A stretch of 64,000 bases of DNA, taken from NCBI RefSeq assembly GCF_007993735.1, contig NZ_CP042453.1:248001-312000 (forward strand). The letters are read 5' to 3'. The position numbers and the translations under genes were made by a program. Of this stretch, positions 1-64,000 are shown piece after piece. The notes under the pieces are model-generated. The model was not told the DNA's origin. It made no database searches and saw only the letters and a program-made list of their open reading frames with translations. Each line of letters starts with the position of its first letter. The stretch's first letter is position 1. This stretch comes from Arenimonas daejeonensis. GTDB lineage: Bacteria; Pseudomonadota; Gammaproteobacteria; Xanthomonadales; Xanthomonadaceae.

Positions 1-1901
1 CGGGCGTCGCGCCAGGCATCCACGAGGACGCCGAAGCGGCGCACCAGGTCGGCGATCGCGGCTTCGTCGTCGATGCGGCCCGCCAGCCACTGCTCGGCCG
101 CGTCGGCCCAGATCGTGCGGCCGACCGCGAAGCCCTTGATGATCGGCGAGCGCGCGGCGACCGCGAAACCCGCCACCAGTTCGTCTTCCGGCGCCGACAG
201 GCCCAGCAGCACCACGCCGCGGCAGCGCGGGTCGTTGGCTTCGATGGTGGCCTGCACGCGATCCCAGGCCGCGAGGCTGTCGCTGGGTTCGAGCTTCCAC
301 CAGTCGGGACGCATGCCCAGATCATAGAGCCGCTGCAGCACGCGCGACACCGTGGTTTCGTCCACCGGCCCGTGGCGGGTGGCGATGATCTCCACCAGCA
401 GTTCGTGCCGGGTCTTGCGCGCGGCGTCCTGCAGGCGCAGCAGCTGGCGCTCCTGGCGCTCGCGCAGGTCCTGCGGATCATCCGGGTGATAGAACGCGAG
501 GCACTTCACCACGTGGTTCGCGGGCCAGGTCGCCAGCTCGGTGGCGACGTCGGCGGAACATTCGAATTCCAGCGGGCGTGAACCAGGGCGTTCGATCGGC
601 CGGCCGATCCAGTACGGCGTATCGGCCGCGGCTTCCAGCCCGCGCATGCCGAAACGCCCGTCCAGCAACACGCCGAAGCGCGGATCGCCCTCCGCCAGCT
701 GGTGCACGGCCTGCAGCGCCAGCGCCTTGAAGGCCTGGATGCGCGCCGGATCGGCGCCCAGCTGTTCGCACAGGGTCTCGAACTGGCTGCGGTGGTCCAT
801 CGCCAGCACGGTCAGTTCGTCCCACTGGCCGCTGCGGGTCGAGGCCCAGTGCAGCTGTTCCAGCGCGGCATCGTCGCGCAGCAGGTACGGACGCTGCTCC
901 GCGACCAGGAAGGCCTGCAGCTCGTCCCAGGTCGGCATCGCCGGCGAACAGCCGTGGCGCGAGACCACGATCGCGCCGCAGGCATTGGCATAGCCGCAGC
1001 TGGTTTCCAGCGGCTCGCCGCGCAGCCAGCCGCGCAGGAAACCGGCCATGAAGGCGTCGCCCGCACCCAGCACGTTGAACACTTCCACTTCGAATCCGCG
1101 TCCGACCACGCCCTGGTCGAGGCTGTCCGGAATGTCGCCGGGGAAGGCCGAACAGCCCAGCGCACCCCGCTTGCAGACCAGCAGCGCCGGCGTGCGCGCG
1201 CGGATGGCGCGCAGCGCGGTGGTCGTGTCGGTGCTGCCGCCGAGAATGTGGATCTCTTCTTCCGTGCCCACCACCAGGTCGCACAGCGGCAGCACCTGCT
1301 GCAGGCGTTCGGTGACCGCGGCGGCGGCGACGAAGCGGTCCTCGCCGCGGTCCTTGCCAGCCAGGCCCCACAGCACCGGCCGGTAGTCGATGTCGAACAC
1401 CACGCGGCCGCCGCTGGCGCGCGCGATCTCGCAGGCGCGCACCGAAGCCGCGAACACGGATGGCGTGGACAGATGGGTGCCGTTGACCAGCACCGCCGAC
1501 GCCGAGGCGATGAAGGCGGGATCCAGGTCGTCCGCGGCCAGCGCCATGTCGGCGCAGTCCTCGCGGTAGAAGATCAGCGGAAAAGTGTCGGGGTCGCGGA
1601 TGCCGAGGAAAACCAGGGCGGTCAGGCGCGCGGGGTCGGTCAGCACGCCCTGCACGTCCACGCCTTCGCGCTGCAGCTGTTCGCGGATGAAACGACCGAA
1701 GTGGTCGGCGCCGACCCGGGTCACCAGGCCCGTGCGCAGCCCGAGCCGCGAAGCGCCGACGCTGGTGTTGGTGGGGCTGCCGCCGATGTACTTGGCAAAG
1801 GACAACATGTCCTCCAGCCGGCCGCCGACCTGTTCACCGTAAAGATCGATGCCCGACCGGCCGAGGGTGATCAGGTCCAGCCGGTGTTTGCTCGCCGCCA
1901 T
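1..1901 (-). CDS. iolC: Bifunctional 5-dehydro-2-deoxygluconokinase / DUF2090 aldolase-like protein (3' end outside window)
   Basis: Phosphorylates 5-dehydro-2-deoxygluconate in myo-inositol breakdown. In the long form of this family, a C-terminal DUF2090 domain is credited with the following aldolase step. The first 633 codons are present and unbroken. A PfkB/ribokinase domain fills roughly residues 8-330, with the early SFAKYIGGSPTNTSVGASRL stretch and the ATP/anion-hole motif GAGD, whose catalytic Asp is codon 282. The rest matches the DUF2090 extension (GFAVGRTIWADAAEQWLAG). The family is about 640 residues long, so only a few codons are missing at the left edge. The ATG at 1901 starts MAASKHRLDLITLGR. 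The gene lies 86 bp downstream of the RpiR gene on the same strand and probably forms an operon continuing left. Domain identity is confident; the aldolase role rests on family knowledge. Confidence 0.93.
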   Translation of the reverse strand, partial: MAASKHRLDLITLGRSGIDLYGEQVGGRLEDMLSFAKYIGGSPTNTSVGASRLGLRTGLVTRVGADHFGRFIREQLQREGVDVQGVLTDPARLTALVFLGIRDPDTFPLIFYREDCADMALAADDLDPAFIASASAVLVNGTHLSTPSVFAASVRACEIARASGGRVVFDIDYRPVLWGLAGKDRGEDRFVAAAAVTERLQQVLPLCDLVVGTEEEIHILGGSTDTTTALRAIRARTPALLVCKRGALGCSAFPGDIPDSLDQGVVGRGFEVEVFNVLGAGDAFMAGFLRGWLRGEPLETSCGYANACGAIVVSRHGCSPAMPTWDELQAFLVAEQRPYLLRDDAALEQLHWASTRSGQWDELTVLAMDHRSQFETLCEQLGADPARIQAFKALALQAVHQLAEGDPRFGVLLDGRFGMRGLEAAADTPYWIGRPIERPGSRPLEFECSADVATELATWPANHVVKCLAFYHPDDPQDLRERQERQLLRLQDAARKTRHELLVEIIATRHGPVDETTVSRVLQRLYDLGMRPDWWKLEPSDSLAAWDRVQATIEANDPRCRGVVLLGLSAPEDELVAGFAVAARSPIIKGFAVGRTIWADAAEQWLAGRIDDEAAIADLVRRFGVLVDAWRDA

Positions 1902-1945
1902 TCGGCCCGCCTCTGCTCTGCCTGGGGCGCCCACCGCCCGGCCGA

Positions 1946-1970
1946 TGTAAAATATATTCTATTTTCAGAA
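1946..1970. promoter_or_regulatory. AT-rich candidate operator/promoter upstream of iolC
   Basis: The gap between the RpiR stop and the iolC start contains an AT-rich patch in otherwise very GC-rich DNA. On the minus strand it reads AGAATATATTTTAC, which resembles the imperfect site GGAAATTCTATTAC upstream of the regulator (xGAA-N6-TTAC). It may be a weak IolR-type half-site or a -10 region. Assignment is inference. Confidence 0.35.
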
Positions 1971-1987
1971 CGTCGGCAACATTCGTT

Positions 1988-2871
1988 TCATTTCTTGGTC
2001 CGGGCACCCAGTTTCGACGGGTTGCGGGCCGGCTCGGCGGTCGAAAAGGCGTAGGCGATGATGGGGCCTGGGCCAGGCACATCGACACCGACAGCGAGCG
2101 GAATTTGCGGATCTCCGCTTCGCGCACCTGCAGCACCAGGCTGGCCGGCTTGGCCACCGGGCTGACCAGGCTGTCGCTGATCGACAGCACCTTGCACTGG
2201 CGGTCCACCGCGGCGTCGATCAGGTGCACCGCCTCTTCGGCGTACGGGTGGTAGCTGACCACGATCAGCAGGTCGTCCTTGCCGATACCGTGCACCTGCT
2301 GCCGGGCCATGCCGCCCAGGCTGTCGATGAACACGGCCTTCTTGTCGACCTGGTGCAGCGAATAGGCCAGATAGGCGGCCACCGGGAACGAGCGCCGGAA
2401 GCCGGCCACGTACACCGTCTGCGCCTGCCCGATCAGGCGCACGGCCTGGGCCAGGGCCTCGCGGCCGATCATCGCGCCCAGGTTCTGCAACGCCATCACA
2501 TTGCCTTCGACGAACTCCGACAGCACCTGCGCCGGGTCGCCGACCGCCTTGCCGTCCACGGTCTCGGCGAACTCGCGCACCCGTTCGCTGTAACCCAGCG
2601 AATGCGCGCCCAGCAGCAGGCCGTCGCGGAACAGCCGCTGCATCTGGGTGGCGCCGTCGAAGCCGAAGGACTTGGCGAAGCGCACGATCGCCGAAGGCTG
2701 CACGCCGATGCGCTCGGACAGCACCGCCAACGTTTCCAGCGCCACCGCGTTGGGTTCGTCCAGCACGTAGCGGGCGATCTGCTGCAGGCGCTTGCTGAGC
2801 GATTCGTAGCGCTCGAGGATGGCGGCGCGCAGTTCTTCGGCGGTGGCGGGCGGGGTGCTCAGTTCGGCCAT
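1988..2871 (-). CDS. RpiR-family transcriptional regulator (HTH + SIS), likely inositol regulator; one frameshift
   Basis: Probable transcriptional regulator of the surrounding inositol genes. Residues 1-80 form an RpiR-type helix-turn-helix (ERIGVQPSAIVRFAKSFGF), and residues 120-270 a SIS sugar-phosphate-sensing domain (VYVAGFRRSFPVAAYLAYS; LLIVVSYHPYAEE). The reading frame is lost near 2060-2070. One added base rejoins the natural C-terminus, IIAYAFSTAEPARNPSKLG, ending with TGA at 1988-1990 and giving about 294 residues, normal for the family. Without that correction the frame runs on into iolC. It lies between iolC and the divergent iolG pair, as expected for a local iol regulator. The ligand is not shown by the sequence; inositol-pathway sugar phosphates are likely. 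Confidence 0.88.
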
Positions 2872-2928
2872 GCAGCCGCTCCTATGGGGTCAGGGCCGGG
2901 ACGGGGTGTCGCGGGCCTTTCAAGTTTT

Positions 2929-2967
2929 GGAAATTCTATTACAATCCTGAAACGGAACAAGTATTCC
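2929..2967. promoter_or_regulatory. Candidate RpiR/IolR operator pair between regulator and iolG1
   Basis: The divergent region contains GGAACAAGTATTCC at 2954-2967, an exact GGAA-N6-TTCC dyad, and GGAAATTCTATTAC at 2929-2942 with one mismatch, 25 bp apart. As I recall, GGAA-N6-TTCC is the motif described for proteobacterial IolR of the RpiR family. The location between the regulator and iolG1 fits control of both transcripts. Confidence 0.6.
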
Positions 2968-2996
2968 ATTCTGCGGCCGGGCCGCGCGGAGCCATT

Positions 2997-3983
2997 GTGG
3001 AACGAATCCAGCTTGCCTTGATCGGTGCCGGGCGCATGGGCCAGGTACACGGGCCGAACGCAGCCCGGCATCCGGGGCTGCAGCTCAGATATGTCGTGGA
3101 TCCGCGGCCCGAGGCGGCCCGGGCGATGGCCGAACGCTTCGGCGCCCAGGTCGCCGGGCTTGAGCAGGCCCTGGCCGACCCGGCGGTGGGCGGCGTGCTG
3201 GTCTGCAGCTCGACCGACCAGCACCTGGGTCACGCCCTGGCGGCGGTGGCCGCGGGCAAGACGGTCTTCTGCGAGAAGCCCATCGACCTGGACCTGGCCA
3301 AGGTGCGCGCCGCGGAATCCAGGTTCACCGGCGCCCGTTTCCTGCTCGGTTTCAACCGGCGTTTCGACCCGCATTTCCAGGCGCTGAAGGCGAAGCTGGA
3401 CAGCGGCGCGATCGGCCAGCTCGAAAGCCTGCACCTGGTGAACCACGACCCGGCCGCTCCGCCGCCGGGTTTCGTGCCGACCAGCGGCGGGCTGTTCAAG
3501 GACTTCACCATCCACGACCTGGACCTGGCGCGCTGGCTGCTGGGCGAGGAGCCGGTGTCGGTGTACAGCACGGCCAGTTGCCTGGTGGACCCGGAGATCG
3601 GGCGTCAGGGCGACGTGGACACGGCGCGCACGGTGCTGCGCACCGCTTCGGGCCGACTGTGCGTGATCTCGAACACGCGCCGCAGCGGTTACGGCTACGA
3701 CCAGCGCATCGAGGCCTTCGGCTCGGCCGGCATGGCCACCGCCGGCAACGTCGCGCCCGACACGCTGCAGGTGCTGACCGAAGCCGGCGTCACCGGCACG
3801 CCGATCCACCCGGGTTTCGCCACGCGTTACGCGCACGCCTACCGCGCCCAGATCGAACACTTCGCCGACGTGCTGCACGGCCGCGCGCAGCCGCGCGTGG
3901 GTTACGCCGACGGCGTCGCAGCGCTGGTGCTGGCCGAAGCCTGCGACCGTTCGCTGCGCAGTGGCGCGGCTGTCGAACCCTGA
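2997..3983 (+). CDS. iolG: Inositol 2-dehydrogenase, Gfo/Idh/MocA family (first copy)
   Basis: NAD-dependent oxidation of myo-inositol to scyllo-inosose, the entry step of inositol catabolism in the cytoplasm. The 328-residue product starts at GTG. It has an N-terminal Rossmann motif (LIGAGRMGQVH), the family EKP motif (E93-K94-P95) and the active-site Asp169/His173 in the segment GGLFKDFTIHDLDLARWLLG. Length and motifs are normal and nothing is broken. The start follows a weak ribosome-binding site; an exact IolR-like dyad lies about 30 bp upstream. A second iolG follows 10 bp later. The substrate could also be another inositol isomer or a sugar, but neighbouring iolC supports inositol. Confidence 0.88.
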   Translation: MERIQLALIGAGRMGQVHGPNAARHPGLQLRYVVDPRPEAARAMAERFGAQVAGLEQALADPAVGGVLVCSSTDQHLGHALAAVAAGKTVFCEKPIDLDLAKVRAAESRFTGARFLLGFNRRFDPHFQALKAKLDSGAIGQLESLHLVNHDPAAPPPGFVPTSGGLFKDFTIHDLDLARWLLGEEPVSVYSTASCLVDPEIGRQGDVDTARTVLRTASGRLCVISNTRRSGYGYDQRIEAFGSAGMATAGNVAPDTLQVLTEAGVTGTPIHPGFATRYAHAYRAQIEHFADVLHGRAQPRVGYADGVAALVLAEACDRSLRSGAAVEP

Positions 3984-3993
3984 GGAAGAAGAA

Positions 3994-4971
3994 ATGAAAA
4001 AGGTCGTCATCATCGGCGCCGGCCGCATCGGCCGGATCCACGCCCGCAACGCCGCCCTGCACCCGCGCCTGCAGTTGGCCGGCGTCGTGGACCCGGTCGC
4101 CGATTCCGCGCAGTCGCTGGCGCAGGAGCACGGCTGCACCGTGACCACGCTGGAGGCGGCGCTTGCCGATCCCGGCATCGCCGGCGTGATCATCGCCAGC
4201 TCCACCGACACGCACCTGGACTACAGCCTGCGTGCCGCGGCCGCGGGCAAGGCGATCTTCTGCGAGAAGCCCATCGACCAGGACCTGGCGCGGGCGCGCA
4301 CGGCCGGAGCGCCGTTGGCGATGGCGCGGATGTTGCTGGCGTTCAACCGGCGGTTCGATCCGCATTTCCAGGCGCTGAAGGCGCAGCTCGACAGCGGTGC
4401 GATCGGCACGCTGGAGTCGCTGCAGATCACGTCGAACGATCCGTCGCCACCGCCGCCGTCGTACGTGGCGGTGTCGGGCGGGCTGTTCAAGGACATGGCG
4501 ATCCACGATTTCGACATGGCACGCTGGCTGTTGGGCGAGGAGCCGGTGACGGTGTACGCGGCCGGTAGCTGTCTGGTGGATCCGGAGATCGGCAAGCTGG
4601 GCGACATCGACACGGCGCGCACGGTGCTGACGACTGCCAGTGGGCGGCTTTGCGTGATCTCCAACAGCCGGCGTTCGGGTTTCGGTTATGACCAGCGCAT
4701 CGAGGCGTATGCGTCGGCCGGCATGGTGCGGGCGGACAATGTGGTGGAATCCAGTGTGCAGGTCTGGAGCGAGGGCGGCGCCGCCGCGGACCGTTTCCAG
4801 AATTTCTTCCTCGACCGTTACGCGGAAGCCTATCGCCGGGAAATGGACCACTTCGCCGACATGCTCGACGGAAAGCCCGCTTCCGTTGGTTACGCCGATG
4901 GTGTCGCGGCCCTGGCCCTTGCGGAAGCCGCGGCCGAGTCCCTGCGCACCGGGCAGCCTGTGAAGCTCTGA
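3994..4971 (+). CDS. iolG: Inositol 2-dehydrogenase, Gfo/Idh/MocA family (second copy)
   Basis: A second oxidoreductase of the same family, 325 residues. The ATG at 3994 follows a strong purine-rich ribosome-binding site (GAGGAAGAAG), so it is preferred over upstream in-frame codons. Motifs match the first copy: VIIGAGRIGRIHARN, CEKPIDQDLARA and GGLFKDMAIHDFDMARWLLG with Asp and His in the same places. The pair is closely similar throughout, including LLGEEPV and SCLVDPEIG, which indicates tandem duplication. The copies may differ in preference for myo-, scyllo- or chiro-inositol; the sequence does not decide this. It is probably co-transcribed with the first copy. Confidence 0.87.
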   Translation: MKKVVIIGAGRIGRIHARNAALHPRLQLAGVVDPVADSAQSLAQEHGCTVTTLEAALADPGIAGVIIASSTDTHLDYSLRAAAAGKAIFCEKPIDQDLARARTAGAPLAMARMLLAFNRRFDPHFQALKAQLDSGAIGTLESLQITSNDPSPPPPSYVAVSGGLFKDMAIHDFDMARWLLGEEPVTVYAAGSCLVDPEIGKLGDIDTARTVLTTASGRLCVISNSRRSGFGYDQRIEAYASAGMVRADNVVESSVQVWSEGGAAADRFQNFFLDRYAEAYRREMDHFADMLDGKPASVGYADGVAALALAEAAAESLRTGQPVKL

Positions 4972-5015
4972 TTTCATCAGAACGGCCGGCGTCGGGGAGC
5001 TGGCGCCGGCAAGTA

Positions 5016-5087
5016 CCGGGGAAGTGAAGGGCTCTTTTCGCTCAGTGAAGCCTTTTATTTCGCGAAAAGAGCCCTTCACTTCCCCGG
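5016..5087. repeat. Perfect 26-bp stem hairpin with conserved 20-nt loop (A)
   Basis: The left stem at 5016-5041 pairs perfectly with 5062-5087. The 20-nt loop at 5042-5061 reads TCAGTGAAGCCTTTTATTTC. The same loop, base for base, occurs in hairpin B on the other strand with a different stem. There is no T-tract, so this is not a standard terminator, although it lies 45 bp after iolG2 and could stabilise the iolG mRNA end. Confidence 0.9.
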
Positions 5088-5282
5088 CACTTCCGGTACG
5101 TATCGTCCGGGTGGCTGATTGGAGTTCCTGCGCGGCATCGGCGCTTTGCTTGCGCGTGTGGGTTCGCGGGCTTCCGCATGTGCGATTTTTCTTGCGCCTT
5201 GTCGTTTGCTAATGCGCTCGCGTCCCTTGTCGGCAGCGCGCCTCCCGTGGGGCGCGTTCCCTGAACGCGTCCGGTGCCATTT
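5016..5282 (+). repeat. Inverted repeat arm 1 of an intergenic hairpin-bearing repeat
   Basis: The 853-bp gap between iolG2 and the receptor gene has no convincing gene; it is filled by two head-to-head copies of one repeat. This arm starts with a 72-nt hairpin and ends at the block TGAACGCGTCCGGTGCCATTT. It includes a 33-nt block (5145-5177) that is perfectly repeated in inverse at 5565-5597, and a small CGCGTTC/GAACGCG hairpin at 5253-5269. Short open frames here run through on both strands and look like by-products of the repeat. Confidence 0.85.
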
Positions 5283-5454
5283 CTGCGAACTGGAAAGAAG
5301 TGCTCGCCGCTACCGCGGCGAAGGGCAAGAGCGAGGGCAGCGCGGCAGCGGCAGCGGCAACGCCAATGAAAGCAAATCGTCAACTGAAACAGCTACTGAA
5401 GCCCCGCTTCTGCTCTACGCCGCGCAGCGGCGGGTACTCGCAACAACCTCGCCA

Positions 5455-5717
5455 AAATGGCACCGGACGCGTTCAGGGGAACGCGCCCCACGATAGGCCA
5501 CGCAGCCCCGATTTTGAACGTGCTCCCACTTAGCAAACCGCGTGGCGCAAGAAAGATCTCGCACGCGGAAGCCCGCGAACCCACACGCGCAAGCAAAACG
5601 CCTATACCACCAGGAACTCCCCTCACAGAACCGCGCGGGTGGAACCGGCAGTGCCGTGGGAGCGACACCCTCTTTCTGCGAAATAAAAGGCTTCACTGAG
5701 CAGAAAGAGGGTGTCGC
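5455..5717 (-). repeat. Inverted repeat arm 2 of the intergenic hairpin-bearing repeat
   Basis: Reverse-complement copy of arm 1, with nearly the same length (263 versus 267 nt) and the same order of modules: hairpin with conserved loop, a divergent stretch, the 33-nt identical block at 5565-5597, then the TGAACGCGTCCGGTGCCATTT block with one inserted base nearby. The 5283-5454 spacer between the arms shows no gene. Confidence 0.85.
5662..5717. repeat. 18-bp stem hairpin with conserved 20-nt loop (B)
   Basis: The stem 5662-5679 pairs with 5700-5717. The loop at 5680-5699 is the exact reverse complement of the loop in hairpin A. The stem sequence (GCGACACCCTCTTTCTGC) differs from that of A yet remains perfectly paired, which is compensatory change. 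Confidence 0.9.
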
Positions 5718-5751
5718 CCCGCGGTGCTGATGGCGCCAGATCAACACGCAC

Positions 5752-5778
5752 AAAAAAACGGCGACCCTGAGGGCCGCC
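5752..5778 (-). terminator. Rho-independent terminator of the receptor gene
   Basis: On the minus strand an 8-bp stem (GGCGGCCC/GGGTCGCC, one G-U pair) with a TCA loop is followed directly by seven T residues. It lies 47 bp past the stop codon of the TonB-dependent receptor. Confidence 0.85.
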
Positions 5779-5824
5779 GCTTTCGGGACCAGGCTCCGGA
5801 CCATCCCCGGAGCCGGCTTGCAAC

Positions 5825-8218
5825 TCAGAACACGATGCGGAACGTCAACGTCCAGCGCTGCGAAGAGGATTCCCGCTCCACCTCGAACGCATCCACGTCG
5901 TAGGCCGCCTGGTTGGCCAGGATCTCCGCACCGTTGTCGCCGTCGAAACCCGCCTCCGCCTGCTCACTGTCGGCATCCAGCAGATTGTTGCCGGTCAGAC
6001 GCAACACCATGTTCTCGCCGATGCGCTTCTCCAGGAAGAACTCCAGATTGCCGTCGTACAACTGGCTCTCGATCTCCCCGTACGTGACGAACCGCGACTC
6101 ACCCTGCTTCTGGTAACTCACGCCGAAACTGGTCTCCCAGCTCGGGATGTTCTGCGTGATGCCGACGTTGTAGACATAGGTCGGCTGGAAATCGATCGCA
6201 ATGTCCCGGCCGGTGGCCGGGTCGGCGCGGTCGGACCACAGCCGCGTGTAGTTCGCGAACACACCCGTCTCCTCCCAGCCGAACATGTCGAGCGGCGTGG
6301 ACAGGTCGAACTCGAATCCATGCGTCTTGGCGTCGCCGATGTTCTCGTAGCTGTACAGACCGCCCGGGAAGTCGTCCGGATCCAGGCCGATGGTGTCCAC
6401 CGGCTCGCCCGTGTTCACCAGCGCGATCAGGTCGCTGATGTCGCGGTAGAACACGTTGAAGCCCATCACGCCCTGCCGCCCGAACCGGCGCTCGTAGCCG
6501 ACGTCGAAGCCCAGCGAGGTCTCGAACTCGACCTCCGGGTTGCCGATGGTCACGTCCTCGTCACCCGGCGATTCCAGCGTGTAGGCCGGGATCAGCTGGT
6601 CGATGCTGGGACGGCGCACCGTGCGCGCGACGCTGAAGCGGAACTGGTCCTGCTCGGTCATCTTCCACAGCAGGTGCACCGACGGGTTGAGGTGGAACTC
6701 GCTGCCGTCGGCGCTGCCGGCTTCGGTGGAATCCAGCACGCCGCCTTCGGACAGGTCGGTGACGTACTGCTGCTCGGTGTCGGTGCTTTCCGCGCGGATG
6801 CCGGTTTCCAGTTCTACAGTCTCGGACAGGCCCCACTTGATGCGCGCGTAACCGTCCAGGCGGTCTTCCTGGTAGTTGAAGCGGCCGTCGCTGGTGGAAT
6901 AGTCCGGCTCGCCCAGGTCGTCCTCGACCAGCAGGCGGAAGTCGCGCTCCTTCCACTTCGCCGCCACGCCGACCTTCAGCTCGGCGCCCTGCGGCGCCCA
7001 CGTCGGCAGGCTGCGGGTGTAGGAACCGCCGACCAGCCACTCGCTGTCGTCGGCGTCGATGTCCTCGCGGGAGACCAGGTTGTCGTTGGTCTCCTCGTAG
7101 CTCAGCTCGACGCTGTCGTCGGTGAAGTCGTTGTAGCTCAGGTCCAGCGAAAAGCTCGAAACGTCGCTGAGGTAATGGTCGAACACCGCCGAGAAGCCGT
7201 AGCTGTCCTGGTTGAAGTCGGCGTCCTGGAACTCCAGCTCCGGGTTGTCCAGGTCCAGGCCACCGACGCTGCCGTCGCCCTCGTAGATCCAGGTGTCCTG
7301 GTGCTCGTCGCGCGAGGTGGTCAGCAGGAAGCCGTCCACGCGCAGGGTGGAATCGTCCGAGATGCGCCAGGTCACGTCGCCGTTGAAGGACAGGTCGCGG
7401 GTGTCGCGGCTGTCCATCTCCTCGACGCGCTCGACCGCCGAGGACTGCCCGGGATTGTCCCACTGCTCCAGGCCACGCCCGATGCCGCCGCGGGCGACTT
7501 CGTCGTCGAAGCCGACCGAGTCGCTCTCGAATACCTCCTCGACCACTTCCTTGTTGTTGTAGCGCTCCTGCGCGTCCACGGTGAGCGAGTAGAAGACCGT
7601 CTCGTCCTTGTTGCTGCCCGAGCTCGAGGCGGCGAAACTGCCGCGGCTCTTGCCCTGGTCCATGTCGTGGGTGACGCCCATGCGCAGGATCACGCCCGGC
7701 GGCAGGCTGGCGCCGTCCTTGAGGATGATGTTGATGGTGCCGCCGACACCCTGGCTGTCGATGTCGGCACCGGGCGAACGGATGATCTCGATGCGGTCGA
7801 CGATCTCGGCCGGGATGCGGTCCACGAACACCGTGCGGTCGTTGCCTGCACCGGGGATCGGGCGGCCATTCACCAGCACCTGGGTGTAACCCTGGCCGAG
7901 GCCACGCAACTGCGGCGAGTCGGACTCGCCGATGTCGCTGGTGAAGGCCACGCCGGGCACGCGCCGAAGCTGGTCGCCCACCGACACCGGCTCGAATTCC
8001 TCGAAGAACTGCTGGTCGTACACCAGCGACGGCGAGGTGGTCTCGGTGCGGTTGCGGTACTGGATGGTGCCGCTGACCACGATCTCCTCGAGCTGGGTGA
8101 TGTCTTCCTCCCCCTCGGGTGTCGTCGCCGCCGGCGTTTCCTGCGCCATCGCCAGGCCGGCGGAAAGCAGGTGGCTGCTGATGAGTGCCGCTAATACGTT
8201 GCGCTTGAACTTACGCAT
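5825..8218 (-). CDS. TonB-dependent outer-membrane receptor, probable inositol-phosphate/phytate uptake
   Basis: Outer-membrane beta-barrel transporter driven by TonB, 797 residues from the ATG at 8218 (GGGAGG lies about 14 bases upstream). A signal peptide covers about residues 1-26 (MRKFKRNVLAALISSHLLSAGLAMA). A TonB-box-like stretch (ITQLEEIVVSGT) and a plug domain follow (QLRRVPGVAFTSDI; VNGRPIPGAGND; RIEIIRSPGADIDSQG). The barrel ends in LTFRIVF, with the terminal Phe of BAM substrates. Start sites further upstream lie in the promoter region and lack a signal. The divergent phytase 225 bp away, and the iol genes beyond, suggest an inositol-phosphate cargo. That substrate is inference; siderophore or sugar receptors look alike. 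Confidence 0.93.
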   Translation of the reverse strand: MRKFKRNVLAALISSHLLSAGLAMAQETPAATTPEGEEDITQLEEIVVSGTIQYRNRTETTSPSLVYDQQFFEEFEPVSVGDQLRRVPGVAFTSDIGESDSPQLRGLGQGYTQVLVNGRPIPGAGNDRTVFVDRIPAEIVDRIEIIRSPGADIDSQGVGGTINIILKDGASLPPGVILRMGVTHDMDQGKSRGSFAASSSGSNKDETVFYSLTVDAQERYNNKEVVEEVFESDSVGFDDEVARGGIGRGLEQWDNPGQSSAVERVEEMDSRDTRDLSFNGDVTWRISDDSTLRVDGFLLTTSRDEHQDTWIYEGDGSVGGLDLDNPELEFQDADFNQDSYGFSAVFDHYLSDVSSFSLDLSYNDFTDDSVELSYEETNDNLVSREDIDADDSEWLVGGSYTRSLPTWAPQGAELKVGVAAKWKERDFRLLVEDDLGEPDYSTSDGRFNYQEDRLDGYARIKWGLSETVELETGIRAESTDTEQQYVTDLSEGGVLDSTEAGSADGSEFHLNPSVHLLWKMTEQDQFRFSVARTVRRPSIDQLIPAYTLESPGDEDVTIGNPEVEFETSLGFDVGYERRFGRQGVMGFNVFYRDISDLIALVNTGEPVDTIGLDPDDFPGGLYSYENIGDAKTHGFEFDLSTPLDMFGWEETGVFANYTRLWSDRADPATGRDIAIDFQPTYVYNVGITQNIPSWETSFGVSYQKQGESRFVTYGEIESQLYDGNLEFFLEKRIGENMVLRLTGNNLLDADSEQAEAGFDGDNGAEILANQAAYDVDAFEVERESSSQRWTLTFRIVF

Positions 8219-8301
8219 GGCCCAGTCCCTCCCGAGGACTCCCCACTGGATCGGCTGTACCACCTCGCAGGGGTGGCTGACCCGCAGATTACGAACAAAG
8301 A

Positions 8302-8325
8302 TTCCAATTTGCAACCAACTTGGAA
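8302..8325. promoter_or_regulatory. Dyad in the receptor/phytase divergent promoter region
   Basis: The inverted repeat TTCCAA-N12-TTGGAA sits in an AT-rich patch between the two divergent genes. It is a candidate shared operator or -35/-10 region. No known regulator motif was matched. Confidence 0.3.
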
Positions 8326-8443
8326 AATTTCTTGCAGACGACCCCCGGCTGTGGGATCGTCGCTGTCACGAAATCCACTCCGGGCTCGTGCAGGGTGGTC
8401 GACCCCCGCCCATGACGCGCCCCCGTTACAGAGGACCCCGACG

Positions 8444-10525
8444 ATGAAAACCTGGATCCCCGCCGGCTGGCTGGCCGCCACCGCCCTGAGCCTGGTGGGC
8501 TGCTCCGCGGCCACCTCCACCCCCACGGCCGACGCCCCGGCCCCGGCCGCTCCGGTCATCGCCGCCCGCGTCCAGACCGAAGCCCCGCCAGCGGCGAAAC
8601 CGCCGCGGGCGTGCTGGTGCTCGACCCGGCCGACGCCGGCCAGAGCCGCATCGTCGCCGCCACCGCCTGGGCGGCCTGGAGGTCTACGACCTGGCCGGCA
8701 AGCGCCTGGCCACCGCCGAGGCCGGCGAAGTGGCCGCGGTGGACGCGGGTTACAAGGTGATGCTGGGCGGCCAGCCCAGCACCGTGCTGGTCGCGATCGA
8801 CACCACCGACAACCATCTGCGCCTGTACCGCATGGACGCCGAAGTACTGACCGAGGTCGGCGCCCGGCCCTTGCCGCTGGGTTTCGCCGGCGAAGGCGTC
8901 TGCCTGTACCGCAACCCGCTGGACGAGGGCCTGCACGCCTTCATCGTCGGCGACGGCGGCGAGATCGACCAGCAGCTGATCTTCCCGACCGCCGACGGCA
9001 AGCTCGATGCGCGCCAGGTGCGCCGCATCTCGGTGCCCTCGCCGCTCAAGCAGTGCGTGGCCGCGGCCGACGGCCAGGTCTATGCCGCCGAAGAGACCGT
9101 CGGCATCTGGCGTTTCAGTGCCGACCCGGAGGCCGACGTGGCCGCCGCCCTGATCGACTCACCGCGCAGCGGCCGTTTCGCCGAGGAGATCGGCGGCCTG
9201 GCCATCCACGACGGCGGCGAAGGCGCCCGCTGGCTGATCGCCTCCGACGCCAACGGCAGCCGCCTGAACGTCTACAACCGCGACCAGGACGACGCCTATG
9301 TCGGCTCCTTCGCGCTGTCCGCCACCGGCGAAAACGAGGCCGTGGAAGAACCGGGCCCGCTGTTCGCGAGCTCGATGGCCTTCGGCGAAACCTTCCCGCA
9401 GGGCCTGCTGCTGGTGACCGACGAGGAAGGTCCGGACTTCAAGCTGCTTTCGTTCGCCGACATCGCGGCCGAACTCGATCTCGCGCCCGGCACCGCGCAG
9501 GACCCGCGCCAGCGCGTGGCCGCCGAAGTGCCGGTGGTGCGCCCGAGCTACGAGTCCGTGCCGGTGCACAGCTACGGTGACGCCGCGGACGACCCCGCGA
9601 TCTGGGCGCATCCCGGCGACCCCGCCGCCAGCCTGATCATCGCCACCGACAAGAAGGCCGGCCTGTACCTGTACGACATGCAGGGGCAGGAAGTGCAGTT
9701 CCTGGCCGACGGCAAGATGAACAACGTGGACTTCCGCAACGGCTTCGAACTGGGCGGGAACAAGGTGACCTGGTGGCCGCCAGCGACCGCACCCGCAAGG
9801 CGATCGCGCTGTACGTGCTCGACCCCGGCAAGCGCCAGCTGGTGCCGGTGGCCGACGGCGTGCAGGCGACCGGCCTGGAGGATCCCTACGGCCTGTGCAT
9901 GTACCGCAGCCCGAAGACTGGCAAGACCTTCGTCTTCATCAACAGCGGCGACGGCCCGCTGAACCAATGGGAACTCGTGGACGCGGGCAACGGCAAGGTG
10001 AAGTCCGTGCTCGTGCGCGAGACCACGTTCGAATCGCAGACCGAAGGCTGCGTCGCCGACGACCACAGCGGCACGCTGTTCATCGGCGAAGAGGACGTGG
10101 CGCTGTGGCGTTTGGACGCCGAACCCGAGGGCGGCGACACGAAGACCGCGGTGGACCGCGTGGACGCCAACCCGGCGATCAAGGACGACCTGGAAGGCGT
10201 GGGCCTGTACGACCTGGGCGGCGGCCGCGGCTACCTGGTGGTGTCCAGCCAGGGCAACGACACCTATGCCGTGTACCGGCGCGAGGGCGACCGCGAATAC
10301 CTGGGCTCGTTCGCAGTGGCGGCCGACGGCGTGCGCGGCGTGGACGGCATCAGCGAAACCGACGGCCTGGACGTGAGCAGCGCCAACCTCGGCCCCGGCT
10401 TCGAACACGGCGCGATGGTTGCCCAGGACGGCCGCAACGTGCTGCCGGTGCAGAACCAGAACTACAAGATCGTGGCCTGGTCGGCGATCGCCGAGGCGCT
10501 GGAACTGGACGTGCGCGAGCACTGA
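8444..10525 (+). CDS. Two-domain beta-propeller phytase, lipoprotein (three frameshifts)
   Basis: Hydrolyses phytate (myo-inositol hexakisphosphate) at the cell surface or in the periplasm. The start [20 protein letters not shown] carries a lipobox ending LVGC. Two propeller halves follow: an N-terminal half with LRLYRMD and GLYDLSFAD-like blades, and a C-terminal half with the classic phytase blocks [27 protein letters not shown] (first 20: [20 protein letters not shown]), [32 protein letters not shown] and [20 protein letters not shown]. Ca-binding and phosphate-contact residues lie in these blocks. The frame changes near 8585-8610, 8660-8668 and 9765-9775; each is fixed by adding one base, giving about 694 residues, normal for tandem-propeller phytases. 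It is divergent from the receptor gene and probably supplies inositol to the iol genes. Confidence 0.88.
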
Positions 10526-10532
10526 CACGGAC

Positions 10533-10567
10533 GCCCGGGCTTGGTGATGATGGCGCCAGGCCCGGGC
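10533..10567 (+). terminator. GC-rich hairpin after the phytase gene
   Basis: A 12-bp stem (GCCCGGGCTTGG with CCAGGCCCGGGC, one G-U pair) and an 11-nt loop begin 7 bp past the phytase stop. There is no T-tract, so termination efficiency is uncertain. Confidence 0.45.
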
Positions 10568-10675
10568 CGGATCCGCCGCGCGGGTCGCATTCCGGGAAAC
10601 ACTGTCCCTGAAAAACCCATGGGCCGCGGCGGCGTGCTCGGCTAGGATGTCTGCGGTTTTCCGCCAGGCTTTTCC

Positions 10676-11607
<932 letters not shown>

Positions 11608-11611
<4 letters not shown>

Positions 11612-12369
11612 ACTGGTATGCCGTCCGCGCCATCTACCGTTTCGAGATGGCCCGTACCTTCCGCACCATCACCCAGTCCATCGCCTCGCCGGTGCTGTCC
11701 ACGTCGCTGTATTTCGTCGTGTTCGGCGCCGCCATCGGCTCGCGCATGGGCGAGGTGGACGGCGTCAGCTACGGCGCCTTCATCATCCCGGGCCTGATCA
11801 TGCTGTCGATCCTCAACGAGAGCCTGTCCAACGCCTCGTTCGGCATCTACATGCCCAAGTGGGCCGGCACCATCTACGAGCTGCTGTCGGCGCCGGTGGG
11901 CTGGGGCGAGGCGGTGCTCGGCTACGTCGGCGCGGCGGCCAGCAAGTCGATGATGCTGGGCATCCTGATCCTGGCCACGGCGCGGCTGTTCGTGCCCTAC
12001 GAGATCGCGCACCCGGTGTGGATGCTGCTGTTCCTGCTGCTGACCGCGCTCAGCTTCAGCCTCGCCGGTTTCATCATCGGACTGTGGGCCACCGACTTCC
12101 AGAAGCTGCAGGTGATCCCGCTGATGGTCGTGACGCCGCTGACCTTCCTGGGCGGCGCCTTCTATTCGATCGACATGCTGCCGCCGGTCTGGCAGAAGAT
12201 CGCCCTGTTCAATCCGGTCGTGTACCTGATCAGCGGCTTCCGCTGGAGCTTCTACGGCGTGGCCGACGTGAACGTGGTGGTGAGTTTCGCCGCCATCATC
12301 GCCTTCCTCGCCGCCTGCCTGGCCGCTGTCTGGTGGATCTTCCGCACCGGCTGGCGGCTCAAGTCCTGA
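11608..12369 (+). CDS. yadH: ABC-2 type permease, YadH type
   Basis: Inner-membrane partner of the preceding ATPase, 253 residues with about six transmembrane segments (for example [45 protein letters not shown] and [16 protein letters not shown]). The ABC-2 signature region includes [20 protein letters not shown]. Its start overlaps the ATPase stop. Substrate is unknown; drugs, lipids or polysaccharides are typical for the superfamily. Nothing in the sequence is broken. Confidence 0.92.
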
Positions 12370-12470
12370 GCCCGGAGCTTCCGGCGGGCGCACTGGCCCG
12401 AAGCCGCATTGCGGCCCCTCCGGGGGCGTGTTAAGACGGAACGCATCACGACGGGAAGGGGAACCGGTCG

Positions 12471-13994
12471 ATGCGTCTGGTCTGGTCGCTGGCGTTAACC
12501 CTCGGGCTGGTCGCCTGCGCGCAGTTGCCGCCGCGGCTCGCGGTTCCCGAACAGACCGCGTCGCCGCCCGCCACCACCGGCACCCTGGCTGAACGCGTGG
12601 CACCGGCCGAACTCCGCCATCCCGGCCAGTCCGGCTTCCGCCTGGTCGCCACCGGCACCGAGGCCTACGCCCTGCGTGCGTTCTCGGCGCAGTCCGCCAG
12701 CCGCAGCCTCGATATCCAGACCTACATCTGGCACAACGACCTCACCGGCCGGCTGCTGGCCCGGCATGCGCTGCTGGCGGCCGACCGCGGCGTGAACGTG
12801 CGCATCCTGGTGGACGATCTCGACGCACGGGCGAAGAACGACGGCTTCGCCGCGCTCGACGCCCATCCGCGCATCGAAGTGCGCCTGTACAACCCGCTGG
12901 CCAGCCGCCACGGCAGCCTGCGCAAGGCCGGCGAGTTCAGCGCCGGGTTCAGCCGGCTCAACCACCGCATGCACAACAAGACCTGGATCGCCGACAACCT
13001 GGTGGCCCTGGTCGGCGGCCGCAACCTGGGCGACGAATACTTCGACGCGCACGACGGCACCAATTTCATGGACCTGGATTTCCTGATGGCCGGTCCGGTG
13101 GTGCGCGCGGCCAGCGCCAACTTCGACCGCTACTGGAACTCCGACAGCAACTATCCGATCGCGCAGCTGGCCCCCGACCAGATCGACGACGACGCACTGC
13201 AGCGGCTGCGCACCTTCCTCGACACCGCCGCGGCCGAACACCGCTCCGGCCCCTATCTTCAGGTGCTGCGCGAAGACCCGGACGTGGCCAACCTGATCGA
13301 CGGCGAGACAACGCTGCACTGGACCGCCGACTGGGGCTTCGTCAGCGACGACCCGAAAAAGTCGGAGCTGCCGGTCGAACAGCGTTCCGGCGTGCTCAAG
13401 GCCCTGAAGCCGGCGCTCGACGGCGCGCAGCACGAAGTCGCGCTGATCTCGCCCTACTTCGTGCCCGGCGAAAGCGGCAGCGCCTACCTCCAGGGCCTGG
13501 CCGCGCGCGGACTGGACGTGCGCATCCTCACCAACTCGCTGGCGGCCACCGACGTCGCCGCGGTGCATGGCGGCTACATGCGTTATCGCCCGACCCTGCT
13601 CGAGAACGGCGTGCGGCTGTGGGAACTCAAGCCCACCGGCGCCGGCACCGCGAACTTCAGCCTGGCCGGCTCCTCGGGGTCGAGCCTGCACACCAAGGCG
13701 ATGATCATCGACGATCGCCAGGTCTTCGTCGGCTCCTACAACATCGACCCGCGCTCGACCTCGCTCAACAACGAACAGGGCGTGCTGGCCAGCCACCCGG
13801 CGCTGGCCGCCGAACTCACGGCGCTGTTCGAACGCCAGCTCACGGGCGACCTCTCCTGGCAGGTGACGCTGGTCGATGGCCAGCTGAGCTGGTCGGACGG
13901 CCGCACGACCTGGGACAAGGAACCACAATCCAAGGCCAGCCAGCGGGTGCTGGCCTGGCTGATGAAAGTGCTGCCGGTGGAATCACAACTCTAG
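12471..13994 (+). CDS. Phospholipase D-family lipoprotein, ClsC-like
   Basis: Two-HKD phospholipase D superfamily protein, 507 residues, probably acting on phospholipids as a cardiolipin synthase-type phosphatidyltransferase. The N-terminus has a lipobox ([10 protein letters not shown]), so it should be a periplasm-facing lipoprotein. The first catalytic block is [13 protein letters not shown] (HxK) followed by [11 protein letters not shown]; the second is [11 protein letters not shown] followed by [12 protein letters not shown]. Both are complete. The layout and length resemble E. coli ClsC (YmdC). It follows yadH by 100 bp and precedes the MscS gene by 15 bp, so it may be co-transcribed with the channel gene. 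Reaction specificity is inferred from the family. Confidence 0.85.
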
Positions 13995-14009
13995 CCAAGG
14001 GTTCGCGCC

Positions 14010-15677
14010 ATGCCTTCGAAACACCTGCTGCGCCTGCGCGGCTTCCATTTCGCCACCCTGCTCGTGATGGGCCTGCTTGCCGGCCCCGCGGCCGGCACCG
14101 TTCCCGCCACCGCACCGGCCGCACTCCCGGCGACGACGCTGGAAGCCGAACCCAGCGAAGAACCGGCCACGCTGCGGTTCTACAACCGCGACATCATCAC
14201 CTTCCGCAGCCGCTTCCTCGGGCATTCGCCGGCGACGCGGGTCGAGGCGGCCCGCAACAACATCACCCGCGTGGTGTTCCAGCCCGGCGTCGCCAAACTT
14301 GGATTCAATGAAATCCCCTCCGGCCTGGTGATCACCATCAACGGCGAAGCGGCGACCATCATCACACCCGCCGACCTGGACACGCTCAACCACCAGACCA
14401 TGGCCCAGGCGCGGGCCCAGGTCGAAAAGAACCTCGGCGCCGCCATCCGGATCTACGAGACGCAGAGTGGCCCGCGCGACCTGGCGATCGGCGTGGGCTG
14501 GTCGCTGCTGGCGGTGCTGGTCACGGCCGGGCTGCTCTATCTTCTGGTGCGCATGGGCGGACGCTGGCGCGATCGCTTCGACCGCTGGGTGAACCGGCGC
14601 GTCAGCGGACTGCACAGCGAATCGGCGCGACACTTCATCGAAGCGCTGAAGATGGCCGGCAGCGGCGTGATCAAGATCATCGGCTGGCTGATCGCGCTGC
14701 TGATCCTGGAAGAGATGGTGCGCTTCATCCTCGGCCGCTTTCCCTACACCCGGCCCTGGGCCGAGGCGATGACCGGCTGGCTATGGTCGCTGCTGTCGGA
14801 CTGGGGCATGGGCATCGTCGAGGCGATTCCCGGCCTGCTGGCGGCAGCGCTGATCCTGTTCGGCGGAAAGCTGCTGGCGCAGGCGATCTCGCTGACCTTC
14901 CGCGGCGTGCAGAGCGGCCGCTTCGCGCTGTTCGGCGTGGATGCGCCGCTGGCCGAACCGACCCGCAAGCTGGTGGTCGCGGTGGTGTGGCTGTTCGCCA
15001 TCGCCATGGCCTATCCCTACCTGCCCGGCGCGCAGACCGAGGCCTTCAAGGGACTGAGCGTGCTGGTGGGCCTGATGATCTCGATCGGCGCGTCCAGCAT
15101 CGTCGGCCAGGCGGCGAGCGGTTTCACCATCCTCTATTCGCGCACGATGCAGGTCGGTGACCTGGTGCGCATCCAGGACACCGAGGGCTTCGTGCAGCAG
15201 ATCGGCCTGTTCTCTACCCGCATCCGCACCGTGACCGGCGTGGACGTTAACTTCCCGAGCAGCGTGGTGCTGGGTGACAAGCTGCAGAACTTCTCGCGCA
15301 ATCCGGACGGTCCGGGCATGTGGCTCGAAACCGGCGTCACCATCGGCTACGACACGCCCTGGCGGCAGGTGCACCGTTTGCTTACCAGCGCTGCCGAGAC
15401 CACCCCGGGCGTGGAGAAACAGCCGGCGCCGTTCGTGATCCAGCGCGCGCTGGGCGACTTCTACGTCGAATACGTACTGCGCGCACGGGTGCTCGACCTG
15501 GAGACGCGCGGGCAGGTGCTCAGTGCGCTGCACGCCAACATCCAGGACGCCTTCAATGCCGAAGGCGTGCAGATCATGTCGCCCAACTACGAGGCCGACC
15601 CGGAAACGCCCAAGCTGGTGCCGAGGGAACACTGGGAAGGACTGCCGGCACCTGACGGTACGCAGGGCGCGCGCTGA
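14010..15677 (+). CDS. Mechanosensitive ion channel, MscS family
   Basis: Membrane channel of the MscS superfamily, 555 residues, larger than E. coli MscS (286). A signal peptide (LLVMGLLAGPAAG) precedes a periplasmic N-terminal domain to about residue 150, then about five hydrophobic segments (LAIGVGWSLLAVLVTAGLLY; IIKIIGWLIALLILEEMV; IPGLLAAALILFGGKLLA). The MscS pore and beta-domain follow (SIVGQAASGFTILYSRTMQV; GDLVRIQDTEGFVQQIGLFS; VNFPSSVVLGDKLQNFSR). The likely role is release of osmotic pressure or small-molecule efflux. It lies just downstream of the phospholipase D-like gene. Confidence 0.9.
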   Translation: MPSKHLLRLRGFHFATLLVMGLLAGPAAGTVPATAPAALPATTLEAEPSEEPATLRFYNRDIITFRSRFLGHSPATRVEAARNNITRVVFQPGVAKLGFNEIPSGLVITINGEAATIITPADLDTLNHQTMAQARAQVEKNLGAAIRIYETQSGPRDLAIGVGWSLLAVLVTAGLLYLLVRMGGRWRDRFDRWVNRRVSGLHSESARHFIEALKMAGSGVIKIIGWLIALLILEEMVRFILGRFPYTRPWAEAMTGWLWSLLSDWGMGIVEAIPGLLAAALILFGGKLLAQAISLTFRGVQSGRFALFGVDAPLAEPTRKLVVAVVWLFAIAMAYPYLPGAQTEAFKGLSVLVGLMISIGASSIVGQAASGFTILYSRTMQVGDLVRIQDTEGFVQQIGLFSTRIRTVTGVDVNFPSSVVLGDKLQNFSRNPDGPGMWLETGVTIGYDTPWRQVHRLLTSAAETTPGVEKQPAPFVIQRALGDFYVEYVLRARVLDLETRGQVLSALHANIQDAFNAEGVQIMSPNYEADPETPKLVPREHWEGLPAPDGTQGAR

Positions 15678-15701
15678 CGGCAAGGCTTCGACGCGGTCGG
15701 G

Positions 15702-17174
15702 TCAGGTGCCGCAGAACGTCTGCAGCACACGCTGCTCCGGTTCCGGCGGCGTCATGAATTTCGCCGCCTCCGGTCCGTCGTCCCAGGGGCGACGGACCGC
15801 CGCCAGCAGGGCTTCGAAAGGCGCCAGGTCGCCCTGCTCCGCCGCAAGCAGCGCTTCGTGCACGAGATGGTTGCGGGGGATCACGGCCGGGTTGGTGGCC
15901 TTCATTGCCGCCACCCGTTCCTGCACCGATCGTGGATCACGCGCCAGGCGTTCGTGCCAGCGAAGACGCCAGGTTTCCATCGCCGGCGTTTTCGGCAGCG
16001 CCAGCAGGGCTTCGGGTTCGTGGTCATCGGCCAGCCCGCACAAGGCGCGGAAGCCCAGCGTGTAGTCCGCGGCGACCGCCTGCAGCGCCTCGAGGAATTC
16101 GTGCGCCAACGCTTCGTCGCCGTCTTCCGCGGACGACAGGCCGAGCTTGCTGCGCATGACGGCCAGCCAGTGGTGCTGGAAACGCGCGGGAAACGCATCG
16201 ATCACCGCCGTTGCTTCCGGAAGCGCATCCGCCGGGTCGTCGGCGATCAGTGGCAGCAGGCACTCGGCCAGGCGCGCCAGGTTCCAGCGCACCACTGGCG
16301 CCTGGTGGCCGAAGGCATAACGGCCTTGGCGGTCGATCGAGCTGAAGACCTTGGCCGGGTCGTATTCGTCCAGGAAAGCGCAGGGGCCGTAGTCGATGGT
16401 TTCGCCGGAGACGGCGGTGTTGTCGGTGTTCATCACGCCGTGGATGAAACCAACGGACATCCAGCGCGCGATCAGTTCCGCCTGACGTTCGGCAATGGCG
16501 TGCAGCAGGGAAAGCCAGGGCCGCTGGACGGACTGGAGTTCCGGGTAATGCCGCGCGATCACATGGTCCGCCACCACCCGCACCGCCTGCCAATCCTCGC
16601 GCGCCGCGAAATACTGGAACGTCCCGATGCGCACATGGCTGGCCGCCACCCGCGTCAGCACCGCGCCCGGCACCGGGCCGCCATCGCGGAACACCGCTTC
16701 GCCGGTCGCCACCGCGGCGAGCGAACGCGTGGTGGGAATGCCCAGCGCAAACATCGCCTCGCTGACCAGGAATTCGCGCAGCACCGGTCCGATCGCGGCA
16801 CGGCCGTCGCCATTGCGCGAGAACGGCGTCGGACCCGGACCCTTGAGCTGGAGGTCACGGCGCTGGCCGTGGCGATCGATCACTTCGCCCAGCAGGATGG
16901 CGCGGCCATCCCCCAGCTGCGGCACGAAATGGCCGAACTGATGGCCGGCGTAGGCCATGGCGATCGGGCGTGCATTCGCCGGCACGTCGTTGCCCGACAG
17001 CACCACCTCCGCCTCGTGCTCGAAGCCCTCGTCCAGACCCAGCTCGCGCGCCAATGCGCGGTTGTAGGCCAGCAGCCGCGGCGCCGCCACCGGCGTGGGC
17101 GCCACGGCGCGCCAGAACGGATCTGGCAACGCGGCGTAGGTGTGTTCGAACGGGAGGGGAGTCGGATCGGTCAT
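15702..17174 (-). CDS. selO: Protein adenylyltransferase SelO (YdiU)
   Basis: Pseudokinase-fold enzyme that transfers AMP from ATP to Ser, Thr or Tyr of target proteins, reported in redox-stress responses. The 490-residue sequence has the family blocks [40 protein letters not shown] and [20 protein letters not shown], and the catalytic/metal-binding NTDN with DYGP ([20 protein letters not shown]). It ends FCGT; the Cys three from the end sits where eukaryotic SelO carries selenocysteine. It is convergent with mscS (24-bp gap) and divergent from the DUF1456 gene. Confidence 0.95.
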
Positions 17175-17339
17175 CGGCCCGGTGTCGGATCGGCTGGCGT
17201 ACAGGCGGCCAGACTACCAGCGCTGGCGGGCCGCGCCGGAGAACGCTGCGTTCATCCCGGCGGGCCGGCGATGGGGAAACGCCGGCAAGGAGCGTAAAGT
17301 GGCGCTCCGGCCCTCGACGCCGCCCCCGCGGAACCGACC

Positions 17340-17816
17340 ATGATCAACAACGACGTACTGCGCAGCATCCGTTACATGCTCGACCTCGGCGATGCCCGCA
17401 TCGTCGAGATCGCCCGGCTGGCGGACGAGACCCTGGTGCTGGACAAGGCCGAGGTGCAGGCCTACCTGAAGAAGGAAGGCGACGAGGGTTACGCCGAATG
17501 CCCCGACCGTGTGCTGGCGCATTTCCTCGACGGCCTGGTGCTGCATTACCGCGGCCGCGACGAAAGCCTGCCGCCGCGCCCGGTGGAAAAACGCGTCACC
17601 AACAACCTGGTGCTGAAGAAGCTGCGCGTGGCCTTCGAGCTCAAGGACCTGGACATGGCCCAGTGTTTCAAGGACGCCGGTTTCCCGGTGACCAAACCGG
17701 AACTGTCGGCCCTGTTCCGCCAGCCCGGCCACAAGAACTACCGCGCCTGCGGCGACCAGATGCTGCGCAATTTCCTCAAGGGCCTGACCATGCGCCTGCG
17801 CGGCGCGCAGGGCTGA
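17340..17816 (+). CDS. DUF1456 family protein (YehS-like)
   Basis: A 158-residue protein of the DUF1456 family, built of two repeats of a small helical unit. [18 protein letters not shown] and the later [19 protein letters not shown] show the repeated (N)NDVLR/(N)NLVLKKLR...L.D pattern, and [17 protein letters not shown] pairs with [17 protein letters not shown]. The role is not established in the family. It is complete, 10 bp from the convergent acyl-CoA ligase gene, with a clear ATG start. Confidence 0.88.
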
Positions 17817-17826
17817 GCCGGGCGTT

Positions 17827-19449
<1,623 letters not shown>

Positions 19450-19520
19450 GGGGCGGATCTCCGTGGGCCGTCCGCCAGAGCATGCCCCGCGCCCGGCCGC
19501 GGGGCAATGCGACGGACGGC

Positions 19521-20147
19521 TCAGGCCGACGCGGCACTCAGGGCCGCATCCCGCTCCGCCGCGCGCGTGAAGGCCGGGTGAGCGCCGACCCGTTCGATAT
19601 AGGCGGTGATCGCCGGCAGCTTCGGCACGATGCCGAAACCGGTGGTCCAGCGCAGCGCCGTGCCCCAGAGGATGTCGGCGGCGGTGAGCCGCTCGCCCAG
19701 CAGGTAGGGTCCGCGTTCGAGCTGCGCGACGAGCGTGGCGATGACGGTGTCGTAATCGCGGTAGGGCGAGGTGGACGGGTCCAGTTCCGTGCGCTTGAAG
19801 GCGTGGTCCACCACCGCCGGTTCGAAACAGGCGCCGTAGAAGGCCAGCCAGCGCAGGTAGGGTCCGCGCTGCGGATCGTCGAACGCGGGCGCAAGGCCGG
19901 CCGCGGGGAAACGATCCGCCAGATAGATCGTCACGGCGACCTGTTCGGTGATCACGGCGTCACCATGCGTCAGCGTCGGCAGCTTGCCCAGCGGATTGAG
20001 CGCCAGGAATTCCGGCGTGCGGTTCTGGCCGCTGGCGAAGTCGATCAACTTCACGTCGTAGGGCACGCCCAGCGCCTCCAACAGGATGCGGGCGCCGGAC
20101 GAGCGCGACTGCGGGTTGTGGTACAGGGTCAGGGCGGGTGCGGACAT
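19521..20147 (-). CDS. Glutathione S-transferase family protein
   Basis: Thioredoxin-fold GST, 208 residues, probably conjugating or reducing small electrophiles with glutathione. The N-terminal domain has LYHNPQSRSSGARILLEALG (Ser likely activates glutathione), NPLGKLPTL and the glutathione-contact ITEQVAVTIYLADRFP. The helical C-terminal domain includes ERGPYLLGERLTAADILWGT. The ATG at 20147 follows GAGGATCC and begins directly before the GST fold; the frame opens further upstream only into the promoter. A WYL regulator gene is divergent with a clean dyad between, so it is the likely target of that regulator. Confidence 0.9.
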   Translation of the reverse strand: MSAPALTLYHNPQSRSSGARILLEALGVPYDVKLIDFASGQNRTPEFLALNPLGKLPTLTHGDAVITEQVAVTIYLADRFPAAGLAPAFDDPQRGPYLRWLAFYGACFEPAVVDHAFKRTELDPSTSPYRDYDTVIATLVAQLERGPYLLGERLTAADILWGTALRWTTGFGIVPKLPAITAYIERVGAHPAFTRAAERDAALSAASA

Positions 20148-20192
20148 GGCGGATCCTCGGTCTCTGGTGTCAGGCAATGTATCGGCCATTGC

Positions 20193-20207
20193 GGACATTT
20201 TCTGTCC
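20193..20207. promoter_or_regulatory. Candidate operator for the YafY/WYL regulator
   Basis: The perfect inverted repeat GGACA-TTTTC-TGTCC lies in the 76-bp gap between the GST and regulator genes, 16 bp before the regulator start. Such short dyads are common for YafY-type regulators controlling a divergent neighbour. Confidence 0.6.
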
Positions 20208-20223
20208 TCGATAGGCTGCGGTC

Positions 20224-21178
20224 ATGCTGTCCACCTCCGCCCGCCTGCTGCGCCTGGCCAGCCTGCTGCAATCGCGGCGGCACTGGCCCGGCGCGACCCT
20301 GGCCGACGAACTGGGCGTGGACACACGCACCGTACGCCGCGACATCGACCGATTGCGTGAACTCGGTTATCCGGTCGAAGCCTCGTCCGGCGTCGGCGGC
20401 GGTTACGCGCTCGGCCGCGGCGCCGCGCTGCCGCCGCTGGTGCTGGACGACGAAGAGGCGGTGACGCTGGCGATCGCCCTGCGCACCGCCAGCGCCAGCA
20501 TCGCCGGCATCGAATCCACGGCGCTGCAGCTGCTGGGCAAGCTCGACCAGCTGATGCCCACGCGCCTGCGCCGGCGCGCCACGGCGCTTCATGCGGTCAC
20601 GCTCTCACTGCGCACCGGGCCGCCGCTGGTGGATGCCGGCCTGCTGAGCGTCCTGGCCACCGCCTGCCGCGACAGCCGCGGCCTGCGTTTCGCCTATCGC
20701 AACCACGCCGGCGAGACCAGCCAGCGCGCGGTCGAACCGCTGCGCCTGGCCAACTACGGCCGCCGCTGGTATCTGATCGCCTGGGACACGTCGCGCAGCG
20801 ACTGGCGCAGCTTCCGCGTGGACCGCATCGAGGGCGCGCCCAAACCCGGCGAGCACTTCACGCCGCGGCAGCCACCGGCCGACGTCGCCGCGCGCATCGA
20901 ACGTGGCATCGCCTACGCGCCCTTCAGCTGCCGGGTGACGCTGCGGCTGGAAGGCAGCGTGCAGGCGCTGGAAACGCAGATCCCGGTGTGGTGCGGCCTG
21001 CTGGAACCGGAAAGCGACACACTGCCTGCTGCGGGTCGGTGCGGACAGCCCGGAAGCGCTGCTGGCCCAGGTGCTGATGATCGGGCGCGACGCCGAGTGG
21101 GTCGAAGGCCACGACCTGCAGCCGGCCCTGCAGCAGGTGGTCGGGCGGATGGGGAAGCTGTTCATGTCACGCGGCTAG
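20224..21178 (+). CDS. YafY-family HTH/WYL transcriptional regulator (frameshift near the end)
   Basis: DNA-binding regulator with an N-terminal DeoR/HTH_11 helix-turn-helix (LADELGVDTRTVRRDIDRLR) and a WYL domain (ANYGRRWYLIAWDTSRSDWR; SFRVDRIEG). The frame is lost near 21022-21026, where one extra C appears to be present. Removing it gives the expected LLRVGADSPEALLAQVLMIG and a stop at 21176-21178, about 317 residues. Divergent from the GST gene, with GGACA-N5-TGTCC between them. The signal it senses is not known. Confidence 0.88.
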
Positions 21179-21188
21179 ACTGGCCGCC

Positions 21189-21779
21189 ATGAACTTCCTC
21201 GCCCATCTCTACCTGGCCCGGCACAGCGATGACGCGATGCTGGGCGCGCTGCTGGGCGATTTTGTCGGCAGTGCGGAAATGCACCGCTACAACGCCGAAG
21301 TGCAACGCGAGATCCTGCTGCACCGGAAGATCGACAGCTACACCGACCGGCACCCGGCGGTGCTCGCCGCCAAGAGCCACTTCCCCGAAGGCCGGCGCCG
21401 CTATGCGGGCATCCTGCTCGACGTCTATTTCGACCACCTGATCGCACGCGACTGGCCGCGGTACCACGCGGTGGACCTGGACCGCTTCACCCGCCATTTC
21501 TACGACGTGCTGCTGGCGCAGCCGGAACTGCCCGAACGCCTGCGCAGGATCCTGCCCAGCTTCGTGCAGCACGACTGGCTGGGCGCGTACCGCGACCGCG
21601 ACGGCATCGATCACGCCGTGCGCCGCATCGCCACTCGGCTCTCGCGCAACGGCGACAAGCTGGTGCAGTGCATCCCGATCCTGCGCGAGCACGAGCGCGA
21701 GGTGGAGGCACGCTTCGAGGCGTTCTTCCCGGAACTGGTCGACTACGTATCTGGCCAGCGGGCCGGTGACGGCACCTGA
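21189..21779 (+). CDS. acpH: Acyl carrier protein phosphodiesterase (AcpH, DUF479)
   Basis: Removes the 4'-phosphopantetheine arm from holo-ACP. The 196-residue sequence is complete and typical: MNFLAHLYLARHSDDAMLGA, LLGDFVGSAEM, LHRKIDSYTDRHPAV, RRYAGILLDVYFDHLIARDW. Conserved metal-binding Asp/His residues lie in GDF, DSYTD and DVYFDH. It starts 10 bp after the regulator gene and may be read through from it. The 3' end nearly touches convergent hicB. Confidence 0.93.
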   Translation: MNFLAHLYLARHSDDAMLGALLGDFVGSAEMHRYNAEVQREILLHRKIDSYTDRHPAVLAAKSHFPEGRRRYAGILLDVYFDHLIARDWPRYHAVDLDRFTRHFYDVLLAQPELPERLRRILPSFVQHDWLGAYRDRDGIDHAVRRIATRLSRNGDKLVQCIPILREHEREVEARFEAFFPELVDYVSGQRAGDGT

Positions 21780-21780
21780 C

Positions 21781-22002
21781 TCAGGCCGCGACGTCCACGT
21801 AGTTCACCTGCGCGGTGGGCGGCGGGATCGGGTCGCCGTCTTCGCGCATGCCGGCCAGGTGCATTTCGATGGCCTCACGGATGCGCTTCTCGACGACATC
21901 GATGGTTTTCCCCGTCGCGACACACCCAGGCAGATCGGGGACCCATGCCCCGAAGTTGTTCTCGGTCTTCTCGATGACGATGGCATACCGCATGGCGTTC
22001 AC
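21781..22002 (-). CDS. hicB: HicB-family antitoxin
   Basis: Antitoxin of a HicAB module, 73 residues. The partial RNase H-like fold shows MRYAIVIEKTENNFGAWVPD, LPGCVATGKT and IREAIEMHLAGMREDGDPIP. The start may be ATG 22002 or the in-frame Met at 21993. The gene overlaps hicA by four bases and lies downstream of it, as usual. No separate DNA-binding domain is present, so autoregulation would depend on a short N-terminal or partner surface. Confidence 0.92.
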   Translation of the reverse strand: MNAMRYAIVIEKTENNFGAWVPDLPGCVATGKTIDVVEKRIREAIEMHLAGMREDGDPIPPPTAQVNYVDVAA

Positions 22003-22193
22003 CTCTTGAGGCCGGCCTGTCGAAGAATGCTCCGGTGCAGGTCCTGCTGCAAATCATCACCCGGATGACCGTTCACGGTAACCCGCCCTGGCTTCACGGG
22101 ATGCCGGAACTGGCGGTGGCTTCCTCTCTGACCGACCTGGACCCATCCATCCCTTCGCAATATTTCAAGCATGTCGCGCACTTTTGGAGGCAT
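21999..22193 (-). CDS. hicA: HicA-family mRNA interferase toxin
   Basis: Small double-stranded-RNA-binding-fold toxin, 64 residues, that cleaves mRNA. It contains MPPKVRDMLEILRRDGWVQV, the catalytic His in GSHRQFRHP and the family end VTVNGHPGDDLQQDLHRSIL. The ATG at 22193 is chosen because it begins the fold; longer frames add unrelated residues. Intact and first gene of the pair, translationally coupled to hicB. Confidence 0.92.
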   Translation of the reverse strand: MPPKVRDMLEILRRDGWVQVGQRGSHRQFRHPVKPGRVTVNGHPGDDLQQDLHRSILRQAGLKR

Positions 22194-22282
22194 TCGGCGG
22201 CTCCCTCGGGAACCGCTCCACAATCGTGTACGCGCCGGTCCTGCGGTATCCGCGGATGCCGCAGTGGGCTGTCGGAGATCAG

Positions 22283-22307
22283 GCCGCCTTGCGCAGCTTC
22301 ACGCCCG
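22283..22307 (-). repeat. 25-nt copy of the 3' end of the decarboxylase-family gene
   Basis: This 25-nt stretch is identical to 28385-28409, the last codons of the carboxymuconolactone decarboxylase-family gene (reading GVKLRKAA then stop). Here it follows a frame without a start codon. It looks like a recombination scar or gene remnant. Confidence 0.5.
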
Positions 22308-22385
22308 CGGATTCAACGCCTGGATGGCCTAAACCTTTGCAGGCCAGATCGCATCACACCGGGACCGCAATGGGGAGAAGACGCA

Positions 22386-23411
22386 ATGCGTGGATCGTGG
22401 CGTTGGCTGCTGTGCCTGTTGGCCGCGCCCGTGCTGGCGCAGGCCGACCCGTCCACGCTGGCCACCGAAGTGGCGGCCGGCCGGCATCCCGGCATGCACG
22501 CGATGCTGTTGATGCAGCACGACCGGATGCTGGCCTCGGCCCGGACCGATGCGCTGCCGCCGGGCGGCATGGACATCCGCTCGGCGACCAAGTCGGTGAC
22601 CGCGCTGCTGGTGGGCATCGCCCTGGACCGTGGCCTGATCCCGTCGCTGGACACGCGCGTCATCGACCTGCTGCCGGAACTCGCCCCGCACTTCAGCGAT
22701 CCGCGTCGCGCCCGCATGCGCCTGCGCGACCTGCTGACCATGCGCAGCGGCCTGGATTGCGACGACTGGACGCCCGGTTCGCCCGGGCACGAAGACACCA
22801 TGTACGAACAGCGCGACTGGCTGGCCTTCTGGGCCGCCGTGCCCCTGCGCGACGAGCCCGGCACCCGCTTTTCCTACTGCACCGGCAACGTCGTCGCGCT
22901 CGGTCGCATCCTGGCGCACGCCACCGGGCAGTCGGTGCCCGACTTCGCGCAGGAAGCCCTGTTCGCTCCGCTGGGCATCACCCGCGCGCGCTGGGCGACC
23001 TGGAACGACGGCCGCGACACCGACACCGGCGGCCACCTGGAAATACCGCCGCAGGACATGCTGCGCCTGGGCCAACTGGTGCTGGCCGGTGGCCAGTGGC
23101 AGGGCCGGCAGCTGGTCAGCGCCGCCTATGTGCAGGACATGATCACCGCACACACGGACATACCGGACCGGCCGCAACAGTACGGCTACCTGTGGTGGCT
23201 GGACCACACCCGTCGCGACGACCTGCCACGCACGCGGCTGCTGATGGCCTGGGGCAACGGCGGCAACTTCATCGTGGTGATGCCGGAACTGGACGCGGTG
23301 TACGTCACCGCCGGCGAACGCTACAACCAGCCCGACGCCCTGGCGCCGCTGCACTGGCTGCGCGACCGGGTGCTGCCGGCGCTTGGCACCACGGCACCCG
23401 ATCGCGACTGA
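22386..23411 (+). CDS. Serine hydrolase, beta-lactamase/penicillin-binding (class C) fold
   Basis: Exported serine hydrolase of the class C beta-lactamase superfamily, 341 residues. A signal peptide (WRWLLCLLAAPVLAQA) precedes the catalytic SxxK in DIRSATKSVTALLVG, the YxN motif in FSYCTGNVVALG, and GYLWWLDHT with LLMAWGNGGNFIVV near the third active-site block. Such proteins are often esterases or D-aminopeptidases; true beta-lactamase activity is unlikely from this group. The ATG at 22386 follows GGGGAGAAG. It stands alone and converges on a hydrolase gene. Confidence 0.85.
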   Translation: MRGSWRWLLCLLAAPVLAQADPSTLATEVAAGRHPGMHAMLLMQHDRMLASARTDALPPGGMDIRSATKSVTALLVGIALDRGLIPSLDTRVIDLLPELAPHFSDPRRARMRLRDLLTMRSGLDCDDWTPGSPGHEDTMYEQRDWLAFWAAVPLRDEPGTRFSYCTGNVVALGRILAHATGQSVPDFAQEALFAPLGITRARWATWNDGRDTDTGGHLEIPPQDMLRLGQLVLAGGQWQGRQLVSAAYVQDMITAHTDIPDRPQQYGYLWWLDHTRRDDLPRTRLLMAWGNGGNFIVVMPELDAVYVTAGERYNQPDALAPLHWLRDRVLPALGTTAPDRD

Positions 23412-23434
23412 AGCCTACCCGCAGGCCCCAGGCA

Positions 23435-24568
23435 TCAGTCCGGCGCGGGCCGTTCGCCGCTGGTCACCCACTGCACCAGCGTGTCCAGCGCCTGGGCCTG
23501 CGCTTCCAGCGAGAAACCGCAGTGGCCCTCGCCCTGCGGCGGCAAGGCCAGTACCTGGTCCGAACGGCCCGCTGCGGCCGCCAGTTCGGCATAACGCCCT
23601 GAAATCCGCATGGGAATGGTCGGGTCGCCGTGGTTGGCCATCAGCACCACCGGCTTGCGCGCATCGCCGGTGAGCGCGGCATGGGACGCGGCATAGGCCA
23701 TGGCGGCGGGGTCGCCGGTGTAGCGGCGCACGCCGGCGTTGAGCGCCTCGTCGTCGCCCAGCCCGGTGTAACGCATCTTGCGGTTGTCGGCCGGGAAGCC
23801 GCCGGCACGCTGCATCATCTCGTACAGCGCCGCGTAGCGGATCATCAGGCCGCCGGCCAGGCCCGCGCGCGGAATGTCGAAGTGATCGGCGATCCGCTGC
23901 GCCTTGCCCTCGTCGCCCTGCAGCGCTTTTTCGATGGCCTCGGGATCCGGCCACGGCGGCGAGGCCGGATCGGCCAGCCCGCCCGGCGCCAGCCCGAGCG
24001 CGCCGCCGGGGAAGTAGTGATCGAAAACCACCAGCGGCGACAGGACCGCGTCGCCGAACATTTCCGCCGCGGGCGCATTGGCACCGCACAGCGCCAACGC
24101 ACCGTCGTAGTGTTCCGGATGACGCTCGAGCGTGGCCAGCACCAGGTGTCCGCCCAGCGAATGACCCAGCAGGAAGCTGCGCCGCGGCGGACCGTGCTGT
24201 GCGACGAAATGCTGGCGCAGCGCCTCGGTGTCCACCAGTGCTTCGGCCACCGCCCAGCCCTGGGCGGAATAATCGCTGCGCGCCACGGCGAATCCCTGGC
24301 CAAGCAGCCAGCGGTCGTAGTCGTTCTGGTCGTTCTGACCCTCGCGCGGCATGCCGGCGGGTTCGTAACCGTGCAGGTAAACGACCAGGTCGCCTTTCCA
24401 TTCCGCCGGCACGTCTATGCGGTAGGTCGCCCCGGCGATTTCGCCCGTGTCAAAGACTGGCGCCGTGGTTCGGGCGGTCCATGGCGCGGGTTGCGGCGCC
24501 GGTGCGGAGGCGCAGGCCGCCAGCAGCAGGACCAACAGGGAAAGACCGGTCAATCGCAGGAAGGCCAT
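23435..24568 (-). CDS. Alpha/beta hydrolase lipoprotein
   Basis: A 377-residue alpha/beta hydrolase attached to the membrane by a lipobox (LLVLLLAACAS). The nucleophile elbow is GHSLGG (SFLLGHSLGGHLVLATLERH), the oxyanion region YLHGYEPAG, the acid region ANHGDPTIP and the final catalytic His is in GEGHCGFS. The substrate is unknown; esterase, lipase or peptidase activity is possible. Convergent with the serine hydrolase, 23 bp apart. A 242-bp gap upstream, towards the next gene, holds a 14-bp palindrome AAAACCGCGGTTTT and little else. Confidence 0.85.
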   Translation of the reverse strand: MAFLRLTGLSLLVLLLAACASAPAPQPAPWTARTTAPVFDTGEIAGATYRIDVPAEWKGDLVVYLHGYEPAGMPREGQNDQNDYDRWLLGQGFAVARSDYSAQGWAVAEALVDTEALRQHFVAQHGPPRRSFLLGHSLGGHLVLATLERHPEHYDGALALCGANAPAAEMFGDAVLSPLVVFDHYFPGGALGLAPGGLADPASPPWPDPEAIEKALQGDEGKAQRIADHFDIPRAGLAGGLMIRYAALYEMMQRAGGFPADNRKMRYTGLGDDEALNAGVRRYTGDPAAMAYAASHAALTGDARKPVVLMANHGDPTIPMRISGRYAELAAAAGRSDQVLALPPQGEGHCGFSLEAQAQALDTLVQWVTSGERPAPD

Positions 24569-24810
24569 CCGAGACTCCGTGCCGTTGGGGGCCCCACGAT
24601 ATGCCAGACGGCCCCGTTCCGCAGCCCCCGCGGCATCCGTGGATGCCGCGAGGGCCGACCTTGCCGGCTACGCAAGCCATGCACACAAATGGAAGCGATT
24701 TCAGGCCATGGCCGCCCGTACCCCCTGAAAAACCGCGGTTTTCCGCTTGGCAAGGTTCGTGCAGCAGATGACTCATGGCCGGCACCGCAAGCCCGCCCCT
24801 GGAGTCCCCC

Positions 24811-25812
24811 ATGCAGAGTTCCGCAGCCGTGATGAATCCTCCCCCGCGTGCCGAGCCGCCGGCGCCGATCAGCCTCGAGCGTTCGATGCAGGACGTGCTG
24901 TCGGTCGAATCCGACTTCGTGGCGAAGTTCCTTCCCTACCAGGCGATGACCCGCATGCCGCGAGGCTACGAGGAGTTCGCGCAGTGGCATTTCCGCCGCC
25001 TCGAAGCCGACGGCCTGCGCTGGCAGGACGCGGCGCCGGCGTATGCGCTGGCCTGCCTGTCGCATTCGGCCTACGGCGCCGAGCTCGACCCGAGCGTGGA
25101 ATGGGAGCTGGAACTGCAGTGGGGCGACCTGCGGCGCCTGTCGAAGCTGCCGTGGGAAAAGGCGCAGCCGCTGATCCGGGCGGGCTGGGAATTCCTTTCC
25201 GGCAAGGATGGCTTCGCCGACGTGGACCGCGGTGTCGTGGCGATGCTGGCCGACGGCTCCGCCCGCCACGAACCGCCCTACCCGTTCGAAGACGAAGACG
25301 AGGAGCCCGGCGCCCGGCTCGACACCGAAATGGTGCCGGCCTACGTCGTGCTGCGCGAATCGCTGGCCGCCAAGGCGCCGGACACCTGGCGCACGCGCGG
25401 CCAGGAGCGCTGGCTGTCGGCCGACGTGCCGGCGATCTGCCTGGCGCTGAGTCCGGCGCTGGCGGCGCTGGAAGCGGTGACCTGGCAGGGTTTCCTCGAC
25501 GACGAACCGCGTTTCCTGGTGCGCGTGGCCTTCCCGTACAGCCTTTTGCGCGCGCTCGATCCCACGCTGGACGCCGAGCCGGAACGCCGCACCACGCCCG
25601 GCGAACGCCGCGCCAACGACCGCCGCGCCGACGCACCGCGCCAGGGCGACCGCTGGGCACGCGAACGGCGTTCGGCGCTGCTGCAGGTTCCCAGCGCCCT
25701 GTGTCCCGGTGAGTTCAACGTGCTGGCGAACCTGGCGCATCCGGACTTCGCCCAGGTGCAGAAACTCGATGCGATGCCGCTGAGCATGGACCGCCGCCAG
25801 CGTCGTCATTGA
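24811..25812 (+). CDS. Conserved-looking hypothetical protein, 333 residues
   Basis: I do not recognise this family. The product is soluble, acidic in the middle (PYPFEDEDEEPGARLDTEM) and basic and Arg-rich near residues 260-290 (RRTTPGERRANDRRADAPRQ), with no signal peptide or membrane segment. The N-terminus is Pro/Ala-rich. The ATG at 24811 (MQSSAAVMNPPP) is preferred to a start 36 bp upstream because GGAG precedes it. Codon use matches neighbours and no frame break is seen. It converges on the short histidine-kinase-like gene. Confidence 0.7.
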   Translation: MQSSAAVMNPPPRAEPPAPISLERSMQDVLSVESDFVAKFLPYQAMTRMPRGYEEFAQWHFRRLEADGLRWQDAAPAYALACLSHSAYGAELDPSVEWELELQWGDLRRLSKLPWEKAQPLIRAGWEFLSGKDGFADVDRGVVAMLADGSARHEPPYPFEDEDEEPGARLDTEMVPAYVVLRESLAAKAPDTWRTRGQERWLSADVPAICLALSPALAALEAVTWQGFLDDEPRFLVRVAFPYSLLRALDPTLDAEPERRTTPGERRANDRRADAPRQGDRWARERRSALLQVPSALCPGEFNVLANLAHPDFAQVQKLDAMPLSMDRRQRRH

Positions 25813-25821
25813 AGGCCGCGC

Positions 25822-26022
25822 TCAGGCCACGCGGTCCGAGATCCAGCGCAGCAGTTCCAGGCAGTTCTGGCCGTCGCACTCCATCTGGTCGAGGTACGGG
25901 TCCAGGCCGCCCTGGTCCCCGCATCTGAGGCTCACCACGGCGGCATTCATCAGCAGCGAGTTCAGGTGGTTCCTCAGCTGGTGCTCCACGGCCAGCAGCA
26001 GTTCCCGCGGCAGGGTCACCAC
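25822..26022 (-). CDS. 66-residue protein resembling a histidine-kinase dimerisation/phosphoacceptor helix pair
   Basis: A very short protein starting at GTG 26022 (GGAGG about ten bases upstream). ELLLAVEHQLRNHLNSLLMN resembles the H-box of sensor kinases, with His at residue 14. A second helix follows (DPYLDQMECDGQNCLELLRW). There is no ATP-binding domain. It overlaps the preceding small gene by seven bases and is the last gene of an operon led by an NtrC-type response regulator. Phosphotransfer to that regulator is an attractive but untested idea. It could also be a remnant of a full kinase. Confidence 0.55.
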   Translation of the reverse strand: MVTLPRELLLAVEHQLRNHLNSLLMNAAVVSLRCGDQGGLDPYLDQMECDGQNCLELLRWISDRVA

Positions 26023-26345
26023 GCGCTCCGCCTCCCTGGGGCGGACTCGCGCAGGAAGGGCCCCAAGGCGGCGAGGTAGGCGGAAACGGCGGCCTTGTCC
26101 GCTTCCGTCAGTGCGATGGCCGTTCCGAACACGAGGCGCAATCCCACCCTGTGCCCCGGAGCCGGGCCGATGTCGAAATCGAAATCCAGTGACGGCATGG
26201 CCAGGTCGGCGCTCGTCGGAAGGTCGGCCGCGGTGCGCCAGGTCGCCTGCCCGCAGCCCTGCTGCGCCAGCCAGGCGAGCACGGGCGGCGCCAGCAGCCG
26301 CGACAGGTCAGCGCCCGGGTTCGGGTCCGGTGCCGGTATCTTCAT
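26016..26345 (-). CDS. Hypothetical 109-residue protein in the NtrC-regulator operon
   Basis: Not recognised. The frame has ATG at 26345 with GAGG just upstream and overlaps the response-regulator gene by 38 bases. The middle part (MPSLDFDFDIGPAPGHRVGL, then RLVFGTAIALTEADKAAVSA) looks like a compact alpha/beta fold ending in a helix. No membrane segment. Overlaps at both ends suggest coupled translation with its neighbours; it may be the sensing part of a split two-component kinase, which is inference only. Confidence 0.55.
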   Translation of the reverse strand: MKIPAPDPNPGADLSRLLAPPVLAWLAQQGCGQATWRTAADLPTSADLAMPSLDFDFDIGPAPGHRVGLRLVFGTAIALTEADKAAVSAYLAALGPFLRESAPGRRSAW

Positions 26346-27690
26346 CGGTGTCCTCGCCTGCCCCCTGCCGGAGCGACTCGTAGTTGCTCAAGCGGTTGTA
26401 GATCGTGCGCGTGGTGATGCCCAACGCCTGTGCGGTGCGCACCTTGTTGTTGTCGTAATAGGCCAGGGTCTTGAACAGCATGCGCCGCTCGATCTCCTCC
26501 AGCGGCGTGCCCACCATGAAGGTGATGCTGCTGGCGGTTTCCGACGGCGGGCGCAGCGCCTCCACCGGCAGCGTGGGCGTGATCAGGTCGCCTTCGGCCA
26601 GGATGTAGGCGCGCTGGACCAGGTTCTTCAACTCGCGGATGTTGCCCGGCCAGCGGTAGCGCTGCAGGCGTTCGGCCCCTTCGCGCGAGAGCGCGCGCCG
26701 GGTCTGGTATCGCTCGTTCAGGCGCGCCAGGAACAGGTTGGCGATCGGCAGGATGTCGCCGGGGCGTTCGCGCAGCGGCGGCAGCCGCATCGGGAATTCG
26801 GCGAGGCGGTAATACAGGTCCTCGCGCAGTTGGCCCGAGGCGATCGATTCGGCCTGCGGGCGGTTGGTGGCCGAGACGATGCGCACGTCCACGTGCACGT
26901 CCTCGCTGCCGCCGATGCGGCGGATCTGCCGGGTCTCCAGCGCGCGCAGCAGATGCACCTGCAGGTGCTGCGGCATCTCGCCGATCTCGTCCAGGAACAG
27001 CGTGCCGCCCTGCGCCTGCTCGAACAGGCCGATGTGGCGCGCGTTCGCGCCCGTGAAGCTGCCGCGCTCGTGGCCGAACAGCTGACTGGTCAACAGGTCC
27101 TCCGGCACCGCGCCGCAGTTGAGCGCGACGAAGGGCCCGCTGCGTCCGCTTTCGGCGTGGATCGCCGCCGCCACCAGTTCCTTGCCGACGCCGCTTTCGC
27201 CCTCGATGAACACCGAGGCTTCGGTCGGCGCCACCCGCGCCACCTGCTGGCGCACGCCCGCCATCGCCGGCGACTGGCCGGCGATGCCATGCCACGGATC
27301 CGTCGCCGGCCCGGCCTCGACGCGGCGCTGGCGCGCGGCGGTTTCCAGCAGCTGGCGGAAACGCGCGACCTGCATCGGCTTGACCACGTAGTCCACGATC
27401 GGCAGGCGCATCGCCTTGAGCGCGGATTCGACCGTCGGGTGTCCGGTGATCAGGATCGCCTGGGTGCGGCCGCCGAGGTCGATGTGTTCGAGCAGTTCCA
27501 GGCCGCTGCCATCAGGCAGGGAGAGATCGATCAACGCGAGGTCGAACTCAGCCGCCTTCAGCCGCGCCAGCGCCTGTGCGACGCTGCCCGCCACGTCCAC
27601 GTCGAAGCCCAGCGCACGGGCGATGTCCGCGGCCGCCCGCACGAACCCTACGTCGTCATCGACGATCAGGAGTGCTGGGTTTCCGGCCAT
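26308..27690 (-). CDS. NtrC-family sigma-54-dependent response regulator
   Basis: Three-domain activator, 460 residues. Receiver domain 1-120 with phospho-acceptor Asp in LALIDLSLPDGSG and Lys in YVVKPMQ. AAA+ domain about 140-375 with Walker A GESGVGKE, the sigma-54 contact loop ERGSFTGAN (GSFTGA instead of the usual GAFTGA), Walker B TLFLDEIGEMP and the arginine-finger region YYRLAEFPMRLPPLRER. A Fis-type HTH closes it (AQALGITTRTIYNRLSNY). No full-length histidine kinase lies beside it; two short genes overlap its 3' end instead. Targets are unknown. Confidence 0.95.
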   Translation of the reverse strand: MAGNPALLIVDDDVGFVRAAADIARALGFDVDVAGSVAQALARLKAAEFDLALIDLSLPDGSGLELLEHIDLGGRTQAILITGHPTVESALKAMRLPIVDYVVKPMQVARFRQLLETAARQRRVEAGPATDPWHGIAGQSPAMAGVRQQVARVAPTEASVFIEGESGVGKELVAAAIHAESGRSGPFVALNCGAVPEDLLTSQLFGHERGSFTGANARHIGLFEQAQGGTLFLDEIGEMPQHLQVHLLRALETRQIRRIGGSEDVHVDVRIVSATNRPQAESIASGQLREDLYYRLAEFPMRLPPLRERPGDILPIANLFLARLNERYQTRRALSREGAERLQRYRWPGNIRELKNLVQRAYILAEGDLITPTLPVEALRPPSETASSITFMVGTPLEEIERRMLFKTLAYYDNNKVRTAQALGITTRTIYNRLSNYESLRQGAGEDTDEDTGTGPEPGR

Positions 27691-27780
27691 GTTTCCGACC
27701 TCCGCAGGCCCGAGTCTGCCTCAGTCGCATGGTTCGCAGCGCTTAGCCGATCACAGAATCCGTATGCAGAAAATTCCTTC

Positions 27781-27808
27781 CCGGAGCGTGAAATATTTTC
27801 CGCTCCGG
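27781..27808. promoter_or_regulatory. 8-bp inverted repeat in a divergent promoter region
   Basis: CCGGAGCG-N12-CGCTCCGG surrounds an AT-rich core (TGAAATATTTTC) between the NtrC-type gene and the next divergent gene. It is a candidate operator or short hairpin. The 185-bp gap contains nothing else I can support. Confidence 0.35.
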
Positions 27809-27875
27809 CGCCGGCCGACCCTGCCACTGCCACGGCCAGATCGACCGCAGCCCCCGTCCCCCGCGGAGCGACCCC

Positions 27876-28316
27876 ATGGACCGACCCAGCGCCAGCCTCA
27901 CCGAACTGCTAGAAGCCCTGATCGACGGCATGGGTTATTTCGACCTGGCCGCGGAACACAGCCGCCAGGCGGCCTGCATCCAGCTGTTCCACCAGATCCG
28001 CCGGCTGAAGGCCGACATCGCCACCGGACTGATCGCCGACCTGTGCGTGGCCGACCTGCAGCCCGAAGGCACCGGCTCGTGGCTGGCGACCTACCGCCAG
28101 GCCTGCGCCGGCCTGAGCGACCGGCTGGCGAGCGGGCTGGAGCCGGAGATCATCGCCGCCCTGGAAGCGCAGGAAACCCGCCTCGCGCGCGCCTTCCGTG
28201 ACGCGGTCGGCCGCGACCGGCCCCCACACCTGCGCGAACTGGCGGCGACCTACCTGCCGGAAGTCGAACAGGCGCGCGACTGCCTGCACGCGCTGCACCG
28301 GCACGTGGCGCACTGA
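27876..28316 (+). CDS. Hypothetical helical protein, 146 residues
   Basis: Not recognised with confidence. The sequence is predicted to be almost all helix: TELLEALIDGMGYFDLAAEH, QAACIQLFHQIRRLKADIAT, EIIAALEAQETRLARAFRDA, EQARDCLHALHRHVAH. This resembles four-helix-bundle proteins such as the DUF2383/PA2169 type, but the match is weak. No signal or membrane segment. The ATG at 27876 follows GCGGAGCGAC. It converges on the decarboxylase-family gene with a strong hairpin between them. Confidence 0.65.
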   Translation: MDRPSASLTELLEALIDGMGYFDLAAEHSRQAACIQLFHQIRRLKADIATGLIADLCVADLQPEGTGSWLATYRQACAGLSDRLASGLEPEIIAALEAQETRLARAFRDAVGRDRPPHLRELAATYLPEVEQARDCLHALHRHVAH

Positions 28317-28340
28317 TCCCCGGCAGTCGGCGGGCGCAGC

Positions 28341-28375
28341 GCAGGCCGTCCGGACCCACGGCCCGGACGGCCTGC
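28341..28375. terminator. Strong bidirectional hairpin between convergent genes
   Basis: A perfect 13-bp stem (GCAGGCCGTCCGG with CCGGACGGCCTGC) and 9-nt loop sit between two convergent genes. No T-tract, but the position suits a shared terminator. Confidence 0.6.
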
Positions 28376-28380
28376 AACGG

Positions 28381-28924
28381 TCACGCCGCCTTGCGCAGCT
28401 TCACGCCCGGGAAATCGACCGGCACGTCGAAGGCGACGTTGAGGTAGTTGGTGAACAGGTTCAGCGCGACGTGCGCCAGGATCTCGACGATGGCCTCGTC
28501 GCTGAAGCCCGCTTCGCGCAGCGCGTTCACATCGGACTCGCCGACGTCGGCGCGGTTCTCGACCACCTTGAGCGCGAACGTGAGCGCGGCCGCGGTCTGC
28601 GGGTCGGCGCTGCGGCCGGCCTGGGCTTCGGTCATTTCCTCGGCGCTGGCGCCGGCCTTGCGGCCCAGCATGGTGTGCGCGGCCAGGCAATAATTGCAGG
28701 CGTTGCGGTCGGCGACGGCGACGGCGATCTGTTCGCCCAGCTTGGCCGGCAGCACGCCGCCGCCGGGGCGCCGAAGCTGCCCCACAGCGCGGCCAGCGCG
28801 GCCGGCGAATTGGCGGCGGCGCGGAACATGTTCGGGGTCGCGCCGAAGGCACCTGGATCTGCGCCAGCAGCGGCTGGCTGGCGGCGGGGGCGTTGGCCGC
28901 AGTGACAAGCGGAAGACGGGACAT
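28381..28924 (-). CDS. Carboxymuconolactone decarboxylase/AhpD-family protein (two frameshifts)
   Basis: AhpD-like alkylhydroperoxidase-fold protein. The active-site block ACNYCLAAHTMLGRKAG has the CxxC pair and His used in peroxide reduction. The C-terminal part reads EILAHVALNLFTNYLNVAFD and ends VDFPGVKLRKAA. The N-terminus is MSRLPLVTAANAPAASQPLL. Two single-base losses, near 28845-28855 and 28755-28772, separate these parts; joining through GAFGATPNMFRAAANSPAAL gives about 181 residues, normal for the group. The divergent AraC-family gene probably controls it. Peroxidase-like activity is more likely than true decarboxylation. Confidence 0.85.
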
Positions 28925-29029
28925 GGCGGAACTCCTGGAAAGTGGGCGCGAATTGCGCCGGGCTAGATTCGCCCCCAGGACCGGGCGTAAGGTGGCGATT
29001 CGTCCCCATTACTTACCGGATCGTCCGAG

Positions 29030-29884
29030 ATGGCCGTGGACCGCCTGCAAGGCCTGCTCCAGCGTTTTTCCGTCAGCGCGCAGATGTTCCATAGCGGGGC
29101 GCTGTGCGGCATCAACGATTTCGAAGTCAACGGCCAGGGCCAGCTGCACCTGGTGCGGCGCGGGCCGCTGGAAGTGCGGCACGCCGGCGAGTCGCACCTC
29201 ATCACCGAACCCAGCCTGCTGTTCTATCCGCGGCCGATGGCGCACCGCTTCGTGTCCGACCCCGACACCGGCGCCGACATGGCCTGCGCCAACCTGGCGT
29301 TCGGTGGCGTCGCCACGGCGCGCGTGGCCGGCGGCGGCAATCCGATCAGCCGTGCCCTGCCCGCCTTCACCTGCCTGCCGCTGTCGGAACTGCGCGGCGC
29401 CGAAGCGGTGCTGGAGCTGCTGTTCGACGAAGCCTTCGCGCAGCGCTGCGGACGCCAGGCGGTGGTGGACCGCCTGTTCGACGTGGTGCTGGTGCTGTTG
29501 CTGCGGCACTTGCTGGACAGCGGCCGCATCCAGGCCGGGCCGCTGGCGGGGCTGGGCCACCCGCAGCTGGCGAAGGCGCTGGTGGCGCTGCACGACGAAC
29601 CCGCGAAACCGTGGACGCTGGAATCGCTGGCCACGCAGGCGGGCATGTCACGCAGCCGCTTCGCCGAAGTGTTCGCGCAGGTGGTGGGCATGCCGCCCGC
29701 GACCTACCTGGCCAGCTACCGCATCACGCTGGCGCAGGATGCGCTGCTGCGTGGCGACAAGCTCGACCGCATCGCCCAGGACGTGGGCTATGGCAGCGCC
29801 GCGGCGCTGTCGCGCGCGTTCACGGCCGTGGCCGGCCTGTCGCCGCGCGAGTGGCGGCAGGCCGCGGCGGCCGCTGCAACCTGA
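29030..29884 (+). CDS. AraC-family transcriptional regulator
   Basis: A 284-residue regulator with an N-terminal cupin-type sensing domain (DFEVNGQGQLHLVRRGPLEV; SLLFYPRPMAHRF) and a C-terminal AraC double helix-turn-helix (LESLATQAGMSRSRFAEVFA; IAQDVGYGSAAALSRAFTAV, then AGLSPREWR). Divergent from the AhpD-like gene across a 105-bp gap, a pairing commonly seen for this regulator type. Intact. The inducer is unknown. Confidence 0.92.
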   Translation: MAVDRLQGLLQRFSVSAQMFHSGALCGINDFEVNGQGQLHLVRRGPLEVRHAGESHLITEPSLLFYPRPMAHRFVSDPDTGADMACANLAFGGVATARVAGGGNPISRALPAFTCLPLSELRGAEAVLELLFDEAFAQRCGRQAVVDRLFDVVLVLLLRHLLDSGRIQAGPLAGLGHPQLAKALVALHDEPAKPWTLESLATQAGMSRSRFAEVFAQVVGMPPATYLASYRITLAQDALLRGDKLDRIAQDVGYGSAAALSRAFTAVAGLSPREWRQAAAAAAT

Positions 29885-30086
29885 CTGCGAACTGTCCTGG
29901 CGTCGCTGTATGGCCGCATTTGCTTGCAGCCGCGTGCCATCACGCTTAGCGTGGCGCTGTCACCGGCGTGCGCCATGCGCCCACGGCAGGCAAAACCCAG
30001 GAGGCGTTCCGTCACGGACGCCATGGCCATCGCAGGGGGCGGTGGCCGACCTGGCTGGACCGACTACATTGCTCTGGAGCCCCCGC

Positions 30087-30269
30087 ATGAAATTCCTTAT
30101 TGCCCTTCTGCTCGTTGTCCCGCTTGGTGCCTGCAGCGCCATCCGCATGAGCGCCCCGCCCGACGACACCACCGTGGTGGTCTGCCACAAGGGCAAGAAG
30201 ACGCTTGTGGTCCCGCATCACGCCGCCGACGCGCACCTCAACCACGGCGACTGGTACGGCAACTGCTGA
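30087..30269 (+). CDS. Small lipoprotein with CHKGK...AHLNHGD...GNC motif (copy 1)
   Basis: A 60-residue lipoprotein. MKFLIALLLVVPLGACS gives a lipobox LGAC, leaving a mature part of about 45 residues. That part carries VVCHKGKKTLVVPHHAADAH, then LNHGDWYGNC. The CHK...AHL.HGD...G.C pattern occurs in short extracellular domains in many bacteria, with Cys and His placed as if to bind metal or form a disulphide. Function is not known to me. A paralogue lies at 35571-35762. ATG 30087 is chosen because it starts the signal; longer frames upstream add no recognisable sequence. Confidence 0.75.
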   Translation: MKFLIALLLVVPLGACSAIRMSAPPDDTTVVVCHKGKKTLVVPHHAADAHLNHGDWYGNC

Positions 30270-30311
30270 TCGGGAGTTTGTGCGCGGCGCGGGCCTCGTT
30301 ATCATCCGGTC

Positions 30312-30937
30312 ATGGAACACGACCGTTCGCCGCCCCACGCGCCGCCGCCGGAACCTGGCCCGCCCGCCGCCGACAAACCTTTCCTCGGCGGCCGCAGCTT
30401 CGACCTGCTGATGGGCCTGGGCGTGCTGCTGATCTCTGCCATCTCGCTGTGGGTGGCGGTCAGCGCCAACCGCACGCAGGAAAAGATGCTGGCGGCCAGC
30501 GTGTGGCCGTCGCTGCAGTTTGGCACCAGCAACATCACGCCCGAAGGCGAACCGCAGATCGCCTTCGACCTGCTGAACCGCGGCATCGGCCCGGCGCGCA
30601 TCCGCTGGGCCGAGCTGTCTTATGACGGCACGCCGGTGCAGGGCCTGCGCGCGTTCCTGAAGGCATGCTGCGGCCACGAGGGCGAAAGTTACGGCTTCAC
30701 CAGCGGCCTGCGCCAGCGCGTGCTGGGCGCCGACGAATGGATCCAGCTGGTGCGCATTCCGCGCGAAGACCAGTCCGAAACCCTGTGGCAGGCCTTGGAC
30801 GAAGCGCGCCACAAGGTGCGCCTGCGTGCCTGTTACTGCTCGGTGCTGGACGACTGCTGGCTGCTGGACAGCCGCGAGGACGAAGCCGCGCCGGTGAAGC
30901 AGTGCCCGGCGGCGCCTGCGGTGTTGTGGGGAGTTGA
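30312..30937 (+). CDS. Hypothetical single-span membrane protein, about 209 residues (C-terminus uncertain)
   Basis: Not recognised. The N-terminus is Pro-rich and cytoplasmic, followed by one membrane span (FDLLMGLGVLLISAISLWVA) and a mostly extracytoplasmic domain (SVWPSLQFGTSNITPEGEPQ; NRGIGPARIRWAELSYDG; FLKACCGHEGESYGF; CYCSVLDDCWLLDS), with several cysteines. As written, the frame runs to 31508, antisense through a toxin-antitoxin pair, which is implausible. One added base near 30915-30925 would stop it at 30937. That correction fits the single-base losses seen elsewhere. Confidence 0.6.
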
Positions 30938-30943
30938 GCGGCC

Positions 30944-31237
30944 TCAGCCCGCCAGTTTGATCTTCGCAGGCTTGCCCAGCTTCGCAGCGAACAGCACCAG
31001 CATGTCCAGGCTGAACTTGTCGGTCTTGCCGCGCACAAGATCGGAAATCCGGCTCTGGCTGACACCCAGCAACCGTGAGGCCTCGACCTGGGTCAGCTTG
31101 CGCGCCTTGAGCTGCCTTTCAAGCTGGACCATGAGATCGGCGCGCAGCGTCAGGACCTGCGCCTGCGCCTCATCGAAACCGAGGTCGATGAAAACGTTGC
31201 CGCTGGAGGACGTGATCTTCTTTTCACGTGCGTTCAT
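30944..31237 (-). CDS. HigA-type XRE antitoxin (partner of a damaged toxin)
   Basis: A 97-residue helix-turn-helix protein of the antitoxin type found behind HigB/Gp49-like toxins. The HTH reads LTQVEASRLLGVSQSRISDL, followed by VRGKTDKFSLDMLVLFAAKL and a short basic tail. It is complete and begins 18 bp after the toxin frame. Since the toxin has lost its core, this antitoxin may persist as a solitary DNA-binding repressor of its own promoter. Confidence 0.85.
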   Translation of the reverse strand: MNAREKKITSSSGNVFIDLGFDEAQAQVLTLRADLMVQLERQLKARKLTQVEASRLLGVSQSRISDLVRGKTDKFSLDMLVLFAAKLGKPAKIKLAG

Positions 31238-31255
31238 GGCTTGCCCACCCTCGTT

Positions 31256-31486
31256 TCAAGAAACCAGCCTGTATCGCGCCCTGCCCTCCTCGATGTCCCT
31301 GTGCGGCGTATGGAGTGCGATTCCGATTTCCCGAACCCCACGCCCTACGTCGGGCATGGGCTTCCAGTCGCGGGGCTCGACGCCCTGCTGCACCAGGCGC
31401 AGGTCGGTGCCTGCTTCAACCCGGGCGCCTTCCGGAAAGGCACGCAGGTCATCAAGCGATGTGCCCAGCCAGTGCAGCGACTTCAT
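31256..31486 (-). pseudogene. HigB/Gp49-like toxin with internal deletion
   Basis: 76 residues, while intact relatives have about 105-110. The first 55 residues are typical (MKSLHWLGTSLDDLRAFPEG; DWKPMPDVGRGVREI) and the last 20 match the family tail (TPHRDIEEGRARYRLVS). The middle stretch of about 30 residues, which normally holds the FRVxYVAK...VYVLHCFQKKxQ core and catalytic residues, is missing, with the frame kept. The toxin is therefore probably inactive. Its antitoxin is intact directly downstream. Confidence 0.7.
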
Positions 31487-31496
31487 GCGGGAGTAT

Positions 31497-31515
31497 ATAG
31501 TTAGTTAGATACTAT
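31497..31515 (-). promoter_or_regulatory. Dyad upstream of the damaged toxin-antitoxin pair
   Basis: ATAGT-N9-ACTAT lies 11 bp upstream of the toxin start in an AT-rich patch that includes TATATA. This fits a promoter overlapped by an antitoxin operator. Confidence 0.45.
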
Positions 31516-31645
31516 GCAAGCACTTGTATGCATGCAGATCGGACACGTACGGCAAGCCATCGGCTGAATCTTCAGACGACAGTTTCAGCCACAGAGTCAG
31601 GTAACTGATCAGCAGAACGTAAGAATCCCGTCTGCCATTGAACCT

Positions 31646-32623
31646 CTAGAACTTGTACGAGGTCTGCAGGAACACGTTCTCGCGATGGAAGGCGAGGTAA
31701 CCCTTCTGCGACTCGCTGAAACTTCCCACGTTCTTCAGCGCCTTCGGATCCAGGCCCATTTTAACCAGTGAAGGGATGTGCGCGACCGGCGACCACAGCA
31801 CATCGCCGTTTCCGTCGAAGCTGAGGAAACCCCGGTCGAACAGGTGGTCTGCGTCCGGTGTGAGCAGCAGCCCGTTCTCGCCATCTAGCCGTTCGCGGTT
31901 GCTGGCGTCGCGCCAGGGTTTGCAATGGCTCGCCCTGAGATGCTCGACCCGGTCCACCCGGGTCAGCCGGCAGAACGCCTCACGCTTCATCACGTTCTGC
32001 TTGAAAAGCCCCTGCCCCCGCCGTGCCTGCACCACTGCCTGCCGGGTGGTTTCCTCAAGCGTCCTGTCGGTGGCGACCTTCTGCAGTTCGTGCTCTTCCC
32101 ATTGGAGCAGGCCAATCGCCGCCATGGGCACCAGTTTGTCGGCGACCAGGCTGCCCTCGATGATGTTCCGCGCCTCACGGCCGATCAGGTCAATCAATGT
32201 AGCCGCAAGCGGATCCGGCAGGTAAGTCAGATAGACGCCTTGCAGCCCATGGCCATTGGACTGCAGGGGCGAGTAACGGGGCGGCAGTTTCGGCCCCAGT
32301 TGACCCATGTGATCAACGGGGCGGATACGGGTCTTGAGTTCGATGAAGCCCACATCCACACGCCAACCGATCCTGTCCCAGTAAGCGCCCGCCTTGCCGA
32401 ACTCCAGGGGTTTGGGCGCTTCGTACGCGTTCGATACCGCTACACCGATGCCCTTGATGAAGCCATCGCAGAAGGAAAAGACGATGTCACCGGGCGCGAC
32501 CTCCCGCATGAAGTCGTAAAACTGGTTGCGATGGCCATTGGCGTTGCGCTTTGGCGACCACAGGTAACCGCCCGCCACCTCGTGGCGATAGGTCTGGTTC
32601 TGGTTGACCCACCAGTAGCGCAT
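31646..32623 (-). CDS. EVE-like/HNH endonuclease, candidate modification-dependent restriction enzyme
   Basis: 325 residues from the ATG at 32623. The N-terminus MRYWWVNQNQTYRHEVAGGY, with GDIVFSFCDGFIKGIGVA, has the look of an EVE/PUA-type domain that in related enzymes binds flipped modified cytosine. The C-terminal HNH nuclease reads CRLTRVDRVEHLRASHCKPW, then NGLLLTPDADHLFDRGFLSF, with the His and Asn residues of the beta-beta-alpha metal site. EVE-HNH proteins such as VcaM4I cut DNA containing modified cytosine. No methyltransferase lies nearby, which agrees with a type IV role. A longer start at 32746 is possible. Base composition is lower in GC than neighbours, suggesting transfer. The product remains untested. 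Confidence 0.8.
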   Translation of the reverse strand: MRYWWVNQNQTYRHEVAGGYLWSPKRNANGHRNQFYDFMREVAPGDIVFSFCDGFIKGIGVAVSNAYEAPKPLEFGKAGAYWDRIGWRVDVGFIELKTRIRPVDHMGQLGPKLPPRYSPLQSNGHGLQGVYLTYLPDPLAATLIDLIGREARNIIEGSLVADKLVPMAAIGLLQWEEHELQKVATDRTLEETTRQAVVQARRGQGLFKQNVMKREAFCRLTRVDRVEHLRASHCKPWRDASNRERLDGENGLLLTPDADHLFDRGFLSFDGNGDVLWSPVAHIPSLVKMGLDPKALKNVGSFSESQKGYLAFHRENVFLQTSYKF

Positions 32624-32760
32624 GCCGGAATCATACGTCGGGGCGGGTGGACTTCGGACAGAAATGAGCCTCGATCCCTGCCCGTAATGACGCCAACCTC
32701 GCTGGCTCTCGAGGTCCGCGCTCGACACCGTGAACGGGGTCGACAACGGACTTTTCTTCT

Positions 32761-33174
32761 ATGCCACCTAGTGGCACACTTTCCCCACTCCGAATCTTTG
32801 CCTCCAGGGCCTTCCGGCGATGGCAACACAAGACCGGGTTGTCCGATCGGACGCTGGCGATTGCCGTAGCCGAGATGCGCGCCGGCTTGGTCGATGCCGA
32901 TCTCGGCGGCGGTCTGGTCAAGAAGCGCATGGCAATGCCCGGTGGCGGCAAGCAGGGTGGCGCCCGGATGATCGTCGCCAGCAATCGCGGAGACCGATGG
33001 TTCTTCCTGTTCGGATTCCTGAAGAGCGGACAGGCCAACCTCAGCACCAACGAGCTGGCGGCACTCAAAAGCTGGGCCACAGAGCTACTGGCCCTGAATG
33101 ATCACCAGCTTGATGCCGCACGCTACGAAGGACAACTCCATGAAATCGACCACTCGCCCACGAACCCGCACTAA
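32761..33174 (+). CDS. RelE/HigB-type toxin (DUF1044 group)
   Basis: 137 residues as framed, intact. The core IAVAEMRAGLVDADLGGGLV, KKRMAMPGGGKQGGARMIVA and NRGDRWFFLFGFLKSGQANL is typical of RelE/HigB-like mRNA interferases encoded with HigA-type antitoxins. The actual start may be one of several codons in the first 25 residues; ATG 32761 is the longest. The antitoxin gene overlaps its 3' end by 35 bases, giving the toxin-first order of HigBA. Confidence 0.85.
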   Translation: MPPSGTLSPLRIFASRAFRRWQHKTGLSDRTLAIAVAEMRAGLVDADLGGGLVKKRMAMPGGGKQGGARMIVASNRGDRWFFLFGFLKSGQANLSTNELAALKSWATELLALNDHQLDAARYEGQLHEIDHSPTNPH

Positions 33175-33475
33175 AAGCCCGATCCTGGAGGCGGTGCACG
33201 AAGGCGCCAGGGATCTGCACAAGCTGGGCTTCATAGACAAGCGGCGAATGGCCGAATTCGACGCCCTGTGCCTGCCACCGGTGCCCAAGTACACCCGTAC
33301 GCGCATCGTCGCCCTGCGCCGGCGCCTGCAGCTCAGCCAGGCGGTCATGGCCAGTGTGCTGAACACCAGCGTGTCCACCGTGCGCAAGTGGGAACAGGGC
33401 GACAAACAGCCCAGCGGGCCGTCGCTGAAGCTGCTGGACCTGCTGGACCGGAAGGGGCTGGAGGCGGTGCTCTAG
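33140..33475 (+). CDS. HigA-type XRE antitoxin
   Basis: 111 residues from ATG 33140. The C-terminal HTH reads VALRRRLQLSQAVMASVLNT, then SVSTVRKWEQGDKQPSGPSL, the standard antitoxin form (KWEQG..P.GP..KLL). The N-terminal part probably binds the toxin. Overlaps the toxin gene, so translation is coupled. The pair should repress its own promoter upstream of 32761, in the gap shared with the divergent nuclease gene. Confidence 0.88.
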   Translation: MKSTTRPRTRTKSPILEAVHEGARDLHKLGFIDKRRMAEFDALCLPPVPKYTRTRIVALRRRLQLSQAVMASVLNTSVSTVRKWEQGDKQPSGPSLKLLDLLDRKGLEAVL

Positions 33476-33508
33476 AAAGCGCCGCGACGCCTGGCGAACA
33501 GGCGCCTG

Positions 33509-34240
33509 CTACGGCGCCGCCGCCACCCGCTCCCGATACCGCACGTCCATGCTCTCGCCGCCGAAGGTCAGCGTCAGCACGAACTCGGCGGGCTGGCCGT
33601 CGTTGCGGCGCGGCGGCAGGTCGATGCGGACGTCGCCGCGGCCGACGGTGCGCGGGGCGATGGTCTCGTCGCGGAACAGGCGTTCGCGCAGCGCGCTGAC
33701 CTGGGCGACGGCGAGGTCGTGCTCGCGTTCCTGTGCGTTGTTGCGGCGGGCCTTGGAACCGCCGCGGTCCAGGGTCTGGCTCTGTCCGCCCGGCGTGGCC
33801 GGGCCGATGGTGTCCGGCCCCGACGGTGCGATCGGCGCATCCGTGGCCGGGCCGGTGACCGTGCCGCTGGCGGGTGCGGACGCGACCAGTTCCGCCGGCG
33901 CGCTGATGCGCCCTTCCTTGGCCAGGCGGATCAGGCCGCTGGTGGACCACACTTTCAGTTCCGTATCACCGTAACGCGCGCTGACGCCGTGGGTGCCGAC
34001 CTTCAAACGCTCGTCGGACGTGTTGAGCACCGCCGTCGGGATCCAGGCGCTGGTTTCGGTTTCGGGCATGAAGGTGAGCACCGCACCGAACTTGGTGCCT
34101 GCCTGCCGCAGCACGGAATAACCATCCACCGTCTGCACCTCGCGGCCTTCCGGCGGCACGATGTCGAAGACCCGTTCCTGCGTGGCGGCCGACGCGGTGG
34201 TGGCAAGGGCGGACAGCAACAGCAGGGACATCATTCGCAT
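33509..34240 (-). CDS. Hypothetical secreted protein, 243 residues
   Basis: Not recognised. The signal peptide MRMMSLLLLSALATTASA begins at 34240; frames further upstream merely shadow the neighbouring nitroreductase gene. The mature protein has a beta-rich N-terminal half (VFDIVPPEGREVQTVDGYSV; SAWIPTAVLNTSDERLKVGT), a low-complexity Pro/Ala/Thr linker around residues 110-150, and a C-terminal half ending FVLTLTFGGESMDVRYRERV. It is probably periplasmic. Converges on the HigA gene. Confidence 0.7.
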   Translation of the reverse strand: MRMMSLLLLSALATTASAATQERVFDIVPPEGREVQTVDGYSVLRQAGTKFGAVLTFMPETETSAWIPTAVLNTSDERLKVGTHGVSARYGDTELKVWSTSGLIRLAKEGRISAPAELVASAPASGTVTGPATDAPIAPSGPDTIGPATPGGQSQTLDRGGSKARRNNAQEREHDLAVAQVSALRERLFRDETIAPRTVGRGDVRIDLPPRRNDGQPAEFVLTLTFGGESMDVRYRERVAAAP

Positions 34241-34359
34241 GGGCTCGTTCCGGGTGGCAGTGGCGCGCATTCTAGGCACGGCCGTCGCGGCGCTGGCAAT
34301 AACCGGGCCCCGTGCATTCCGGCCAGGCGGGCTGGGCCAATGGTGCCGGTGCCGCGGCC

Positions 34360-35028
34360 TCAGCGGAAACTGGTGAACTCCGCCAGCGACTTGCGCTGGA
34401 TGTCCGGCACGCGGCAGCCCGGCGCGGGATGCCCGACCACCAGCAGCAGGTAAGGCACTTCGTGGCGGGGCCGATCCAGCAGTTCGTTGAGGAAGGCCAT
34501 CGGGCTGGGCGTGTGCGTCAGGGTGGCCAGGCCCGCCTGGTGCAGCGCCGCGATCAGCAGGCCGCAGGCGATGCCGGTGGATTCGTGCGGGTAATAACGC
34601 TTGGCCTTGCGGCCTTCCACTTCCGGCCCGGTGCGTTCGTAGAAGACGGCGATCAGCCAGGGCGCGGTTTCGAGGAAGGGCTTTTGGGCATCGGTCCCCA
34701 GCGGCGCCAAAGCCTGCAGCCATTCGTCGGGGGCGCGGCGTGTGTAGAACTCTTTTTCTTCGGCTTCTGCGGCAATGCGGATGCGCTGCTTGAGTACCGG
34801 ATCGGAAACCGCCACGAAGTGCCAGGGCTGCTGGTTGGCGCCGCTGGGCGCGGTGCCCGCGGCCTGCAGGCAGGCTTCGATGACCGCGCGCGGCACCGGC
34901 GTGGGCGCAAAATCGCGCACCGTGCGGCGGCGCGCCATCTGTTCCGCGAATGCGCGCGCCTGCGCCAGGCGGCCGTCGTCGGACAGGGTGGGCTGTGCCG
35001 GAAAGGGCACGGTGTCGTGGTCGTTCAT
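34360..35028 (-). CDS. Nitroreductase-family FMN oxidoreductase
   Basis: 222-residue flavoprotein of the nitroreductase fold. FMN-binding [20 protein letters not shown] and [20 protein letters not shown] are present, as is [20 protein letters not shown]. The [18 protein letters not shown] insertion resembles the iodotyrosine-deiodinase-like group. The substrate is unknown; nitro compounds or quinones are typical. It ends 120 bp before the secreted-protein gene and begins 17 bp after the VOC gene, so it may share a transcript with the latter. Confidence 0.9.
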
Positions 35029-35044
35029 CGCGGATCCACTTCCG

Positions 35045-35414
35045 TCAGCGGTGCTGGTCCATCATCACCGGATTGCCATCGGGATCGACGACGACGAAAT
35101 GGCCGATGCCGGTGCCGGATTCGTCCACTTCGGTGACCGGGGTGATGCCTGGGCCTTGAGCCGGCGCTGGATCTCGCGCACGTCGGTGAAGGGGTCCACG
35201 TTCTGGCCGTTGTTGTCCCAGCCCGGATTGAAGGTGAGGATGTTCTTGTCGAACATGCCTGGAACAGGCCGATCACCGTGTCGCCGTTTTTCATGATCAG
35301 CCAGTTGTGCTGCATCTGGTCGTGGAAGGCGGTGAAACCCAGCGCTTCGTAGAACGCGCGCGAGGCCTTGATGTCCTTGACGGCCAGGCTGATGGAGAAG
35401 TTTCCGAGGTTCAT
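35045..35414 (-). CDS. VOC/glyoxalase-superfamily protein (two frameshifts)
   Basis: Small vicinal-oxygen-chelate protein, about 124 residues once two single-base losses (near 35255-35262 and 35150-35160) are repaired. The three pieces are [20 protein letters not shown] with FYEALGF, then [20 protein letters not shown] with [11 protein letters not shown], then [20 protein letters not shown] ending [13 protein letters not shown]. The order and the terminal DPDGN are typical. The enzyme reaction is not defined by the sequence; lyases, resistance proteins and dioxygenases share this fold. Confidence 0.82.
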
Positions 35415-35570
35415 GGGGCGCTCCGGAAGCGGGATGGAAGGCCATGGTAGCGCATGGCCGGCGGGCCCCGCCGGGCTTGCATCCCCGCCCGGGCGCGCCT
35501 AACTTGGCCTGGTCCCGTCCGGTGCGAAAGCCCGGTACCGCCGGACATCACATGCACGCAGGGAGCCGCA

Positions 35571-35762
35571 ATGAAACTCGTCATCGCCCTTCTCTTCACG
35601 CTTTCGCTCAGTGGCTGCGGTGTCTTCAATTACGACGGTTACGGCACCAAGGCCGGCGGCGACACGGTGCTGGTCTGCCACAAGGGCAAGCGGACCATGG
35701 AAGTGCCCAGCTCGGCCGCGGACGCACACCTCAGTCACGGCGACAGTTACGGAAACTGCTGA
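35571..35762 (+). CDS. Small lipoprotein with CHKGK...AHLSHGD...GNC motif (copy 2)
   Basis: 63 residues, paralogue of the 30087-30269 gene. MKLVIALLFTLSLSGCG carries the lipobox LSGC. The mature part has VLVCHKGKRTMEVPSSAADA, then HLSHGDSYGNC. Both copies share the same spacing of Cys, His and Gly-Asp. ATG 35571 follows GGGAG. Its last 16 bases overlap the convergent glycosyltransferase gene. The role is unknown; metal binding at the cell envelope is a guess. Confidence 0.78.
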   Translation: MKLVIALLFTLSLSGCGVFNYDGYGTKAGGDTVLVCHKGKRTMEVPSSAADAHLSHGDSYGNC

Positions 35763-36769
35763 AGGCCGCCGATCGGCTGCAGGTAGGACAGGAACTGACG
35801 GGTGCAGGCTTCCCACGAATAGCGCTCGGCATGCGCGCGGGCGACGTCGCGCGGGATGTGCAGCGCACGCAGCGCCGCCGCGCGCAGGTCCTCGTCCAGC
35901 GCGCCGGCCGGCGAATCACCGATCACGTCCACCGGGCCGGTGACCGGATAGGCCGCCACCGGGCAGCCGCAGGCCATGGCCTCCAGCAGCACCAGGCCGA
36001 AGGTGTCGGTGAGGCTGGGGAAGACGAAGACGTCGGCGGCGTTGTACAGCGTGGCCAGCTCGGGCTGGGTCAGCACACCGGTGAAATGGGCCTCGGGGAA
36101 CTGCGCCTTGAGCTTGGCCAGCGCCGGGCCGTCGCCGGCCACCCATTGGGTGCCGGGCAGGTCCAGGCGCAGGAAGGCTTCGATGTTCTTCTCGACGGCG
36201 ACGCGGCCAACGCAGAGGAAGATGGGCTTGGCCAGGTCGTGCGGCATCGGCGGGCCGGGTTTGAACACGTCCAGGTCCACGCCGCGGGACCACAGCACCA
36301 CCTTGTCCGGCGCGAAACCGGCGGCCACCAGGTCGCGGCGCACGACTTCCGTCGGCACCATCACGGCTTCGGCGGGACCATGGAACCAAAGGAGAAACCG
36401 GTAGGTCACGGACAGCGGCAAGGCCGTTCGTGCGCGAACATATTCGGGGAAACGGGTGTGGTAAGCCGTGGTGTACGGCAACTTGTGCCGCAGCGCATAC
36501 GAACGCGCCGCCATACCCAGCGGCCCCTCGGTGGCGATATGCAGCGCCTGCGGCGCGAATTCGTCAATGCGCTCGCGCACCTTGCGGCCGGGCAGCAGCG
36601 ACAGCCGGATGTCCGGGTAGGTCGGGCACGGCATGGTGCGGAATTCCAGCGGGGTAAGGAAGTTGACCGTGTGGCCCATCCGCTCCAATTCGCGCTTGGT
36701 CGACTTGAGCGTGCGCACGACGCCGTTGACCTGGGGGTCCCAGGCGTCGGTGACGATCAGGATCTTCAT
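35747..36769 (-). CDS. Glycosyltransferase family 4 (alpha-mannosyltransferase-like)
   Basis: GT-B fold retaining glycosyltransferase, 340 residues. The N-terminus MKILIVTDAWDPQVNGVVRT is typical of the group that includes alpha-mannosyltransferases and glycolipid synthases. YTTAYHTRFPEYV, VVLWSRGVDLDVFKPG and the donor-binding FPSLTDTFGLVLLEAMACGC (E-x7-E) are complete. Its start overlaps the upstream phosphodiesterase gene by four bases (ATGA), so the two are co-translated. Together with that envelope-lipid phosphatase it suggests glycolipid synthesis; acceptor and donor are not shown. Confidence 0.88.
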   Translation of the reverse strand: MKILIVTDAWDPQVNGVVRTLKSTKRELERMGHTVNFLTPLEFRTMPCPTYPDIRLSLLPGRKVRERIDEFAPQALHIATEGPLGMAARSYALRHKLPYTTAYHTRFPEYVRARTALPLSVTYRFLLWFHGPAEAVMVPTEVVRRDLVAAGFAPDKVVLWSRGVDLDVFKPGPPMPHDLAKPIFLCVGRVAVEKNIEAFLRLDLPGTQWVAGDGPALAKLKAQFPEAHFTGVLTQPELATLYNAADVFVFPSLTDTFGLVLLEAMACGCPVAAYPVTGPVDVIGDSPAGALDEDLRAAALRALHIPRDVARAHAERYSWEACTRQFLSYLQPIGGLQQFP

Positions 36770-37667
36770 CCGCCCACCCCGGCGACGGGTGGCGCGGCCA
36801 GCGCCAGCGGCTTCGCATCCGAAGGCGGACCGGCCAGCAACGGCGTCTCATCCGCCCGGATCTCGCTCCACTGCACCAGCCGCAGCTGCCCGTGTTCGTC
36901 TTCGACCAGGGCCGTCAGGCTTTCCACCCAGTCGCCGTCGTTGCAGTACAGGATGCCGTCGATCATGCGTATCTCCGCCTTGTGGATGTGCCCGCAGACG
37001 ACCCCGTCCAGGCCGCGCTCGCGCGCGCGCGCGCCAGCGCCATTTCGAAGTCGGTGATGAAGGCGCGCGCTGCCTTGGCGCGGTGCTTGAGGTACTGCGA
37101 CAGCGACCAGTAGCCGAAACCCAGCCGCGCCCGGACCCGGTTGAACTGATGGTTCAGCGCCAGGATCACCGTGTACATCGTGTCGCCGAGCACGGCCAGC
37201 CAGCGCGCGTGCTGCACCACCGCGTCGAACAGGTCGCCGTGCGTCACCAGCAGCCGGCGGCCATCGGCGGTGCGGTGCACGGCCTCGGGCACCAGCTCGA
37301 TGCCACCGAAGGCATGGCCGAAGAAGTCGCGCGCGAACTCGTCGTGGTTGCCCGGCACATACACCACCCGCGTGCCCTTGCGCGCCTTGCGCAGCAGCTT
37401 CTGCACCACGTCGTTGTGCGCCTGCGGCCAGTGCCAGCCCTTGCGCAGCCGCCAGCCGTCCACGATGTCGCCGACCAGGTAGAGGGTGTCGGCGTCATTC
37501 CATTTCAGGAAGTCCAGCAGGAAGGCCGCCTTGCAGCCGGACGTGCCCAGGTGCACGTCGGAGATCCAGATCGTCCGGTGCCGATTCGACGGCGGATCGT
37601 CCGCCCCATCGCCCGGAAGCGACGGAACAACCAGCGAAGCGCGCGGCGGCAGCAGCGGGGCGTTCAT
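36766..37667 (-). CDS. LpxH-like UDP-2,3-diacylglucosamine diphosphatase-family metallophosphoesterase (frameshift)
   Basis: Calcineurin-like phosphoesterase, about 300 residues after repairing one base lost within the alternating CG run near 37018-37030. Metal motifs are WISDVHLG (DxH), LVGDIVDGW (GDxxD), YVPGNHDEF (GNHD), LVTHGDLFD and, after the break, GVVCGHIHKAEIR (GHxH). ATG 37667 starts MNAPLLPPRASLVVPSLPGD. The LpxH group cleaves UDP-diacylglucosamine in lipid A synthesis; this longer type is a paralogue group whose substrate is less certain. Coupled to the glycosyltransferase gene by ATGA. Confidence 0.82.
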
Positions 37668-37908
37668 GCTGGGAAGACAGTTTTGACGTGGGAGATGACA
37701 GGACGATGAAGTTCCGTTCGATCGAACCGGGACGATGGCTGGGTGCGGCTCTCCGCAGGGCGCTTGTTTAGATTGCGGCCAAGACAGGACGGCTATTGGG
37801 GTCCGCTTTCGGCCAATGGCGATCATTCAACTCTGGAATTAACTCGCGGCCGGACGAGAGTGGTTGGAAGCTATTGGCCCGGGCCCGGCAATAGAGTTGA
37901 ATTACTTG

Positions 37909-38723
37909 TTAGTTCGAAAAGTATCTGCTCCCCAAGTAGGCAAGATAGCCCTCCATTGGCTCAGGCTCATTACGCAGTCTTTGGTAGAGGTCTTGATACG
38001 TCATAGATCGGAAATCTATTTCTTGCCCAAGGGCAGCACTGAAACGCACCACCTCGTCACGATGCTCGTCGGCCTCCGAAGTGCCGGCGTCGTACCAAAT
38101 GTAGAGAAGGCAAAGACCTTTCCCTGAGTTATGTAGGTGCGCCAGGCCCAAGACGTGCTTCAGGAGTTGGCCCACGGCAAGGCGTTTATAGCGGCCATGC
38201 TCGACCGACTCTGCGATCTCTTGGCAGATCGTTAACTGCCACTCCTTCCATCTTCCAGGGTGGTTCTCAAAATACTTATGATCCAGGGGCGGGTGATTCT
38301 TCTTATTCCCATAAGGCTCCGTGAATTTGCTTTCAATGCCCACCGTACCTTTGCTTGAGCACAGGACCACATCAAGGTTGGGAGGAAGCTCCCCAAACCG
38401 TGTGGGCACTTTTCTTCGAAGCGCAACGCAGAGAATGCGCCTTTTAGCGAAAGGCCTTTGGCCAGCGAGGCTAATCCTTCATTCCGCCACGCGTGAAACA
38501 CGTTGTAGGCGAGCGCAGATGATGATCGTAAGGAGCTCATCTTGGGCGTGCCGCCGCCCAATCCGAGTTCATTCCCACTCGCTTCTGCGAACTCCTTCCA
38601 TGCAGCGCCTTGGAGCGGGCGAAACAGATTCGCGTCTATGCTCGGAGCGCAAACAGAATTGTGTCCGGGCCATTGGCTTTGGGCCCATTCGCGTTGTTGT
38701 TGGAGTATTGGCTTAAGGGCCAC
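37909..38723 (-). CDS. PD-(D/E)XK nuclease-like protein (frameshift)
   Basis: About 271 residues from GTG 38723, which has an excellent AAGGAGG ribosome-binding site five bases upstream. One base is lost near 38405. The first piece reads MALKPILQQQREWAQSQWPG and SLRSSSALAYNVFHAW; the second reads TRFGELPPNLDVVLCSSKGT, then VGIESKFTEPYG. The spaced D...ExK (LDVVL; GIESKF) is the PD-(D/E)XK active-site pattern. This resembles putative restriction endonucleases of the PGN_0703 type, but the match is by eye. The GC content is clearly lower than the flanks. The 240-bp gap after it holds no gene I can support. Confidence 0.65.
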
Positions 38724-38886
38724 GAAACCTCCTTGCGGTCGCAACTGATCGAATCAATGCGAGTCCAGGGGGCAACTGTCCGTTGAACAACCCCTAGCAA
38801 GTCCGGACAACGATGGGCCGATCAATTCCAGGTGATTTGAGTTCCCTGAGGCCAGAACTTGGCACTACAGAACGACCGCTTTGGTT

Positions 38887-38903
38887 CTATTCCGTTGAAA
38901 AAC
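38887..38903 (+). repeat. Left inverted repeat of the mer element
   Basis: CTATTCCGTTGAAAAAC, exactly inverted at 41860-41876. Confidence 0.8.
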
Positions 38904-38925
38904 GCCTCATTGTAGGGGCGTGAAT

Positions 38926-39375
38926 TCAGTTCGAAGCAGCTTTTTTGGACCGCGACCGCCGCAGCGGCTTGGACTCGCCGTGCTCAAGTAGCTCAAGCGT
39001 GGGGCAACATGCACCTGCACGGGCTTGGCCGCAGCTTGCGACCAGGCGCAAAAGCTCCCGCTCCAACCTGCGCAGTGCGCTGAGCCGCTTTCGAACCTCC
39101 AGCAGCTTGTGTTCGGTGAGTGTTCTGGTTTCCGCGCAAGCGCGTCCGCCCTTGAGCTCCAGCAAGCCAATAATCTCATCGAGGCTGAATCCCATCGATT
39201 GTGCTCGGCGGATGTACCGGAGGCGGGCGAGGTCGGCTGACGCATAACGCCGGATGCCGCCAACAGGACGTTCGGGCTCGGACAACAGCCCGCGCCGTTG
39301 GTAGTAGCGCACCGTCTCTACGTTCACTTCGGCCGAGGCGGCCAGCTGGCCGATCGTGAGGTCATGCTCTTCCAT
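38926..39375 (-). CDS. merR: Mercury-responsive regulator MerR
   Basis: 149-residue MerR-type activator/repressor. The winged helix reads LTIGQLAASAEVNVETVRYY with QRRGLL, then GGIRRYASADLARLRYIRRA. The three Hg-binding cysteines are present: RACAETRT, then ASCGQARAGACCPTLELL. A typical merR length. ATG 39375 is the natural start; a much longer open frame through the divergent mer genes is only a shadow. Divergent from merT over the classical operator. Confidence 0.95.
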   Translation of the reverse strand: MEEHDLTIGQLAASAEVNVETVRYYQRRGLLSEPERPVGGIRRYASADLARLRYIRRAQSMGFSLDEIIGLLELKGGRACAETRTLTEHKLLEVRKRLSALRRLERELLRLVASCGQARAGACCPTLELLEHGESKPLRRSRSKKAASN

Positions 39376-39379
39376 CGAC

Positions 39380-39411
39380 TTGACTCCGTACCCGGGTACG
39401 GAAGGTAGTAT
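39380..39411 (+). promoter_or_regulatory. mer operator-promoter
   Basis: -35 TTGACT (39380-39385) and -10 TAGTAT (39406-39411) are separated by 20 bp, the overlong spacer typical of MerR-activated promoters. The spacer holds the perfect dyad TCCGTACCCGGGTACGGA (39385-39402). The merT start codon begins only six bases after the -10 box. Confidence 0.9.
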
Positions 39412-39417
39412 GCGCCC

Positions 39418-39774
39418 ATGGCTGCCCAACCCACCAAGCTGACCACGCCGTCCATCCTCCTCGCCTCCCTGGCGGCCATAGGCGCTTCGATATGCTGCGT
39501 GGTGCCGTTGGCGCTGGTCTTGATGGGCATAAGCGGCGCGTGGATTGCAAACCTGACGGCATTGGACGCCTGGCGGCCCTGGTTCAGTGCCGCGACGCTC
39601 CTGTGCTTGGCGGTGGCGTTCTGGACTGTCTACGGCCCCTCGTCGCGATGCCGGAGTGACGGTGTCTGCATCAGCCCCAATACGCTCGCTCGCCGGCGGC
39701 GCTGGTTGTGGCTGGCCACCATCGGCATCGCAATACTGTTGTTGTTTCCGTACTACGTCGGCTGGTTCTTCTAG
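39418..39774 (+). CDS. merT: Mercuric ion transport protein MerT
   Basis: 118-residue inner-membrane Hg(II) importer. Three hydrophobic spans are visible. The first has the vicinal cysteine pair (SICCVVPLALVLMGISGAWI); the cytoplasmic loop carries the second pair (CRSDGVC). The C-terminus is LLLFPYYVGWFF. Complete. It is first in the merT-merP-GDCCVxC operon and directly follows the mer promoter, so its mRNA may be leaderless. Confidence 0.95.
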   Translation: MAAQPTKLTTPSILLASLAAIGASICCVVPLALVLMGISGAWIANLTALDAWRPWFSAATLLCLAVAFWTVYGPSSRCRSDGVCISPNTLARRRRWLWLATIGIAILLLFPYYVGWFF

Positions 39775-39784
39775 GAGAGAGCGT

Positions 39785-40075
39785 ATGAGCATCAAATGGA
39801 TGACTGGCCTCCTCTTTGCGTTGTCCGCGGGCCTGGCAACCGCAGTGGCGCCGAAGGAAGTGGTGCTTGATGTGGAGAACCTGACGTGTGCCGCGTGCAG
39901 CATCACCATCGGCAAGGCACTCGACAAAGTGCCCGGCGTACAAGGCAAGCAAGTGGATGCCAAGGCGGCGACGGTGACGGTCGTCTTCGATCCGGGCAGC
40001 ACTTCGGTGGAGACGGTAATCCAGGCGATTACCGACGCGGGCTTCCCCGCCAAGGTGCGCGCAGATGGCGGCTGA
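39785..40075 (+). CDS. merP: Periplasmic mercuric ion-binding protein MerP
   Basis: 96 residues with a signal peptide (MTGLLFALSAGLATAV) and one heavy-metal-associated domain. The metal motif is LTCAACSITI, close to the usual GMTCAAC form, followed by KALDKVPGVQGKQVDA. It hands Hg(II) to MerT. The gene starts 10 bp after merT and overlaps the next gene by 11 bases. Confidence 0.95.
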   Translation: MSIKWMTGLLFALSAGLATAVAPKEVVLDVENLTCAACSITIGKALDKVPGVQGKQVDAKAATVTVVFDPGSTSVETVIQAITDAGFPAKVRADGG

Positions 40076-40280
40076 GCTGCAGCTGGAAAGTACGTTGACC
40101 TGCCCCCATTGTGGCCATCAGGCGACAGAGACGATGCCGACCAACGCCTGCCAGTACTTTTACGAGTGCCTAGGCTGCAGTGAACTGCTGCGCCCAAAGT
40201 CGGGGGACTGCTGTGTGTTTTGCTCGTACGGCACGGTCGCCTGCCCGCCGATCCAGGAACAAAAGTCTTGCTGCAGCTAG
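40065..40280 (+). CDS. GDCCVxC domain-containing mer-associated protein
   Basis: 71-residue cysteine-rich protein. It has LTCPHCGHQATETMPTNACQ, an ECLGC pair, then KSGDCCVFCSYGTVACPPIQ and a CC near the end. This small family, sometimes with selenocysteine, is often found beside merT and merP. It probably binds mercury in the cytoplasm. No merA follows; the next gene is the transposase. It overlaps merP, implying coupled translation. Confidence 0.88.
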   Translation: MAAELQLESTLTCPHCGHQATETMPTNACQYFYECLGCSELLRPKSGDCCVFCSYGTVACPPIQEQKSCCS

Positions 40281-40399
40281 CGTGTCAAACGCACTGATAT
40301 GACAGCCTCCGTACTTAGCCAGTAGCTCCGCGAAGCTATTGATGACGCGCTTCTGGAGTGATCAAATAATTTCCCATCGATCCAGCGGAAATCGCAGCG

Positions 40400-41761
40400 A
40401 TGATGGGACGTCAGGAAGCCGGGCAAGCGCCCCTGTTCTACGCCTTCAACCTCGAAGACCACGTCCCTGCGAACCACCTACTCCGCGGCATAGACCAGTT
40501 CCTGGACCTGGGTGAGCTGCACCAGCACCTGGCCCCGCACTACAGCCACACCGGGCGCCCCTCGATTGATCCGGCCTTGCTGATCCGGATGCTGATCGTC
40601 GGTTACTGCTTCGGCATCCGCTCCGAGCGTCGGCTGTGCGAAGAGGTCCACTTGAACCTGGCCTATCGGTGGTTCTGCCGGCTGGGCTTGGAAGATGCCG
40701 TGCCGGACCACTCGACGTTCTCCAAGAACCGCCACGGTCGCTTCCGGGACAACGACACTCTGCGCTTCGTGTTCGAGAAGGTGCTCGAGCGCTGCCTGGC
40801 CGAAGGTCTTGTCGGCGGCGAGGGTTTCGCTATCGACGCCAGCGTGATCAAGGCAGATGCCAATCGGCAGAAGGGCGTGCCTGGCGCCGACGCGGCCTGG
40901 GACCGGGAGTCGCCGCTCACGCGCCCGGTCCGCGAGTACCTGGAGGCGCTGGACGACGCGGAGGCGCCGCGCACGCCACCCAAGAACGTGTCGCTCACCG
41001 ACCCCGCGGCGCAGTGGACAGCGGCGCCGGGTGGCCCGGCCTTCTACGCCTACTCGACCAACTACCTGATCGACGTCAAAGCCGGCGTCATCGTCGATGT
41101 GGAAGCGACGCCGGCCTACCGAAGCGACGAGGTTGAAGCCACCCGGACGATGGTCGATCGGGTCGAGGAGCGCTTCGACATCAAGCCGAACCGGCTGATC
41201 GGCGACACCGCCTACGGCACCTCGGAAATGCTGGGCTGGATGGTGGATGAGAAGAATATCGAGCCCCACGTGCCGGTCTGGGACAAAGCTGAGCGCAAGG
41301 ATGGGACGCTGGGGCGATCCGACTTCACTTGGGACGCGGCCGCGGCCGAATATCACTGCCCTCAAGGTAAGCCGCTGCGATCCAGCGGCAATCCAACCGC
41401 GGACAACACGCTGATCTATCGCAGCAATGTTCACGAATGCGCCGGCTGCGAACTGAAGTCGAGGTGCTGCCCCAACACGACGCACCGGAAGATCGCTCGC
41501 CAGGTGAACGAGGCCGCGCGAGACGTGGCGCGCCAGCTGGCAAAGACGAAACGATACGAACAATCACGGCGGCACCGGAAGAAGGTCGAGATGCTGTTCG
41601 CGCACCTGAAACGCATCTTGAAGTTGGACCGGTTACGACTGCGCGGCCTGAAGGGTGCTCGAGATGAGTTCCTGCTGGCCGCCACGGCGCAGAATTTACG
41701 AAGAATGGCAGCATGGTTGATGCCGAAAAGCCCCGAAGCGGCAATGGCAACGGCCCTTTGA
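40400..41761 (+). CDS. IS1182-family transposase
   Basis: 453-residue DDE transposase, intact. The N-terminal DUF772-type region reads YSHTGRPSIDPALLIRMLIV and ERRLCEEVHLNLAYRWFCRL. Catalytic Asp residues lie in GFAIDASVIKADANRQ and IGDTAYGTSEMLGW, and Glu in RHRKKVEMLFAHLKRILKLD. A C4-type knot is near CAGCELKSRCCPN. It should move the element defined by the flanking inverted repeats. A good terminator follows. Confidence 0.95.
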   Translation: MMGRQEAGQAPLFYAFNLEDHVPANHLLRGIDQFLDLGELHQHLAPHYSHTGRPSIDPALLIRMLIVGYCFGIRSERRLCEEVHLNLAYRWFCRLGLEDAVPDHSTFSKNRHGRFRDNDTLRFVFEKVLERCLAEGLVGGEGFAIDASVIKADANRQKGVPGADAAWDRESPLTRPVREYLEALDDAEAPRTPPKNVSLTDPAAQWTAAPGGPAFYAYSTNYLIDVKAGVIVDVEATPAYRSDEVEATRTMVDRVEERFDIKPNRLIGDTAYGTSEMLGWMVDEKNIEPHVPVWDKAERKDGTLGRSDFTWDAAAAEYHCPQGKPLRSSGNPTADNTLIYRSNVHECAGCELKSRCCPNTTHRKIARQVNEAARDVARQLAKTKRYEQSRRHRKKVEMLFAHLKRILKLDRLRLRGLKGARDEFLLAATAQNLRRMAAWLMPKSPEAAMATAL

Positions 41762-41766
41762 GGACT

Positions 41767-41790
41767 ATGGGCGCTTGCGCGCCCATTTTT
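41767..41790 (+). terminator. Rho-independent terminator after the transposase
   Basis: An 8-bp perfect stem ATGGGCGC/GCGCCCAT with TTGC loop is followed by a T run, a few bases past the stop codon. Confidence 0.8.
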
Positions 41791-41859
41791 CCGTCTCCCC
41801 TGGCGAAGTAATCACTGATCCGGTCAAACCGCCAGACCCAGCCGCCAGTCAGAAAGCGA

Positions 41860-41876
41860 GTTTTTCAACGGAATAG
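41860..41876 (-). repeat. Right inverted repeat of the mer element
   Basis: GTTTTTCAACGGAATAG, the exact reverse complement of 38887-38903. Confidence 0.8.
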
Positions 41877-41902
41877 TTCGAAAGCGGACGCACCGAACTA
41901 GC

Positions 41903-42202
41903 TTAGCCGTCGGCGTCCGACAGTGCCTTCAGCACGTGCGCGGGGTCCTTGCGGATGACCTGCAGCAGGGCCTTGGCGGGCCCCGTCGGGTCGCGGCGGC
42001 CCTGTTCCCAGTTCTTCAGGGTGCCCAGCTGCACGTGGATGATGCGCGCGAAGTTCGCCTGCGACAGGCCGGTGGACTTGCGGATCTCCTGCACGTCCAT
42101 AGCGGTGATCTCGAACCGGCGCGAAGGCGCGCGCTCGCCGCGGGTGATCTCGCCCATTTCCCGCATGCTGGCGGCCAGCTTCTTGAACAGCCGCTTGTCC
42201 AT
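41903..42202 (-). CDS. HigA/NadS-type XRE antitoxin
   Basis: 99 residues from ATG 42202. MDKRLFKKLAASMREMGEIT and RFEITAMDVQEIRKSTGLSQ lead to the HTH with FARIIHVQLGTLKNWEQGRR and DPTGPAKALLQVI. This is the standard antitoxin of RelE-type modules. Its start overlaps the toxin stop by one base. It ends 26 bp from the inverted repeat of the mer element, so that element inserted directly next to this pair. Confidence 0.9.
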   Translation of the reverse strand: MDKRLFKKLAASMREMGEITRGERAPSRRFEITAMDVQEIRKSTGLSQANFARIIHVQLGTLKNWEQGRRDPTGPAKALLQVIRKDPAHVLKALSDADG

Positions 42203-42516
42203 CACTGCCACTCCTCGTTGATTTTCCGGAGCAAGGCGGCCTGCCTTGGCGTGAGTTTGTCCTGGATGCCTTTGCGGTAGATCAACAGCATGCGGATCTG
42301 GAAGTCGGAACTGAGGTGGTAGTAGATCACCCGTACTCCGCTCCGTTTTCCCTTGCCGCCGGAAGACCACCTGATCTTGCGCAACCCGCCCGTGTTCTTC
42401 AGCAGGTCGCCCGCTTCCGGGAACTCGGTCAGGTGCTGCTGCAGCAGGGCGTAGGCATCGTCGTCCAGAAGGACCTCGACGGCCTGCGTGAAAACGCTGG
42501 TCTCGATGAAGATCAC
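42202..42516 (-). CDS. RelE/HigB-type toxin
   Basis: 104 residues, intact. MIFIETSVFTQAVEVLLDDD, YALLQQHLTEFPEAGDLLKN, GGLRKIRWSSGGKGKRSGVR and VIYYHLSSDFQIRMLLIYRK match RelE-like mRNA interferases of the NadS-linked group (GGLRK.RW...GKGKRGG.RVIYY). Translationally coupled to the antitoxin. The upstream 303-bp gap to aceE contains the aceE terminator and no gene I can support. Confidence 0.9.
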   Translation of the reverse strand: MIFIETSVFTQAVEVLLDDDAYALLQQHLTEFPEAGDLLKNTGGLRKIRWSSGGKGKRSGVRVIYYHLSSDFQIRMLLIYRKGIQDKLTPRQAALLRKINEEWQ

Positions 42517-42767
42517 CGGGGAATCTACGCCTGATGCGGATAGGCGTCAATGGCGCCCATTTCCGACGTGGGGTTCGGCTTGATTGCAGGCATCCTGGAT
42601 CTTCGTTCCGGGCACTGGCGGCGACTTGCTGGACGGGTATCGCCAAGCCAGCACCATGCGCCAGGAACGCACAGCGGAATGTCCTATCTGCCCCGGCCTC
42701 CACATAGGAGTTCTGCTGCCAACGTCGAGCCAAGCGGCACCAACAGGGGCAGGAAATCTCGCAGCTC

Positions 42768-42797
42768 AAAAGAAAAGGGGCGGCCATAAGCCGCCCC
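42768..42797 (-). terminator. Rho-independent terminator of aceE
   Basis: On the minus strand the perfect stem GGGGCGGC/GCCGCCCC with a 5-nt loop is followed by TTTTCTTTT. It lies 23 bp after the aceE stop. Confidence 0.88.
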
Positions 42798-42819
42798 TCT
42801 TGCCCTGCTTCCGGGGAAG

Positions 42820-45500
42820 TCAAACAAGAACTGGATTCACCTTCTCCACGTCGATCTTGTACTGCTTGATCGCCCGCGCCACATCCTTCCCATTCATCTT
42901 CCCCTCCGCCGCCAGCGCCGCAATCGCCGCGTGGGCGATGTAGTACCGGTCGACCTCAAAGAACCTGCGCAGATTGGCGCGGGTATCGGACCGGCCGAAG
43001 CCGTCGGTACCCAGCACGGTGTACTTCATCGGCACGAACGCACGGATCTGGTCGGCGAAGGCGCGCACGTAGTCGGTGGCGGCGATGGCCGGGCCCTGGC
43101 GGCCTTCCAGGCAGGTGGTGACGTAGGCCTGCTTGGGCTTGTCTTCCGGGTGGAAGCGGTTCCAGCGTTCGGCCTCGAAGCCGTCGCGGCGCAGTTCGGT
43201 GAAGCTGGGGCAGCTCCAGATGTCGGCGCTGACGCCGAAGTCCTTGTCCAGCAGTTCGGCCGCGGCGATGGCCTCGCGCAGGATGGTGCCGCTGCCCAGC
43301 AGCTGCACGCGCAGTTCGCCCTTCTTGGGCTTGCCGGCGTCCTTGAGCAGGTACATGCCCTTGAGGATGCCCTCGGCCGCGCCTTCCGGCATGTCCGGGT
43401 GGGTGTAGCTTTCGTTCATCAGGGTCAGGTAGTAGTACTCGTCCACCTGGTCTTCGAGCATGCGCTGCATGCCGTGCTGCAGGATGACCGCCACTTCGAA
43501 GCCGAAGGTCGGGTCGTAGGCCTTGCAGTTGGGGATGGCGCCGGCCAGCAGGTGGCTGTGGCCGTCTTCGTGCTGCAGGCCTTCGCCGTTGAGCGTGGTG
43601 CGGCCCGCGGTGGCGCCCAGCAGGAAGCCGCGCGCGCGCATGTCGGCCGCCTGCCAGGCGCTGTCGCCGATGCGCTGGAAGCCGAACATCGAGTAGTAGA
43701 TGTAGAACGGCAGCATCGGCTGGTCGGAGCTGCTGTAGCTGGTGGCCGCGGCCATCCAGCTGCTGAAGGCGCCGGCTTCGGTGATGCCCTCTTCCAGCAC
43801 CTGGCCGGTGATGTCTTCGCGGTAGTACATCAGCTGGTCGGCGTCGACCGGCTTGTACTTCTGGCCGTGCGGCGCGTAGATGCCGATCTGGCGGAACAGG
43901 CCTTCCATGCCGAAGGTGCGCGCCTCGTCGGCGACGATCGGCACGCAGCGCGGGCCCACCTGCTTGTCGCGCAGCACGATGTTCAGGGCCTGCACGAAGC
44001 TCATGGTGGTGCTGTTCTCGCGGTCGCCCGTTGATTTCAGCAGGCGGTCGAACACTTCGAGCTTCGGCGCCTTGAGTTCGTGCGACGTCTTGCGGCGGCG
44101 CTGCGGCAGGAACCCGCCCAGCTTCTCGCGGCGGCTGCGCAGGTATTCCACTTCCGGGCTCTTTTCGCCCGGGTGGTAGAACGGCACCTCGGCCAGCTTG
44201 TCGTCGCTGACCGGGATCTGGAAGCGGTCGCGGAAAGCCTTCACCGCGCTGTCGTCCAGCTTCTTGGTCTGGTGGGTGGGGTTCAGGCTCTCGCCCCAGC
44301 TGCCCATGCCGTAACCCTTCACCGTCTTGGCCAGGATCACGGTGGGCTGGCCCTTGTGGTTCACGGCCTGGTGGTAGGCGGCGTAGACCTTGTGCGGGTC
44401 GTGGCCGCCGCGGTTCAGGCGGGCGATGTCCTGGTCGCTCAGGCTGCTGACCAGCTGCTTGGTCTGCGGGTATTTGCCGAAGAAGTTCTCGCGCGTGTAG
44501 GCGCCGCCGAAGGCCTTGCAGTTCTGGTATTCGCCGTCCACGGTTTCCATCATCAGCTTCTTCAGGCTGCCGTCGGTGTCGCGGGCCAGCAGCGGATCCC
44601 AGTAGCTGCCCCAGACGAGCTTGAGCACGTTCCAGCCGGCGCCACGGAAGCTGCCTTCCAGTTCCTGGATGATCTTGCCGTTGCCGCGCACCGGGCCGTC
44701 CAGGCGCTGCAGGTTGCAGTTGATGACGAAGACCAGGTTGTCCAGGCCTTCGCGGCCGGCGACGCCGATCGCGCCCAGGCTCTCGGGCTCGTCCGTCTCG
44801 CCGTCGCCCAGGAAGCACCAGACCTTGCGGTCGCTGGGTTCGATCAGGCCGCGGTGTTCAAGGTACTTCAGGAAGCGCGCCTGGTAGATGGCGCTGATCG
44901 GGCCCAGGCCCATGGAAACGGTCGGGGTCTGCCAGTAGTCCGGCATCAGCCACGGGTGCGGGTAGCTGGAGATGCCCTTGCCGTCGACTTCCATGCGGAA
45001 GTTGTCGAGCTGGTTTTCGCTGATGCGGCCTTCCAGGAAGCTGCGCGCGTAGATGCCCGGCGAGCTGTGGCCCTGGATGTAGAGGATGTCGCCCGGGTGC
45101 GATTCACTCGGCGCGCGCCAGAAGTGGTTGAAGCCCACGTCATACAGCGTGGCGCCCGAAGCGAAGCTGGCGATGTGGCCGCCCAGGTCGCCCGGCTTGC
45201 GGTTGGCGCGCACCACCATCGCCATCGCGTTCCAGCGGATGATGCTGCGGATGCGCCACTCGAGGTCGGCGTCGCCGTCGGACTTGGCTTCCAGGTGCGC
45301 CGGGATGGTGTTGATGTATTCGGTGGTCGGCTGGAACGGCAGGTGGGCACCGGCACGGCGCGTCAGTTCGACCATGCGCTCGAGCAGCTGGTGGGCGCGT
45401 TCGGGACCGTCGGTGTCGAGCACGGCCTTGAGCGATTCGATCCACTCGCGGGTCTCGGTGGGGTCGAGATCGTTTCCAGGACGTCGGTGAGCCAGTTCAT
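42820..45500 (-). CDS. aceE: Pyruvate dehydrogenase E1 component, homodimeric type (frameshift in N-terminus)
   Basis: Thiamine-diphosphate-dependent decarboxylation of pyruvate and acetyl transfer to the lipoyl domain of E2; about 893 residues. The TPP motif is GDGETDEPESLGAIGVAGRE with FVINCNLQRLDGPV. HPWLMPDYWQTPTVSMGLGP and GHDPHKVYAAYHQAV are typical. The start MNWLTDVLE at 45500 and the continuation DPTETREWIESLKAVLDT are in different frames; one base is missing near 45472. As this is a core enzyme, sequence error is the likely cause. No aceF or lpd is adjacent within the window. Confidence 0.95.
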
Positions 45501-45680
45501 AACCTTCCCTTCCGTGAGGCGCCCCCGGCGATCCGGCGGACCCTTGTTGTTTATGGCGCAGGCCCCGGAGTTTAACGCAGGGGGCCGGCCCGACGCCCCC
45601 CGTACGTGTTCACGGAACCGGGCCCGGCAAGGCTATGCTGGGGGCCGGCGGGCCTTGTCCCGGCCTGTCCCCGGGGAGCC

Positions 45681-48123
45681 ATGGACTCGATCCGTACCGC
45701 CACCGCCGGATCCACCGCGCGACGCCTCGGCTGGCGCCACAGCCTGCGCACGCGGCTGATGTTCTGGTCGTCCCTGACCAGCATCCTGCTGCTGCTGGGC
45801 GTGGCGGCGGTGTTCTACGCGGCCATCCGCGGCGTGCTGATCGAAAACGCCAAGACCGAAGTCCGCAACCTGACCCAGCAGACCTCACGCGGCCTGCTGG
45901 CCACCCTGGACAGCGTGCAGGTCAGCGGCCAGACCCTGGCCGGCAACGCCACCGCCGTGGGGCGTGCACCGGTCACGCTGCGTTCGCTGCTGATGTCCAC
46001 CGTGGTGTCCGACCCGGACATCGCCGGCGCCATGCTGATCATCGAACCGGGCCGGCTGGCGCCGGACGACCCGGGTTTCACCTTGGTACATCCGCCGCGG
46101 CACGATGGGTTTTGTCGAACAGTCGGTCGAGGACCTGGGCTACGACTACCGGGTCATGCCCTGGTACGTGCGCACCACGGCCACCGGCGTGGCGCCCCGG
46201 TGGTCGGAGCCCTATGTGAACGAGGCCACCGCCAACCAGTACTTCACCACCTACAACCTGCCGCTGCGCCGTACCGGCGACGGGCCGGACGGTGCGGTGA
46301 TCGGCATGGTCAGCGTGGACGTGCCCGTGCAGCGCCTGCGCTCGCTCCTGGGCGAACTGCCCGGCCACCCGGAGATCGTGCCGGTGCTGATTTCACCGGA
46401 GTACCGGCTGGTGGTGCATTCCGACCCACGCTTCATGATGAAGGAAACCGTGGAATCGCTGATCGAAAAACACGGCCGCAGCGACCTGGTGCCGCTGGCC
46501 GACAAGATCAAGCGGCGCGAGAAGATCGAGCTGCGCCATGTCGTGGTCGGCGACGGCCCGGGCGTGGGCGACGGCATGGTGCGCTACACCTTCGGCGAAC
46601 CGATCGGCACCACCGGCTGGACCTTCACCCTGTCGGTGGACGAACGCTACATCCTGGCCCAGCTCAACCGCATCACCCTGTGGGGCCTGCTGGGTGGCCT
46701 GCTGGGCGTGGCGCTGTGCGTGGGCGCGGTGCGGCGCTATTCCGGGCTGATCGCCAAGCCGATCGAGGACCTGACCGAATCGGCGCGGCATTTCGCCGCC
46801 GGCGAGTTCGACTACCCGATCAGCCACACCGAGCGCGAGGACGAGGTGGGCGTGATGGCGCGCACCTTCGACAGCGCCCGCGGTTCGATCAAGCGGCAGA
46901 TGAGCGAGATCGCCGACATGGGCGCGGCGCGGGCGCGGCTGGAGGGCGAACTCAACATCGCCGCCGACATCCAGCAGGCGATGCTGCCGACCGGCGCGCA
47001 GTTCGACGCCGGCGAGGTGCACCTGGAGTTCCACGGCCTGCTGGAGCCGGCGAAGGCGGTGGGCGGCGATTTCTACAACCTGTTCGAGCGCGACGGCGAT
47101 TCGCTGTGGTTCGTGATCGGCGACGTGTCGGACAAGGGTGTGCCGGCGGCGCTGTTCATGGCGCGCACGATGACGGTGCTGGAAGTGGCGGCGCAGCTGG
47201 GCGGTTCGCCGGGCAAGGCGCTGCAGGAAGCCGCCAAGCACCTCGTGGAAGGCAACGACACCTGCATGTTCGCCACCGTGCTGTGCGGCGTGATCGAACT
47301 GCGCACCGGTGCCCTGGCCCTGGCCAGCGCCGGCCACGAGCCGCCGGTGCTGCTGCGCGCCGACGGCCGCCGCGAGTTCGTGCCGGTGCCCACCGAAGGC
47401 CCGCTGGGCGTGGACGTGGCCGAGGGTTACCCGGCATGGCGTGGCCGACTGATGCCGGGCGATACGTTGTTCACCTACACCGACGGCATCACCGAGGCCT
47501 TCGACCGTGACAACAATCCCTTCGGCTCCGACCGCCTGCTGGCCGCGCTCGACCCCGACCTGGACACGCGGGCCCAGTGCCAGTCGATGGTGCGGCACGT
47601 GCACGCCTTCGCGGACGGCGCCCCGCAGTCCGACGACATCACCGTGCTGGCCATCCGCTACAAGCGCGATGCCCGCACCCGTGAGCGTTTCGCGGTGAAG
47701 GCGCAGCTGCAGCCGCCCCTGCCCGAACATGCGGTCCGCGACCTGATCGCCCAGGTCGACGCCGGCCTGGCCGGGCACGGCCTGCCGGCCACCGTGATGC
47801 ACGACGTGCACCTGGTGGTCGAGGAAGTGGCCTGCAACGTGCTCAGCCACGGCTGCGCCGACGGCCACGAGCCGGCACTGGAACTGCTGGCCTCGGTCGA
47901 GGGCAACCGGCTGGCTCTCGAGTTCCGCGACAACTGCCATGCCTACGACCCGCTGTCGCAGCCGCCGCCCGACCTGGACGCCGACATCGACGACCGCCCG
48001 ATCGGCGGCCTGGGCGTGCACCTGATCAAGGAACTGGCCGAACAAGTGGCCTACACTCGCGACGACCACCACAACGTCCTGCGCATCGTCCTGCACATCC
48101 CCTATCCGGAGTCGTCCGCATGA
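45681..48123 (+). CDS. SpoIIE-type phosphatase with dCache/HAMP sensor and HATPase domain (frameshift)
   Basis: Membrane sensor phosphatase of a partner-switching system, about 813 residues. Order: a transmembrane span (FWSSLTSILLLLGVAAVFYA), a periplasmic Cache-like domain (PWYVRTTATGVAPRWSEPYV), a second span (LLGGLLGVALCVGAV), HAMP, a PP2C/SpoIIE domain (AKAVGGDFYNLF; GDVSDKGVPAALFMARTMTV; PQSDDITVLAIRY), then an RsbW-like HATPase (VHLVVEEVACNVLSHG; IGGLGVHLIKEL). One extra base near 46083-46088 breaks the frame. Phosphatase and anti-sigma kinase are thus in one chain. It overlaps the STAS gene by four bases. Confidence 0.88.
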
Positions 48124-48506
48124 GCCTGAGCATCGAGATCGCCCCCGCCAGCAACGGCAACCAGCGCGTGGCCCTGGCCGGCCGGCTGGACACGCATACC
48201 TATGGAGACCTGGACCAGCAGCTGGCGCCGGTGCTGGGGTCGTCCATCCAGTCGCTGGTGCTGGACCTGGCCGGCCTGGACTACATCAGCTCGGCCGGCG
48301 TGCGTTCCATCTTCAAGGCGCGCAAGGCGCTGTCCGCGCGCGGCGGCAAAGTCGTCGTGGTGAACCCGAAGCCGCAGATCCAGAAGGTGTTCGACGTGGT
48401 GAAGGCGGTGCCGCTGGACGAGATCTTCTCCTCGGTGCAGGAAGCCGACGCCTACCTGGACGCGATGCAGAAGAAGGTGCTTCGCGGCAACGACGACGAC
48501 GACTGA
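48120..48506 (+). CDS. STAS-domain anti-sigma factor antagonist
   Basis: 128-residue antagonist of the SpoIIAA/RsbV type. The phosphorylatable serine lies in LDLAGLDYISSAGVRSIFKA, and the fold continues ARGGKVVVVNPKPQIQKVFD. It should be phosphorylated by the HATPase domain of the upstream protein and dephosphorylated by one or both SpoIIE domains. Start overlaps the upstream stop (ATGA). The C-terminus is acidic (NDDDD). Confidence 0.92.
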   Translation: MSLSIEIAPASNGNQRVALAGRLDTHTYGDLDQQLAPVLGSSIQSLVLDLAGLDYISSAGVRSIFKARKALSARGGKVVVVNPKPQIQKVFDVVKAVPLDEIFSSVQEADAYLDAMQKKVLRGNDDDD

Positions 48507-48530
48507 GCCGGGCGCCGCCGCGCCCCGCCC

Positions 48531-50476
48531 ATGAACGGCCCCCACCCGTCCGACGCGCTGCAGGTTCCCTGGCGGAACAGCCTGCGCACGCGCCTGATGC
48601 TGTGGTTCGGCACCCGGTGGCAGGGCTGCTGCTGACCGGCTTCGGCCTTGCCTATTTCGTGGTGCAGCGGCAGATGAGCTTCGAGGCCGAGGCCCGCACG
48701 CGGTTCGAAGTGCGCCAGGCCGCCGAACGGCTGGAAGCGGCGATGGGCTCGGTGCGCATCACCGGCGAAGGCCTGGTGGGGCTGTTCAATGACCTGGGCC
48801 TGGAACGCGAAGGCCTGGTGCAGGCGCTGCGGACCCTGCTGGAGGCCGACGCCAACGCGGTCGGCGGGCTGGTGGCGCTGGAACCGTACGTGCTGGCCGA
48901 CAGCAAGCCGATGGCCTATTACGTCGGCGTGGCCAAACGCGGAGGCCGCGACCTCGACCTGATGGCCGAGGATTACGACGCCCATGCCCAGCCCCGGTAC
49001 CAGCGCACGCTGGCCGCAAGCGCGCCGTGGTGGTCGGAGCCGTACTTCAACGAAACCGCCGGCGGCGTCTGGATGGTGACGCTGAACCTGCCGCTGCGGA
49101 ACGACGCCGGCACCGCGATCGGCATGGTCAGCCTGGACGTGCCGGTGCGGCGCCTGTCGGAGCTGCTGGACAATCTGCGCCAGGTTCCCGGCCAGCGCGC
49201 CACGCTGATCGCGCCGGAAGGCACGCTGGCGGTACATCCGGACCCGGGCATGGCGCTCAAGTACACGCTGGCCGAATACATCGAGGCCGAGGGCCGCGGC
49301 GACCTGCGGCCGATCGAAGCGGCGCGTGCGCGTGGCGAGCGGATCGAGCTGACGCATGTGGTGCCGGCCAACGGCGAGCGCCGGTTCTCGGTGTTGGCGC
49401 CGATCGGCGGTTCGGGCTGGACCCTGCAGCTGGCGCTGTCGCACAACATCGTGCTGGGCGAGCTGCGCCGCCAGGCGTTGTGGCTGGCGCTGGGCGGCCT
49501 GCTGGCGACCCTGGTGGTGGCGGTGCTGGTGCAGCGGCTGGCGCGCCGGATCACGGTGCCGCTGAGTGAACTCACCGGTTCGGCCGGCCATTTCGCCATC
49601 GGCGAGTTCGACTGGCCGGTGCCGCACGACACCCGTGGCGACGAGGTCGGCGTGATGGCGCGGGCGCCGGAACGGGCACGCGATTCGATCCGGTTCCAGC
49701 TGGACGAGATCGCCACCCTTGCCAGCGAACGCCAGAAGCTGGAGAGCGAACTCGACATCGCCCGCGACATCCAGCGCGCCATGCTGCCGCCGGACCGCAG
49801 CTACGACGGCCTGGGGCTGCGTGCCGCCGTGCACGCCACGCTGGAGCCGGCCAAGGCGGTGGGCGGCGATTTCTACAACCACTTCGACCAGGGGGATGGC
49901 CGGTTGTGGTTCCTGATCGGCGACGTGTCGGACAAGGGCGTGCCGGCGGCGCTGTTCATGGCACGCACGATGACGGTGCTGGAGGCGGCGGCGCAGTGGG
50001 CCGGTTCGCCCGAACTGGCGCTGGCGGAAGCGGCGCGGCACCTGGTGGACGGCAACGACACCTGCATGTTCGCCACCGTGCTGTGCGGCCGCGTGGACCT
50101 GGGCAATGGCAACCTGTGGCTGGCCAGCGCCGGGCATGATCCGCCGGTGCTGCTGCGGGCCGACGGCCGGCGCGAACTGCTGGCTTTTGCCGGCGGCGGG
50201 CCGCTGGGGTTCGAGGCCGAGGGCGAGTTCCCGCTGTGGACCGGTCGCCTGGCCGTGGGCGACACTTTGGTGCTCTACACCGACGGCGTGACCGAAGCCT
50301 TCGACCCCGACAATCAGCCCTTCGGCGAGCAGCGTCTGCTCGAGACGCTCGATCCACGGCGGGATGCGCGCACCCAGGCCGAAGCGCTGGTCGCGGCCGC
50401 GCATGCCTTCGCCGGCACGGCGCCGCAGTCGGACGACATCACGGTGCTGACGCTCAGGCTCGAACGCCGCGGCTGA
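48531..50476 (+). CDS. SpoIIE-type phosphatase with Cache/HAMP sensor, no HATPase (frameshift)
   Basis: Paralogue of the first phosphatase, about 648 residues. ATG 48531 gives MNGPHPSDALQVPWRNSLRT; one base is lost near 48600-48615, within the first membrane segment (PVAGLLLTGFGLAYFVV). The periplasmic Cache-like domain has APWWSEPYFNETAGGVWMVT, followed by a span, HAMP and SpoIIE domain (AKAVGGDFYNHF; GDVSDKGVPAALFMARTMTV; PQSDDITVLTLRL). It ends after the phosphatase domain, lacking the HATPase of its neighbour. It probably gives a second input signal to the same STAS protein. Confidence 0.88.
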
Positions 50477-50491
50477 CGCGCGGCCTGGCGC

Positions 50492-51513
50492 CTAGCCGCG
50501 GATCCAGCGGCGGGCAGCAGCAGCTTGAGCGAACGTTCGGCGGCCTTGCGGCGCAGGCCGGGGTAGTTCAGGCCGGCCCAGAGCGGGGCCAGCCACTTGC
50601 GCCGGTCGGGTTCGAGCAGGGCTTCGCGCATGCGTGCTTCCAGGCGGTACATCGTCGCCAGTCCGCGGCCCTGCTCGCGGCGGTCGGCCGGCAGGTCGGG
50701 GCGGGCGGCGATGCAGCGCTCCTGGTCGTCGGCGACCTCGTGGTACATCTGCGCGACGCGTTGCTGGCGCCGCTCCCAGGTGGCGGCGTCATTGCCGCTG
50801 CGGTCGAACACCCAGTTGCCGAGGCTGTCCGCGTGCCGGCGGTAACCCAGCAGCGGCTCCGGAATGCAGTGGCATTCACCGACCAGGACGGCGCGCAGCT
50901 GCAGGGCGTTGTCCTCGACCCGGCCCTGCAGCGGCGGGAAACCGGTGAAAAGTTCGCGCCGCACCGCCATCGAGGCGCCGAGCACGGTGATCATGCGGCC
51001 GGCGCGGCGCAGCGCCTGCTGGGTCAGCACCGCCTGCTGGCCGCGGTTGCGTGGCTTGATGATCTCGCCGTGCGCATCGATGTCGTTCACCGAGGAACCG
51101 ACGATCATCGCCTGCGGATGCCGGCGCAGGTGTCCGACCAGCCGCTCGACCCGGTGCGGATAGGCGATGTCGTCGCCGGCCTGGAAGACCAGGATGCCGG
51201 TGCCCGCCAACGGTGCGAGCTCGGCCAGGTGGGCGCACAGGCCGCGATTCTGCGCCGTGCTGCGCACGCGGATGCGGTGCGGACCGCGGTAGTCACGCAC
51301 CAGCGGCGCGATGCGCTGCAGCGATTCGTCACCCGAACAGTCGTCGGAAACGATGATCTCGCAGGGCACGGTCTGGGCCAGCGCCGACTGCAGCGATTCG
51401 ACGATCGTGTCCTGCATCCGGTAGGCCAGCAGCAGGATCGTGGCCACCGGTGGAACATCCGCCACCGCCACCGACCCGAACAACGTGGGCTGGACGACGG
51501 CGGTGGTGGCCAT
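50492..51513 (-). CDS. Glycosyltransferase family 2 (frameshift at C-terminus)
   Basis: GT-A fold glycosyltransferase, about 340 residues. VATILLLAYRMQDTIVESLQ, EIIVSDDCSGDESL (the DD acidic nucleotide-binding pair), QNRGLCAHLAE and VFQAGDDIAYPHRVERLVGH (DxD-like metal site) are typical. Near 50505-50515 one base is missing; repaired, it ends LLLPRRWIRG with TAG at 50492-50494. As written it runs on antisense into the phosphatase gene. It begins 3 bp after the maeB stop, so it is probably read from the maeB promoter. Acceptor unknown. Confidence 0.82.
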
Positions 51514-51516
51514 GCT

Positions 51517-53810
<2,294 letters not shown>

Positions 53811-53944
53811 GGGCTCGATTCGTCACCGGCGCAGGGCCGGCTGGAGGGAGCCCGATTGTAGCGGCCCCGGCCGCCGGACGCGGCCGTACGGGTACCGGGC
53901 TTGCGTTATCCTCGTCCCCGGCCATGGCCGTTTGATGCCCCCAG

Positions 53945-56417
53945 ATGAACGCAGGCTCAGGCTCCAGCGATTCCCCGGTGCCCGACCCGACCGGCGCCTT
54001 CCGCTTCGGCCGCTTCGAACTGCACCCGGCCGCGCGCCTGCTGCTGCGCGACGGCCAGCCGGTGGAACTGCAGGCCAAGGTCTTCGACTTCATCGCCTAC
54101 CTGCTGGCGCACCGCGGTCGCGCGGTGGAAAAGAACGAGCTGCTGGACGCGGTGTGGCCGCGCCAGGTGGTCACCGAAGCGGCGCTGAGCCGCTGCGTGA
54201 TGAAGGCACGGCGCGCGGTGGACGACGAAGCCGACGACCCGGCGGTGATCCTGACCGTGCACGGCCGCGGCTACCGCTTCATCGCCGCGGTGGAACCGAT
54301 CCTGGAACGCCGCGGCGCGGCCCGGAGCGCACCGGAACCCGAGGCCGGCGAACCGGCGGCAGACGACACCCCGCAAGGCCCGCAGCCGAAGCACCCGAAC
54401 CGCCGCTGCAGCCCGTGGATTCGCCCCCGCCCGCCGACCTGCCGCCAGCATCGTCCGGGCGGCGGGCCCGCACCTGGCTGCTGGCCGGCCTGGCCGCGCT
54501 GCTGCTGGCGCTGGCCGGCGGCTGGTGGATGCAGCAGCGGGCCGAGCACAGCGCGCTGCCCGACGGGCCGGTCCGGGTGGCGGTACTGCCGGTCGAAAAC
54601 GCCACCGGCGAATCACGCTACGACTGGGCCCGGCTGGGCCTGATGGAGGCGCTGACCGAGACCCTGCGCAGCCAGGTCCCGGTGGTGCCGCCCGGCGATG
54701 TGTTCGACCTGACCGAAGCGCTGCAGGCGCTGCCGCCGGACGAACGCAACGCACGCCTGCGCCAGGCCCACGGCGCCACCCACCTCGTGTCGGCAAGCCT
54801 GTCGCGCGGCCCCGGCCAGCTGCGGCTGGACTTCGACGTCGCCGGACCCGAAGGCACGCTGCGCCGGCGCCGCGTGGTGGCACCGGACGTGCCGGCGCTG
54901 GCGCGCGCGGCGGCGGCCGACCTCGGGGTGAGCCTGGGACAGTCCGGCGACACCGCGCCGCTGATCGAGGACAGCTTCGCCAACGAGGCCTACTTGCGCG
55001 GGCTGGCGCTGCGGATGCAGGGCGACATGCCCGGCGCGCAGCGTTATTTCCAGCTGGCGCTGGAACAGGCACCGGACGCGTTCTGGCCACGGCTGCAGCT
55101 GGCCAACGGCCTGCTGGAACTGGGCGACATCGCGACCGCGCGCGAACAGCTGGAAATGCTGCTGGCGGAAGCCGACCAGGGCGGCGACACGCTGCAGCGG
55201 CTGTCGGCGCGCAACCAGCTGGCCACGCTGCACTGGCGCGCCGGCGACAACGCACTGGCACGCCCGCTGCTGGAACAGGCCCTGGCGCTGGCGCGCGAAC
55301 TGGGCGACCCGGATGCCGAAGTGTCGGTGCTGTCGCGCCTGGGCATCCTGGAAACGTACTCGGAAAGTTTCGCCGCGGCGCGCGGACACCTGACGGCTGC
55401 GATCGAAGTGCAGCGGCGCACCGGCATGGAGACGCCGTCGCCGGAACTGCGCCATTCGCAGGGCCAGCTGGCCCTGCGCGAGGGTGACCTGGTCAGCGCC
55501 AGTGCGCACATCGAAGCGGCGGTGGCCGGGTTCCGGCTGCAGGGCAACCGCCGCAGCGAAGCGGTGGCGCTAAATTCGCTGGCCAACCTGCGGCGGCGCC
55601 AGGGCTGGTTCGAGGAAGCGCGCGACCTGGCGCAGGAAACGGTGAGCCTGCACCGCGCGCTGCGGAACCCGACCAGCGAAGTGGCCGCGCTGATCGCGCT
55701 GTCCACGTCGCAGGCGCAGCTGGGCGACCTGGAAACCGCTTCGGAGACGGCGCGCGAAGCACTGGCGCTGGCCACGGAGCTCAAGCAGGACCGCGGCAGG
55801 CGTCCGCCGCGTCGCTGCTGGGGCAATACAGCGTGGACCTGGGCCGCCATGCGGATGCGCGGCGTTACCTCACGCAGGCCATGGAACTGATGGCGGTAAG
55901 CGAGGACCCGATCGGCGTGCAGCGCCAGCGCCTGTGGCTGGCGCGCCTGGCCGCGGCCGAAGGCGACCGGCCGCGCGCCGAACGGGAAGCGAAGGCGCTG
56001 CTGGCTTCGATCCCGCCGGAAGGCTCGGACACGATGCGGCTGGACGTGATGCGCAACCTGGGCATGTTCCGGCTGGAAGCCGGCGACGCCGCCGGGGCCC
56101 GGGCCTGGTTCGAACAGGCGCTGGCCGTGGCGCAGGCCATGGACGACCCGCGCCGCAGCGCCCAGCTGCACGCCTGGCTGGCCCAGACCTGGGTGGACAG
56201 CGGCGACCTGGCGGCGGCGGAGCGCGAGCTGGCGCTGTCGGCCCCGGAACTGGCGGGCGACCCGCTGCAGTTCCAGGTCGAGGCGGCGCTGCTGGCCGCA
56301 CGCGGCGATGCCGCCGGCGCCCTGGCACGCGAAGAAGCCGGCCGGATCGCCTCCGGACAGCGCTGGCAGGCCAGCGACCAGGCCCGGCTGGACGCCCGCA
56401 AGGCCGCCACGCGCTGA
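53945..56417 (+). CDS. Membrane-anchored winged-helix regulator with TPR domain (two frameshifts)
   Basis: CadC-like transcriptional regulator, about 824 residues. An OmpR/PhoB-type winged helix at 18-115 (FRFGRFELHPAARLLLRDGQ; ELLDAVWPRQVVTEAALSRC; LTVHGRGYRFIA), a Pro/Ala-rich linker, one transmembrane span (TWLLAGLAALLLALAGGWWM), a beta-rich domain and a long TPR array (FANEAYLRGLALRMQGDMPG; LEQALALARELGDPDAEVSV; EEARDLAQETVSLHRAL). Single bases are lost near 54390 and 55800. The signal and targets are unknown. Divergent from maeB. Confidence 0.85.
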
Positions 56418-56579
56418 AAGCGGAGTCTCCAACCCGCTGATCCTGCAGGATTTCCAGACCGGCCCGGCCCGGGTCACAAACTGGTCAGAAACCGGTCCGC
56501 GCGCGGTCAAGACCGCCGCCGGGCCACTCCCGAGACTGCGCCCCGCGGAATGTCCCGCGTCAGTCCTGGAGTCCTCCTC

Positions 56580-57173
56580 ATGTTCACCGCAGTCCGGCCC
56601 CGCGTGTCCGAGCGCCGGCCCCTTTCCCGCTTCGGCACGGTCGCCCCTGACCGCCGGGGCGCGCTGATCGAAGTCGTCACCGGCGGCGCGGCCCTGATGG
56701 CCGCCGACCACCTGCTGGGCGACTTCGCCCGTGGCCTGGCCACGCTGTTCGCCGACGTCCCCGGGTTGGCGGCGCAGATCCTGCGCACGGACAGCTGGGG
56801 AAACGCCGACGGCGCCGTCTTGCCTGAATACCGCGACCCGGACGGCGCCCTGCTGCTGGCACGCTGCCTGGGCCAGCCGATCGGCATCGTCGGCATCCAG
56901 GCACTGCCTGGCATGCCGGACACGGCCGAACTCAAGCGGCTGTACGTGCACCGCGGATTCCGCGGCGAAGGTTTCGCCCGCCAGCTGCTGGCGCGCGCGA
57001 TCGGCGATGCCCGGCGCCTGGGCTATCGCGAAATCCGCCTGGAAACCAGCGAACGCATGGGCGACGCGCTGCGCCTGTACCGCCTGGCCGGCTTCCGCAC
57101 CGTGCCGTCCTACCGCGAACGCCCGGCGGAGATCGACCGCCATTACCTGTCCCTGTCGCTCGACCTGGGCTGA
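56580..57173 (+). CDS. GNAT-family N-acetyltransferase
   Basis: 197 residues. The acetyl-CoA-binding motif A is ELKRLYVHRGFRGEGFARQL (R-G-x-G-x-A) and motif B is LYRLAGFRTVPSYRERPAEI, typical of small GNAT enzymes. The first 45 residues are less typical. ATG 56580 is one option; a start 30 bases earlier is also open. It lies 16 bp before mddA and is probably co-transcribed. Substrate unknown. Confidence 0.85.
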   Translation: MFTAVRPRVSERRPLSRFGTVAPDRRGALIEVVTGGAALMAADHLLGDFARGLATLFADVPGLAAQILRTDSWGNADGAVLPEYRDPDGALLLARCLGQPIGIVGIQALPGMPDTAELKRLYVHRGFRGEGFARQLLARAIGDARRLGYREIRLETSERMGDALRLYRLAGFRTVPSYRERPAEIDRHYLSLSLDLG

Positions 57174-57189
57174 CCCGAGGAGAACCTTC

Positions 57190-57948
57190 ATGCAACGTTT
57201 CCTGATCCTGCTTTACGGCGTGGTGAGCTACGCCATCTTCTTCGCGACCTTCTGCTATGCCGCCGGTTTCGTCGGCAACCTTTTCGTGCCGCGTTCGATG
57301 GACTCGGCGGCGATCGTGCCGCTGGGCCAGGCGCTGCTGGTGAACCTGGGCCTGCTGGCCGCGTTCGCCGTGCAGCACAGCGTGATGGCGCGGCCGGCGT
57401 TCAAGCGCTGGTGGACGCAGTTCGTGCCCGAGGCGGCGGAGCGCAGCACCTATGTGCTGTTCTCGAGCCTGGCGCTGATCGCGCTGTTCTGGTTCTGGCA
57501 GCCGATGGGCGGCGTGGTCTGGGACATCGACGAACCGTTCGCGCGTGGCGTGATGCACGGCCTGTTCGCGTTCGGCTGGCTGCTGGTGCTGGTCAGCACC
57601 TTCCTGATCAACCACTTCGACCTGTTCGGCCTGCGCCAGGTCTGGCTGAACTTCCGCGGCATCCCCTACAAGCCGCTGAAGTTCGGCACGCCCGGCCCGT
57701 ACCGGCTGGTGCGGCATCCGCTGTACCTGGGTTGGCTGTTCGCGTTCTGGGCCACGCCGACCATGACGGTGGCGCACCTTATGGTGTTCGCACTGATGAC
57801 CACGGCCTACATCTTCGTGGCGATCCAGTTCGAGGAACGCGATCTGGTGGACGCACTGCCCGAGTACGAGGACTACCGCAAACGCGTGCCGATGATCCTG
57901 CCGCGGCTGTCCGGCAAGTCCCGCCGCCCGGCGACGTCCCACACCTGA
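57190..57948 (+). CDS. mddA: Methanethiol S-methyltransferase (MddA-like)
   Basis: 252-residue membrane methyltransferase of the NnrU/isoprenylcysteine carboxyl-methyltransferase fold. LYGVVSYAIFFATFCYAAGF, VGNLFVPRSMDSA, FAVQHSVMARPAFKRWW, then GPYRLVRHPLYLGWLFAFWA and FEERDLVDALPEYEDYRKRV closely resemble MddA, which methylates methanethiol to dimethyl sulfide. About five to six membrane segments. The RHP...E-E signature is the S-adenosylmethionine region. A cysteine synthase-like gene follows 68 bp later, which fits a sulfur theme. Confidence 0.8.
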   Translation: MQRFLILLYGVVSYAIFFATFCYAAGFVGNLFVPRSMDSAAIVPLGQALLVNLGLLAAFAVQHSVMARPAFKRWWTQFVPEAAERSTYVLFSSLALIALFWFWQPMGGVVWDIDEPFARGVMHGLFAFGWLLVLVSTFLINHFDLFGLRQVWLNFRGIPYKPLKFGTPGPYRLVRHPLYLGWLFAFWATPTMTVAHLMVFALMTTAYIFVAIQFEERDLVDALPEYEDYRKRVPMILPRLSGKSRRPATSHT

Positions 57949-58016
57949 AGGTGGGACGGACGATCCACGCGGCGGTGCGAGGCACCGCCGCGTTCCCCTG
58001 ATTCCCGGAGTTCCCC

Positions 58017-59505
58017 ATGTTCGATTCTGTAACCGATCTGATAGGCGGCACGCCCGTGCTGCGCCTGAACCGCCTCGCCCCCGTCGGCGGTTCGCTTTAC
58101 GCCAAACTCGAATCCGCCAACCCCGGCGGTTCGGTCAGGACCGCATGGCCCTGGCCATGATCGAAGCCGCCGAACGCAGCGGCGAACTGCGCCCCGGCCA
58201 GACGGTGGTCGAGGCCAGCAGCGGCAACACCGGCATCGCGCTGGCGATGGTGTGCGCCGCCAAGGGCTATCCGCTGGTGATCGTGATGGCCGAGCAGTTC
58301 AGCGTCGAACGCCGGCGGCTGATGCGTTTCCTCGGCGCGCGCGTGGTGCTGACGCCGGCCCACCTCAAGGGCAGCGGCATGGTCGCGAAGGCGCGCGAAC
58401 TGGCGCAGCGGCACGGCTGGTTCTGGTGCCGGCAGTTCGAGAACGAGGCCAATGCCCAGGCGCACGCGCGCACGACCGGGCCCGAGATCGTCGAGGCCTT
58501 CAACGGCAAGCCGCTGGACTTCGTGGTGCTGGGCGCCGGCACCGGCGGCACGCTGCGCGGCATCGGCCCGGTGCTGCGCAAGTTCCGCCCGGACACGCGC
58601 CTGGTGGTCTGCGAACCCGACAACGCGCCGCTGCTGGCGGCCGGCCGTCACCAGGACCGCGCCGAAGATGGCAGCGCACGCGACAGTCATCCGGACTTCC
58701 GCCCGCATCCGATGCAGGGCTGGACGCCCGATTTCATCGCGCTGCACACCGAGCTGGCACGCAGCGAAGGTTCGCTGGACCGCGTGCTGCCGGTGTCCGG
58801 CGACGAGGCGATCCGCTGCGCGCGTGAACTGGCGCGCCGCGAGGGTGTGCTGGCCGGCATCACCAGCGGCGCCACGGTCGCGGGCGCGCTTCAGCTGCTG
58901 CGCGAACACCCCGGCGCGCACGTGCTGTGCCTGCTGCCCGACACCGGCGAGCGCTACCTGAGCACGCCGCTGTTCGAGGGCATCGGCCAGGACATGGATG
59001 CGCAGGAATGGGACATCTCGCGTTCCTCGCCCACCGCGCGCTTCGATGCACCGCCCCCGCGGCACCGCCGCCGGCGACGCCCGTGCCGGCGGCGGTGGAC
59101 GTCGAAGCCGAGGCCTGGCTGTCGGCGGCGCTGGCCGACCCGGAAACGCCGGTCGTGATGCTGGGGCTGGCCTGGTGCGAGTTCACCTGGACGCTGAGCC
59201 GGCTGTTCGAACGCCTCGACGTGCCGGTACGCCGTATCGACCTGGACACGCCCGCACTGCAGGCCGGCGACCTGGGCAACCGGGTGCGTGCCGCGATGCG
59301 CGCGCGCATCGGCCAGGCCACGGTGCCGCAGGTGTTCGTCGCTGGCGAACACATCGGTGGCTGCAGCGAAACGCTGCAGGCCTACACCGAAGGCAGGCTG
59401 GCGCAGCAGATGGCGCAGGCCGGACTGGTGACGGCGCAGTGGCCGGTGCTCGACGCCGGAAGCCTGTTGCCACGCTGGCGGCAGCCGGCGGGATCCGCGG
59501 CATGA
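58017..59505 (+). CDS. Cysteine synthase B-type PLP enzyme fused to a glutaredoxin domain (two frameshifts)
   Basis: PLP enzyme of the cysteine synthase family, about 496 residues. MFDSVTDLIGGTPVLRLNRL is followed by the cofactor-Lys motif NPGGSVKDR, whose Lys41 codon has lost one A near 58138. SSGNTGIALAMVCAAKGYPL, GAGTGGTLRGIGPVLRKFRP and GITSGATVAGALQLL are typical. After residue 340, beyond a second lost base near 59050 in a Pro/Ala linker, a glutaredoxin fold follows (GLAWCEFTWTLSRLFERL; TVPQVFVAGEHIGGCSETLQ) with CEFT in place of CxxC. Most CysM or CysK proteins end at about 300-320. It overlaps the hydrolase gene by four bases. Confidence 0.85.
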
Positions 59506-60380
59506 ACGCGTCCCTGACCGGAGCGTCCGGGCACTTCCCGTCGGCGCCCGCGTGGTGGCGCCGCTGGGCCGCCCTTCCCACCCTGCACCGGTGGCTGGGA
59601 CACGTGGTGCCGGCGCTGAGTGCACGCCTGGCACGACGGCTGGTGCTGTGGCCGCAGCCGCCCGCGCCGCAGGACTGGGAAAAGGCGGCGCTGGCCTGCG
59701 CCGAGCCGATCACCTTCCGGTTCGGCCAGCGTGCGCTGCGCTGGGGCCACTCGGGCCCGGTGGTGCTGGCGATGCACGGCTGGGAAGGACGCCCCAGCCA
59801 GTTCGCGCGACTGCTGCCGGAGCTGTTGCGGTCGGGGCGGCAGGTGATCGCGCTCTATGCCCCGGCGCACCTGCCGGGCAGTGGCGGCGATTCGAACGTG
59901 CTGCAGTTCAAGCAGGCGCTGCTGGAGGCCGCCGCGGAACTGCGCGGCGTCGAGGCCGTGGTCGGTCATTCGATGGGCGGCGCGGCGGCGCTGATGGCGA
60001 TGCACGAAGGCCTGGCCGCGCAGCGGGTGGCCACGCTGGCGGCACCTTCGGCCCTGGCCGGGGCGCTGAACCGCAGCTCGCGCGGACTGCAGTTGTCGCG
60101 GCGCGCCTACCGCCGCTTCCGGCGCCTGGTGGACCAGCGCCTGGGCGTGCCGGCTCAGCAGGTGGACGTGGCGCGGCGTGTGCAGGGGCTGGCGGCCACT
60201 GCACTGCTGGTGCACGACAGCGACGACCGCGTGGTGCCCGTCGGTGAAGCGGTGCGCCTGTCGCGCGCCCTGCCGGGCTCACGCCTGCTGATCACCCGCG
60301 GACTGCGCCACAACCGCGCACTTACCGAAACCGGGGTCGTGCGTGAAGTCGTGGACTTCCTCTGCGGACGTGCCGGCTAG
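59502..60380 (+). CDS. Alpha/beta hydrolase
   Basis: 292-residue soluble hydrolase. The oxyanion region is VVLAMHGWEGRPSQFARLLP, the nucleophile elbow VVGHSMGGAAALMA, the acid DSDDRVVPV and the final His RGLRHNRAL. No signal peptide. The start overlaps the fused synthase-glutaredoxin gene by four bases (ATGA), so they are co-translated, which may link its substrate to sulfur or thioester chemistry; this is inference. Its 3' end overlaps the convergent QEGLA gene by four bases. Confidence 0.86.
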   Translation: MNASLTGASGHFPSAPAWWRRWAALPTLHRWLGHVVPALSARLARRLVLWPQPPAPQDWEKAALACAEPITFRFGQRALRWGHSGPVVLAMHGWEGRPSQFARLLPELLRSGRQVIALYAPAHLPGSGGDSNVLQFKQALLEAAAELRGVEAVVGHSMGGAAALMAMHEGLAAQRVATLAAPSALAGALNRSSRGLQLSRRAYRRFRRLVDQRLGVPAQQVDVARRVQGLAATALLVHDSDDRVVPVGEAVRLSRALPGSRLLITRGLRHNRALTETGVVREVVDFLCGRAG

Positions 60381-61638
60381 AGGCCCAGCACCAGGTCGTC
60401 GGCGTCCACGCGGTCGAGGTGGATGCGGTTGGCGAACAGCGAAAACGCCAGCATGCCGGCCAGGCCGTTGGCGCGCTGGATCCAGGGCGGCTGGTACAGC
60501 GGCTCGGCCAGCAGGCCCTGGTCGAACAGCGGTTCGAACGCGAACGCGTCCTGCAGAGTCATCTTGCCGGCGAACAGCAGCCGGGTCAGCCGCAGCCGGC
60601 GGTGGCGCAGGCACCAGCGGAAGAAGGTGTGCACGCTCAGCAGGCCGTGCAGGTAAACGGTGTCCTTGGTGAAGGCGGCGCCGCCGGTGACCGGCACGCC
60701 GCGGAACACGCGCTGGGTCGAGGCGAAGCTCTCGATCTCGGTCTGCCCGGACGCCAGGAAGTAACGGAACACCTCGATGAAATCCGCGCCATGCAGGGCC
60801 ATGTGGATGGCGACGATGCGCAGGCTGATGCGCTTCATGCGCTCGATGTCGATCGAGCCGGTGATCAGTTCGGCGAAGGTGGCCAGCCCCTCCTGGGTGG
60901 CGGTGACCCGCGGCGAATTGCGTGCCAGCGACTTGAAATGTGGCTGCTCGCGGCCGTTCAGCGCGGTCAGCGTGTGCACGAAGGCTTCGTGTTCGAGCAG
61001 CTGGTGGCGGTCGTACTCGCTGAAGCCGGTGCTGCTGCGCAGTCGGATGCGGGTCGGGCCGGCGGCGGCCTTGGCAATCAGTTCCGGGTCGAGTTCGACC
61101 GTGACCTTGTGGCCGGTGAAAAACGGTCGAGCGCGAGCTGCAGTTCTTCCTGCACGGTCTGCGCCGACAGCACGTAGTCGGCCTCGTGCGAGAGCTCCTG
61201 GTCGAGTTCGTCGGCCAGATCGATGAAGTGGCGTGCGGCGTCGAGGTTGCTGGTGCCGCCGCCAGGCAAGGCTTCGCCGGGGCGGCCGAACAGGCGCACC
61301 GAATGTTCGGTCACCGCCGGCGTGCCCAGCGTTTCGAGCAGCTGGGTGGCGACGATCCAGCTTTCGGCGGTGCGCTGCAGGTAGATGCCGATCGGGTGCG
61401 CCGCATCGGCCGCGGCGGTGATCGCCTCCAGTTCGCGGCGCACGCCGGACAGGTCCTGGATCGCGTAGTCGACCACCGGCAGTGCGGCGCGGCCGCTGTG
61501 CCAGGCGGACAGGAATTCCTGTTGCAGGTGCTGCGGCCAGCTGACCGACTGCAGCAGGCGCAGGTTGCGGACCGCGACAACCAGGCGGGCGTCGAGCGCG
61601 GCGTGGTGGGCCAGGGACGGGTCGGCGTTGCCCTTCAT
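60377..61638 (-). CDS. Flavohemoglobin expression-modulating QEGLA-motif protein (DUF1704; frameshift)
   Basis: About 420 residues. The name-giving motif is in RVTATQEGLATFAELITGSI; a zinc-peptidase-like HExxxH (LLEHEAFVHTLTALNGREQP) precedes it, as in related tyrosine carboxypeptidase-fold proteins. The frame is lost within a run of A (plus strand) near 61124-61128; restoring one base gives ALDRFFTGHKVTVELDPELI. The family is named from an effect on flavohemoglobin expression; the reaction is unproven. Its start overlaps the rsgA stop by four bases. Confidence 0.86.
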
Positions 61639-62710
61639 CGCCGGCCCAGTTTGTCCTTGTTGCGCTTGTGCGCGGCCTTCTGCAGCAGCGCTTCCTCGGC
61701 GCGCCGCTGGGCCTGGGTCACGGCGGCGGCCTCGAGTTCGTCGCGCAGTTTCACGAAATGCATGAAGCGCGCTTCGTCCAGCGTGCCTTCTTCGATCGCG
61801 GCCTGCACCGCACAGCCCGGTTCGTTGCCGTGCACGCAGTCGCGGAAGCGGCAGCCGGTGGCCAGGGCTTCGATGTCCTCGAAGGCATCGACGATGTCCT
61901 CGTCGCCGCTGAACTTCACTTCGCGCATGCCCGGCGTGTCGATCAGGCAGCCGCCCTGCGGCAGCGGCGTCAGCACGCGGCTGGTGGTGGTGTGGCGGCC
62001 GCGCGAATCGTTGCTGCGCACGGTATTGGTCTTCATCTTCTCGCGGCCCAGCAGCGTATTGGTGAGCGTGGACTTGCCCGCACCCGAACTGCCGACCAGC
62101 ACCACCGTGTGGCCCGGCCCGAGGTAGGGCGCCAGTTCCGCCACCGAGGCCTTGTCCTTGGCGTTGATCGCATGGATCGGCACGCCGCTCTCTTCCACTT
62201 CCAGCAGCAGGTCAATGCAGTCCTGCACGATTTCGCACTCGTCGGCCTTGGTCAGCACCAGCACCGGGTCGGCGCCGCTGGCGCGGATCAGCACCAGGTA
62301 ACGTTCGATCCGGCGCGGGTTGAAGTCCTGGTCCAGGCCGACGACCACCAGCACATGATCAACATTCGCGGCGATCAGCTGCTGGCGGTGGTGCTCGCCG
62401 GCAGCGCCGCGTTTGAGGATGGAGCGGCGCGGCAGCAGGGCCAGGATGTTCCTGCCGGCGGCGTCCAGGTGACCCAGTCGCCGACCGCGGCGCGCTGTTC
62501 CGGCGGGAAACGCGGGCGGGTCCAGGGCAGGGGTGGCTGCACCTTCAGGATCTCGTCGGCCTGGGTGGCGACGTCGTAGGCGCTGCGGTGCTGGCCGACC
62601 ACGCGGGCCAGGCGGGCGCCCTCGGCCGCGGCCAGGGCCTCGCGCCAGGCGTCGTCGTCGGGCCAACCGATGGCGCGCAGGCGGTCGAGGGCTTCGGGTG
62701 TGGGCTGCAT
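61635..62710 (-). CDS. rsgA: Ribosome small-subunit-dependent GTPase RsgA (frameshift)
   Basis: Circularly permuted GTPase that helps finish 30S subunit maturation; about 358 residues. The OB-fold N-terminus (VGDWVTWTPPAG) and the GTPase part (RGAAGEHHRQQLIAANVDHV) are separated by one base lost near 62468. GTPase motifs appear in permuted order: G4 VLTKADE, G1 GSSGAGKST, G2/G3 SRGRHTTTSR and DTPGMRE. The zinc knuckle is GCRFRDCVHGNEPGC. ATG 62710. The family is conserved, so the break is probably an error. Confidence 0.93.
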
Positions 62711-62806
62711 TGGGCCGGATGATAGCGCCCGGCTGGAGAATTCGGCTGAAAGCCCGTCAAAGTTCCGTTAATCTCGGGCCAGACCCCTGTTTCGAGCCAC
62801 TGCGAC

Positions 62807-64000
62807 ATGCCCCATACGCCCCTGCCGACCCGCGAAAGCCTGCGCGAGGTCCGTTACGACATCCGCGGTGAGCTTTCCCGTCGCGCCCGCGAGCTGGAGG
62901 GCCAGGGCCGCCACCTGATCCGCCTGAACATCGGCAACCCCGGCGCCTTCGGTTTCCGCGCCCCGGACCACCTGCAGGCCGCGATCGCCGGCAACGTGCA
63001 CGAGTCCGACCCCTACACGCACCAGCAGGGCCTGCCGCTGGCGCGCGAGGCCATCGCCGAATTCCACCGCCACCGCGGCACGCCGAACGCCACCGCCGAA
63101 CGCGTGTTCGTCGGCAACGGCGTCAGCGAGCTGATCGACATCGCCCTGCGCGCCCTGCTCAATCCCGGCGAGGAAGTGCTGCTGCCCTCGCCCGACTATC
63201 CGCTGTGGAGCGCCGCCACCATCCTCAACCAGGGCCGGCCGGTGTATTACCGCTGCGCGCCGGAGGATGGTTTCCTGCCCGATCCCGAGCAGATCGAAAA
63301 GCTGATCACGCCGCGCACCCGCGCGCTGGTGGTGATCAACCCGAACAACCCGACCGGCGCGAACTATCCGCGCGAGCTGCTGCAGCAGCTGGTCCAGCTG
63401 GCCGCGAAACACAAGCTGCTGTTGATGGCCGACGAGATCTACGACGGCATCCTCTACGACGAGGCGGTGTTCACCCCGCTGGCGCCGCTGGCCGGCGACG
63501 TGCCCTGCCTGAGCTTCGGCGGCCTGTCGAAGGTCTGGCGCGCCTGCGGCTGGCGCGTGGGCTGGGCGGTGCTGTCGGGCGATCCGGTGAAGGTCGGCGA
63601 CTACCACCACGCGATGGACCTGCTGAGCGCGCTGCGCCTGTGCGCGAACGTGCCGGCGCAGTTCGCGGTGCCGGCGGCGCTGACCGGCCCGGAAACCATC
63701 CGCGAACTCACCGACCCGGGCGGCCGCCTGCACGAATCGCGCCGCGCGGTGATCGAAAGCTGCGCCGCCAGCGAACACCTGGACCTGGTGGCGCCGTCGG
63801 GCGCGCTGTACGCCTTCCCGCGCGTGATCGGCGACGCCGCCAAGGGCTTCGACGACCAGGCCTTCGCGCTGGAGCTGCTGGAGACCGAGGACGTGCTGGT
63901 GGTGCCGGGCAGCGGCTTCAACGTGCCGGACTCGCGCCACTTCCGCATCACGCTGCTGCCGGAGGCGGGCCTGATCCGGGAAGTGTTCGTGCGCATCGAA
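62807..64000 (+). CDS. alaA: PLP-dependent aminotransferase, AlaA-like (3' end outside window)
   Basis: Class I aminotransferase, 398 codons present, cut by the right edge. It probably interconverts alanine and pyruvate with glutamate/2-oxoglutarate. MPHTPLPTRESLREVRYDIR and IRLNIGNPGAFGFRAPDHLQ match the AlaA/YfbQ group. The PLP lysine is in SFGGLSKVWRACGWRVGWAV, and the cofactor contacts NPNNPTGANYPREL and LMADEIYDGILYDE are present. ATG 62807. E. coli AlaA is about 405 residues, so only a few codons are missing. Confidence 0.92.
   Translation, partial: MPHTPLPTRESLREVRYDIRGELSRRARELEGQGRHLIRLNIGNPGAFGFRAPDHLQAAIAGNVHESDPYTHQQGLPLAREAIAEFHRHRGTPNATAERVFVGNGVSELIDIALRALLNPGEEVLLPSPDYPLWSAATILNQGRPVYYRCAPEDGFLPDPEQIEKLITPRTRALVVINPNNPTGANYPRELLQQLVQLAAKHKLLLMADEIYDGILYDEAVFTPLAPLAGDVPCLSFGGLSKVWRACGWRVGWAVLSGDPVKVGDYHHAMDLLSALRLCANVPAQFAVPAALTGPETIRELTDPGGRLHESRRAVIESCAASEHLDLVAPSGALYAFPRVIGDAAKGFDDQAFALELLETEDVLVVPGSGFNVPDSRHFRITLLPEAGLIREVFVRIE

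Follow-up and report, generated by a model that had tools for sequence, protein, structure and literature searches.

Facing hairpins with variable, paired stems as the ends of a probable MITE-like element behind genes in Arenimonas

Introduction

What are the two long hairpins that face each other in the gap separating the genes for a GFO/IDH/MocA oxidoreductase and a TonB-dependent receptor in Arenimonas daejeonensis, sharing one loop while their stems differ in sequence and still pair perfectly? They lie in a 64,000-nt stretch of contig NZ_CP042453.1 (positions 248,001 to 312,000), referred to below as the window and numbered from its first base. The initial annotation of this DNA, made from the letters alone, offered several readings, among them a mobile palindromic element moved by a REP-type or single-strand transposase and a structured RNA, and held that compensatory stem change around a fixed loop implies selection on structure. 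Here, the anatomy of the locus, its copies in the genome and in relatives, the pairing of the hairpins and the siting of the copies are described, and the possible explanations are weighed.

Results

Anatomy of the element in the window

The two hairpins form the ends of a quasi-palindromic element of ~0.7 kb, made of two diverged half-modules in facing orientation (Table 1). Its outer limits are approximate, having been placed by eye where similarity among the copies in the same genome fades. An inverted-repeat scan of the window recovered exactly the two facing perfect hairpins of 26 and 18 bp with identical 20-nt loops that had been described from the letters, and the 33-nt block said to be shared between the halves matched its reverse complement at 33 of 33 positions. 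The facing repeat pair was likewise confirmed, while its unit length, given earlier as ~265 nt, came to ~310 nt per half. Additional inverted matches joined 5134-5212 to 5530-5608 and 5259-5311 to 5426-5478.

Table 1. Positions of the element, its parts and its neighbours in the window
Feature	Position	Strand	Remarks
Whole element	5000..5742	.	CTGGCGCC ... GGCGCCAGATC; quasi-palindromic, non-coding
Left end hairpin	5003..5099	+	96-position covariance model match, 103.5 bits
Left hairpin, outer arm	5016..5041	+	26 bp perfect stem
Left tip	5042..5061	+	TCAGTGAAGCCTTTTATTTC, 20 nt
Left hairpin, inner arm	5062..5087	+	
33-nt block, left copy	5145..5177	+	inverted counterpart at 5565-5597
Inner small hairpin, left half	5253..5269	+	CGCGTTC/GAACGCG
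Inner small hairpin, right half	5468..5485	-	counterpart of 5253..5269
33-nt block, right copy	5565..5597	-	
Right end hairpin	5642..5736	-	96-position covariance model match, 90.4 bits
Right hairpin, inner arm	5662..5679	-	18 bp perfect stem
Right tip	5680..5699	-	on the + strand, reverse complement of the left tip
Right hairpin, outer arm	5700..5717	-	
Terminator-like hairpin and T tract of right-hand gene	5752..5779	-	adjoins the element
Left neighbour, GFO/IDH/MocA oxidoreductase (iolG2 of the initial annotation)	3961..4971	+	points at the element
Right neighbour, TonB-dependent receptor	5825..8314	-	points at the element

When arms had to reach 16 bp and loops to span 3-30 nt, the only perfect inverted repeats in the window were those at 5016-5087 and 5662-5717, and none of that size arose in 10 random sequences that followed a first-order model of the window. 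When the required arm length was lowered to 12 bp, the window had five, compared with one each in 2 of the 10 random sequences. Folding as RNA of the strand read from outside inwards gave z-scores of -10.5 (left) and -8.1 (right), with 0 of 200 shuffles as good. Each end hairpin continues beyond a conserved mismatch, as captured by a covariance model of 96 positions built from 38 hairpins, both window hairpins being among those 38 rows. Because a 6-bp apical helix, closed on a TC/TC internal mismatch, can form within the 20-nt loop, the loop is termed the tip. The inner small hairpin occurs in relatives as paired variants, for example GCGTCC/GGACGC, among the alignment rows listed.

The codon model made no coding call overlapping the element. 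Mechanical ORFs of more than 100 codons run inside or across it (5042-5383, 5119-5496 and 5415-5804) and could be annotated as hypothetical proteins. On its 5' side, the tandem overlapping frames 2997-3983 and 3961-4971 are similar in sequence, perhaps through duplication.

Copies in the genome and in relatives

With up to 2 mismatches allowed, the tip was present at 20 places in the A. daejeonensis genome, and a reversed-pattern control gave 0. The covariance model gave 42 matches in the same genome, corresponding to 21 hairpins each seen on both strands. These comprised ten facing pairs and one solo hairpin, making eleven copies. The solo hairpin consists of two outer ends, as if the interior had been lost. 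By eye, among the alignment rows listed, each of the ten paired elements seems to combine one type-a half with one type-b half, in either order. As first noticed for the two window hairpins, the stems of the other copies were different in sequence yet paired. The check proposed in the initial annotation was thus positive, the loop having proved to recur beyond this locus.

Matches to the covariance model were obtained in 13 of 27 genomes of the genus, counting one uninspected match in genome G021, in 20 of 297 genomes of the family (ten of them within the genus) and in 16 of 398 genomes of the order (five within the genus). Those outside the genus were rejected as a different repeat, with GTCATCCCCGC- or GTCATTCCCGC-type arms, after inspection by eye of 20 matches covering all 18 positive genomes. 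As DNA, the half-module was found in only 2 of the 297 family genomes, A. daejeonensis itself and G026. Exact matches to the loop in named records came from Arenimonas, plus one record titled Rhizobium. A hairpin in the latter, the metagenome-assembled genome at locus L022, is the same as that on contig 17 of G014, and the title looks like that of a misnamed bin. The exact loop had no match in viral contigs, nor had the whole element in phage and plasmid records.

Full-text searches of open-licence PMC papers returned no literature on this repeat family, and the available excerpts of an Arenimonas genome paper mention, of repeats, only CRISPR (PMC4572611). The family appears to be genus-specific and new, a known kind of element with an unusual end structure. 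What is unusual is how faithfully the fold is kept.

Pairing, stem length and tip of the end hairpins

In the 38-row alignment, 26 of the 34 model pairs vary on both sides. Cells changed on both sides numbered 186, compared with a shuffled mean of 50.3, and 0 of 500 shuffles reached 186; the shuffles ignore relatedness, so these cell counts are not independent events. For further pair types, 91 of 500 shuffles attained the observed number, which places this measure within chance. Sliding the 3' partners by 1-3 columns lowered pairing from 92.9% to 42-50%.

A larger set comprised 83 hairpins from 12 genomes, three matches in G226 having been removed from the 86 listed. G014 contributed only 3, since many of its matches were contig-end pieces. 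In a separate set of 74 element halves, 7 that were too short or too diverged were removed before folding. Among the 71 distinct non-solo hairpins, base pairs 1-22 from the tip were Watson-Crick at 1525 of 1562 cells (97.6%), even with 63 different outer-arm sequences. Exchange of arms between hairpins gave a mean pairing of 67% and a maximum of 71% (1000 draws). The length from tip to base anchor was 28/28 nt in 74 of the 79 hairpins, among the 83, that could be measured. None of the 7 solo hairpins was perfect over 22 bp, compared with 41 of the 71 non-solo hairpins.

The tip takes the form TC-N-GTGAAGCCTTTTAT-N'-TC, with small variants. The TC..TC was kept in 62 of the 63 tips of 19-20 nt, and the N-N' pair beside it was A-T in 46, C-G in 12 and G-C in 5. 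When the outside-inwards strand was folded as RNA, the six-pair apical helix closed on the TC/TC mismatch. Below the stem, at bp 27, an outer A stood opposite an inner C in 57 of 71 hairpins. The palindrome thus keeps certain mismatches, TC/TC and A/C, in place while the pairs around them covary and are replaced.

Wobble counts differed between stem and tip. In stem bp 1-22, A.C was seen 19 times and G.T 3 times, while at tip pairs 7/14 and 8/13 there were 15 G.T and 3 A.C. The two imbalances point to opposite strands, so that no RNA strand can be named. The two tips of an element are reverse complementary on one strand, and loop-loop kissing between the ends was considered and is not claimed. 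Loops within an element were barely more alike than those of shuffled partners from the same genome (sum 16 versus 24.0, fraction 0.075), and the loop variants in copies e1, e4 and e7 of A. daejeonensis occur without compensation at the opposite end.

Siting of the copies and comparison between species

The elements lie preferentially at gene 3' ends. Gene calls came from a codon model whose training set was 15 long frames of the window, and some of them were low-scoring. Of 87 neighbouring genes so called, 69 are oriented towards the element (loci L102 and L103 left out). Of the 31 complete elements, 16 lie between convergent genes, 15 between co-directional ones and 0 between divergent ones. 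A strict script placed a terminator at 23 of 83 ends; it missed obvious cases, so no terminator rate is claimed. At some ends in L118 and L123, the terminal bases GGATCTGGCGCC are doubled in tandem, as if insertion had been repeated at one place.

At a given site, the element could be present in one genome and missing from another. Downstream of secF, for which up to 450-960 bases were read where available, hairpins were present at 6 of 26 loci, absent from 19 and unreadable at 1. The positive genomes were G000, G026, G009, G017 (a solo), and G012 and G014, both at or near contig ends; in G014 the contig is cut within the hairpin. At the G026 site, the gene beyond belongs to the inositol monophosphatase family. 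Downstream of groEL, a hairpin within 300 bases was seen only in A. daejeonensis, among 24 genomes inspected (L221 and L222 left out). Copy e5 of A. daejeonensis and a copy in G011 adjoin what is apparently the same terminator, with different ends, and several further sites have common neighbours between species.

Two copies could be compared with orthologues. Between e9 and its G026 orthologue, identity was 80/80 in the tip plus tip-proximal stem, 42/64 in the variable stem and 468/618 in the interior. For e10, it was 34/40 in the tip, 40/40 in the tip-proximal stem, 47/64 in the variable stem and 393/550 in the interior, and the centre of this pair looks inverted. At the secF site common to A. 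daejeonensis and G026 (L133:3270-3973 versus L085:2437-3145), the centre appears inverted, as recombination between facing halves would produce.

ISL3-type ends and duplications in relatives

In G005, G009, G011, G012, G014 and other genomes, many element ends read GGTTCTTCTCCCAAGTC and abut A or T tracts. With 2 mismatches allowed, this motif was found 10, 20, 8 and 29 times in G005, G009, G011 and G014, respectively, and its reversed control 0, 0, 0 and 4 times. It often lies at contig ends. In G009 and G014, many contigs break within ~100 bases of an ISL3-type end motif, and short-read assemblies therefore probably undercount the elements. An ISL3-type end leads into other interiors at L237, L260 and L264, so that one end may be common to several MITE families of the genus.

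In G001, G004 and G007, the same ends bound both sides of 1311-1312-bp ISL3 elements, which carry an open transposase frame (PF01610; 5.9e-69 for the G007 frame) and duplications matching at 8 of 8 positions in 3 of 3 cases. Among six full-domain ISL3 matches, these three had both ends, two at contig ends had one, and that in G010 had none. A search of four ISL3 loci with the covariance model did not find the end hairpin. Seven hairpin-bearing elements have ISL3-type ends on both sides, two further pairings (the long one at L101, and L107) having been judged spurious and left out. Their 8-bp flanks match at 8, 8, 7, 7, 6, 6 and 5 of 8 positions; as A/T tracts make partial matches easy, most weight falls on L100, with AACAAAAA at 8/8. 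When direct repeats of at least 8 nt flanking the 31 complete elements were sought blindly, 4 turned up; shuffles gave 1.2 on average and 6 at most, so the result was not significant.

At the 11 copies in A. daejeonensis, ISL3 ends were not seen, and the longest adjoining direct repeat was 6 nt. As to an ISL3 partner, this genome gave only a partial profile match of 23.1 bits (cut-off 23), in a desaturase-like gene. The anatomy supports, for the relatives only, a probable cross-mobilisation by ISL3. With neither ISL3 ends nor 8-bp duplications nor a full transposase seen in A. daejeonensis, other species may have captured the ISL3 ends secondarily.

Discussion

The window pair probably, at roughly 0.6, represents both ends of a single copy of a MITE-like element that is specific to the genus, non-coding and non-autonomous, and that settles behind genes, often beside intrinsic terminators. 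The family is present in many copies with paired variable stems, a fixed stem length, a conserved tip and a preference for gene 3' ends; in some relatives, copies bear ISL3-type inverted repeats and 8-bp flanking duplications. Under this MITE-like reading, the end hairpin would be what a protein recognises, with the tip as the signal, the 26-bp stem as a spacer and the letters of the stem irrelevant. Recognition would take place on extruded or single-stranded DNA during transposition, or possibly on RNA in the 3' UTRs of the neighbouring genes. The fold would persist despite turnover of its stem pairs, through selection and probably through template-switch copying from arm to arm as well. Copies that bear ISL3 ends in relatives would be moved in trans by an ISL3 transposase. 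A narrower reading, which we regard as unlikely, is that the end hairpin is a structure-read signal, a conserved tip held 26 bp from a conserved base with the stem letters immaterial, and that the host or another mobiliser reads the fold itself as DNA or RNA. This is suggested by hairpins kept at orthologous sites in genomes with no visible ISL3 ends or transposase.

Whether the stems are under selection at all depends on how their pairing is maintained. The initial claim that compensatory change implies selection on structure was too strong, because template switching between neighbouring arms can generate compensatory changes in one event, as the available part of PMC8794818 describes. Such quasipalindrome correction would keep inverted repeats perfect, leaving the stems unselected and only the tip conserved. 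It would agree with the rarity of intermediates (37 non-Watson-Crick cells in 1562), with a block of five adjacent base pairs by which the orthologous e9 copies differ in both arms at once, and with a mirrored one-base shortening in e6 of A. daejeonensis. Template switching alone does not, however, readily account for mismatches that persist in the palindrome at TC/TC and at bp 27, with covarying pairs flanking them on both sides, or for a fixed stem length. All 7 solos, joined from two unlike arms, also retain mismatches, which suggests that correction is not fast; the solos may, however, be young and mismatched from the start. As the sole source of stem pairing, template switching is possible and somewhat unlikely. 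Pairing may be kept by selection or by template-switch copying, and the conserved tip mismatches favour selection at the tip. Together with the rigid length, they support the part of the initial claim that concerned the tip and the fold. A domesticated RNA element, carried as a hairpin in the 3' UTR of convergent read-through transcripts, where it would block antisense read-through, stabilise the 3' end or serve as an RNase III site, appears quite unlikely. The orientation of neighbouring genes would suit it; incoming transcription meets the same strand at both ends, and folding of that strand gives an apical helix with G-U pairs. Tip variants mostly stay paired, with 15 G-U against 3 A.C, and the e9 orthologues are identical in tip and tip-proximal stem while their interiors have diverged. 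The stem mismatches nevertheless favour the opposite strand, the tips differ in the second orthologous pair and, at 4 loci, no Rfam family reached its gathering score, a search of Rfam 15 giving sub-threshold matches only, mostly to microRNA-type hairpins. Some sites are common to species, but the groEL site is not, and of 25 readable secF loci 6 are occupied.

The mobile palindromic element proposed initially remains the best reading of the locus, whereas the REP-type or single-strand transposase named with it gained no backing, with 0 matches to the hairpin model in 20 Y1 loci, most read with ~1.5 kb per side. These 20 were examined out of 53 Y1 matches listed. That the element belongs to a REP/REPIN or TIR family dependent on a tyrosine (Y1/HUH) transposase is very unlikely, even though Y1 genes occur in 21 of 27 genus genomes, and the inverted hairpin pairs, the intergenic siting at gene 3' ends and the apparent lack of target duplication in A. 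daejeonensis resemble REP dimers and TIRtrons as portrayed in excerpts of PMC3733652. Among the coordinates listed, no Y1 gene and hairpin lay within 5 kb of each other, and the hairpins near 7 of the 20 Y1 loci (one weak) have other sequences. Stem and loop sizes are also unlike those of REPs, and relatives carry ISL3 ends. The Y1 transposase loci L145, L149, L151, L157, L158 and L162 have their own, mutually different hairpins, like the Stenotrophomonas TIRtrons of PMC3733652.

Some copies in relatives resemble ISL3-family MITEs in their GGTTCTTC[TA]CCCAA ends and 8-bp A/T-rich duplications, in insertion into terminator A/T tracts with no coding call, and in sharing ends with ISL3 elements that have an open transposase frame; the A. 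daejeonensis copies differ in that neither ISL3 ends nor 8-bp duplications were seen at them. REP dimers, REPINs and CGTC REPs are, from what the consulted text of PMC3733652 reports, likewise palindromic, dispersed, intergenic and sited behind genes, often as inverted pairs with complementary stem changes. CGTC REPs have stems of 8-9 bp and loops of 4-5 nt (same partial source), whereas the element has a 26-bp stem with a 20-nt tip, outside the short-stem GTAG/CGTC-tag definition, and half-modules of ~300 nt. Unlike the situation for GTAG-type REPs, no RAYT gene flanked by the repeat was found, the hairpin model having no match in the 20 Y1 loci. TIRtrons, such as those of Stenotrophomonas, have long, partly self-complementary terminal repeats that are also dispersed (PMC3733652, in part), and the element likewise has a long self-complementary end structure and dispersed copies. 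It differs in that no Y1 transposase was found between copies of the repeat at the 20 genus Y1 loci inspected, which have other hairpins or none. The element would work like a MITE; where it sits and how its halves pair in inverted orientation recall REP dimers and TIR families, but it appears to depart from them in the size and transposase-linkage features tested.

Integron attC sites are hairpins recognised by structure, with variable stems. The element is similar in having a structured hairpin with a variable stem, and differs in that attC core motifs were not apparent in it by eye.

For the genus, these data describe repeats that are sited preferentially at gene 3' ends, some copies carrying the ends of a known insertion-sequence family and others not. 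Its dozens of stem variants around one tip amount to a natural experiment on the source of compensatory stem changes, where selection acting via unpaired intermediates and one-step template-switch copying are the long-standing alternatives. The family supplies its own contrast, in solos joined from unlike arms with mismatches and in orthologous pairs.
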